Position numbers and translations under genes: made by a program
Origin: Ectocarpus siliculosus
Taxonomy: Eukaryota; Sar; Phaeophyceae; Ectocarpales; Ectocarpaceae
NCBI GenBank assembly: GCA_000310025.1
Contig: FN648075.1
Coordinates: forward strand, 91,412 to 138,640
DNA: 47,229 nt
Reading direction: 5' to 3'
The notes under the pieces: model-generated
The model's input: only the letters and a program-made list of their open reading frames with translations
The model's database searches: none
Told to the model about the DNA's origin: nothing
Part shown: positions 1-47,229 of the stretch, piece by piece
Numbering within the stretch: position 1 is the first letter of the stretch
How the letters are laid out: every line of letters starts with the position of its first letter

Positions 1-235
1 GGGGGATTTTTCCCTTTGGGGGGGAGGAAAGTTTTTCCCCCCCGCAAAAAATATTTTATTAGCCCCCCTTTCGGGGTTCCCGAAAAAAAAAAAAAAATGA
101 AAAAAAAAAAGGGGAACCCGGGTGGCGGAGCCCAGAAAGGAAATGGGTTTGTTCATGGCTCCAAAGGGAGAAAAACCAAACCCGGAGGGAAAACCCAAGG
201 GGGGGGGGGGGGGGGGTAGCTGCCAATTCAAAGAA
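1..235. other. contig-edge low-complexity sequence
   Basis: The first ~220 bases are almost only homopolymer runs of G, T, C and A, ending in a run of 18 G. Nothing coding is credible here; short open frames in it are homopolymer artefacts. It probably reflects poor assembly at a scaffold end. Between 236 and 542 I see no recognisable gene. Confidence 0.7.
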
Positions 236-542
236 AAGGTAAGTATACGAGCAGAAGATGGGCGTTTCTTTTCGTCTCGACAAGCTGCAACAGTTTCTGT
301 CATCGATTCCATGTGCACCGAACAGCTGAACCGTCCGCATGACCGATGAGTAGTGGATGCAGGACATCAACAGAAAACAGCACGCCCGTCGGGCGAACCA
401 CACAGCAGAGCAGCAGTACAGCGCCTCCCCCACACATTGTTTTCAGTGTTCTGAACCTACCTCTCGAACGCACGTTGATCAGTCTTTTTGTTATTTCTCT
501 TTCTAATAACACAACAAGTTAATCTCTTGCACAGTATTTCGC

Positions 543-780
543 AATATGCAAGTACCAGATGGTACAACCTGTCACTGCTATCCATCCGTCGGAGACACCA
601 GGCGAACATTCTTTTGTTTGAAAATATGAAAATATGCAGCAGTACCAGATGGTGCAACCTATCACTGCTATCCATACCGTCGGAGACACCAGGCGAACAT
701 TCTTTTGGTTGAAAATATGAAAATATGCAGCAGTACCAGATGGTACAATCGATCACTGCCACCCTTACCGCCGGAGACAC
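543..780. repeat. three ~88-bp tandem copies spanning an exon end and its 5' splice site
   Basis: Units of about 88 bp (near 546-634, 635-723, 724-780) share the text caccagatggt/ggagacaccagg. On the minus strand each unit contains the last bases of exon 6 (ggtgtctccg..g) and the following intron start. The middle copy keeps a GT at the donor; the distal one has lost the T. Confidence 0.85.
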
Positions 781-924
781 CGGGGCGGTTGTCGGGATCA
801 TCATCGCTTCCTCTGGGGTTTCCACATCGCCGGCGGCGATGGCAGCAGGGGACGAGGACGGCGCCAGCACCGCCGTGGTGAAGGTCCCCTTCCCGTCTTC
901 GACACCGTTGGCCGCGCCGTAGGA
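769..924 (-). CDS. TauE/SafE gene exon 6 (loop, probable)
   Basis: Between a strong polypyrimidine-ctgcag acceptor and gtaagg donor, 52 codons encode a Gly/Ala/Ser/Pro-rich hydrophilic stretch (SYGAANGVEDGKGTFTT...). It is phase 0 at both ends and compatible with exon 5. No motif ties it to TSUP, so assignment rests on position, strand and phase. Its donor is tandemly duplicated downstream. Confidence 0.5.
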
Positions 925-3900
925 CTGCAGGCACACGGAAGGAAAGAGGACAACTGAGAATGAGATGGTTTTTGGCAAAAAAATATCGACCAATCAGCGT
1001 GCAGCAACGTCTGAATAGCGATGGGGATAATTCGAAAGTCAAGTGCACCGGAGCTGCGAAAGAAAATCTGAGGAGAGGCGTGGTACATGTGCCTATGAGA
1101 AACTGCTGGGTGAACGAGCGGGCGGTGCGTGGAAGATGCAGGAGGGCGGAGAGGAGGTTGGCAAGGGGAGGGATATGTGCGTGGTTGTGTGCGGGAGGGG
1201 GGTTAGCGAGTAATTTTGCATTGAATGCAAATCCCCTTTGGAAGACCACTGGACAATTTAACAATAAAAGAGAGCACAGAAAAACTGAAGTGTATTGCTG
1301 CCAATGCCCGTAGAGGTGCTGCGCGCGCGGCTGATGGCTGGATCGCACGACACGTGTCCAACAAGCCATGATGCGCTGCCGTGTTGTACGTGAACCGGGA
1401 AGACATGCGTCGCGTTCGGTAAAGCAACGCTTCAGTAACAGAGTATTGTAGAGGGGCGGTTGCTCTACATCAATGGAGGCGGGTAGTGCCATGCCGTAAT
1501 CCCTATACTACGTTGACAACCTCGCACCCCTTTTATAAAGCTGGGATGGGATCCGCGGGCCATTGGTCGGCCAGGCTCGCATGGCATCAAGCGCGAAACG
1601 CCGTGGGGTGTGGGCCGAATCCCACGAGGCCGTGAGCTGCATCCTACCAGGGGCACATCATGAGGCCTTGAGCTGCACGCCACCAAGCGCGAGGAGGGGG
1701 GGAGAGGGGATACACCCTGTCACGCAATGTTTAGTTCGCAGTCCTTGAGGCCACCGCTACTGGGGAGATGCCCGCGCACCTTCGTTCCGTTGCCGAGGAG
1801 GGTAGTGTGCGACTTGTCGTTGCTGATCGCTGCGGCAGACGACACCTTCGCGTCTGCCGTGCCCCCCAATTCCTTCGCCTGCTGCGCGGACGTCACACGA
1901 GTTGTTGTCGCAGTTGTGTGATCGTTCGATGTTGTTTCTTGCATACACTGGACACATGCTTACGATGCACAACACAAAACACAAGATAGCGGACCGGGGT
2001 ACATTGAACGGCCATCTTCCTCTATTTCTAAGAAGTGCTCCGTGGCGAAGCCGTTGACTATCCCTACGCTTGACAACTATGCTGGTCCTCCATGAAATAA
2101 AAAAACGCGGTCTGTCCTCCGGTGATGCTACAGTTGCTACTTCTGCTGAAGAGGATGGTTGTTCTACTGCCCTGCAGCTCTGAGGATGGGAGTCGTGTTG
2201 AGCCCTCTCTCGGATGCTTTGTGTGAGCACTCGTGAGCTATGGACGTGCAGACGAGCACAAACCACTTGTTCTCCCACTCGTGTTCTACCTGAGCACCTT
2301 GAAGTTTGGTCCTCTCTCGGAGATGCTGGGTGACTTTGCTGACCAAGCGACAACGACGTATCCCCTCCAATTTGTTTCTACCAAATGTGTCTTCCCAGAG
2401 AGAAAAAAACGACAAACTATTGCACCAAGAATAACACACGCACGCGTTTTCTCCATCGCTTCTTCTGAGGCGAAACAGGATACCAAGAGGACAAACGAGC
2501 ACTGAGAAAAAGCCGAATAGCATACCTGGAGGCTGGATTCCTTCTTGAAGGCCTTAAGGCCTTTGCGGAACGTGCGGTCTGCGGTGGCCACCAGCAACAG
2601 AACCATGCTCAGCGTCAGGACAACCTCTGGGAGTACCTAAATTTTTCGGCGTCGGTGCACCCACAAGGGCAGCGGTGACATTGATTTGTTGCGTTAGATA
2701 GCCCCAAGTATGCAGGGAGGGGGGAGGTGCAATGATTCATTGGCCAAAGAATGAGCGCATCCCGACATACGAAAACAAACCCCTTTGGCGTTGCTGACGG
2801 GGTAGGTAGGTCCCTGATGCGCGGCACACGCATGTGTTTGTCATCTTACCTTCTGGATGAAAGATCCCACTAGCGCACCCCCAACTGCCGTACAAAAGCG
2901 TGAGTTCATCGTAGGACGTTAAAGGGAGGAGGAGAAGGGAAAGTTGAGGGAGGGTTGAGGGGTTGTCAGGTACAAAGAGCATGTTGGGTGCGGGGGGGTA
3001 TCTGAACAGGGGCCTGTAGGAAAGCAAGAACGCGAAGCAGTTTGAAGGGTAGACAGGCTAACTCCGATGTGGAGAGCCGCGTTAAGGTTTCTCCCCCGTA
3101 ACTGATGGCACGCCGTACAAGCAACTAGACTAGAGCTCTTTAACCATGAAAAGGAGAGGAACGGCTGCGAATCGCCTTTGTGAGAAGGGGGGTGCCGGGC
3201 AACATTAAACATCGAGACGTGAAATTACACTTCTTTTGGTTTTTCCAAGGATCTAGGGGGGCGGGGGCGGCGGCGTTTGGACGTGTGACACCGCATGTGT
3301 GCATACAGCACGTCAAACAGAAAAGCAAAGCCCGTACATAGAATTCATCACCTCTCCTACTGAATACTTTCCACACGCGAAAGAGAAGGCATAAGGACTC
3401 GGACATCCCGCCACCAGCCGGTTGTATCGTACAGCGGTCGAGTACGTCGCCCGCAGCCACCCTGCTGATGTCTGCCTCTCATCACACTCAATCGGTCAAG
3501 AGGGGCCCGTGAGTCAGCTAGCTTCTCAACGACGCTCGGCGAATCGTAGAGACAAATCCTCCTAGACACACACCCACCCACCCGCTAACAAACCAGCTTC
3601 AACGTCGACACAATCAAAACACGGCACCAAGGCACAAACCCACTCGTGAGGGGCTCCATGACGAGGATCAGGTCCCAGTCCACCAAGGGCCGGTCCGCGA
3701 GGGGGTGCCTCTTCTTCATGTTGAGGAAGGTGTTGGTGATGGCGCCACCGAATATGGTGATGTTGGACAGCGGCACCGCGTACTTGGGGCCGAAGCGCAG
3801 CACGAGGATGAAGATGGGGACGAGGATGCCCCCGCCGCCGATCCCGCCGGCCGCTGCGATCATGAGCCCGAAGGACGCCAGGATCACCGTCGCCACGTCC

Positions 3901-6900
3901 CATCTGGGTTTTTGATTCGGGCGTTTTGACGAGTGAGGGTGGGGGCGAGGTGAGTGGCTACGAAGACGTGGGTGGGATGCTGGCGAGGGGTGGGAGGATA
4001 GCGTCAACAGTGTGAGTGATCGCACACCCCCAAGGCCGAAGCTCGATTGCTCCAGGAACAAGACCGTGAGAAAAGCGGCAGATAAAAGCAGTCAAAATAG
4101 GAAAAGCTGTTCGACGACGTCTCTGCAGATCGCGCCCCTCGGTTCGAGTTGCGACGTTGGTAGAGGGGATGTGCGATCACTCATACATTATGTTACGGTG
4201 TATTTGCTCCGTTTCGTCTTGCAGCCTGCCGGGAGGGGGGGGCGTCAATCATGAGGAGTTTTCTTGCTCTGCGTCGATGTAGGCACGGCGTTACGGTTCA
4301 CGTCCGTTCATCAAATAGGGTGGCAAGGGTCTTTCTGGGTTTCGTTGTTCGCTACAGCAAGTAGGTGGCTTTCCTGACGATCTAGAACCGCGGCAGGGGG
4401 GGCGGTGGGTGTACTCATAGTCGTGCATGCCGTTGTCGTTAGACCATTGACCTCGCATCCCTACGGGGGGGGGGGAGGTGTACTCATAGTCGTGCATGCC
4501 GTAGTCGTTAGACCATTGACCTCGCATCCCTACAAAGCCGGGACGGAGCACGCCGGGTTCTCACCGGACCAGGCTCTCACATCACCAAGCGCGAAGCGCC
4601 GTGAGGTATTTGGCGAGTCGCATGAAGGGTGAGCTGCATCCTGCTAAGGGTGTTCGGCATCTTGTGCTTACTTCCTTGCGTACGGATGACAGCTGCGTAT
4701 GAGTTAATTTATTTTCTGGTGCTTTCACTTCCAGAGACAGTTGTAAGCACTGTGTAACTGCCTCGAGGAAGCTTCACCATTTTAACACAACGTGGTACGA
4801 TCATCCCCCTTTGCGCGGAGTGAGGTTTCTCGACCCCGCACAACATGATCTACTCGACCGCCATTATGGTTACCGCCAAAAAAAAAAGCGAGGTAAAAAA
4901 AAAAAAACGGATAACCTGGTTGCCGAGTTCACGAAGTGAATTGGTTTTTTTTACAACGTGTTTGCCAAGGGACGAAAACCCAATCCCGATGGCAAACACC
5001 GAGAGGGGGGGGAGGATGTAATTTTTCACCAAGACCACTAGAACCGACAAACAAAGCGACTCTTGGTTTGGCATACTTCGTTGGAACCCCCCCCCCGTGG
5101 AGAGCCTGGTCCGGTGAGAACCCGGCGTGCTCCGTCCCGGCTTTGTAGGGATGCGAGGTCAATGGTCAAACGACTACGGCATGCACGACCATGAGAACAC
5201 CCCCCCCCCCCCTCCACGGAACCGAACAGCATTTTGTCGTTTTTCGACCCACCCTTCCATCTATATCTCGTATCCCCACCCCGGATACCCACACGAGTCG
5301 CCCCATCTCCATCCTCTACAGCTGTAGTATACGTATGGGTCTGGATACCAGAAACCGCAGTTTCGGGTCAAGGCTCAAGTTCTTCTATTGTTTCTTCACT
5401 ATTTACATATCGTCGAGTGCACGATAATAGAAAGAGTTTACTGTGGGATCCTTGGCGGGGTGGGGCTGGCTGTGTTTCTTGCCCCCAATTTTCTTTTGTT
5501 CCGTTTGGATTGAATCTGTTTCCTACCGCTGCTGTAGCGGCATTTTTCTTAGCTCTGGGCCCGCACTCATTGTATTTTTCACGCCCGTTCTCTTCTCACG
5601 GGGCGCGAAAGCACCTTCACCCCAACTCAAGGCGAGCGGCAGAGGAACAGCACCGCTCTCTTCCCTTGATACTACATAGTCCATGTATCATAAATGACGT
5701 AAGACATGACACCTCCTGGACCGATTTTCAAACCTCGACAACTCCACGACGAAGAGGACGCCAAAATCAGATGGCACGCTTGTTTCTGGAAATGTATCCA
5801 CGAGAAGACTGTTCCAACGCCGCCATTTTCGTCATCACCACCCACCATTGTTTTCTGCCATGGGTTACTCAAGCTTTGACAATCGGTTCAGGGTGTGTGA
5901 TGGGTGATACCTTGGGGTCACTCACGGTAGGTTAATGTCTACTGCTTCGCTATTGTGGTGCTGCTGATCTTTGGCACGGTTGACGGTGGCTAGAGAATGG
6001 ATATCTATGTGGTGGCCAGCAGAGATAACAACAAAGGAGGGAGCGATCACACACGTTGAGTAGGCTTTGTTTGGTGACCGGTGCAGAGGTACAGTAGTCT
6101 GTTATTTTCCTGTTCGCACTACTATTTTGAAATGACATATCTATCTATATGTGGAGCTTCAACCAAAGCATCGCGTTCTTTAGGTGCGAGTGCCGCTACT
6201 ACTCCTGTACTCTACGTGTTCCTCCCGGACTAAGCCCTGTATTTGCATTTTCGGGACCTACCTGTTACCTACCTCGCGAGTCAAGAACAATATATTTCAA
6301 GAGTGCTGGGAGCTCCTGATGCGAATACAGACTGCTGTACTGTAGTGTGCCCTCAACAACGCCGGTATGTCCCCAGCGAATCGACCGGCGCTATCGAAGG
6401 GACCGGCGCTATTCAAAGTACAGAATGACTTGCTTGGCGATTCAGTTTGTGCCCAGAAATTTCGCCGGCGCTATACAGTTCAACGCTACTCAACCGGGGC
6501 GTTGCTAGAGTCCAATGATGCTGTATAGTGTCACACCCTCGGGTCTGTTCCGTTGTTGATGATATTTTTCCGAGTACTCTTCTCACTGCAGTGCAAAAAT
6601 CAGCTTTTTGTAGTCAATAAAAACGACATTTTGCCGCAGAGCGAGAATATATGGTTGGAAGTTGCCTGTTGTGCACGGCACGGCATCTTGTTAGGAAAAA
6701 GAAATAGTCTACACACACAGAAGTGCAGCCTTGCGATGCGCAGTTCCGTTGTTGAGTAACTTGCTATGTTCTTCAGTCGACACGGCCGTTAGAGCAAGCA
6801 AGGCTACAAAGCTCTATGTTGCGTTCGAGAGGATGTATGTGTCGTACGCGCAAGATCAAACGCTGAGCTTTGCTTGTAACTACATGTAGTCCAACGCAAT

Positions 6901-9350
6901 CAACGTCAGAGCGGTCTGGATCTACAGCAGTACACAACACGTAGTACGTCATCATATGAATCATCGGCAGAGAGAGACAACAGAAACAGAGAGCCCTTAC
7001 GTCACTGTCACGGTATATAGAACGGCGGGTTTAGAAGAAGAGTTCATCAATTGCTACCTGGTTGGTGGCCATGTTTGCGTGTTTGCTTGTTCGTTCGTTC
7101 AGTAGTGCTTGCCCATTTGTCGAGAACCTAGAACAATAACGAGAATATTCCGGGAACCTTTTGGAACCTTAGGTTCTCGACAAATGGGCAAGCACCGCCG
7201 TCCTCCCCACCCACCCACCAGTCGATCCTCGGGCTATAAACTGCTGTTGCATACGGGAAGTTTCCGAGAACTTTCTTTTCTCGTCAAAGGGCTAAGCACC
7301 GCTCCGTTCGTTAGTGGTCTGTCTGTCTCTCCACCGTGTGCCTTATTCTGTCTCTTATTTCTTGTTATTTTCGGCCTGGTCTCTTTTTGTCCTCGCTCTT
7401 CTTCTTCTTCGTTTTCTTTTTCGTTTTCTTGTCTCTTTTCTTCCTGTTTCCTTATGTTTGTCTCTTTTTCTCTTTGTCGCTCTTTTTTGTCTTTTTTTCT
7501 GTGTCAGATGGCCTTGTCTCTGCTTGCGTGTGAAGCACCAAGATTGAACCAAGGGGGTGTACCTCCTGCTCTCTGGCCCGTGATGCTGACTCCTAGTCTC
7601 AGTTGTTACCTCGCATATCGCGCAGAGGGAGCGGAGGACTCCAGAATATATCTGTCGTTGATTTCTATTGACTTGCGGACCCCTCGGGGCCAGTTTGTTT
7701 GAGCGTACCTCATTAGATTAGGGTAAGTTAGCCTGTGACCACGGGAATCGACCGCGTCAAGTGTAGGATCAGTACGGACATATGAAGGTACTGGGTTGAG
7801 AGAGATCGGAACGGTTTTTAATGTGAAGACAACAACAACAACAACAACTCTGTACCTGTCGGCAGGCACGCGATGTCTTGCCGTCGAGGAATATTAGATG
7901 CAGTGGTAGCACTTTTCGTCGCCATGCGAGTCTCTATAATTTACTACTTGGTCGGTTGTTGTTTTGTTTCTGACTGGCATCACCACCTCTGGGTTCGTCC
8001 TCAGTACAATGGCTTGTTAGACGGGCGCGACTACCTACCATGGTTGTCGACTACTATGCACACTGCTGCATTATGGTGTGTGCCCCTTCCCGCACTATGT
8101 AGCGGCAGTCCAGGAACAAGCAAAAGAACAGCGCAGAGGGAATATTTTCTCACATGCGCGTTGATTTTCCCTGTCTTGCGGGCAAGACTTTTCTCACATG
8201 CGCGTTGATATTCCCTGGCGTGCGGGCAAGACTAGTCTATGTAGGTGACACTTGGTGAAATACGAATGAAATAAGCATGTTTGTACCCAATGTCACTTGC
8301 GGTGTCGGTCGTGGCACTATCGTCAAGGGATCAGTGGATCGTTCGATGACGTATGGATCCCCTGATTCATGATCCACTCATCATACGCCATAAAGAGGCG
8401 GACAACGTACACACACGTGCTGTGTGTAGGCCAGCGGTGGTGTCTCCATATCGAAAACACTTGCGTTGTTGTTGTTTGTTGGAGGGGGGGACATGATGTA
8501 TCTCTCCAATACACCGCGTAGCGGGTGCTCATTGCGTCCAGCTTCCCGCCCCGTTCATGGCGTCGTGCAAGTACATACAGTAGATAGCTCAGTTGTTAGC
8601 AGTCTGTGTAGAATCTGTGTCAGATATGAGTGGGTCCGTGAGTCAGTTGACCATGGATTATTGTAACGTGGTCACGTGACGTGCACCAGCCGACCGTCTT
8701 TGAGAAGAACATCGATTTTGTTCCGGCTCCCAAACCTGGGATGGGTGCGGAATAGAAAAGCCAGCATCAAGATCGCCGGCTTGGTGTGGGGAAGTACGTG
8801 AAACATACAGGTTTCCAATTCCCTCAGCCATTACAATCCACGATGGCTATACCTATTGTACTGAATTCCTAGAGTATCTTCAGAGCTGCGATATCTTTCG
8901 CGGGGAGATGGACACTTGAGTGAGGCCACACCTTACCAACGCTCACTACTGCCCAGCTGCTTCTTTTATTTCCTCTGTCTGCCTCTCTCACTTGTTCGGG
9001 GGAAGCAGTTTCTTGTGCCACCCACGTTCCTCAGGCGGGGGGAATTCGATGCCCTCGTCGCCGAACTCATCGATGGCGTCCGCGTCGCTGTTGGCCACAA
9101 CCAGGAGAAGCCCTTCTCCGGGGACTCCACCGGTCACGAGAGAACGCCGCTGGCCTTCGCCCTCGGGCCATAGCCCCTGCTGATGACCCCGATGATCTTC
9201 GGGAGGATTGAACGATGTCCCGATAGAAGATGCTGTTGTTGTTGTGGAATTTTGCGGCCCAACAACCGAGACGGTCACGCAACAGGCCAGCACGATGGCG
9301 GCAAGAAGAAACGCCTTGCGTAGCAGCAGCAGCGTCCGGGATGACGCCAT
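769..9350 (-). CDS. TauE/SafE (TSUP) family anion permease, 5' part of gene, truncated at left edge
   Basis: Six minus-strand exons (9350-8992, 3903-3644, 2884-2850, 2636-2526, 1878-1780, 924-769) join with matching phases into 340 residues without a stop. The start ATG at 9350 opens a signal peptide or signal anchor (basic start, then LLLLRKAFLLAAIVLACC), followed by a hydrophilic segment ending in GWHKKLLPP. Next comes the TSUP core: a membrane helix leading into GGIGGGGILVPIFIL, then FGPKYAVPLSNITIFGGA and NTFLNMKKRHP, the family's glycine-rich first-repeat signature. A long hydrophilic loop (exons 5-6) follows. TSUP proteins export or import sulfite, sulfoacetate or other sulfonates; in eukaryotes they are mostly uncharacterised membrane permeases. 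The second membrane repeat lies beyond the window. The first intron is about 5 kb and full of repeats. It is on the same strand as the SLC13 gene and 3 kb downstream of it. Confidence 0.85.
1484..1720 (+). repeat. diverged copy of the inverted-arm repeat family
   Basis: This stretch repeats, in the same order and with divergence, the sequence at 4495-4660 (the words ctcgca, ccc, aaagc.ggga, caagcgcgaa.cgcc, gagctgcatcct). It also has an internal near-duplication (gaggccgtgagctgca and gaggccttgagctgca). It lies in an intron of the TauE/SafE gene. Confidence 0.65.
1780..1878 (-). CDS. TauE/SafE gene exon 5 (cytosolic loop, probable)
   Basis: A 33-codon hydrophilic segment (AKELGGTADAKVSSAAA...) between cgcagcag and a gtgcgc donor, phase 0 at both ends. 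It follows the KKES segment where many family members have a variable loop. The open frame beyond the donor runs to a stop at 1720, so the exact 3' end is less sure. Confidence 0.5.
2526..2636 (-). CDS. TauE/SafE gene exon 4
   Basis: Starts after atttag and encodes VLPEVVLTLSMVLLLVATAD then RTFRKGLKAFKKES. This is the TSUP helix ending in the basic R-T-F-x-K-G segment. Phase 0 at both ends, gtatgc donor. Confidence 0.85.
2850..2884 (-). CDS. TauE/SafE gene exon 3 (35-bp microexon)
   Basis: After a tacggcag acceptor the 35 bases read, in the carried phase, I-GGALVGSFIQK and stop at gtaaga. This continues the conserved P-x-x-x-G-x-x-x-G helix that follows the MEPLT of exon 2, as expected for TSUP proteins. 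Confidence 0.8.
3644..3903 (-). CDS. TauE/SafE gene exon 2 (first TSUP signature)
   Basis: The acceptor acccag precedes A-TGG. The exon encodes WDVATVILASFG, the GGIGGGGILVP glycine signature, LSNITIFGGAITNTFL and VDWDLILVMEPLT. It ends in phase 1 at gtgggt. It is the diagnostic exon of the gene. Confidence 0.9.
4408..5200. mobile_element. foldback element with ~101-bp nearly perfect inverted arms
   Basis: Bases 4477-4577 and the reverse complement of 5101-5200/5201 match at about 98 of 101 positions. The left arm is preceded by a second direct copy of its outer half (4408-4464), separated by a G run. The ~520-bp interior has no coding capacity I can support. Poly-G or poly-C runs border both arms. 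I found no clear target-site duplication. The high arm identity suggests recent origin or gene conversion. Confidence 0.7.
7105..7195. repeat. perfect 26-bp inverted repeat (hairpin)
   Basis: 7105-7130 (gtgcttgcccatttgtcgag...) is exactly the reverse complement of 7170-7195, with a 39-base loop. A third, diverged copy of the right arm follows near 7256-7310 (cgtcaaagggctaagcaccg). Confidence 0.85.
7350..7505. repeat. polypyrimidine tract
   Basis: About 155 bases of C/T-dominated sequence on the plus strand (ctcttcttcttcttcg, tttttctctttgtc). It generates spurious hydrophobic frames on one strand and Lys/Arg-rich frames on the other. Confidence 0.8.
7725..7848 (+). mobile_element. SINE-like repeat with (AAC)n tail, copy A
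   Basis: A ~100-bp body (gcctgtgaccacggga ... ggtactggg ... ggaacggtttttaatgtgaa) ends in gac(aac)n. Related copies with the same tail occur at 10029-10070, 39115-39222 and 40123-40250, in both orientations. Confidence 0.65.
8143..8231. repeat. two ~45-bp tandem copies
   Basis: The text ttttctcacatgcgcgttga followed by ttccct...gcgggcaagac occurs twice in succession with few differences. Confidence 0.8.
8992..9350 (-). CDS. TauE/SafE gene exon 1 (signal peptide)
   Basis: ATG at 9350-9348 starts a typical secretory or anchor sequence. The exon ends after two bases of a Lys codon at a gtgaga donor (phase 2), and the next exon supplies the last A. This phase match supports the junction across the 5-kb intron. 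Confidence 0.7.
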
Positions 9351-10028
9351 GGTGGGATTCGAAATAGAGAAGGAAGTGCGTGTGTGTGCCGCTGGCTCCG
9401 CTACAGAGTCTCGCCCCGCCGGCGCTTCGCCTGGTCAATACAGCAATCGAACCCAAAAATGGTTGATCGAACGCGCATCAAAGATGACGTCCGCACACGT
9501 CGGATGCGCGCAAAATAATAAAATAACTGTTCCGAAGCGTTGCCTTCTCTTCTGCTGAGTAGTGCGTGTACGCTCACGCGCACCTTGGTGTTAGTAATGG
9601 TTGTCTGGAAAATATGCTCGAGGGCTACTTACCAGAGAATGCCCCCGATTAGATGCCTTGAAAAGGGTCCTTGCAGTTGATATTAGCGACACCCGCTCAG
9701 GCTCTCTCAGGATGTCGCTGGGTCACCGATCACTGATTGATCACCTGCCGGCCGGCTTCGCCGGCTTCTTTTATTGGTTCTCGGAATTCAAGGTAGGTTT
9801 GGTTCTACATAATGGTTGATGCCACATCAGAACTTCATGCACTTCAGAACAATTCGACTTGACCTGCACGGTTGCATAGGAGCTACTAGTAGCAGCAGCA
9901 ATGCCCATGGCAGGGTGCATGGTGCATCATGGAGAAGTGCGTTCGCAAAGCTGTTGCGTACAATGTCGGAGATGCTGTTCATTCTCGCTGTCTGTCTTCA
10001 GGCCAACAGCCATTGTCGCGCGAGTGGT

Positions 10029-10070
10029 ATTGTTGTTGTTGTTGTTGTCTTCACATTAAAAACCGTTCCG
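10029..10070 (-). mobile_element. SINE-like (AAC)n-tailed repeat, truncated copy B
   Basis: Reverse complement of the tail end of copy A: (ttg)n, then tcttcacattaaaaaccgtt. Only the 3' end of the family is recognisable. Confidence 0.6.
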
Positions 10071-11871
10071 TGGTATTATATGCAGCGGATCAATCACACT
10101 CAGTGCAATCCATCAAAAATGTGTTCCATGTGATGTGCTTGTTTTTCTCTCCTACGGACAGGCCACAGGCGGCACCAGTTTCACTTCTCAGTCACGTACT
10201 TTCATTCGCCCGCCCGCCGACAATTAGCGACGCACATGTACCTCCCCCACGATATCGCAAGGTCACAACACACAAAGTAGTCAGCCCCTCTGTCTCTTGC
10301 TAAGGAGGCCCTTTGACTGTCGAGTTGCTGGCCGAGGTCGTGTGCCAGGATGCCAGCTACTGTAGGCGAATACTATTTACTGCTGCTGTAGAACAAAGAC
10401 ACACAGACAGCAGTTCTTCTGTGTACCGGCGCTGACCGCCAGGAACACACGTACGTGTGTGTGGTCAACTTACATACAACATCCAGCTGTTACGGAGATA
10501 GATGGCGATCAACTATAGGCTAAACGATAAACTACACGGAAGAACCATGGTGTACAACAAACAACCGTGGGCGCGAATGAATCTGAGTTCGTGTAGTCTA
10601 TTCGCGCAGCAATATATGTAAGTCTACAGTATAGTTAGTTTAGATTCAAGTTGTAATTCTAGTTGCACGATGGTGACCTAACCGGCCGTCGCATCCACGG
10701 GTGTCCGGCGGTACACGAACCAAAAGTAGTGCAGAAGTAAAGTGCGGTAGTGCAGTACACAAGCAATGGTGCACACCCCGTATCTCATTTGAATGCACTT
10801 TCCAACCTATTGTATAAGTTCTTCCACGTGACAGAAATTCGCAAATTGACGAAAACAACCATCATCGGAGTGTTGTGGCTCAGTGCGCGCTTTGAGGGCT
10901 GACCCTTTGGACTGACTCTACAACAGGTAGGTGTGTTTCTCTCCCAACACCGGATGATCCTCCGCTCAGACTATTCCCATCCAACACACCGACCGCTTGT
11001 AGATAATAATACGTGTTGGTGGTACGCTGATACCAGACGACAGAATGCCGGCCCTCGCTCGAAAGGAACACCCGCAGCAATACACGCATGTGTATGCAAG
11101 ACAGCATGCCAGGGTTTCCTAAGAAAATCTTCAAAGTTTCGTGTTTAGGGTGTCGGCGCATCAAGTACTGCGTTGTCACGCTCGCGGGTTCTTGTCGAGA
11201 GCGTTTCTACACAAAGGAGTGACTCAATATCCTTGTTGTATTGGAGAGTGAGACATGGGCAAGCAAGCAGGGCCTAGCGCGTCAAGTCCATCGCACCCAT
11301 CATACTTTTTATAATTACGTACCTCCCCCGAAGATATCCAAGATTCGTATCCTGCCGAGTACGACATTTGGACCTGAAAGTGCCAGCAACCAATAAACCA
11401 ATAAATGAGTACCAGGCTTGAAGACGAAATCCTCCAGTGTCTGCAGATAGATGTCGGCCTCGCACCCTCCATGCCCGAGTTTCAATCTCCTCTGTGGGGT
11501 GATCAATCAGCGACTACGTTTGGTTGGGTTTTCTTATCAATATGGTTAATCAAGTTCCTGAACACATGCATGCATGCGTCGTGTTATCCCAATTAACAAC
11601 AAAACCACAAAAAAGTGTGAAGTGCTCCCATTCAAATTAAAGAACACCTCCACACAGGGAGGACTCCCTACCGCAACCTCTTCTGCCCCGCGCCCGTACG
11701 AAAGCAGAACAAATATTGCTTATTTTGCATCACCACACTTGCCACTCTCGTTACAAACCACAACACGCGATACACGCTGGCCACGCCAGGCCAAACAGAA
11801 TGAACAGAGCACACAAAACACTCTGTCGCCCATTTAGACCCTAAAACAAACGCACGCACGGCTGGTACTGT

Positions 11872-11926
11872 CGTCTTTCCTTGGTCAGCCAGCTAGCATG
11901 GTCGATGCTAAAAACAGAGACACACC
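11872..11926 (+). repeat. partial copy of the ggttagcgcggtcgatgc repeat family
   Basis: Contains ttccttggtcagccagctag followed by catggtcgatgctaa and a CA-rich tail. It is a diverged 3' part of the repeat at 14433-14572 and 31618-31757. Confidence 0.5.
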
Positions 11927-12418
11927 ACGGCCATTGATCTTAATCCTTTCCATCGGATTCACACGAATCACTCACGTTCTACGAGCGACGCCATAGGCGT
12001 TTTGTACATGGCAATTTTTCCAATTGGAATGTTAACGTGGGGAACCTTTGCGAAGCTACAGTATGTATCAAACAAGGTATCAATGGCAAAAAGTTGGAAA
12101 TTTCCGAAAGAAATTGAAAGCTACTACATCAGTACCGTTCCAAAGTTCCTGGGCCCTAGTCAGTTCCAAAGCTTTCGATTACTTCCAAATTCTTGGAGGT
12201 AAAAAGAAACAATCAGCACACAACGCCCCTACCGAGGAACAAACGCAGATGGATAAAGACGGTTTTCACGCGAAAACGAATTGCAGAGGCCAAAAAAGTC
12301 GCAAAACAAAACTCACCCAAGTGGCACAAAAACAACACACACGATGCCCACCCCACGCTGTACACACACTTTCCACGCAGATTGTACCCCGCCATGGGCT
12401 GGCCACACTTGAACCTTG

Positions 12419-12619
12419 TCAAAACGGGAACAGACAGGGCATGAGAAAGCTGCCGACGATCATGTATATGAGGGACAGAGGAGTTCCGAGCCGTATGAAA
12501 TCGCTGAACTCGTAGCCCCCTGGACCCCACACCATCGTGTTGGTTTGGTAGCCGATGGGCGTCATAAACGACGACGATGCAGCCATCATCACCGTCAAGA
12601 CGAAGGGTTTGTAGCTCGC
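12419..12619 (-). CDS. SLC13 gene exon 7 (second signature, stop)
   Basis: From cattccag to the TGA at 12421-12419: SSFMTPIGYQTNTMVWGPGG followed by YEFSDFIRLGTPLSLIYMI. It contains the Gln-Thr-Asn binding hairpin and the hydrophobic C-terminus typical of SLC13. Confidence 0.95.
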   Translation of the reverse strand, partial: ASYKPFVLTVMMAASSSFMTPIGYQTNTMVWGPGGYEFSDFIRLGTPLSLIYMIVGSFLMPCLFPF

Positions 12620-15600
12620 CTGGAATGATGGGGTGACGGGGGGGGGGGGGGGGGGGGGGGGGGGGNNNNNNNNNNNNNNNNNNNNNNNNNNNNNNNNNNN
12701 NNNNNNNNNNNNNNNNNNNNNNNNNNNNNNNNNNNNNNNNNNNNNNNNNNNNNNNNNNNNNNNNNGGGGCAGGTGTGCTCAGTCGCTGCTTGGCAGAGTA
12801 TCGTGTTGTGAGGCCGAACCCAGCAAACACAGCAGGAGTACTGTAGTCGTTCCTGGGAGCGTCGATTTTCTCGGCATGCTGGGGTCCCTGAAAAACATTT
12901 TTGAGTTGCTCTCTTCGTCACTGCCGTCTCTTTCCTCACACTCTTCAACCTTCTCCCCCGCACTCGACGCATCTTTCCCCCCATCGCGGCCACCATCTCT
13001 CTCAAAAAAGGAATGGCATCAAGACTTAACTTGGGCTGCGTATGTTCATCTGTGCGGGGTGCACGGCGTTGGTGTCTGACTGCGAGTTCTTGGAGACCAG
13101 ACGCGAAGGAAACACCAGCTAGTTCCTCCCCGCCTCAGAGAAAATGCCTTCGAAATCTGATTGAATTTCGTCCCTTCGCGCTTGAGATGGAATATAGGAA
13201 GTGCGGCTTGATCTTGAGAGAGATGCCGGAAAAAATAACCCTACAAGCCTCACTGAGGCAAACCCCAAGCGCATGGGAGGTAACTTATTCTCTCAGTTGG
13301 CCAAGTTCATGCTGGGGCCAAATTTGTCTGGCCAAGCTTCGAAGCGCAACACGGGGGAATGGGCCGTCGGCTGCGGCACTCAAAACAAACGTAACAAAGA
13401 CGGAACTTTCTTCCTCGCTTCCCTGAGGATATCCCATACATACAAGTTCGGGATGAGAGGTATACTGGAAGAATAGGAGGGCTGGTGCGGACACATCTCA
13501 GGTGCCGCAACAACCGATACACTGAAGCGTTCCGAGAATCATGGGAACTGGGGAGATCGTTGACGCTGATGGATACACGGGTCTCCCACTGCTGGCGTGA
13601 GCTGGCGGACCACTTGTGGCACCGCCTTGCTACCTTCTGGACTCTCTCTCCTTGCCCAAAAATGAACGAGGGACACCTGCCTGCCCCGGCCAGTGGGCGA
13701 AAGCGACCGCGACCTTGGGATACACCAATCTGGCCCGTCGCCTACGCTACAGGGAAGCCCAAGTCGCCACGAGACGAAAAACAAACAAAATAACAACGAC
13801 ATTCCCATACAACAGGAAAACAACTGATGGACATTCGCTACTTCTTGTGCTCATGTGTCATATCAAGCTCCCGTTGGACAACTGACACGAACCACCGCAC
13901 TTCGTGCTTCGTGTGCTGCTACAGTACTGTCTCACATCAAGCTCCTTGGCTATGCTGAGGGCGATCGGCACCGCGAGTGCAGCCGCTGCGTTGTTGGTGA
14001 TCAGCTCCGTGCACACCTGCACCTCGACAGCCAAAGAAAAAACACCGAACGTGGATAGTAAGTCCTTCGTATGTCATGCCCGGCTAAGGGTAAAAACAAT
14101 TAGCGCAAAAGAGCGAGGCACAAAAACAACTACTAAATGACAACGTGTGCGAACATGTCCCCCCCCCCCGGCGTCGTAGGCTCGGTCGCATCGGAACTTG
14201 GGAACTGCCACTGCTCGCACTCTCTGCCCCCTCTACAAGTAACCAATAATATAAGTTGACTCCGATGAGTACCTTCCGTCCGTCTGTCATGAAACACTCA
14301 CGAGAGAAGTCGTGAATAAATACGCCCGTGTCGCAGACCGAAAGGCACTGCCCTTGTCTAGCTGACAGAGGCCCGGAGGCCAATAGTACCTCTAAAACAA
14401 CCAAACACACACACACAAACACAAACACACACATGCTGCCCCCTCACGGGGTCCCAGTTCATGGCAGATAGAAGTGCTTTGTGTTTTTAACCGCACTAAG
14501 ACTGACGTCTTTTCATTGGTCAGCCGGTTAGCGCGGTCGATGCTAATAATAAACACACACACACACACACCGCAGAGCCAAAGACCGCCACTTTTCTAAC
14601 CTGCAAAAAAAAAAACTGATCGCGCAGGATCTCGCGGAGCGCGATAAAAAAGACAAGGAGACGTGTTGACAAGACAAATCCACAAGAATAAGGGAAATAA
14701 GGCAAAGGGGGATCTAGTAAATGCAAATGTCAAACACCCATACAACAAGAGGTGATCAGAATGTCTACAATCAAAACAGGGGAACACCCCGGCAGTCGAA
14801 CCGCGCACTCACCATGGTGAATCCGTACAGGAGGTAGAGGCTGGCAGAGGCGCTCATCCCAGAATCTTTGATGGCATTCCCAGCGTACCCCGCGAGCCCG
14901 CTGTTAGCGATGGCCTTGCTCAGCCCGAGCGCTGACCCGACCAGCAGCAGCAAGGACCAGTCGACGTAGCCCACGCTCTTCCTAGGGTCCACCCATCCCC
15001 CCACTATCAACACGCCTCCGGCAGCGAACGCCGCTCGCACCTGGAGAGAAAACCATCCACGAGGTGCCGGGAGCAGCAGCAGCAGTAGCAGCAGGGTGGC
15101 TACATAGGCGCGGTGAACGTATCGTTGGTCACCGACTACACCACACCACTTCGCAAGAACTCACCGAGGTTCGCTTCTTTGTTTCTCCGTTGCGTACAAA
15201 CACAGCGGCTACAGAAGGGTTTACGGTAGGATTATTTTTCTGAGCACCCGTCTTTACGGTTCCAACGAGCTTCGATCGCAGCCTGGAAATCTTGACTCGC
15301 AGGGCCCCTTGAGTGGTGGTAGTATTCCGTCCCCCGACACGCCTCCAAAGCTCACCATGGTGACGCTGGAGAACAGCACCCACCCCAGCATGCCGCAGAA
15401 CACCAGCAAAGACAGATAATCGTACGGGACCACCGCCTTCGGAACGGCGCTGACCCGCGAAACCAGGTCGAACTCCGGCGCATCCTGCCACAGTCCCGAG
15501 AACGTTTCGTCGGCGACAACGAGGACAACGTCCCCGGGCGCCAGCGGCCGCCTCGCCACCTTCACGCTCCCCTCCGCGGCAGCGAGACCCACCGGACCAT

Positions 15601-18600
15601 CATCATCATCATCGTGGCCGTGCACGACAGCGCCAGACCCTGCGGTGCGTTGCCTCTCATCTTCGCTGCCGCCCCCGCCGCGCAGGGGACTCTCCACGCC
15701 TTCCTCCTTACGGGCAAAGGACCGCCCCCCGTGCCTGCGCTCGAGAGCGGAGATGGCCACATCCCCCCCGGCCGCCAGGGGCGCCGCCAGCATCTCCCCG
15801 CCCTCTCTTTGAGCCGTCCTGCTGCTGTCAGCGGCGTGGCGCACGGCGAGGATCCGGCAACCGTAGCGAGACGCCAGCGCGGCGCCCTCGTGCCCCGAGG
15901 GCCGCCGTCCGACGAAGTGGTTGCGACCGGACAGGACTAGCTCCAGGAACGCAGCGGCGGGCTCCACCGCCGTGTCGCCTGACGGTGCTGCTGTCGGCGC
16001 TCTCTGCAGCTGCGCCGCGCTCGCGCCGAGCACCTCGAGCCCCCTCTCGCCCGAGCTCAGGACGGACCCCAAGAAGGCGGTCATGGTGGCCTGGGGCCGG
16101 CTCACCACGAGGACGTCTCCGGCCCGCACGGCTTCCGAGGGGGAAACGGGATAGATGTCGTCGAAGTCGTCGTCGTCGTCGTCGGCTGTGCCGCTCGGCG
16201 GCCCTCTACCGGCAACACCGCTCGAGAAAGGGCGACCCCGCGATGGTAGCGCGCTTGGTCTGCCTGAGTGCTGCGACGGGGATAGGGCCATGGTCGTCGA
16301 TGAGGACGACGACAGCGATGACGGCAGCAGCGCTCCCGCGCCGCGGGCTACGACGACAGCAGGAGTCGGCCCGTCTGCTGTCCCGGGATAACCCTTCCGG
16401 CGTCGCATCGGGGAGGAGCTGCTGCCGGCAGTCCCCCTGCCTGGAGAAGGGCATGCAGCAGCGGAGCTCGGCCCTTCTTCCAGACGTTTTCTGCGACCCG
16501 GTAACGCGGGCGAACCGGTCCTTCCATTGTCCAAGTCCCGGTAAACCTCCCGCAGGGGGCTCACTGCCGCTGGAAACGCCGCCGCCACCCTCGGCGCCGC
16601 CGCCGCTGTCCTCCGTCGGATCTTGATGAGAGATTCGGCCGGGAGGCCTAGTCGTGCCAGGACGACCGCGACGGGCTTTCCGATGTACGCGAAGTCGTGC
16701 GACAACTGCACCTGAAAGAAGTCGGAGGAGAGCGCAGAACGCCGACATCGCACACAGCAAACAGAGGGTTGGGTTGGAGGGAGGGGGGTAACTTGAGGTT
16801 GTTGCCTGCGTTTGACTTTGGTCGTGGGCCATCGAAACACGCACCACCTTTTTTGTTCGAGCTAAGTTCGAATTTTCTGGTAGAAGCACTGCTGTGTCCT
16901 GTTCGGTGGCCTGTACTCTTCTGCCATTCGCGCCCAAGACAAACGGGAAGGCTGAGTGGGTCTTAGAAATAGCCGCCACGGGCGCATTCGTCCGAGTCTC
17001 CCAACAGCACTGCGACGCAGCTCTCCTCTACGGATTACAAAGTAGGACAGATGAAGGTACAGAAAAGCTTCCATGTCACTGGCAGGTCAACTAGGCTGGA
17101 AAAAAGCCCACCACGATGAACAACCTTCGGCTCACACCGTCCTCTGTTGACTACGGGTGGCCGGCACCAATGCGCTCTTGACCATGCGTCACCTCTGTCA
17201 ACAGCTCTTCCTCCCGCTCTCCGCTACGCCCGCCGCGGTCGCCGCCCCCGGCCCCTGCGAGGATGCGCGGCGCCGCAACCGAGAGGTACAGCATACCCAC
17301 CACCCCGAGAGGCAGGCCGATGTACCCCGGCTCAAAGAAGCCCAGGCCTTCCTCGCCCCACTCCATCACCAAGCCCTGCACCACGAGGTTAGTGGAGGTG
17401 CCGATGATGGTCACCAGGCCTCCGAAGATGCACGCGTAGGAAAGCGGCATCAGCAGCAGCGCTGGGTTGAAGCCTCGCGTGACCGCCCAGTCCTGTGGTT
17501 TCGCGCATCGGCGGGGGAGATCAGATCAGAACAAGCACACGGAGAGTGCCAAAAAAAAAAAAAAACGCTGTTGTTTAGCATACTGTTCTCGGGCAAAGAT
17601 CAGAACAAGCACACGGAGAGTGCCAAAACAACAACAAAAAAAACGCTGTTGTTTAGCGTACTGTGCTCGGGCAAAGATCAGAACAAGCACACGGAGAGTG
17701 CCAAAACAACGAAAAAAAACAACGCTGTTGTTAATAGCATACTGTTCTCGGGCAAGCCCGTCTCACTTTGGGAGTTTCTTCCCAACCCCTAAACATCCTT
17801 GGGTGGTTTCGTTCTCGACGCTTCAAACCTCCAGTCCCAGGCCTAACATGGCACAGCGCAAAGCGCAAATCCTATCGCTGCTGCCGCCAACGCCGTGCCC
17901 CAGCAACAAGAGTCGCGTGGTCGTCGTGATGCGTACCGGTGTCAGTTGTAGCTTTTACAGCACCTCGACAATGGACGCTGAACCCGCGCACAAGTACAGC
18001 GGGCCGATTACTGCTGTAGCTGCCCTTTTTCTCTCCCACACCCCGTTGTCTGCAGTATGCACAACAGTCCAAATCCAAAACACCTCCTGACCTTAGTGAT
18101 GGGTATCAACATCGCCACCACCGGCGTGTTGTTCAGGAACGCCGACAGGAGGAAGGCGAGGCCCATGAGGCGGAGAAGGCCCGCGGTAAAACCGGTCCTC
18201 AACCCGAAGACGTGCTTGGCGGCTCTGTCGGCAAGCCGGGAACGTTCCACACCCTTGATTACCACGAAGAGGGAGCCCACGGCGAGGACGCCCGGGTTGT
18301 TGAATCCCGACAACGCCTCCTCGGTGGAAACCATGCCGGCGTTCCACACCAGGGTCAGGGCGAGGAAGACCTGGGGTGGGGATCCAGACCAGCAGCGACG
18401 ACCGCGGGATGAAAAAGAAAACTCTGCTGTAGAGTTGACTGTGATTTGTACATGTATCACCTAAGAACTTAACAGTTCAGAACTTGAGCCTCAAAAATTC
18501 CAAAAACTAAGAACATGGCCCATAAGAACATGTGCTCAGTTCTGACGTCGTATAAGAACTAGAACCCGCCTTTGGTAGTGTACCAATGCGCATACAGATA

Positions 18601-19175
18601 AGAACGGAGCCTAAAACACGGGCGGCTGCAAGATAAGAACGCGAGCGAAGGTGGCGGGGGTGACCCCAACAGCAGTCAGATTCGAGGGGTGGGGGGGGGG
18701 GGGCACCCCGTGAAATATTCTTGCACGTGCCGAGGGAGGTGACCGATGTACACACAGTGTACCCCCTCTGCGAGGCATTTCGTGTGCTCGTGGTGCTGGG
18801 TGCCTGCCACGCTGTGTGCATGCTGATCACGCAATGGGTTGGGGCAGCCATGGAAATTCTCGACGGAGTACCGGTTTCGCCTTTTCGAGAAGTGCGGCAT
18901 GGCGATAACTGTTGACGGTTCGGGTCATGACCGAATCAACTTGGAGGGTTTGGACAAACCTTATACCTTCATGGACGCCGAGGACTCCAGCGATGACGAG
19001 GGACCTCTAGAGCCTGGGGAGGGTGCGGGGGGAGGGGGTGACCAGAGGTTTGAGGGAGACGGAGACACCAGCAGGGAGGGCATGGAGGACGGCGGGTCCA
19101 GCGACCAAGACGATCACGGCAAGTTGGATGTTCACCAGACTCTTTGTATTTTGTCGTTGTTGTTGCCGTTTCTGT

Positions 19176-19236
<61 letters not shown>

Positions 19237-20610
19237 ACTGTTACTGCTGTTGCTTCCATGGATGTTTCATGTTGAGGAAACGTACTTTCTGACGACGGTG
19301 ATGTTGCTGTGTGATTCAATGTTGATCTCTGCAGACACGGCCCGCGGCCAGAACGACGAGCTGAGTCTTCTGGACGAAGACGACACCATGGACCCGGCCG
19401 ATGAGATTCACGGCATGGAGATTCCCGACGGTTTTCGCCTTCGAGAGGCTACTCCCGCTGCTCTTGATATTTCGTTACTGCAGCGTGGAGTACTAGTTAG
19501 GCTGAGCCTAGGTTGGTTCGGTGGGTTGATCACTCAGCAGTCTCAGGAGCGTACCCGTCACCTTTACGACTACCGTGTGCATTTTGAGCGAGACCAAAGT
19601 ACACGCAGCATGAAGCTGCCGTTGGAGAAGTACAGTGGAGATGCGGATGCGGTGGTAGGGTCGTGGGTTTTGCTGCAGGGGGACAGCGTAGAGGAAGGAG
19701 GAGATCCTACCATCGCAGAGCAGTGGAGAGATCCGGCCACCAGCAGTGCAGTCACGACGGGAGGAGTTAGTAGAGCGGGGAGGATACGCACGCCCAACGG
19801 GACCCTTGTGGACCACTGAGCAGTCGAATGTTGCCCATGAAACCTCTTCTTACGGCGATGCTGCGTCTGTCTGCCCCTCTACTTTACAGTGATCGCGGAA
19901 TCTGCAGTGCGTTCGATTCGGAGGTCCTGTTGAACGATAGCTTTCTGCTGGTGTCAAACACTCTACTTTCAAGTGTCACGTTGAAGTCCATCCGCATTGA
20001 CCTGCGTCCTCTGCATGGAGTAATCGGCGAGAACAAGAACAACCCTATTATCGTAGGTGGATGCCTGCTCCAAATAAGAACTCGGCAAATAAGAACATGT
20101 GCTCGGTTTGGGGCAACCAACAAGCGTCGAGCCTCACGCAAAATAAGCGGTTCTTAAGTGGTGGCGCGTTCTGTAGTCTTTCTGTGAGGTTAGTCTAGAT
20201 TTACTTTCTAAAAAACAAGTACGTTCCAAAGATGTAGCCTATGCATAAGAAAGACAGTTTGAAAAAAACAAGGCACGGATCGCATGCCTGTGCAAATGAG
20301 GCGCGCACAGCAAGCGCAGACACACCACCTATTATAGACGACACAGAGTCCTAACGCACATGTGTAATACAGGAAGAAGAATCGCGTAGCATATGATATG
20401 TAGCAGGTAAGTACAGCAGCAAGGGTACTTTTTTGCAGCGGTGCTATTTTGTACACTACAAGCAGTACCTTACTTGCTGTAGATATGCTGTGTTCTTGCT
20501 CACTAACTGGAGATCCTCACCACAACTTCCGGCGTTTTCCAGCCCACAAAGAGTAGGCCCAGCATCGCCACTAGGACGGAAGCCACAAAGAACGCCTCAA
20601 ACACGCCCAT
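12419..20610 (-). CDS. SLC13/DASS family sodium-coupled anion (probable sulfate) transporter with RCK_C insert
   Basis: Seven exons (20610-20521, 18370-18092, 17492-17193, 16711-15356, 15040-14813, 14016-13936, 12619-12419) all join in phase 0 and give 844 residues from ATG to TGA. Order: an N-terminal helix, then FNNPGVLAVGSLFVV and FLNNTPVVAMLIPI, then LSYACIFGGLVTIIGTSTN (first DASS Ser/Thr-Asn-Thr site). Next is a ~450-residue cytosolic insert with two RCK_C (TrkA-C)-like halves (AVRAGDVLVV and LAPGDVVLVVADETFSGLW). The second membrane half has TELITNNAAAALAVP and TPIGYQTNTMVWGPGGY (second signature). Double RCK_C inside SLC13 is the layout of Chlamydomonas SAC1/SLT proteins, hence probable sulfate uptake or sensing at the plasma membrane. 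The substrate is inferred. The insert carries an unusually long Ala/Arg/Ser-rich linker. The N gap lies in the last intron and does not damage the gene. Confidence 0.93.
12666..12765. other. 100-N assembly gap flanked by poly-G
   Basis: Exactly 100 N, preceded by about 26 G. Its size is a scaffolding convention, so the true length is unknown. It falls in the last intron of the SLC13 gene. Confidence 0.98.
13936..14016 (-). CDS. SLC13 gene exon 6
   Basis: 27 codons (VCTELITNNAAAALAVPIAL then SIAKELD) between gtgcag and gtgaga. This is the conserved E-x-x-x-N-N-A motif of the family's second half. Confidence 0.93.
14433..14572 (+). repeat. dispersed ~140-bp repeat with CA tail, copy 1
   Basis: Begins atgctgccccctcacggggt, contains ttcattggtcagccggttag then cgcggtcgatgcta, and ends in (CA)n. 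It is closely matched by 31618-31757. The gttagcgcggtcga part resembles a tRNA A box, so a tRNA-derived SINE is possible. It lies in SLC13 intron 5. Confidence 0.75.
14813..15040 (-). CDS. SLC13 gene exon 5
   Basis: 76 codons from ctctccag to gtgagt. Encodes RAAFAAGGVLIVGGWVDPRK and VDWSLLLLVGSALGLSKAI, the beginning of the second inverted membrane repeat. Like exon 4 it ends in Thr-Met before the donor. Confidence 0.92.
15356..16711 (-). CDS. SLC13 gene exon 4 (RCK_C-containing insert)
   Basis: A single 452-codon exon from ctttcag to gtgagc. The first RCK_C half (SHDFAYIGKPVAVVLARLGL) is separated from its end (SEAVRAGDVLVVSRPQA) by ~170 residues of low complexity with acidic and basic runs. 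The second RCK_C unit (FLELVLSGRNHFVGRRPSG, YGCRILAVRHA) follows and is also interrupted. It ends with the helix VPYDYLSLLVFCGMLGWVLF. Confidence 0.9.
17193..17492 (-). CDS. SLC13 gene exon 3 (first substrate/Na+ signature)
   Basis: 100 codons from accacag to gtgacg. Encodes DWAVTRGFNPALLLMPLSYA, the GGLVTIIGTSTNLVVQG signature hairpin, FFEPGYIGLPLGVVGMLYL, and the start of the cytosolic insert. Confidence 0.93.
17521..17757. repeat. three ~78-bp tandem copies beside an SLC13 splice acceptor
   Basis: Each unit starts gatcagaacaagcacacgga, continues through an A-rich stretch of variable length and acgctgttgtt, and ends ctgttctcgggcaa. The array lies about 30 bases upstream of the minus-strand acceptor of exon 3. 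Confidence 0.9.
18092..18370 (-). CDS. SLC13 gene exon 2
   Basis: 93 codons from caccccag to a gtcagg donor. Encodes VSTEEALSGFNNPGVLAVGS, the scaffold helix region, and the conserved FLNNTPVVAMLIPI motif. Confidence 0.92.
18839..19819 (+). CDS. uncharacterised element-encoded protein, probably degenerate
   Basis: An open frame of 326 codons whose middle (about residues 102-140) is just Leu/Cys from a (ctg/ttg)n microsatellite, so it is either spliced around this tract or decayed. The N-terminal part is acidic (MDAEDSSDDEGPLEPGEGAG). The C-terminal part is more protein-like: IPDGFRLREATPAALDISLL, LGWFGGLITQQ, HLYDYRVHFERDQSTRSMK, LPLEKY and VGSWVLL, a small beta-rich fold such as a Tudor- or SH3-like domain by appearance. 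I do not recognise a catalytic transposase motif. Its position inside a repeat-bordered insert suggests an element protein. Confidence 0.4.
19165..19254. repeat. (CTG)n/(TTG)n microsatellite
   Basis: About 90 bases of ctg and ttg triplets with ttactgtt interruptions, inside the nested element. Confidence 0.95.
20521..20610 (-). CDS. SLC13 gene exon 1
   Basis: ATG at 20610-20608 begins 30 codons encoding one hydrophobic helix (FEAFFVASVLVAMLGLLFVG) and the W-K-T-P-E-V turn. The donor is gtgagg, phase 0. It joins naturally to VFLALTLVW of exon 2, the second N-terminal helix of the family. Confidence 0.8.
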
Positions 20611-21090
20611 GCTTGTTGGCAAAGGTAGCTCCAAGCAACTGCGCTGCGTGATAGGTGGTACATAGCTGAGCGGCGTGCGCGGCGCGATCAACATTGGGGG
20701 CTCCGTGAATTCTTGCGCATCCCCCCAAAACGTGTGCTCGTTGGTCGGTTCGTGTGTGTTGCACGGCCTGACGGCCTGTGCAACAGTGCGCGTTAGAAAC
20801 CTTTTCACGAAGCAAGGCGAGCATAACATACTGCTATAAGTTGATGGTGGTGCCTCGAGACCAATAGGCAGCTGCTTTGGGTTCCAGGCGCGTCAGGTAC
20901 CTGTAGGTAAAACGACGGGGGAAAGCTCAAAGAAAGATCCGGCGATCCAACCGGCAAGAGAACAAGAGAACGCGGCGTAACTGATACGCGGATCCTCAAT
21001 TGGACGACCCCGCGAGGACTGCTGTATCCTACTTCAATCCTACAGCCAGTTGTAGGACTTGGACGCTTCCCGACCGGCCGACATCCAATC
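20611..21090. promoter_or_regulatory. shared divergent promoter region with palindrome
   Basis: The SLC13 start (20610, minus) and the module-protein start (21091, plus) face away from each other across 480 bases. At 20758-20784 gttgcacggcc and ggcctgtgcaac form an inverted repeat of 11-12 bp around tga, a candidate dimeric-factor site. No clear TATA box was assigned. Untranslated first exons may also lie here. Confidence 0.5.
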
Positions 21091-21300
21091 ATGTCAGCAT
21101 TACGGGTGCTCGTGGCCAGTTTGGTGTCGTGTCTCACGATCACGTACATCATCGGCGGGAACTCCCAGACTTGGCCATCGGATGCTGCTGCTGCTACTGC
21201 GATTGCATCGTCCGACTTCCTCTTCTCCGTCGACGTTGTGCTCGACGAATCCGCCGTTGCTGTACCTCTCGGTATCCGGGATGGTCAGACAGTTGCCGAG
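21091..21300 (+). CDS. module gene exon 1: signal peptide and first half of module 1
   Basis: ATG at 21091. A ~22-residue hydrophobic leader, then FLFSVDVVLDESAVAVPLG and IRDGQTVAE, ending at gtatgt in phase 0. Confidence 0.8.
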
Positions 21301-24300
21301 GTATGTCACGACAGTAGCGCTGTCGGGTTTAGTAGGGGACAAATGTCGTGGTAAAGGATGTCAACTGTTTCTCGCTGTCGGGTCGCGGTGCAATCGACGT
21401 GTTTATCCGTAGCATATCTTTCTTTGACATGACACGCACAGACGGGACAGCACCTTGTTTGATGACGATGTACTCATGTTTGACGTAACTCTCTCGTGCA
21501 GGCTGCATTGGGGTTCTGCCACGAGCAAGGGTTGGATGGAGCAATGCAATCTGCTCTAATGCCACAGCTGATGAAGGTTGGTTTGATCTGATCTAGATTG
21601 ATTTGATCTACTGTACGGTTGTGTAGGCCACAAATAAAGTCAGTACAGTCTAAGGTGCATCGGTAGTTTGTACGGTCCAATACTGTTTGTAGACAAGAAT
21701 ACTCAAGGCTACTGCTGGATTGTTCACCTATACGCCGTCGAAGAACAATACGTTAGATATTATTTCATTCTGTCAAGACTTTTTTTGTAGTGAAGGACTC
21801 TAACTATCTATACAACAAGATTGCAAATTCTTCTTGATCAATCACCAATATTCATCATGTTTCCTCCTCACATCTCTCGCTAAGCTAACAATCCATGTGT
21901 ACTGCCCATGTGTATCGTTAAACGAGAAAGGGGAATGGGAGAGGGGTACGGGGGACTGCAACACTTGAGCAACTTCTACCTCACTACTGACTACTACCTA
22001 CTCTGTTTCGAATGACGTGTGGCACAAGGTTTTGGAGGACGGGATAACGGAGGTAGTCGGCCCACCTTTTCCTGTTGGGGACGAGGCATCAATTCCTTCT
22101 TCGGATGCGGAACGCGTGGCCTCTGACGCCCAAAGAGATGTCCCGGACGATTCGAAGCTTGCCGACCCTGTTCTTACCCTGGGAATTTCCATTGATGGGA
22201 ACGAGGAGCGCCCGCTTTTCTACTACACCGGCCAGGCAAGCATGTTCGTCAACAGTACCATCCACACAATCCACAGCAGTAGGAAAAGTGAAAATTAGAG
22301 CTCGGCCGACGGCACAAACTTGGAAAAAAATCGTGAATGCCCCGCACCAAATCCTTGCATCAAGTCTTGAGTTACGCAGGGATACGTTAATTAGGCCGCA
22401 AACCATCTGGACAGTAGTAAATACATTGTAGTAGAATCCCGTCGTCATAGTGCCTCGTGGAAAAGTCCGACAACAACCCTTAGCAGTTCTTCTTTGGCCC
22501 ACAACAAACCGCCAATGCAGCACTGCCATCCTGTATGTCCGTTCACAGAATGCACCCCCTACCCTCCCACGAACCTACACGCCACCTGTGGGTGCTTCAG
22601 GACCCCGAAAAGGTGGCCGTGGCGTTTTGTACGGAAAACCTGGTCTCCGAAAGTCTACCCGAGGATTTGGCGCGGTGCTCCGGGGCTCTCTCGGCGCACA
22701 TCACCGAAACACTCGGCACCACCGATGAACCTTCGAGACACGATACACTACCGAAGCAGCAGCAGCAGCAGCAGCAGCAGCTACAACAGGGACAGGAACA
22801 TTTAGAGAGGCACGGGTCCCTTGAAGAATCCAATCCATATTCCGCTGATGGTGTTGCTGTTGAGGGTCTGTTGATGACTGTGCCGCTCAACGTCAACGGG
22901 GTGGAGACGGTGCTGCAGATTTTCCGAGATTCCAACGCCAAGGATTTGGCGAGCGATTTCTGCCGTCGGGAAGAGTTTGGTCTTGAAGGGTCGTTCTTGG
23001 AAAGCTGTTCTTCTCAGGTATGTCTTTGTGATAGGTCATTTGCCTAGGATACCATCTGGGAGGTGTGTCTCGCAAGATTACCGACCATCTTGCCTAGACT
23101 CGGTTTCATTCCATTCCCACACAAGCAGTGGACCACTTGTTACAGTGCATTCCCTCTTCTCCAGCGTTGCCTGGGAGTGAGCGACAGCGACCGACGGAGA
23201 GAAAAAGGGAGGAACCGGGAAAGGAATTTGGGCTGAATTACGGACTTTATATCCTCGAAGTTACTCTCGTCGGTTCGGGGGTCCTAACACACACGCTCAA
23301 CCAGAGGCATGAATAGGAAATACAAACCTCGGGATCATTTCGGGCTGCGGTGTGAAAGTTCTGCTCTGTGGAGAGTCGCGCGCCGCAGAATATGTTCCTG
23401 TGCTACCTTTAGCTACGCTACCGTAAGAGATAGATCATAACAAACGTTTAATCAATGCAGACGCTACGAATGAATGCCTCTTCCGATACGTTTGGTCCAA
23501 CACCATGCCTGCCGCAGATGGTGGATATCGTGCACCGCGCGGTGGCGACTTACGAGAGACAAGACGACCAAAGCGGAGAACCACCGGAGCGAACACCGTT
23601 TACGTTTAAAGTTCCCGTAACTCTCGCGGGACTTCAACTTCATGCCGAGTTCAAGGTGGGCGCTTTGTTCAATTGCAATACACATGCTATCACAGCCAGT
23701 CAAGGAGACTCGAACGATCGTACAGCTGTTCTCCGCCGCATCTCCGGAGATGTAGGGGCACGCTTGCCGGCAGGGCAGCATGGCGTATCCTCGCGGACTT
23801 TCTCGATCTACTATTATAGTTCAAAACCCCTTATTTTGGCAAGACGGGGGGAGGGGTCACGAAGAGTATATTCGTGACGCGATGAAGTGTTTTGGGATTT
23901 GAACAGTCTACCATCGAGAGCAAGGCAACAGCAAGCACTGCTGTTTCAAGAGATCAATGAAAACAAAAGAAAACTAGTGAGTGTTCACCGGGCAGGGCAG
24001 GGTCTTCAGGGGTCGCAAAGCGTGTAAATCCCACCTCAATAGAGACCCCCAAGAACCAACCGTTTACCCCGTCACCACTCGCCCATCTTTGTTGACCCCC
24101 CCAGACCACCGAGACGCCTCGCACATCGGCTAGGCGATTCTGCACCCCTAACCTACCGGTGATCGAGTCCGCTCTGGGACTCGACGCCTACGAGGGGGAG
24201 GACGAGGGGAGGGGCGAGGAAGAGTCTACGGGGGTCGGGTTCTTTCTGTCGGAGGGACGGAAGAGCCTGAGAGAAGCGTGCACGGTGGTGGTGGAGGACG

Positions 24301-24950
24301 CGATCAACGCCGTGCTGCTGGGGATGCGCGAGAGGGTGGGTCGGATTCGATCTGTTATATTGTAGTGGCTCCATTCACGCTGTGTGAGAAAAACAGTTCG
24401 CCTGGAACGAGGTGTTAATGTTTTGATTATCGGGTCGATATTTGTGACTATACACTCTTCTTTTGTAGTTTTCGCTGCGACAACTCTTGCTAAAACTTGT
24501 CGGGGTCGGGATGAGCCCAGGTTTCTCTTGCTGATGTTTGTGGCCGTTGTGGACGAGATACGCCTTGCTTCCACCAATTCTTTCGTCGCATCGATCCACA
24601 TCAGAGTCAGTCGTGGCGTAGGCCATTCACGCCCTCTCCCTCCCACATTGCCCATGATGGACACCACAAGATTTGCACAGTCCCTTTCTAGATGTGAAGG
24701 ATTCACATCAAGCTTTTAGCCTCCAGCGTCACCTGTTTGATCACTTCAAAACCCGTTGTCTCTGCTCCGGCCATCCTCATACCCCGACGTGCCCCCCTCA
24801 CAAAACAACAAGGTGCTAGAGGCGGAGCTGACCCAGGCGAATTCCACCTACTCCTCCAGCTATGACGACAGCAGTGATGGGTGGCCCCAGGAGGGAAGCG
24901 CAAGAGGGGCGTGGGCAGCTTCCCAGATTGCGGCAGATACAACGGCATAG
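21091..24950 (+). CDS. secreted protein of four tandem A..FC modules, unknown function
   Basis: Seven exons (21091-21300, 21502-21576, 22029-22235, 22601-23017, 23461-23655, 24105-24335, 24813-24950), every junction phase 0, give 490 residues and a TAG stop. The N-terminus is a signal peptide (LRVLVASLVSCLTITYI). Four modules follow, each with a hydrophobic strand pair such as VAVPLGIRDG, LTLGISIDG, MTVPLNVNG or FKVPVTLAG. Each then has an Ala-rich helix ending in Phe-Cys: AALGFCHEQG, KVAVAFCTEN, DLASDFCRRE, SARRFCTPN. Modules 2 and 3 have a second Cys 15-16 residues on, suggesting disulfides. A poly-Gln run sits between modules 2 and 3. The C-terminus is Ser/Asp-rich. I do not recognise the family; binding or adhesion outside the cell is a guess. 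It is divergent from the SLC13 gene. Confidence 0.8.
21502..21576 (+). CDS. module gene exon 2: second half of module 1
   Basis: 25 codons after ctctcgtgcag: AALGFCHEQGLDGAMQSAL and MPQLMK, donor gttggt. It provides the FC half of module 1 as its own exon. Confidence 0.8.
22029..22235 (+). CDS. module gene exon 3: linker and first half of module 2, GC donor
   Basis: 69 codons after a weak acceptor (gtggcacaag). Starts VLEDGITEVVG, continues with an acidic linker, then PVLTLGISIDGNEERPLFYY and TGQ. It ends CAG|gcaagc, a non-canonical but well-formed GC donor that keeps the phase. Confidence 0.7.
22601..23017 (+). CDS. module gene exon 4: end of module 2, poly-Gln, module 3
   Basis: 139 codons from gtgcttcag to gtatgt. 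DPEKVAVAFCTENLVSES completes module 2. A Gln repeat (CAG array) separates it from module 3, MTVPLNVNGVETVLQIFRD with AKDLASDFCRREEFGLE. Here the two halves are fused without an intron. Confidence 0.85.
23461..23655 (+). CDS. module gene exon 5: linker and first half of module 4
   Basis: 65 codons after aatcaatgcag. A helix (LPQMVDIVHRAVATYERQ), a Pro-rich spacer, then FTFKVPVTLAGLQLHAEFK to a gtgggc donor. Phase 0 at both ends. Confidence 0.75.
24105..24335 (+). CDS. module gene exon 6: second half of module 4
   Basis: 77 codons after a pyrimidine-rich ccccccag. TSARRFCTPNLPVIESALG, an acidic Glu/Gly segment, then CTVVVEDAINAVLLGMRER before gtgggt. Confidence 0.75.
24813..24950 (+). CDS. module gene exon 7: C-terminus
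   Basis: 45 codons plus TAG. It begins VLEAELTQANSTYSSSY, echoing the VLED start of exon 3 that also follows a module. The acceptor aacaacaag is weak but the phase fits. Confidence 0.65.
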   Translation: MLEAELTQANSTYSSSYDDSSDGWPQEGSARGAWAASQIAADTTA

Positions 24951-27194
24951 CTCTTGCGCACGGGTCGGGGATGGACAAGGGCTTTGAAAGGAGGACACAC
25001 CAAATCTAGTGGGTCTGCTCAGAAGGTTGTGACGACGAGACTATTTACCGCAGCAAGTCTTAGGTATCCGGTTGTTCTCTTGCTTCCCAACACATCTTCG
25101 TAGTCAACAAGTAAGTACTGAACTTTTCTGCCGGGAACAAACCCAATGACACAGTGCTCAACGAACGGTGATGTACGGGCGTGTTGAGCAAACGACTTAT
25201 CGACAAGAAGTGAGCCGGCGGGTTGGGGAGAAAAACGTGGAGGTTGGGCGTCCCGGGTACTCGGTGTGGGACACGTCCCTCTCGGTGCTTGCTGTGAAGC
25301 ATACGATGACAAGCGTGTGACGGTTGAGCAGTTAGACCATTGACTACGGGTCCTCGAAAGGACGGAGCATTGTTCCCACCGGACCGATCACCGATGGCCA
25401 ATCGGTCCTTCCTACTTTGCCGAAACCGGGGGGGCGGGGGGCGTGTTCAACCAGGGTACATCTACGTGCGGGGAGCAGGCGAAAGGCCAGTGTCGCACTT
25501 TATCCTCTTTTCTCGCCGAATTATTAGTCGTCTGTACGACGATAATCCGTTCAGATTGATGTACATGTCCCTGCGGAATGGGGTTTATTTTCTCGAACGG
25601 GTGTTCCTTCTTTTGACATTTTGTAGAGTAGAAGAGACAACTAAACCGACGAGAAAAAACACGTACAGAGAGAGAGACAAGCCGCCGCGTTTCGTGTTTG
25701 GTCCCAAACACGGCGCCGAGATGTGACGGACGTCCACGAGACTGCGGGAGGATGCGTATTCTGTGTCCGCTCACTGGTCGGGCCCTAGCATAGATCTCTT
25801 GCCTTCGTCTTAAGCCCTAGGAATTTTGGTCAAGGGTCTGCTCGTACACCCGTCGCGCAGGTGTGCAAGGGTGGGTGCCTTGGCCCTAGAGAGGGGAAAA
25901 GTGGATGCGTAGATTGCGTAGATCTGGGGTGTTTAAAAAATGTGTCTTCTTGCCTCGGGAGATTTTTTAAAGGTTGGAGCAGACACTCAAGCCCCTGGGG
26001 GCTTGCGAATTCAGCCGAATAGGGTCCTTGGGCACATGGGAGGATAGGCGGGAGCGGGGGCACATGACGGCGATTTCCTGATCAGCGCGCCTGATCTGAT
26101 GTTATGTCTGGTGTCTCTCCCACACCTCCTCGGCAGGATATATCGCCTTGGGCTGTTTGTACTCAAATGCGAAACGAACAAATCGAGCTGAAAGTCGAAG
26201 GGGTTGGGCCTGTCCCAAGCATTTCCTGCAGACGACAGCATCATCTTTGTTTTGTATGCCGTCGACTCACTTGCCGCGAGTTCATTGTCTTGCCCGTACT
26301 ATTGCATTGTTTTCGTCAAGTTCCATACCCGAAGGAGCAGGAGAGCCACCTCGCACACAAAAAAAGCCAAGCCACAAAAGGGCTTCTCTGCACGGTCGTC
26401 CGCACTTGTGTTTTCTGCGCTGGATCACCCACAGCGGCCAACAGAACCACACGTCCTGAAAGAAACGCCACTTCATGCACAGAACCAGGACATAGTGCAT
26501 ATCCTCCAACAAAGCACCGGGACATCCCGCACCAATACGTGTCAAAGGTTTCTTCCTACAAGAGGAAATCAATCAAACTCCTCGTAGACTACCCCGGCTG
26601 GCTACAGTAGCCTTGGCGAAAGTCGATGACCAATGCGGGCTCGCGGAATACCGGAAGGGGACTTCGTCTACCGTCCTATCAGAGACACCGTTAAAACAAG
26701 CACCGCTCTCTACGTCAACGCTACTATCCAACACGGCCAACGTACATACGCTTGCAACATTTCTGGTGTACAGTAATTCAACATATTACAGGGGTCTCGC
26801 CGTACACAAGCGAAAAAATCAAGCCCACCATACAACGCCAGGCAGTTTTAGACGCGATGACTCTTCCCTAAGTATGACAGGGCCCCCCGCAGACCACAAG
26901 CGATTAAACCAAGCCCAACATACATTAAACACCGGCACACCAGGCGGGCACGATACAAGGATATGTCGAACCCCACTTTTTCCCGTGGTCAGTAGAAGGG
27001 CGGCATGACCTTCGCCTGCAAGAGGAAACAATGGCCGAGGAGGAGGGGGGGGGCGGGGGGGGGTGACGCAAGTATTGGAGGGGGTCATCATTCACCATTG
27101 TCCATCTCTGTGCGTCGTGTTCCTCGGGCATGCTGGTGTTGTCAGAAAGCCATTAGTGTAAACTAAAATTCCGGGTCAGGTTTCCTACGGTAAG
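24951..27194. other. intergenic region, no supported gene
   Basis: About 2.2 kb between the 3' ends of two convergent genes. Open frames here (for example 26104-26610) show no domain or splice logic. A diverged fragment of the inverted-arm repeat family (gttagaccattgac ... accggacc) is seen at 25329-25390. Confidence 0.55.
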
Positions 27195-27638
27195 CAATCT
27201 CCCACACTACTGACAGTTTTTGTTAAACCGCCCACGGGACACCCATGGGTCACTGGGCGGCCCATGAAGTGCCCACCGTGGGCACTTCAACCTAGAACTT
27301 GGCCACCTTCACCTCAACCTAGAACTTAGCCACGAGCGCCAACCTAGCACGTATCGTGTGGGCTTGGGGTTAGGGTACGGTTAGCGTTGGGGTTTTAGCC
27401 GCTATAGTGCCCGTCCGAAAGCAGTTAATCTACTTTTTAGGAGTACATTGGTTCGGTTGTAGGGCTCTCATTGGCCGCCCATGGGCTGCCCACGGGCTTC
27501 CGATGGTTACACTCATGGGCAGCCCATATGGGCTGCCCACGGGCATGGGCATGCCCATGGGTGACCCATGAGTGACCCATGGGTCACCCATGGGTGTCCC
27601 ATGGGTCGTTTGTGAAACTGTAGAAAGTGTGGGAGACC
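27195..27638. mobile_element. foldback MITE, hAT-like, with cggtaag target duplication
   Basis: The element is 444 bp, flanked on both sides by cggtaag (27188-27194, 27639-27645). The left end caatctcccacact pairs with the right end agtgtgggagacc, and the match continues inward through acagttt and gggacacccatgggt. The interior is crowded with cccatggg palindromes on both sides and has no ORF. A 7-8 bp target duplication with ends beginning CA suggests the hAT superfamily. Confidence 0.75.
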
Positions 27639-27645
27639 CGGTAAG

Positions 27646-28212
27646 CCCCCCCGGAAGCTACATCACAATCTCGACCAAAGTTGCAATAGCGGTAGCACCA
27701 AAAAACAAAATTGACCTCATGGCAGAACAACCGCACCACTCATGGCTGGCGTTCGCGCAATTGCTGTGGACTATATTGGGCGTAGTATCTGGATGTACAA
27801 GCTGTTTCGTTGAACGTCAAAATGAAGTAAGAAAACGGGTAGCCTCTTCTCCCACTTGTCCTCCATCTCCGCACCATTGTCGTCGACAACTCTGTAGATC
27901 ATAGAAAGCCAGCACAGCCTGCCATGGTTCACAGAACTTTCCGACAAGACATAGATCGTTCCTGCTGGCATCACTGCTTTCTCGGTGTATAGGTTTACAA
28001 CAATCTCAAACATGCTCCGAACGGAATACGGTTCGTTATTCTCTCGCACGGGTACCCGGTTTTCGTACTGTAATCCACGTTTCCACGAACAGAGTGTCTC
28101 ATCTGATCGCCCGCAGCCCGTTCGTTGTTCTCTCAACACATTAGCCTGTATTTTATCCAAAAACGAATGCTGACTGTCCGCGTCCCCTCCAAGATCACAA
28201 GCCATCCCGGCC
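27646..28212 (-). other. sequence downstream of the zinc-finger gene
   Basis: A minus-strand open frame crosses this stretch (27771-28439) but overlaps the well-supported finger exon in another frame and has low-GC codon positions. It may be 3' untranslated sequence or a missed terminal exon. Confidence 0.4.
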
Positions 28213-28240
28213 TCACCCGCAAAGGCTACACACCTTCTCT

Positions 28241-28273
<33 letters not shown>

Positions 28274-28653
28274 AACCGTCGGGCGCCGCTAGAGCCGTGG
28301 GAAGCAGCAAGTCCTTTTCGCCCCCCCGGAGGAGAAGCGGCGGTGTAGTCGACACCCGACGCCACCTTCTTCTCAGGATCATCCTTACGGGCAGCAGCTG
28401 CTTTGGCGGTGGCGCTGCCCTTGGGGCGGTTTTCCACACGAGCGCAGATGGATATGTGGGTGGGGGCCACGGCGGGCGAGAACCCGCGGAGACAGTGGGG
28501 GCACCGTACCTTGCTGGAGGTGTTACTGCTGCTGCTGCTGTTCTTGTTGGCGATGCCCCCGCCGTTGAAGGTGGCGGTGCGGGCCTTGTCGTCTTCGTCG
28601 ATGGTGGTGGTATTGGAGGCGTCGGTGCCGCCGATGCGCGGTGAAGGTCCAGC
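28213..28653 (-). CDS. zinc-finger gene exon 13 (finger 4, poly-Gln)
   Basis: Acceptor ttgtaag. A Ser/Asn linker, finger 4 (VRCPHCLRGFSPAVAPTHIS then ICARV), a Lys/Ala stretch, and ten Gln. Either it ends at 28213 with PEKVCSLCG and TGA, or it splices at gtgtgt (28233) after PEK to an exon I did not find. Confidence 0.75.
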
Positions 28654-31600
28654 CTTACAACACAAGAAGAAAATGGAGCACGGGGGGGGGGAGGTACGTG
28701 AGGTGGCCTTGACTAATAAGACAAAAGGGAAAGCGTAGAACCGCTCAAGAAACGAGAGAGAGAGCGGGGATCGAACGGCCGATCTACCGTAAAGCGTAAA
28801 ACGGCACAGGGTAAGATCCCGGTGGTACGAAAAGTGGAACGGGAAACTACACGGGAAGACGCGTATCCATGCACCGACCAGGTGCATGAAAACCGATCGC
28901 GTACTATGACGATTCGCCCCAGCAGCCGCACGACCTCTACTACAGAGATGCTCGCAAACGTTCAGGCTGACTTTCAGAGAAGGGGACCCTAGCAAGCCAG
29001 TGAATTGCTTACCTCGGGTCTTGGACAGGTCTGAGACCTGCGCAACTTCTTGCACCGCAGGAGATGCGCCGAGAGCTTGGCGCGAGGGATGGAGGTGGAG
29101 CAGAAAGGGCAGTGCGCGCTGACCCAGAAGAAGCAAAAAAAAAAAAAAAAAACAGCAACAACAAAAATAGAGACAGCGGTAGTTGTTGGCAAGCCGTTGT
29201 CGTGGACATGCGGCGGCGGGTGTCACGCGAACAATTGGGCACGCTGGTCGGAAAACCAACGGCGGACAGAGAGAGAGAGAAGAAGAAAAAAAAAAAATAT
29301 ATATATATATAGAAAAAACAAGGGTGCATGAATCGGGCACAAATAGGGAGGGATGTATCATGGTACAAGGCAGTTCGGTGTGGAGTGCAACAAAGAACAC
29401 GACGTCTCGAAAAAAAAAAGAAAATAAATATCGGACCGAAGCCTGTCGTCTGGTTGTCATAAAAGCAATCGTTAAACGAATGTTAATGTTTGCGGTGCCG
29501 CCAGAAACTCTCGCTGTGGGTAGTAGTACTTGCAGCAGCAGAAGCAACCAACCGTGCCCTGCAAGTAGGGTTTATGTGCAATGTGAAGGCGGGGGCACCG
29601 CGAAATCAGTCCACGGCGGCATGGCTTTCAGCTCGAGTGAATGGCTTTAGAGTCTTGGTTGATGCTGAAACCAAGGGGCATTTGAGTCGCGCTGGGATTC
29701 ATTCTTCTCTTCCAGGATTCGGGGGGGCTACATGGCAACCAAAGGGTATTAGCGGAGAATCTACCAGCACAGAGCGCCATGCAGTCCCCTCTGAGAAATA
29801 CAATCAAGGCCTCAGGCCGAGCTCCGCTGCCAAGCAACACGTACAATTTCAGTAGCCCCTCCCCCAACAACATGGGGGTTCTTCCAAGGGCTGCATTTGA
29901 GGCAAGCCCACCTCGTCACCTGTACCGTGTAAATCTGGGAGAGAGAAGAGGTGTTTGCAGTTTTCTCTCTAATAACCTTTTTCTGGACGGGCCCTACGTT
30001 CGTCAAGACAAGCCTACGTACGTCAAGACAAGGCAGGGTCACACCAAGAAAAGTTCATTCATTCGGACTCTGACTTGGTTTAAGACAATAAAACCACGTT
30101 CGTACCTTCCCTCGACCGCAGGCAGCGTCTTAAGGGCAACCTTCTTGCTCCTTCGGAGAAACGAGCCGCCCACCTCCCCTCCCGCCCCCCTCGAGGAACC
30201 CCCACCGGTCCCGACAGAAACATCCAGCTCCCCCGGGGACACGCAGTCCGCGCCCCCGCTCTGAGAGGACCCCTCCCGCCTCACGGAACTCCCTCCGACG
30301 GAGGACGGGTTGTTTCTGCCAACCCCCCTTCTCGATGCCGCGGTGCCCCCGCCGTCTCCCCCCGTTCCTGACGTGGAAGGGTTGCCGTCGGAGCTCGCCG
30401 CGCCTGTAGCGTCGGAAGTTGGTGTGTCGGGGCGCAGGGGATATCGGGGTAGGGTGTTCGAATTTGGTAAAGAGTAAGGCGTTTGGAGGGGGCTTGATAG
30501 CGGGAGCTCCGTAGACTAAACCCCTGAAAAGAGGTGGGTGTCATCGTGTCATCGTTTGTTGCCGTTGGTAGCGTGATGGTTCCATCAGCGAACGAGCACG
30601 CCTGTACCGGCCGGCGTCATAGCTTTTGGGAGCTGGTGAAGGAAACGGAATCAGAAGAAGACGGAGTCAACAACGAGCAGCTCCGAGACGACGACGACGA
30701 GAGTCAATGAGGACATCCATCCGTCCCGGTAAAATGTTCGTCGCAACACCACCAAAACAATTTCAGTTTGCGAGGCACATGTAGCCTGGACAAGAATGAC
30801 CATAGCAACAGCACCCCTCTATCGCCACCACTAACACCAACAGCGCCAACCGCGACTACAACTACTGATATACCGTTCCATACTCCCTTGCCCGGCATAC
30901 GGATTACCCACCGAACTTCCACCACCAGCTACGACTACACCGACAACAGCACGCGGAACGTTCCGTATTCCCATGTCCGGCATAGGGAATACCCACCGAA
31001 CCGCCACCTCCACTGCTCAACACCGCCTGCAAGCACACGGAATGGTCCATGTCCACTTGTTCGGGCATGCGGAGCACCACTCACCGATGGGCTGCTGGAA
31101 GAACTCGAGCGGTGTCCCCCTCGCCCGCATTGCCTTCGGGTCGTACGGGCGGCGGCGCTCCAAGAACACACTCCGGCATGCCTGCACCGCAGAAACCCAA
31201 AGTGCAAGAAAAAAAAATGGCGAAGAAAAAAATTCCAATGACCTCTCTCAGAACTACTTCTCACTGCCAGCGCTGAACAAAAAAAAATGAACACCTTTCC
31301 AAGTTTTTTGTGTTGTTTTGTTCGTGAGCTTGTTCAACTCGCGCGTGAGGAGTTATTCAGTTGATCCGTAGTTGATCCGTCCGGGCGTGCCATATCCCGC
31401 AACACCAGCACCACACTTGCAGGTTGGAGCGAGGTGGTAATACAGAACAACCCTGTTCCTCCCTCCGAAGAGCCCATTTTGATCCCTAGCTAACCTAGCA
31501 CGTCGAATTGCCCAAAGGCTTGGCTGGTTGGGACACACACACACCGGTAGACATTTGCACATCTCCTCTGTTGCTACCGTTTCTGTCTTTGATCCGGAGA

Positions 31601-31865
31601 ATAGGTTAGCCTCCCCCATGCCGCCCCCTCACGGGGTCCCAGTTCATGACATTTAGAAGTGTTTTGTGTTTTCAACCGCACTGAGACTGACGTCTTTTCA
31701 TTGGTCAGCCGGTTAGCGCGGTCGATGCCAACAATAAAGACACACACACATACACCGGTCGGTATAATCGTTTGAATAGAATGCGTGTTCGCGTTTTTAT
31801 CCCGCTACTACATCCGGTTAGCGCAGTCGATGCTAGTTACGAAACACACCCACCCACGGGGCGCT

Positions 31866-31914
<49 letters not shown>

Positions 31915-34900
31915 GAGGTTCTCTCACTCACCTTGGCGTGCGATCGAAGCCTCCCGGGGGCGAAGGTCCGCCCGCAGTCCCCGCACCGCTCCTCCTCCGC
32001 TCCTCCTGCTCCTCCTCCGCCCAAAGAAACTTCCAAACCCACGCCGGAAACTTCTCCCGCCGCCGCACCGCGCCCCCCCCCAGTAGCAACAACGCCTCCG
32101 AGCTCGGAATTTTCCGAGGCGACTGCTGGTGCGAGAACGTTCTCCGGACCGTTCCCTTTCGAGACGAAGGGAGGAAGAGCGTGCTGCAGGAGGGTAGACG
32201 AGTCTTGGAATGAACCGCCGTTCAGCGAAGATGCGCCTTAGTTGAATTGCGGGAGGGGGGGGGGGAGGGGGGGGGACGGGGGGGCAGAGGGGACGGGGGG
32301 TAAGATGGCAGTCATTGAGCTGGGCGGGTCGGGGGGGAGGGATCATTCTCTGGTTCGGCATGTGCTTGGTGTCAGGATTGCCATGAAAACAATAGGCTCC
32401 GATCTCTACCATAAATACAGGCAACAAAGACGGACGGAGTTTGCCGGGTTTTGGATGCCAGGAGGGGGGAAGGAGGGGGGGGAACAGGGGTCACATTTCT
32501 CTCTGCTCTATACCAGCCTTGATGCCTACTTCCCGTAGCCCATTGCTGTTCAAGCATTCTTAAACCTCCCGGGCTAATACTGCACTAGACGCTGGGTCTG
32601 TCTTCCGCTTGTGCAGGCGGGCTTGAACTGAAGCAGTGCTACAAAATTTTGGAGAGTCGTAAGATCACCGCCAGGCCAACACCGCCGACAGCAAGACACA
32701 ACCACGTACCCCCCCCCGCAAACATTTACAACAATCACGACAAAGAGGTGGGTATGCTCACCTTTGCCGTGAGTGTTGGTAGCGCTAGTGTGCATCTGGT
32801 GCTCGACCGAGACGGCTCTGATGGCCACTTCTACCTGGACAACACATGCAAACGATTGACGGGACGGATGAGAAGGAGCGTTTGAGTTCGTGTACATTGT
32901 CGTTGCAAACGTTCAGCCTGTAACACCACAGAAGAACAGGCATGCATACATACGTACATGCGCGTGGTCATACATTTAGACGGGCTTAAGGTTGGTTCCT
33001 GAAGCACAGCGTGTGCACCTTTGGTGGCTACAACAGTGGAGGGCCACAAGAGAACCCCCCCCCCCTCCCGCCTTTGCCGCGACCGAACGAGATCTTCAAC
33101 CGAGGACATGGTGCTCAGTTTTCAGGAAAAGCGTTCCCGTTTTCTTTTGCTACTCCGCCAAGACAATCATCGATAATTTGCCACGAAGCACAGGCATTTT
33201 ATTGCCACGAATTATTGCCACTAAGTAAGGCAAGCATCGGCGATTGCCACCATTTATGACAACCATCGACAAAGACCACGAAGGGAGGCATCGATTGCTG
33301 GAATAATCGACAATTACCAATGTTTAAGCCAAGTATCGATAGTTATATCGTCGTGAGGGGAGTTCGAAAGGGGAGGTGCCAACGGCAGACGGTAGGCATA
33401 ATATAAGAAGGAAGCTATGTAGGGTTGTAATAGTTCGGTCCTTGTTTGTTGAAAATGAAATGTACGTTACCTTACCTGCTTGTGTGTCTCGCTCCCACGG
33501 CATCGATCGAGCACGTAGCACTCCTGGCCGTAACGGACGGATGGACATTAAACAAATAGAAGTAACGGACGGATGGACAATTAAACAAATATAAGTACGG
33601 ATGAACATTAAACAAATAGAAGTAACGGACGGATGGACAATTAAACAAATATAAGTACGGATGAACATTAAACAAATAGAAGTAACGGACGGATGGACAA
33701 TTAAACAAATAGAAGTACGGATGAACATTAAACAAATAGAAGTAACGGACGGATGGACAATTAAACAAATAGAAGTACGGATGAACATTAAACAAATAGA
33801 AGTAACGGACGGATGGACAATTAAACAAATAGAAGTACGGATGAACAATTAAACAAATATAAGTAACGGACGGATGGAATTAAACAAATATAAGTAACGG
33901 GCGGATGAACAATTAAACAAATATAAGTAACGGACGGATGGACAATTAAACAAATAGAAGTACGGATGAACAATTAAACAAATATAAGTAACGGACGGAT
34001 GGAATTAAACAAATATAAGTAACGGGCGGATGAACAATTAAACAAATATAAGTAACGGACGGATGGACAATTAAACAAATAGAAGTACGGATGAACAATT
34101 AAACAAATAGAAGTAACGGACGGATGAACAATAAACAAATGTAAGTAGGAAAAAAAAAAAAAACAGGCCATGTTCATGTACTAAGCACGAATGTGGATGC
34201 CGGGTCGAGTCACGCAAAACAGCGAATGAGAGGATGATCATTTTATGAGAGGATGATCTGAGAGGATGATCATTCTGTTTTCGTAAAAAAACGTGTCTTC
34301 TTGCTGTGGAACTCCACCCTGAGCCTCGGACACTTGTTTGGCATAATTCCTGCTGATCAAACTCGAATCATCCCTATCCTAGCACGGCAAACACCAACGA
34401 AGCTCTAGACGATCAATTCTTGCGGGTTCTCAATCCCTTGGTATTGCCATAACATCTTTACCGAATCCCGCGACATAAAATCACTACAAACCAGCGGCTG
34501 TGAACCGCTGGGAAGGAAAAACACACACGAACGAAACAGGGTTAGATACACGGCATAGCTTATACCTGAAGATATTACCCCGCAATCCCCGGACCAATTT
34601 TCAAAGCTAGACTACTCCGCAGCGGAAAAGAGTGGCGTTCGAACCGTCCCGTCGACAGCCTTCTCAAAACACACCGTTTGATTAAGTTTACTTGGAGTGC
34701 CTCCTTTTCGTGATGGAGCAATCGATGAGCTTTTAAGAATCGATCCAGGGGGTGTGATATCGTCCTTCACCCCATATACGGTATGTACGTATATACCTGC
34801 AGATGGTCTCGCAATCCCCCCGCACGGACAACGCCTTCGCCGCAAAAGGGGCAGAACACCAAGGGCCGGGCCTCGGAGTCTTCGCTGAACAGCTGCCGTC

Positions 34901-37900
34901 GAACCTTTCGCGGAAAAAAAGGGCCCAAAGAAGAAAAAGAGGTTAGTGAAGTACTGCTGTAAGAGGCAGAAACAGACGCCACAACTTTACGACCCTGAAC
35001 ACAATGACGCGAGGAACGAGCATGGAGACCCAAACATCGACGCCCGTTCCAGGGACAAGGGCTGTTAACCGATTCAATTTGAGTCCCCCCCTTCTGACTG
35101 AAAAACTCGATTGATGTCGCATCGTGCGAACCCTGACAAACATGACACCCTCGCTCTTTCTAGTCATTACCGTCGTCGGGGATTCATGTAACGAGCATCC
35201 CCGCCGCCCCCCCTCCTCCCCAAGCAACAAGAGACGCCAACCACTCCCATCAACGCCCCCTCCCCCCCCCCTATAACCGACTCTCCCTCACCCTGTGTCT
35301 CAACACGGAAGACCCCGGCAATAGCCCCCTCCCCCCGCTGCTGCCGCCCTTCGCGTCACACACTCCCGTCTTCCCACCGCTGACGCCGCTACCGCTGTAC
35401 CGAACCGTATCCGCTTGAGCGCTCCGTCGTGACCGGGACGATGGGTGGTGGTGGTGGTGGTGGGTCTGATACACGGGGACCCCGGCTAGCGCCGTGGTCG
35501 GGGTCTCTGCGGCTGTAGCCCACAAAGCCGTATCCGCTGCTGGTTCTTCTAGCCCTTGATGGGAATGGTGCTCTTGGGGCTTGCTGCTGCTGACGAAGGA
35601 AATCCGCAGGTCCATCCCGAGCAAATGAAAAGGAGCGCAGAGATTAAGGAGAAAGTTTTCACCCGGAACAGGCGGCTGTCCCGCGGTGATAATCGACTTT
35701 CATCGTCGGCGCATGTTTCCGAAGGCGGGTTGGGGGGTGAGCAAGTCTTGACACAGAGGAATGCGGTAAACATAGCTAGTACAAGCGACTATTGGCGCCC
35801 ATGCCCGTGATTTATGAAATACCTAGATAGAACGTGCCCGAAAATCAGAGCGCTATGTAGAACCACCAGGTGGTTCATCCTATCGTCGCCCCGTCGGCAA
35901 GGTGAGCCATTACTATTTTTTTTTAGCTCTTGATCGTGTCCCTTGTCATCAAGGATATTGCATTGTAAGAGTACGCTGACGCTTGTTTCGCATTCCACCA
36001 CCATCTCCTATTGCGGATCACCAACTAGGCATTCCGACAAAAACGAACCTCACCGAGAAGACAAGGGGTGTTCCATTTCCTCGCTGCGCCGCACGGGACC
36101 CAGGGGACGCCGATGAAACGTCCCCGGTATTCTTTCGCTCGAAAACGCCTCCTTATCCTTGCTCATGTGTGCGTCACCTGAACGCATAGCCCCTGCCCCC
36201 TGACCACCGCCTCGTCTACGGTTGGAGCGAGAGGCAGGGGACGACAGCGAAGCGTCCCCTCGCCCCCCCGATTGCACCCGGACGTAGTGCACGAAGTCCT
36301 GCAGAGAAGCCGAGGACGACGTCTGCGACGACGGGCTTCCCCCGCCTCCGACGTGGTAGCGCTGGTCTTCCTTTCTTTGTCCGGCCCCTCCGCTCTAGAC
36401 ACAGCAAGTTGCAGTTTGCGACATGGTCCAAACACGTAAATACACAGCAACTTGGAGTTTGCGACATAGGAGAGAAAGGATGCAGATGCCGTAGCCGGGA
36501 GTTGGATAGGCGAAGAGGCGGATGGTACAAAAAAAAAGCTGGGAGAGCCGATGATGATAGTGGTTGCCTTCCCCAGCCGTGTCAGCGATGAGAACCTCGC
36601 ACACCGCGACTTTTCGCACCGGCGGGCTACAAGACACTCCACAAGCGCGACGGTAAACAGGAACACACTTCACACTTCGACACTCGTGCGCCATGCTCTT
36701 GATCTTACGACGGACTGAGCGGGGGGCTTTTTCATCGGAGTTGATCTGGCGGGGCGCCCCGCCTCTCTGCCGCTGTTGCTGCTTCGGCCGTGGTGCGAGC
36801 TTGCGGTTAAACCGAAAAACCGAAAAACCGAAAAACCCTTAAACCTGAGTCGTGGGATGACGGGTACCACGAAAACGTGTCCGCGTATCCCCCTCATGGT
36901 TGACACCCACACAAGAAGTACTAAGCCAAGCAACACCAGCAGCAGCACTACTTGGCCCTTCAGGAGCAACCGCTCGAGGTGTGAGCATGAAAACATAGTC
37001 TAGCCAGAGAGATCGGCCACCCGGCGACAGACAGCACGCTTCTCCCTTCCGCCTACTTGGCGCTTGGGAAAGGAAGGGCGCGATACCTGAGAGCTTAGGC
37101 CCTGCTGCCCGGTCGCCATCGCCGCCGCCGCCTCCATCTCCAATTCTCTGTCCGTTTTAACCGGACCAGCACCACCCGTAGTCGGTGCATCCACCGTCAA
37201 CTGAGCCTCCGTCTCAAACTCCTCTCCCTCCCGCACCGCAGCAGCAGCCGCAGCAGCAGCCCTTGTCGTCACTGCCGCCGGCTCGTCAGGCAACACCTCC
37301 GTCAAGCAAGCCGACCCCACCTCGACGCCGTGTTCGACCTGACGGCGCGGCGTCTTCCCCTCGCCAACCGCCGACCCTCTCCCACCCACCGCCGCCGCCT
37401 GACCCCCCGTCGAACCCCCCGCACCCGGCGGGGCCGCCCCGCCCTCGATACCCGCGCCGCCGCCGGCGGACGGCACCGACATCGAATGCCCTACAGAGCA
37501 GGAGAGCCGCGGCGCCGTCGGAGAGACGGGTCGTTCCGGGTGCTTGTCGTCGTCGCGGGTTTTTTCCACCAAAGAAGCGGTTTCGTCGGCGGAGAAGTAG
37601 CCGGTCGGGGGCGCCGGGGAGGCCGAGACGGTGTGGGCGTTTTCCGTCGAGGTAAGCGTTTCGACAGTCCCACCGTTGTCTCGGGGGCTCCGCGCGGCGG
37701 CGGGGGGGGCGGACTCCCTTGGGAGGTGGCGGCGGCGGTTGCGGGCGTCATTTTTCTGATCATCGGCGTCGTCGGTGGTGGCGGTGGTGCGTGTTTCTGG
37801 TAAAGTTGACGGTGTTGCTGCTGCTGCTGAAGCTGCTGCTGAAGCTGCTGCCGTTGCAGCGCACAGCGACGAGGGTGCCCGAAGGCCACTCTTGTGGACC

Positions 37901-40900
37901 ACAAACCTTCGCTTCGGAGTCGTGACAGCACCCCCATCGCCACACCCCGTCGTGCCGACGCCGTTCTTTACGCGGGCAGACGCGGTGGCGGGGGTCGTCG
38001 GGTGGCCCGCGGTGGCGGCGGTAGTGGGAGACGAAGCGGCGGGTGACTCGAGATCACTCGTCGTCATCGGCGTTACCTCCGACAACGTCGGCGCAATCAA
38101 GAGGGGAGCACCACCGCCACCGCTGTTATCACGACCGAACCTGTGTGTATGGGGATGTGTAGAATGTAGAATGAAGACCAGAGCGGGGGACCCGCAGAGG
38201 GCGTACGCCGGAAGCGGGAGCGGAGCGGCAGGGATAAACACACTAGACAGGTGGACATCGATACGAGGAAAACGGAACGGGGGCGTTCTGACCACACGAC
38301 TAAAAGTTCGACCACGAGACTACCCACTCGCGGGCGCGGGGCAATACCAGGGGGCCCAGCGAGCTTTTTTCACGGGGTAGGCGACGGCTTTCTCAGCTAC
38401 ATGAGCTACAATTGTACCGGACGAGAGAGAGCCGGTGCACGAGAATCGGAGAGGGGAAAAAGCGAGAAAACTCGAAAACAACACAACAACGAGGTAAATG
38501 GGGACCGGGAAGGAGAATTGAGTCAAGGGGGGAGGGGGGGGGGGGGGGAGGCGCAACTCGATACCGGGGTACGAGTGGACGGTGGATGGCAACGTATCGC
38601 AACACGGTTGGCGTCCAAAGGAGTGGTCCGATTGACCGGCTCACCTCTCTCTCGAAGAGTCCGCCTCCCGCGCTCCTCCCGCCCCCGCCCCACCGGGACC
38701 ACGAAGAAGAGGATCGATAACGCCTCCGCTGGTCCTCTCACTACCGCTGGTGGCGGAGGCGGGGGCGGTGGACTTGTCGCCGATATTGATGTTCACGGTG
38801 GCGGCCAAGGCGAAAATGCGGTACCCCGCCGGTCGGTTGGGGTCCGGCACGAACGTGGCGGTAGGGGGCAGGGTCCACCGGGGCACCCGCGTCCGGCGGT
38901 TGTAGTAGTAGCTGCGGGATTCCCGTGCGAGCGGTTTCGGGCGCGTCGGGGTCGGTGCAACTACCAAGGATGCCTGTGTGTGTATGACCCGTGTTGATTA
39001 TGTATATACCGGATGGTGCAGACTAGCGCCAGAATAGATGGGTCACAACACACATACTTGACATGCTGATTGGTCGGTCGTACATAGAGCAACATAGCGT
39101 ACACATACCAAAGGGTTGTTGGCCTGTGACAACGGGACACGTCAGTTGGATCTGTACCGATGTTATAAGGGTACTGAGCAGAGAACCGAACGGCTTTTGA
39201 TGTCAAGACAACAACAACAACAAATATCCGGGGGGGGGGGGGGCGGTGCTCACATCTTCCCCTCCGCCGTGCGCGCCTCCTTCCACTCGTCGTGCTCAAC
39301 CGTCAGCAGTTCCGCCGCATCATGCCCCGCCGCCGCCACTCCACCCAAACACGGTGGGCCGCCGCCCGCCGACGCTTGGCCTTTTCTTGCACCGCGCTTG
39401 CCGCCTCCCCCCCCTCGCCCCATGCTCTCAGCAGCGCTCATTCGCTCGCTGCTCCGGCCCACCACAAACCTCGACGACTCCGTCTGCTTCCAGGGGAAAT
39501 CGTCCACTACAGCCGTAGCACCAGTAGAACCGGTTTTCCTATCCCCTCGGTCGACAGGCCTCGTCTCGGTGGTGGAGAACCCTAGGGTGTACGCACGATC
39601 ATTCTCGTGTTGTTTCGCGGCGGTGCGAGTGTGCATACTAGTTGCGGCGCCGCCGCTGTCCTCGTCATACAACGTGCCACCGCTGTGGTTGTTGTTGCTG
39701 TCATCGTCGTCGCTGCGGTCGTGACGCACCATTGGCGCTATACGCACAGGCTCGTGGTCGGAAGGCGAAACTCCCATCCGACGGGCCCCTCCTCCTCCTC
39801 CTCCTCCTCCTCGATTTCCCAATAGGACGTGTCCCGAAATCTGTTGCGTTTTTTTTTTATTTTGTGTCCGAGGACAGGAAAAACAACACTGTTGTTGCGG
39901 TTCGCATAATGTTTTCGAGCGCTGAGATGATAACGAGACGAGTGCCACTTTCTGCACGCGGGCGTAACGCATCCAAGTGCGCGAGTTGCCTGCGAGCACT
40001 AATTTTTTCACACCGGCTAGTTCTTGACGATCTACATACTCAGCCAAGGCGTGTTCCCGACCGTATCCCTCGCTGTCTGCGTAAGAGCCCATCAACAACA
40101 CCCACAAGAAACGACCACACTCATTGTTGTTGTTGATGTCGACACTCGTTGTTGTTGGTGTTGGGTTCACGTCAAAAACCGTTCCGGTCTCCACTCAGTA
40201 ACAAGTGCCTTCTAATGTCCATACTGGTCCAGCTGACTGAAGCGGACACTTGAAAAAGAGATAAAACGAACGCCGTTCTCAACAAACGTCCGCCTGTTGT
40301 GAGCTAGGTGATATTGTCTCTCCCCTCACGATGATGGCCCACTGCTGCTGTGTAACTCACCTTCTTGGGGGTGACGAAACATCCCTCCATCTTGTGGAGA
40401 CCCTCGAGGGGGAGAGTTGGCGATACCGCCCTCGCATTTCTCCCGCCACCACCGCCGCCTCCTCCGCCTCCGCCCCTGTCGCTCCTTTCGCAATATCCTC
40501 CTGTTGCCCGACCTGCCGCTCGATCCGGCCACGCGGTCCTAACAGCGCGTTCGGGCTTCATCACCAGAGCCAAGTCTCGATCTCCGCCTTGTCCATCTAG
40601 CTGTGGGACCATCATATACAGCAGTAGCGGTGGGCCTGGATTAGCGACCCCTCGTGTCAGGAGGGAATATGGCCGCTACACAGGGCAGGTGGCTATGGCA
40701 GGTGTACAGAGGCTATTGGTTGGGGTACAGAGTGGTGCCGCGCGATTATCGCGGTCGTTATATACACACAAGGCATGTCGCTAGATGGGTGTGCGCTAAA
40801 CCGGCCCTACCACAGTTGTAGGGGGGTCAGAAACACGTGGAACTAGCGGGACAGAGGCCTACGGCGTACAAGTGCAAATACACCTTGGCCGCAACTCCGG

Positions 40901-41454
40901 GGACGGACATCCCCGCCTCTGTTGTCACCCCTGCCCGGCACGATATAGGGACGGGATGATGGGGTTCCCAAGCCATCCAATCAATGTCAAGTCGCCTTGC
41001 TTGGAGATTCGTCTACGGCTAGGGTCAGCGTTAGGGCATCGACCACGTCTCCAGCAAGAAGCAAGGTTTGTCTACGTCGTCAGAGGCAGCCGAAACGTAG
41101 ATTGGCATCATCGCAGCGGCGGGCATGCCCTTGCTGGCAGGACCCACTGGTCGTCCACTCGTACACCCCCCCTTAGCCTAATCTGATGCCTTTGGTGCAA
41201 ACAGAGGTACCAGTACCAACCTTGCCATCGACGAGTAGCCAGAAAGAGGGGGAGTAGGGCGAAGACAAACTAACCTTTGGTGGCGTGAGGCAGTCGGTGG
41301 TCGATCCTAGCAACGCTGCTGAAGCCGGACTGCTACCGTCATAAGCCGCTCTCTCGCGCTCGTCGCTGCGCCGCCGATGCTCAGCCTCCATACCACTTGG
41401 AACCCCCTTTCCTGATTGTGTGAATCTCGTTGTTACGCCCCGTCTTTTGGCCAC
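28213..41454 (-). CDS. large low-complexity protein with four ZC2HC1-type C2HC zinc fingers
   Basis: Thirteen minus-strand exons; those except the second-finger exon sum to 3,837 nt (1,279 codons). Eleven junctions were checked and the phases agree, including phase 1 and 2 joins. The first ~800 residues are Ser/Ala/Gly/Pro/Arg-rich, with poly-Gly, poly-His and poly-Ala runs. Then come the fingers: CPFCGEGVVRAGGLRDH (Cys supplied by an unseen exon), CGDCGRTFAPGRLRSHAKAC, CPFCSTSIPRAKLSAHLLRC and CPHCLRGFSPAVAPTHISIC, all CxxC-x11/12-HxxxC. Finger 2 is followed by RRPYDPKAMRARGTPLEFF, the basic G-T tail seen in ZC2HC1/FAM164 proteins. The function of that family is poorly known; zinc-dependent binding in a ciliary or nuclear setting is only a possibility. 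The C-terminus has ten Gln. The 5' end, and the join between fingers 1 and 2, are unresolved. Confidence 0.72.
28240..28272. repeat. coding CAG/CTG microsatellite
   Basis: Eleven triplets encoding the poly-Gln of the last zinc-finger exon on the minus strand. Confidence 0.95.
29013..29118 (-). CDS. zinc-finger gene exon 12 (finger 3)
   Basis: Acceptor ctgggtcag after an 18-T tract. AHCPFCSTSIPRAKLSAHLL then RCKKLRRSQTCPRPE. Complete C2HC finger; gtaagc donor. Confidence 0.8.
30106..30403 (-). CDS. zinc-finger gene exon 11 (linker)
   Basis: Acceptor gctacag. Gly/Ser-rich linker (SSDGNPSTSGTGGDGGGT), ending FLRRSKKVALKTLPAVEG. It goes from phase 1 to phase 2, matching both neighbours exactly. 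Confidence 0.65.
30869..31018. repeat. two-copy tandem repeat in an intron
   Basis: The texts ccgttccatactcccttgcc and ccgttccgtattcccatgtc, each followed by cggcata.gg.a.tacccacc and gaac..ccac, recur about 87 bases apart between exons 10 and 11. Confidence 0.75.
31085..31181 (-). CDS. zinc-finger gene exon 10 (end of finger 2)
   Basis: Acceptor gtgcag, then ACRSVFLERRRPYDPKAMRA and RGTPLEFFQQPI. Supplies the last Cys of finger 2 and the conserved basic tail. Phase 1 at gtgagt. Confidence 0.75.
31618..31757 (+). repeat. dispersed ~140-bp repeat with CA tail, copy 2
   Basis: Near-identical to 14433-14572 from atg.cgccccctcacggggt to the CA tail, same orientation, in an intron of the zinc-finger gene. 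A further fragment (ccggttagcgcagtcgatgc) follows at 31816-31850. Confidence 0.75.
31866..31913. repeat. (CAG)16 microsatellite beside a splice donor
   Basis: About 16 uninterrupted cag triplets. On the minus strand this is a CTG run starting 18 bases after the exon 9 donor. Confidence 0.97.
31932..32042 (-). CDS. zinc-finger gene exon 9 (finger 2), 5' end uncertain
   Basis: Ends CGDCGRTFAPGRLRSHAK at a perfect gtgagt. The upstream boundary is unclear: the frame stays open to about 32200 but crosses a run of 8 G, and one more G would connect it to a good ctgcag acceptor at about 32187. Confidence 0.6.
32617..32885 (+). pseudogene. orphan fragment resembling the FC-module protein
   Basis: After a good acceptor (ttccgcttgtgcag) the plus strand reads GLELKQCYKILESRK, a Pro/His linker, then MLTFAVSVGSASVHLVLDRD. 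This resembles the end of one module and the first half of the next (compare MTVPLNVNGVETVLQIFRD). No FC half follows; the frame ends at 32885. A gtgagt inside it (after LTFA) could alternatively be a donor. It lies antisense within an intron of the zinc-finger gene. It may be a relic of a second module gene or chance. Confidence 0.35.
32886..34796. other. long intron sequence of the zinc-finger gene
   Basis: Apart from the minisatellite, I see only AT-richer unique sequence and small repeats (aggatgatc, ttgccac). An exon supplying the last Cys of finger 1 is expected here but was not found. Confidence 0.5.
33526..34147. repeat. ~60-bp minisatellite, about ten units
   Basis: The unit is made of two related halves of 33 and 27 bases (aacggacggatggacaatta + aacaaatataagt; acggatgaacattaaacaaa + tagaagt). 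The first five double units are almost identical; the distal part degenerates. Since 60 is a multiple of 3, several frames stay open on both strands without being genes. Confidence 0.97.
34797..34904 (-). CDS. zinc-finger gene exon 8 (finger 1)
   Basis: 36 codons: VRRQLFSEDSEARPLVFCPF then CGEGVVRAGGLRDHLQ. It stops at gtatat just before the expected fourth ligand Cys, the same relative place as the intron in finger 2. Confidence 0.75.
35292..35554 (-). CDS. zinc-finger gene exon 7
   Basis: Acceptor catcaag, then GLEEPAADTALWATAAETP, six His, SRSRRSAQADTVRY and a Gly-rich end. Strong gtgagg donor, phase 0. Confidence 0.55.
36178..36394 (-). CDS. zinc-finger gene exon 6
   Basis: 72 codons plus one base from tgtgtctag to gtgacg. 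A Ser-rich lead, then LQDFVHYVRVQSGGRGDASL and an Arg/Gly-rich tail. Confidence 0.6.
37087..38140 (-). CDS. zinc-finger gene exon 5 (351-codon low-complexity exon)
   Basis: Ser/Thr/Ala/Pro-rich throughout with two Ala runs, from acacacag to gtatcg. There are no domains. Open over more than 1 kb, with GC-rich third positions. Confidence 0.65.
38645..38911 (-). CDS. zinc-finger gene exon 4
   Basis: Leading base completes an Ile codon with exon 3, and the last two bases make Arg with exon 5. It contains a structured-looking piece, RWTLPPTATFVPDPNRPAGY and RIFALAATVNINIGDKS, unlike the flanking low complexity. Confidence 0.6.
39115..39222 (+). mobile_element. SINE-like (AAC)n-tailed repeat, copy C
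   Basis: Body ggcctgtgacaacgggacac ... gggtactgag ... gaaccgaacggcttttgatg, tail (aac)n. Parallel to copy A. It lies in the intron directly 3' of zinc-finger exon 3. Confidence 0.65.
39254..39840 (-). CDS. zinc-finger gene exon 3
   Basis: From cgcaacag to gtgagc, phase 0 in and 2 out. ISGHVLLGNR, poly-Gly, an Asp/Asn run, a Gly-rich stretch, and a charged end (AAELLTVEHDEWKEARTAEG). Confidence 0.6.
40123..40250 (-). mobile_element. SINE-like (AAC)n-tailed repeat, copy D
   Basis: The reverse complement reads ggaccagtatggacatt ... actgagtggagaccggaacg then gtttttgacgtgaa and aac-rich tail, matching copy A. Located in the intron between zinc-finger exons 2 and 3. Confidence 0.6.
40361..40600 (-). 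CDS. zinc-finger gene exon 2
   Basis: 80 codons from tcccacag to gtgagt, phase 0. LDGQGGDRDLALVMKPERA, a run of 11 Gly, then LHKMEGCFVTPKK. Confidence 0.6.
41275..41454 (-). CDS. zinc-finger gene, first exon found
   Basis: 60 codons from aataacag to gttagt, basic, then SSPASAALLG and CLTPPK. An in-frame ATG at 41391 could be the start; otherwise an upstream exon is missing. Confidence 0.5.
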
Positions 41455-43071
41455 CTGTTATTGTTTCATTTTTTTGTCTTGGGCATTCCTGTTTTCGTCA
41501 TCTTGTCATTGAATGCCGACGATCGTGTGGTGAACCTCGAGGGATTGGATGGACGACGCCTACTTCGACTGTTGTGGCTGCTGTGGATTTGACAAAAATT
41601 GAAAAGAGTGTAGCAACCAAAATTTCAGTGGAAAACTCGCAAAAATCCTAGTCCCTACATCTCTGTACCATGGCAACACTTCCTGCAGGACGACGGGGAA
41701 TATGCAACATAAGCGACCTCGGTTTTAGTGCTGCGTGTATGTCGAGCAGAGCCCTTGCCTCTCTGCGAGCAAACGCACGCCGGACGCTAAGAACGGGCTT
41801 CTTCGTACGTATCCCCCCCCCGCCCCTAATTTAATCTACAGCATGTGGCCGCCGAAAACATCGGCACTATACCGGGCACTGGCCATGTTCAACCGGCACT
41901 ATTGAGGGGCATTTACTTCAATATATTGTTGGAGGTTTCACGAGAAAACACCAGCCGTGATGCAACCGCGGATGCATTGGGCGTTGATGGTTGACCAGCG
42001 AGAACATGGAAGACGGACGGCTATGAGTAAGGATATTCAAATCCCCCGCGGATGGTGTCGTCAACACTTTGGCCGTACAGTAGTATATTGCGTAAGATAT
42101 CACCCCCCCCCCCCGACACACACAGCCAATGGACCATTCAAAACGACGAGGAAAGAAAGGAGAACTCCACACCCCGCGTTGATCACGGCTTCCGTGAGCC
42201 CCTGCTGTATCCCGTCGCAAAACGAACAGCAGCATTCATTTCCATGTGGCAAAAACTTAGACTTCTCCGCAAACAGGAGGCAATGCAAGGCGGCACGCAT
42301 GGCGTAGCAGCAGCAGTGATCAACGTCAACTGCTGTCACAGGACATTTAAAAAAACCCAACCGACGTGTTCGAAACACGGGGTATTCATATGTGCAACCA
42401 ATTAACCCAATTCGTCGCCCTCCCAAGATCAACTCTATCTCAGCTCAGCTACCGTTGCTGCTGTTGCAGTTGTCAGTTGTCAAGCCACGAGCACGTTGGC
42501 TGGCACATACATTCACGGCCAGCTCGCAATACCTAGGACACAGAGCCAGCCGGTTTGTAGCCCTCGAGGAAGGGCGAACACCACGGGGTAGAAACCAAAA
42601 CACAAAGACGGAGCCTCACCTGGTGTGCGGGTCGGTGCTGCCGTGCGCCTCTGTCCCGCGAGCTGCGCTCTCTCTCTCACACACACTATTTCTACTACTG
42701 TACGGTATCTCTCGCTCTCCGCTCCGCTCCGTCCCGCTCTCGACTCTCGGGCCCACGTTTGAATTTCTGATACGGAGGCGTTTCTTCTGCGAAGAAAAAA
42801 AAATAACGGCTCTACGTGCAGTCTATACGACGACTTATACTGGTGCTGTCGTACAACGTACAACGACCAGGGCCTGTTGTCGTCAAGACGCGTGGTACGC
42901 GGTATGATATGCGCCAGAAATACTACGAAGGGATATACACCTTTCGCAGAATTGATTGGTGGTTCGAGTGGGTAGCACCAGCATGATAATTGGTGCGCTT
43001 GATCTTTGAAGTAAGTATGAGACGTTCCGACTGCTGTTGAACACAGAACGGAGTATGTATTTTCGTGTTAC
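41455..43071. other. region without a supported gene
   Basis: About 1.6 kb upstream of the first zinc-finger exon found. It could contain its 5' exons and promoter. Only low-quality open frames and C/G homopolymers are visible. Confidence 0.5.
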
Positions 43072-43206
43072 GTATTTAGCCTTCGTTTTCAGCTCGCAGG
43101 ATCTCGCAACGTCCTCCACTAGCTCGGGCTGACCGAAGTAGATAAGCATCCCTCTTGTCATCACAGCTAGTTCCAAACGACGCCTTAACGTCAGGTTTGG
43201 CACTTG
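43072..43206 (-). CDS. isolated candidate exon, unknown gene
   Basis: 45 codons between ctacctggaag and gtaaca, phase 0 at both ends: LTLRRRLELAVMTRGMLIYF then GQPELVEDVARSCELK. It has the amphipathic helical look of real protein and is unlike the surrounding frames. It might belong to the zinc-finger gene's 5' end, since the phase is compatible, or to a separate gene. Family not recognised. Confidence 0.35.
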
Positions 43207-44495
43207 CTTCCAGGTAGGAAAGAAAGCAGCGTGCTCTGCTCCCCTCACACGACCCTCACTACATTCATCGAAGAACACTCTCTCTCGTCTACAAATATTC
43301 TCCACGTCCAAGCGAAAGAACACAAACGAACGGCAACACAGCACGAGCGAGCGCGGACGCCCACCGCTTTTATTGCAAGCAAGCGTGTTTTTCCTTTTCG
43401 CCCACACGATCCAAAATGCTTCCCGTCTCTCCTCCTCTGTCTTAGTCCAGCCCACCCCTCTATCAGTTGTCCACTCGTCCCCAAGTATTTGGTGCGGGGC
43501 CGTTCGCCCCCTACAAACCGTGTGGGGATGAAGACCCGCAAACAAATGACTGTTTCCTCCAGCCGGAGTGAAGTACGAGAACGAACACCAACAAATAATC
43601 CACACACCACCAAAAAAGGACACACAAGTCTACACCCCACTCGCCCGTCTACCGTTCTGTTCATTTCTTTCTCACACGAACAAGTATGCGGCTGCATCAT
43701 GTTTTTCATGTCAGGGGGTGCAGAAAGGTATTCAGAGGGTCCATTTTCCGCGTCCACTTCACCTCACCGTGGAAATAACGACGGGTACCCATGATCTAGT
43801 GCTGCTGCTGTATCTGCGTCCTCGTCCAAACGCCCCCCCCCCTAACGACACGACAATGAGTACACCCCCCCCCCCGGACGATATTCCACCACCCGCTGTT
43901 TCCTCTATGTCACAAAACAGTAAATACTACCTACCCTCGGTCGATGCACGAGTAACCAGGTGTCAGGCACCCACTTTTCTTCGTGCTACTGTACCCAGAT
44001 CACGGCGGCTGATCTCTCTCTCGCGTGCGCGAAAGGAAGGCGAAGGGCAACTGTTGCCCCGCAAAGAAGCGCTTATCTCATCCATTGTCGAGCGTGCCGT
44101 TGGACCCCTCAGTCAGACACATCGATACAGTCACGGATACTTGAGTGCAACTTGTAGGCTTAAAACAAACACAAAGAAAGTCCATTCTACTTCATTCCGT
44201 GAAAAGACTTGATTGATCAGACGCAACCATAAGTCCAGTATCCAGCAGCCCTTCCCCCCCACTTATTGAAAGACAAGACTTTCAACACATACATCCCTTC
44301 GGCTGTGCGGTTCTCTCGAACGGGCAGTCCTTCAGTGATTATATGCCATTTATTTTCTAAAAAAAAATCCCGGTGGCCTGCAGTCTACAAACACCACCAA
44401 CACACGATTGAAACGAACACACGAGACGCCGACAAAACTACGAGCAAGCAGAACACATAATTCACAAAATTGTAGAGAACGAACGGACGCAAGTG
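43207..44495. other. region without a supported gene
   Basis: AC-rich, low-information sequence downstream of the glycosyltransferase stop. A 214-codon plus-strand open frame (43568-44212) has no motif and biased composition, so it is not called. Confidence 0.5.
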
Positions 44496-44807
44496 CTACC
44501 GCTTCCAACTCTTCGATGGCAACCAAGCCCCTTCGGAGAAGTACCCCCACGTGTGGGGGCGAAGCTGTTCTGAACACCAATCGTCCATGGAGAACCTGGC
44601 GGGAAACAGTCCAACAGCAGCGGCCGTCTCTCCCTCGGTCCCGACGTCGAACGCCTCTCTGAACTCCACCACCAGGTCCACGAAATGGGAGTGAATCTTC
44701 TGGCAAACGCCTCTTCGCGACCACCACCACTTCCGCTCGGTGGAGGCCAGGAGGACGCGGGGCAATGCCGCGACGACCCCGCTCGTGAGCGACTGTACCC
44801 CGGTGTC
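44496..44807 (-). CDS. glycosyltransferase-like gene, last exon
   Basis: 103 codons plus TAG after ttctctttacag. Starts DTGVQSLTSGVVAALPRVLL; Trp- and Arg-rich centre; ends PSKSWKR. Confidence 0.7.
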   Translation of the reverse strand, partial: DTGVQSLTSGVVAALPRVLLASTERKWWWSRRGVCQKIHSHFVDLVVEFREAFDVGTEGETAAAVGLFPARFSMDDWCSEQLRPHTWGYFSEGAWLPSKSWKR

Positions 44808-47170
44808 CTGTAAAGAGAAGGGATGGGGGTGAGCAGGCGGAATACACGGGCGGGCCGTGTCGTGTTCGTGTGTAATATTTCTGTATGCATGCATAATATC
44901 GCACGGGAATGACGGCGTGCATCGGCGTGTTGTATGGCTACATTTTACACGTCGCGTGTGAATGGGGTCATCTGTCTTCAGCGGGATGGCTTCGTAGATC
45001 TCTCTTGAGCGGGATGGCTTCGTAGATCACTCTTGAGAGGGATGGCTTCGTAGACCACTCTTGAGAGGGATTCGTAGCGGCAACAGACACTCAACCCCAC
45101 ACACAACGGGCGTTTGAGAATAACGTGTGGGAATAAGGTTGAAGTATCGGCGTGTTGTTTAGATGGGCGGCTTTGTTTGTCGGCACCTCACATGGTAGGG
45201 CGGTAGGGACGGCGGCGTGGGCGGCGTAGCCAATGAAAGGCACAACAAGTGCTACTTCAAGCGGTCTAGACAAACAAGATATCCGGCTTAAGTGACCGTA
45301 GACTTCGTGGCCCTCGCAAGACCCGTGTAAGAAAGTTCAGCTGTCGATGAATTGCACCATTAGCCCATCCAACCCGCCCACGGCACCTTTGTCTCTTTCG
45401 TCTGTGTTGAAAGGCTACTTCCGCACTCCTGCAAAAAACGCACGACACACCCCGTCGACAAGTACCGCATGCCCTGCTTAGCGACTCCAAACGAGTGCAG
45501 CCAACGAAGAAGCTGAACGCGTGTCGATATCTACTGTGTTTGCCCCTGCCAAGGTCCCTGTAGGATTCCACAACTCATGATAGACGGGACCATACCTGAA
45601 AGCTCCAGCTTTGGCTGTCGCTGGGATGTTTTATCAGATGGTTGAAGACGGGAGCCGCGACCGTATTAAACACTGATCACGGTGCAACTGAATCTGAACT
45701 TCTACCCGGAATAACGCCAGCTGACGAAATGAAGCGAAGCTGTACGTTCTTATCTTCGTTTTCGGCAACCGCGCGCATCATCTCTGCCCCGATTGGTTTT
45801 CCACCCCTCCCTCGTTTTCGTTGTACCCCCTCGTACCTCCAGATTGTCCAGGTAAGCGGTGACTGTGTTGTTCATCGCTGACGGATAGTCCTCGTCGATC
45901 ATCGCCAGCACTTGTAGCTTGACCGCCAGTTGCTGTCAGCAACAGGGACAAGAAGCGTATTATTCGAGAACCGAGGGCGAGGACGACGGCTCAGTATCAT
46001 CATACATTGGACACGGAGAAAAAATAGACAAGTTTAGTAGTCGCCTTGTTTTGCTCTTTACTCGCAAACTAACGTGCCCCCACAGCTGGTTCCGAAAGAG
46101 TGGGCAGCTATCGCTGCCCGCAACCCTCGAGCGATCAAGAAGAGAGCAAGACGAGAGCAAGGGCGCCCACGCTTGGTAGGGTGTCCTCTTGACCCTCATA
46201 GTGACAACATCTGTCGAGTCTTACGCGCCGAAGAAGGACTCTTCACCCCCCACCCACGCCTCTCTCCCCTCATCTGCCCCACCGGGACGTTGTTGGTCTT
46301 CTGCGGCATCCATCGCGTGTGGCGCTTGCTTTGAGTCATTTGCTTTCGACAGCGAAAAGAGTAATCGGAAAACGCCTTCCACCTTCTGCAGGCCGCATCC
46401 TGCACGTACGTGTGTGTTCCCGCTTTGTCCAGCACTTGCTTCTCTATACACCGCTGTACTGGTACAGCGTACCAAACGTCCTCTTATTCGAGATGAAAAG
46501 CCAGCTCTAGATAGAAGGGTCCCCCTATCTGGGCAAGAAACTCCTGGGGGTGTTGTGCAAGGCCAGTGCAAGGTACCACCAAAATGACCTTGCGCCAACC
46601 AAAGCAGAATCACCAATTGCTTCAGTGGTTTTACGCCTACTGTATTACGTGGGACTTGGAAGCATGGGCTTCTATTTTGGAGAACACATGTCGAAAAACA
46701 TAAAATGATCCCGATCAAAGACGACAGCACCTGCACTCTTTGATTGGGTGAATTCAATATAAACCAATAGCTGCGGCTTTGCTCGGCGGAACCAAACGAG
46801 CAAGAAACAAACCTGGGAGGAGTTGGTGCCGGAGGCAATGAAGCGTCAATTCCGTTTTGATAGAGAGTAAACTAGCTAACATTTTCTGCGGTTTTGGTGG
46901 GCCGGCCCAAACAAACAGGAAACAAACCTGGGAGGAGTATGTGCCGGAGGAGTGCGGCATCAGGTCCGTGTTGAAGAACACCTGGCCGCGGTCGAACCCT
47001 TCCTGCTCGCGGTACCTCTCGACCGCTTCGCGGACGTGGCCGTAGCACGCCGTCAGGTTCCCGGTCGATGTCTCCGTCCGCCACTGAACGGCCAAGAACG
47101 CCTCGTTCTCCCAGCCCTTTTTCGACCACCACCACACATACATCGGGGAGACCGCGAGTTGAACAATCAA
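44496..47170 (-). CDS. glycosyltransferase-like protein, O-fucosyltransferase type (tentative), 3' part
   Basis: Three minus-strand exons (about 47170-46928, 45932-45837, 44807-44496) join in phase 0 to about 216 residues and a TAG. Visible motifs: FLAVQWRTET, comparable to the H-W-R-R nucleotide-sugar loop of O-fucosyltransferases; then VFFNTDLMPHSSGTYSS, AMIDEDYPSAMNNTVTAYL, and DTGVQSLTSGVVAALPRVLL followed by WWWSRRGVCQKIHSHFVDLV. The D-x-x-V-x-S-x-x-S-G-x-x-A and S-H-F-V-D-L pieces fit the end of the GT-B-like domain. Family assignment is by motif memory, not alignment. The first exon has no AG between an in-frame stop at 47174 and ATG 47143, so its start, next to the contig end, is doubtful. 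Confidence 0.6.
44981..45080. repeat. three to four ~30-bp tandem copies
   Basis: gggatggcttcgtaga followed by .c.ctcttgaga repeats, located in the last intron of the glycosyltransferase-like gene. Confidence 0.9.
45837..45932 (-). CDS. glycosyltransferase-like gene, penultimate exon
   Basis: 32 codons from gctgacag to gtacga, phase 0: QLAVKLQVLAMIDEDYPSAM then NNTVTAYLDNLE. Confidence 0.65.
46771..46951. repeat. 115-bp-spaced duplication of an exon end and 5' splice site
   Basis: 46771-46835 and 46886-46951 share gcggcttt/gcggtttt, aaacaaacctgggaggagt and gtgccggagg. The shared part is the last ~25 coding bases (minus strand), the CAG|gtttgtttc donor and the start of the intron. Confidence 0.8.
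46928..47170 (-). CDS. glycosyltransferase-like gene, first exon in window
   Basis: MYVWWWSKKGWENEAFLAVQ then WRTETSTGNLTACYGH, ending SSGTYSSQ at gtttgt. The 5' limit is unresolved; the contig ends 60 bases upstream. Confidence 0.6.
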
Positions 47171-47195
47171 TCATAGAAAATAGTAAGGTTTGGGG

Positions 47196-47229
47196 GAGCG
47201 CGGGGGGGGGGGGGGGGGGGGGGGGGGGG
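47196..47229. other. poly-G scaffold end
   Basis: A terminal run of about 29 G after gcg. It matches the G-runs at the left end and at the N gap, so it is probably a sequencing or assembly artefact. Confidence 0.85.

Follow-up and report, generated by a model that had tools for sequence, protein, structure and literature searches.

What kind of protein is encoded by the predicted gene on the forward strand between positions 21091 and 24950 of the stretch of Ectocarpus siliculosus DNA considered here, and from which known domain, if any, do its repeated modules derive? Brown algae evolved multicellularity independently, and to our knowledge many of their secreted proteins carry no assigned domain. 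The window, by which we mean the whole stretch analysed (47,229 nucleotides, C457:91412-138640), was examined together with the genome it comes from (189,456,909 bases in 492 contigs). The reading that we favour, with about half of our confidence, is that the gene encodes a secreted protein of four modules resembling the core of the PFU domain, which are linked by acidic and poly-Gln linkers.

Gene model and splice junctions

A sequence-only reading had joined seven phase-0 exons at this locus, and the gene structure found here agrees with it: the length of each of the seven exons is divisible by three, and the joined product has 490 amino acids. The exons, together with the core of module 3, are as follows.

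21091-21300, + strand: exon 1, with the start, a hydrophobic N-terminus (probable signal peptide) and the strand pair of module 1
21502-21576, + strand: exon 2, the module 1 helix (AALGFC, Cys76); junction 1/2 ranks 1/58
22029-22235, + strand: exon 3, linker, then the strand pair of module 2; GC donor at its end; junction 3/4 ranks 1/42
22601-23017, + strand: exon 4, carrying the module 2 helix (Cys174, Cys190), a poly-Gln linker and the strands plus helix of module 3 (Cys285, Cys300)
22859-23017, + strand: core of module 3, in a single exon without interruption; predicted strands 4-12 and 15-22, predicted helices 27-36 and 45-50
23461-23655, + strand: exon 5, with the last part of module 3 (Cys319), an NAS sequon (residue 308) and the module 4 strand pair
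24105-24335, + strand: exon 6, with the module 4 helix (Cys381), an acidic insert and the Cys427 segment; junction 5/6 ranks 1/25
24813-24950, + strand: exon 7, the C-terminal tail with an NST sequon (residue 455) and the stop

Donors are GT in five of the six introns and GC in intron 3 (cag/gcaagc), and all six acceptors are AG. Reading on into an intron in the frame of the exon meets between 3 and 8 stops per intron, and G+C by codon position is 0.635/0.464/0.635 in the exons versus a flatter 0.504/0.484/0.465 in the introns. Introns interrupt three of the four modules (1, 2 and 4), and the junctions across introns 1, 3 and 5 were tested by scoring open-frame pairs of nearby GT or GC donors and AG acceptors with profiles built from the other modules, the module of a second gene on contig C18 (see below) and three PFU sequences, the module concerned being left out; for module 2, exon 4 was cut before module 3. 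The junction used here came first each time: of 58 pairs for module 1 (16.2 bits; next best 9.8), of 42 for module 2, whose intron is of the GC-AG type (17.5 bits; next best 10.2), and of 25 for module 4, in the last case with a narrow lead (7.0 bits against 6.4 for the runner-up). The splice pattern of a seven-exon gene is consistent. That the exons are a chance collage of open frames and no gene at all, a notion to which the GC donor of intron 3 lends something, is extremely improbable in view of the junction ranks, the codon-position composition of exons versus introns and the recovery of all four modules by profiles built without them, which is described below.

Four diverged modules in one protein

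The 490-residue protein holds four related modules (M1 to M4), each made up of a hairpin followed by a helix with the motif A..FC. This motif occurs four times in the 490 residues, as compared with 12 times in the 94,454 positions of the six-frame translation of the whole window (these four included), or 0.06 per 490 positions; at least two copies were reached by 77 of 200,000 composition shuffles. We also compared each module with a profile made from the three other modules and the C18 module, using as controls 300 shuffles and 1,375 background open reading frames drawn from the rest of the window and from locus L014. Each of the four outscored every control of both kinds, with E-values of 0.0005 (M1), 0.014 (M2), 0.007 (M3) and 2.2 (M4), so that M4 is weak in absolute terms. 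When the modules were compared two by two, M1-M3 and M2-M4 outscored 100 of 100 shuffles, and the scores of the other four pairs were reached by 3, 7, 12 and 1 of 100; with only two of six pairs beating all shuffles, the repeats must be much diverged. Read from the sequence, the position 10 residues ahead of the Phe is occupied by Gly in M1 and M2 as well as in the C18 gene and a PLAA-like gene of the same genome, by Asp in M3 and by Thr in M4.

The description of the protein as repeat-built and Cys-containing thus stands, with four A..FC modules, eight cysteines and leave-one-out recovery of every module. The same holds for the statement that a second Cys sometimes follows 15-16 residues after the first: the distance is 16 residues in M2 and 15 in M3, as well as 46 in M4, and M1 has no second Cys.

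A remote likeness to the PFU core

When the 490 residues were scanned against the 24,736 families of Pfam at E<=10, PFU (PF09070) was the sole family listed (E 0.002, 18.7 bits), in a listing that is incomplete above E of about 0.1, where the filters of HMMER remove most matches. The score lies under the curated Pfam cut-off of 26.2 for the whole protein. The match runs from residue 42 to 85 and covers positions 56-97 of the 113 of the profile, leaving the first PFU strand (EGK.YD) unmatched; by eye this motif is absent before all four modules. When the modules were scanned singly, M1 alone of the four matched PFU (E 0.15). Neither a WD40 propeller nor a PUL domain appeared in the same E<=10 listing.

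Comparison of profiles extends this match. Aligned with hhalign to three PFU sequences (yeast Doa1, human PLAA and the PFU of the alga's own PLAA-like gene), the four-module profile reached 93.9% (E 1.6e-7, 38 aligned columns, 0 of 100 column shuffles as high), with the hairpin and the A..F helix in register with PFU. Against the alga's own PFU alone the value was 65.5% and against that of yeast alone 42.6%, neither being reached by any of 100 shuffles, and single modules gave 25.0 (M1), 48.4 (M2), 4.1 (M3) and 14.7% (M4), again with 0 of 100 shuffles as high in each case. With longer module bounds, M1, M2 and M4 beat 60 of 60 shuffles; the score of M3 was reached by 2 of 60 (not significant), that of the C18 module by 1 of 60. 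In the other direction, the four-module profile found the PFU of the own PLAA-like gene (E 0.005) and of human PLAA (E 0.17), both of which outscored all 300 shuffles and all 1,375 background frames. Doa1 was poorly reached by module profiles: its E-value was 5.4, with one of the 1,375 background frames higher, and 22 with the five-module profile, with one of 300 shuffles and four of 1,375 background frames higher. An HMM built from PFU alone placed M1 and M2 above all controls and the remaining modules at the edge of noise, the controls scoring higher being two of 300 shuffles and one of 1,375 frames for M3, none and one for M4, and one and one for the C18 module.

Taken together, these sequence comparisons indicate a remote similarity to the PFU core that is significant in sum and comes mostly from M1 and M2. 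The sequence-only reading had called the module unrecognised, which remains true insofar as no family exceeds its cut-off, and is otherwise superseded by the sub-cut-off Pfam match and the profile match to PFU.

The PLAA-like gene of the same genome

A search of the algal genome for PFU gave a single match, at locus L007 on contig C13, which scored 16.5 bits unspliced and, with its two exons joined, 35.3 bits, above the Pfam cut-off. Its best matches in the PDB were Doa1 (E 0.025-0.028) and PLAA (E 0.39). Exons upstream in this locus resemble by eye what we take to be the stretch of PLAA that precedes PFU. With the modules of the window, this gene shares the genome, the A..FC helix and the Gly-to-Phe spacing; it differs from the window protein in having a PFU above the cut-off, the EGG.YD strand, and only one PFU seen. 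PLAA and Doa1 (Ufd3) likewise resemble the window modules in the succession of hairpin, turn and A..F helix, which is in register. However, PLAA has the first strand EGK.YD, which the window protein lacks, and is an intracellular protein with a WD40 propeller adjoining its PFU (PMC5420347). Differently from PLAA and Doa1, the window protein has four copies after a probable signal peptide, a Cys after the Phe and, in three modules, more cysteines.

Structure prediction and PDB searches

As aligning exon fragments misplaced the hairpins, we chose for AlphaFold2 a four-row alignment of module 3 and three helix fragments. The predicted structure of module 3 is a hairpin with two helices, the best of five models having a pLDDT of 70.3 and a pTM of 0.36 and the others a pLDDT of 52.5-61.6. 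Exon 4 folded alone gave an unusable model (pLDDT 50.7). The low-confidence module 3 model had no match at E<=0.001 among 368 in Foldseek, with no PFU among the best 50 of the 368, and no chain at Z>=2 among 868 with VIA-align; at this model confidence, such results weigh neither for nor against PFU. Searches of the PDB by sequence were similar: at E<=10 no chain with a PFU was retrieved by a six-row profile (the four modules, the C18 module and the own PLAA), the 490-residue protein found none among PDB sequences, and the matches of both were unrelated ones only, with E of 0.16 or worse. We call the modules PFU-like, and not PFU, because they lack the first strand, because M3 and M4 match it weakly, and because the PDB and fold searches returned no PFU.

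A second carrier and the search for relatives

A consensus query of the genome matched a further gene, on contig C18 (L013:7251-9573), whose five exons were read by hand; all five are multiples of three, and together they encode 349 amino acids.

L013 7251-7403: C18 gene, exon 1
L013 7596-7826: C18 gene, exon 2
L013 8260-8376: C18 gene, exon 3
L013 8843-9178: C18 gene, exon 4
L013 9361-9573: C18 gene, exon 5

The product begins with a signal-like N-terminus, after which come Cys-rich repeats and an acidic linker. A single module, at the C-terminus, completes it; this is a whole hairpin-helix whose motif is V..FC and whose second Cys comes 11 residues later. For the Cys-rich repeats the Pfam scan gave no family above its cut-off (best DUF7772, E 0.26). 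Like the window protein, the C18 product has a signal-like N-terminus and a hairpin-helix in which FC is followed by a further Cys; unlike it, the C18 product has a single module, with V..FC in place of A..FC and placed after Cys-rich repeats. In hhalign the C18 module gives 94.0% with the window modules (0 of 100 shuffles as high) and 3.1% with PFU (reached by 1 of 100). The gene is probably, to judge from its sequence, a second secreted carrier of the PFU-like module.

This last pair of values also bears on a different account, in which the modules form a lineage-specific hairpin-helix domain of independent origin, without descent from PFU, the likeness reflecting a simple and common arrangement. 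Besides the C18 module, which matches the window modules strongly and PFU hardly at all, this account is favoured by the sub-cut-off PFU score, by the weakness of M3 and M4 under the PFU-only profile, and by a profile search of the PDB and fold searches that brought up no PFU. Against it stand the listing of PFU alone among all Pfam families, the four-module comparison with PFU that no column shuffle equalled, and the own PLAA-like PFU, with its A..FC and the same Gly-to-Phe spacing. We regard it as possible, at about a third of our confidence.

The profile-consensus search of the genome returned the C18 gene, window module 3, the PLAA-like gene and nothing else; as a search that misses intron-split copies, it also missed the window's own M1, M2 and M4. 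A differently lettered module consensus had no match, and locus L020, found through the Cys repeats of the C18 gene, showed no module. FkbM methyltransferases, considered as possible carriers, received no support: one match was listed, whose locus (L014) has no module, in a search that intron-split genes could escape. Viral contigs and prokaryote genomes yielded no relatives of the module in scans seeded by short near-exact peptides, which have little reach.

N-terminus, cysteines and charge

Secretion of the 490-residue protein through a putative signal peptide, as the sequence-only reading had it, is plausible from the hydrophobic N-terminus and the two N-glycosylation sequons (NAS at 308, NST at 455), although the N-terminus could instead be a membrane anchor. 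The best 19-residue hydropathy window covers residues 3-21 (mean 2.03; the best starting after residue 30 has 1.54), which is long for a signal peptide and thus speaks for a type II membrane protein or a resident of the secretory pathway with its modules lumenal or outside. On the other hand, the small and polar residues GGNSQT after the hydrophobic stretch look by eye like a cleavage site, and the hydrophobic N-terminal stretch of the C18 gene appears, also by eye, to be shorter. An anchored protein, which would be compatible with PFU-like modules, is in our estimation unlikely, at about one chance in four.

Eight cysteines follow the N-terminal segment (76, 174, 190, 285, 300, 319, 381 and 427), so that disulfides are possible within M2, M3 and M4. 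Note also that M3 has two candidates for its second Cys: judged by eye, C319 stands at the head of a segment resembling the second PFU helix, and MAFFT places C300 there.

The protein is acidic (78 D/E versus 32 K/R in 490 residues), and the linkers between modules are acidic or poly-Gln. This charge disfavours a charge-based binding of anionic or sulfated polysaccharide and leaves protein binding unaffected. The earlier proposal of a matrix protein with affinity for cell-wall polysaccharide, which predicted secretion, repeats and cysteines would suit, is improbable given this acidity and a Pfam scan without any carbohydrate-binding family.

Genomic surroundings

Two transporter exons lie in the same window.

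18011-18460, - strand: CitMHS-type transporter exon (PF03600, E 1.7e-15), of a divergent neighbouring gene and not part of the protein
3588-4091, within the window: TauE/SafE exon

The sequence-only reading placed the gene divergent from a sulfate-type transporter. The neighbour is indeed divergent, and its CitMHS exon is of an anion-transporter type, sulfate being at most a putative substrate.

The EsV-1-7 family is expanded in brown algae. In this genome, 150 EsV-1-7 matches came from the 150 candidates scored, of 880 first-look candidates, and 0 of 14 control genomes gave any, which agrees with a brown-algal origin of the DNA.

Proposed role and origin

In the favoured reading, with four PFU-like modules in a secreted protein, the 490-residue chain would enter the secretory pathway and each module would fold into a beta-hairpin that leads through a turn to the A..FC helix. 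Some modules would have one more helix after it, perhaps with a Cys at its start. Disulfides could form within modules (174-190, 285 with 300 or 319, and 381-427). PFU is counted among the alpha/beta ubiquitin-binding domains (PMC7226360). Its weak binding of ubiquitin inside cells offers an analogy for partner binding by the module: the hairpin-helix face might bind partner proteins or peptides, although ubiquitin itself is an unlikely extracellular partner. Given the acidic and poly-Gln linkers, the chain is best interpreted as a flexible protein binder with several binding sites, and the likeliest role would be that of an extracellular, disulfide-braced, multivalent binder of proteins.

As to origin, we tentatively suggest, at somewhat less than a third of our confidence, that a PFU was duplicated from PLAA, lost its first strand and gained a disulfide to become an extracellular repeat module in brown algae, forming an unrecorded secreted family that recognises extracellular protein partners. 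A literature search, covering mostly journals other than subscription ones, found no paper on PFU in brown algae, on extracellular PFU or on secreted PFU repeats of stramenopiles. The link to PFU suggests a fold for an orphan repeat, predicts which disulfides it may form and supplies a profile with which to search for further family members; if true, it would mean that a cytosolic adaptor fold has been reused outside the cell, rebuilt with cysteines.

Other Features of the Window

Exon 4 of the seven-exon gene includes a run of Gln codons, and the window also carries two tandem arrays and an exon of a transporter family:

3588-4091 (-), exon of the TauE/SafE sulfite-exporter family (PF01925, E 3.9e-8)
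17523-17755, tandem array of period 78, 3 copies
22757-22780, eight consecutive Gln codons within exon 4
33530-34147, tandem array that reads as 10 copies at period 60 or as 5 copies at period 125, with matches of 92-95%

Neighboring the seven-exon gene, a triplet-like run occurs in open reading frames at about 19150-19235. A run of N at about 12660-12770, either an assembly gap or a stretch that was withheld, adjoins a repeat that codes for Gly/Pro.

Other Loci of the Same Genome

Two loci on other contigs carry the following genes:

L013 (contig C18), 7251-9573, second gene, whose product is probably secreted and combines Cys-rich repeats with one FC module
L007 (contig C13 of genome G000, 687255-687380), PLAA/Doa1-like gene, PFU domain

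The Cys-rich repeats of the probably secreted C18 gene product contain LPRPK and CHDAC, and no Pfam family matched them above the cut-off. Upstream of this gene, the product of an open reading frame (L013:2834-4240) resembles, by eye, a G-patch protein in its motif. The PFU domain of the alga's PLAA/Doa1-like gene has FC at the place where the yeast and human PFU domains have FL.
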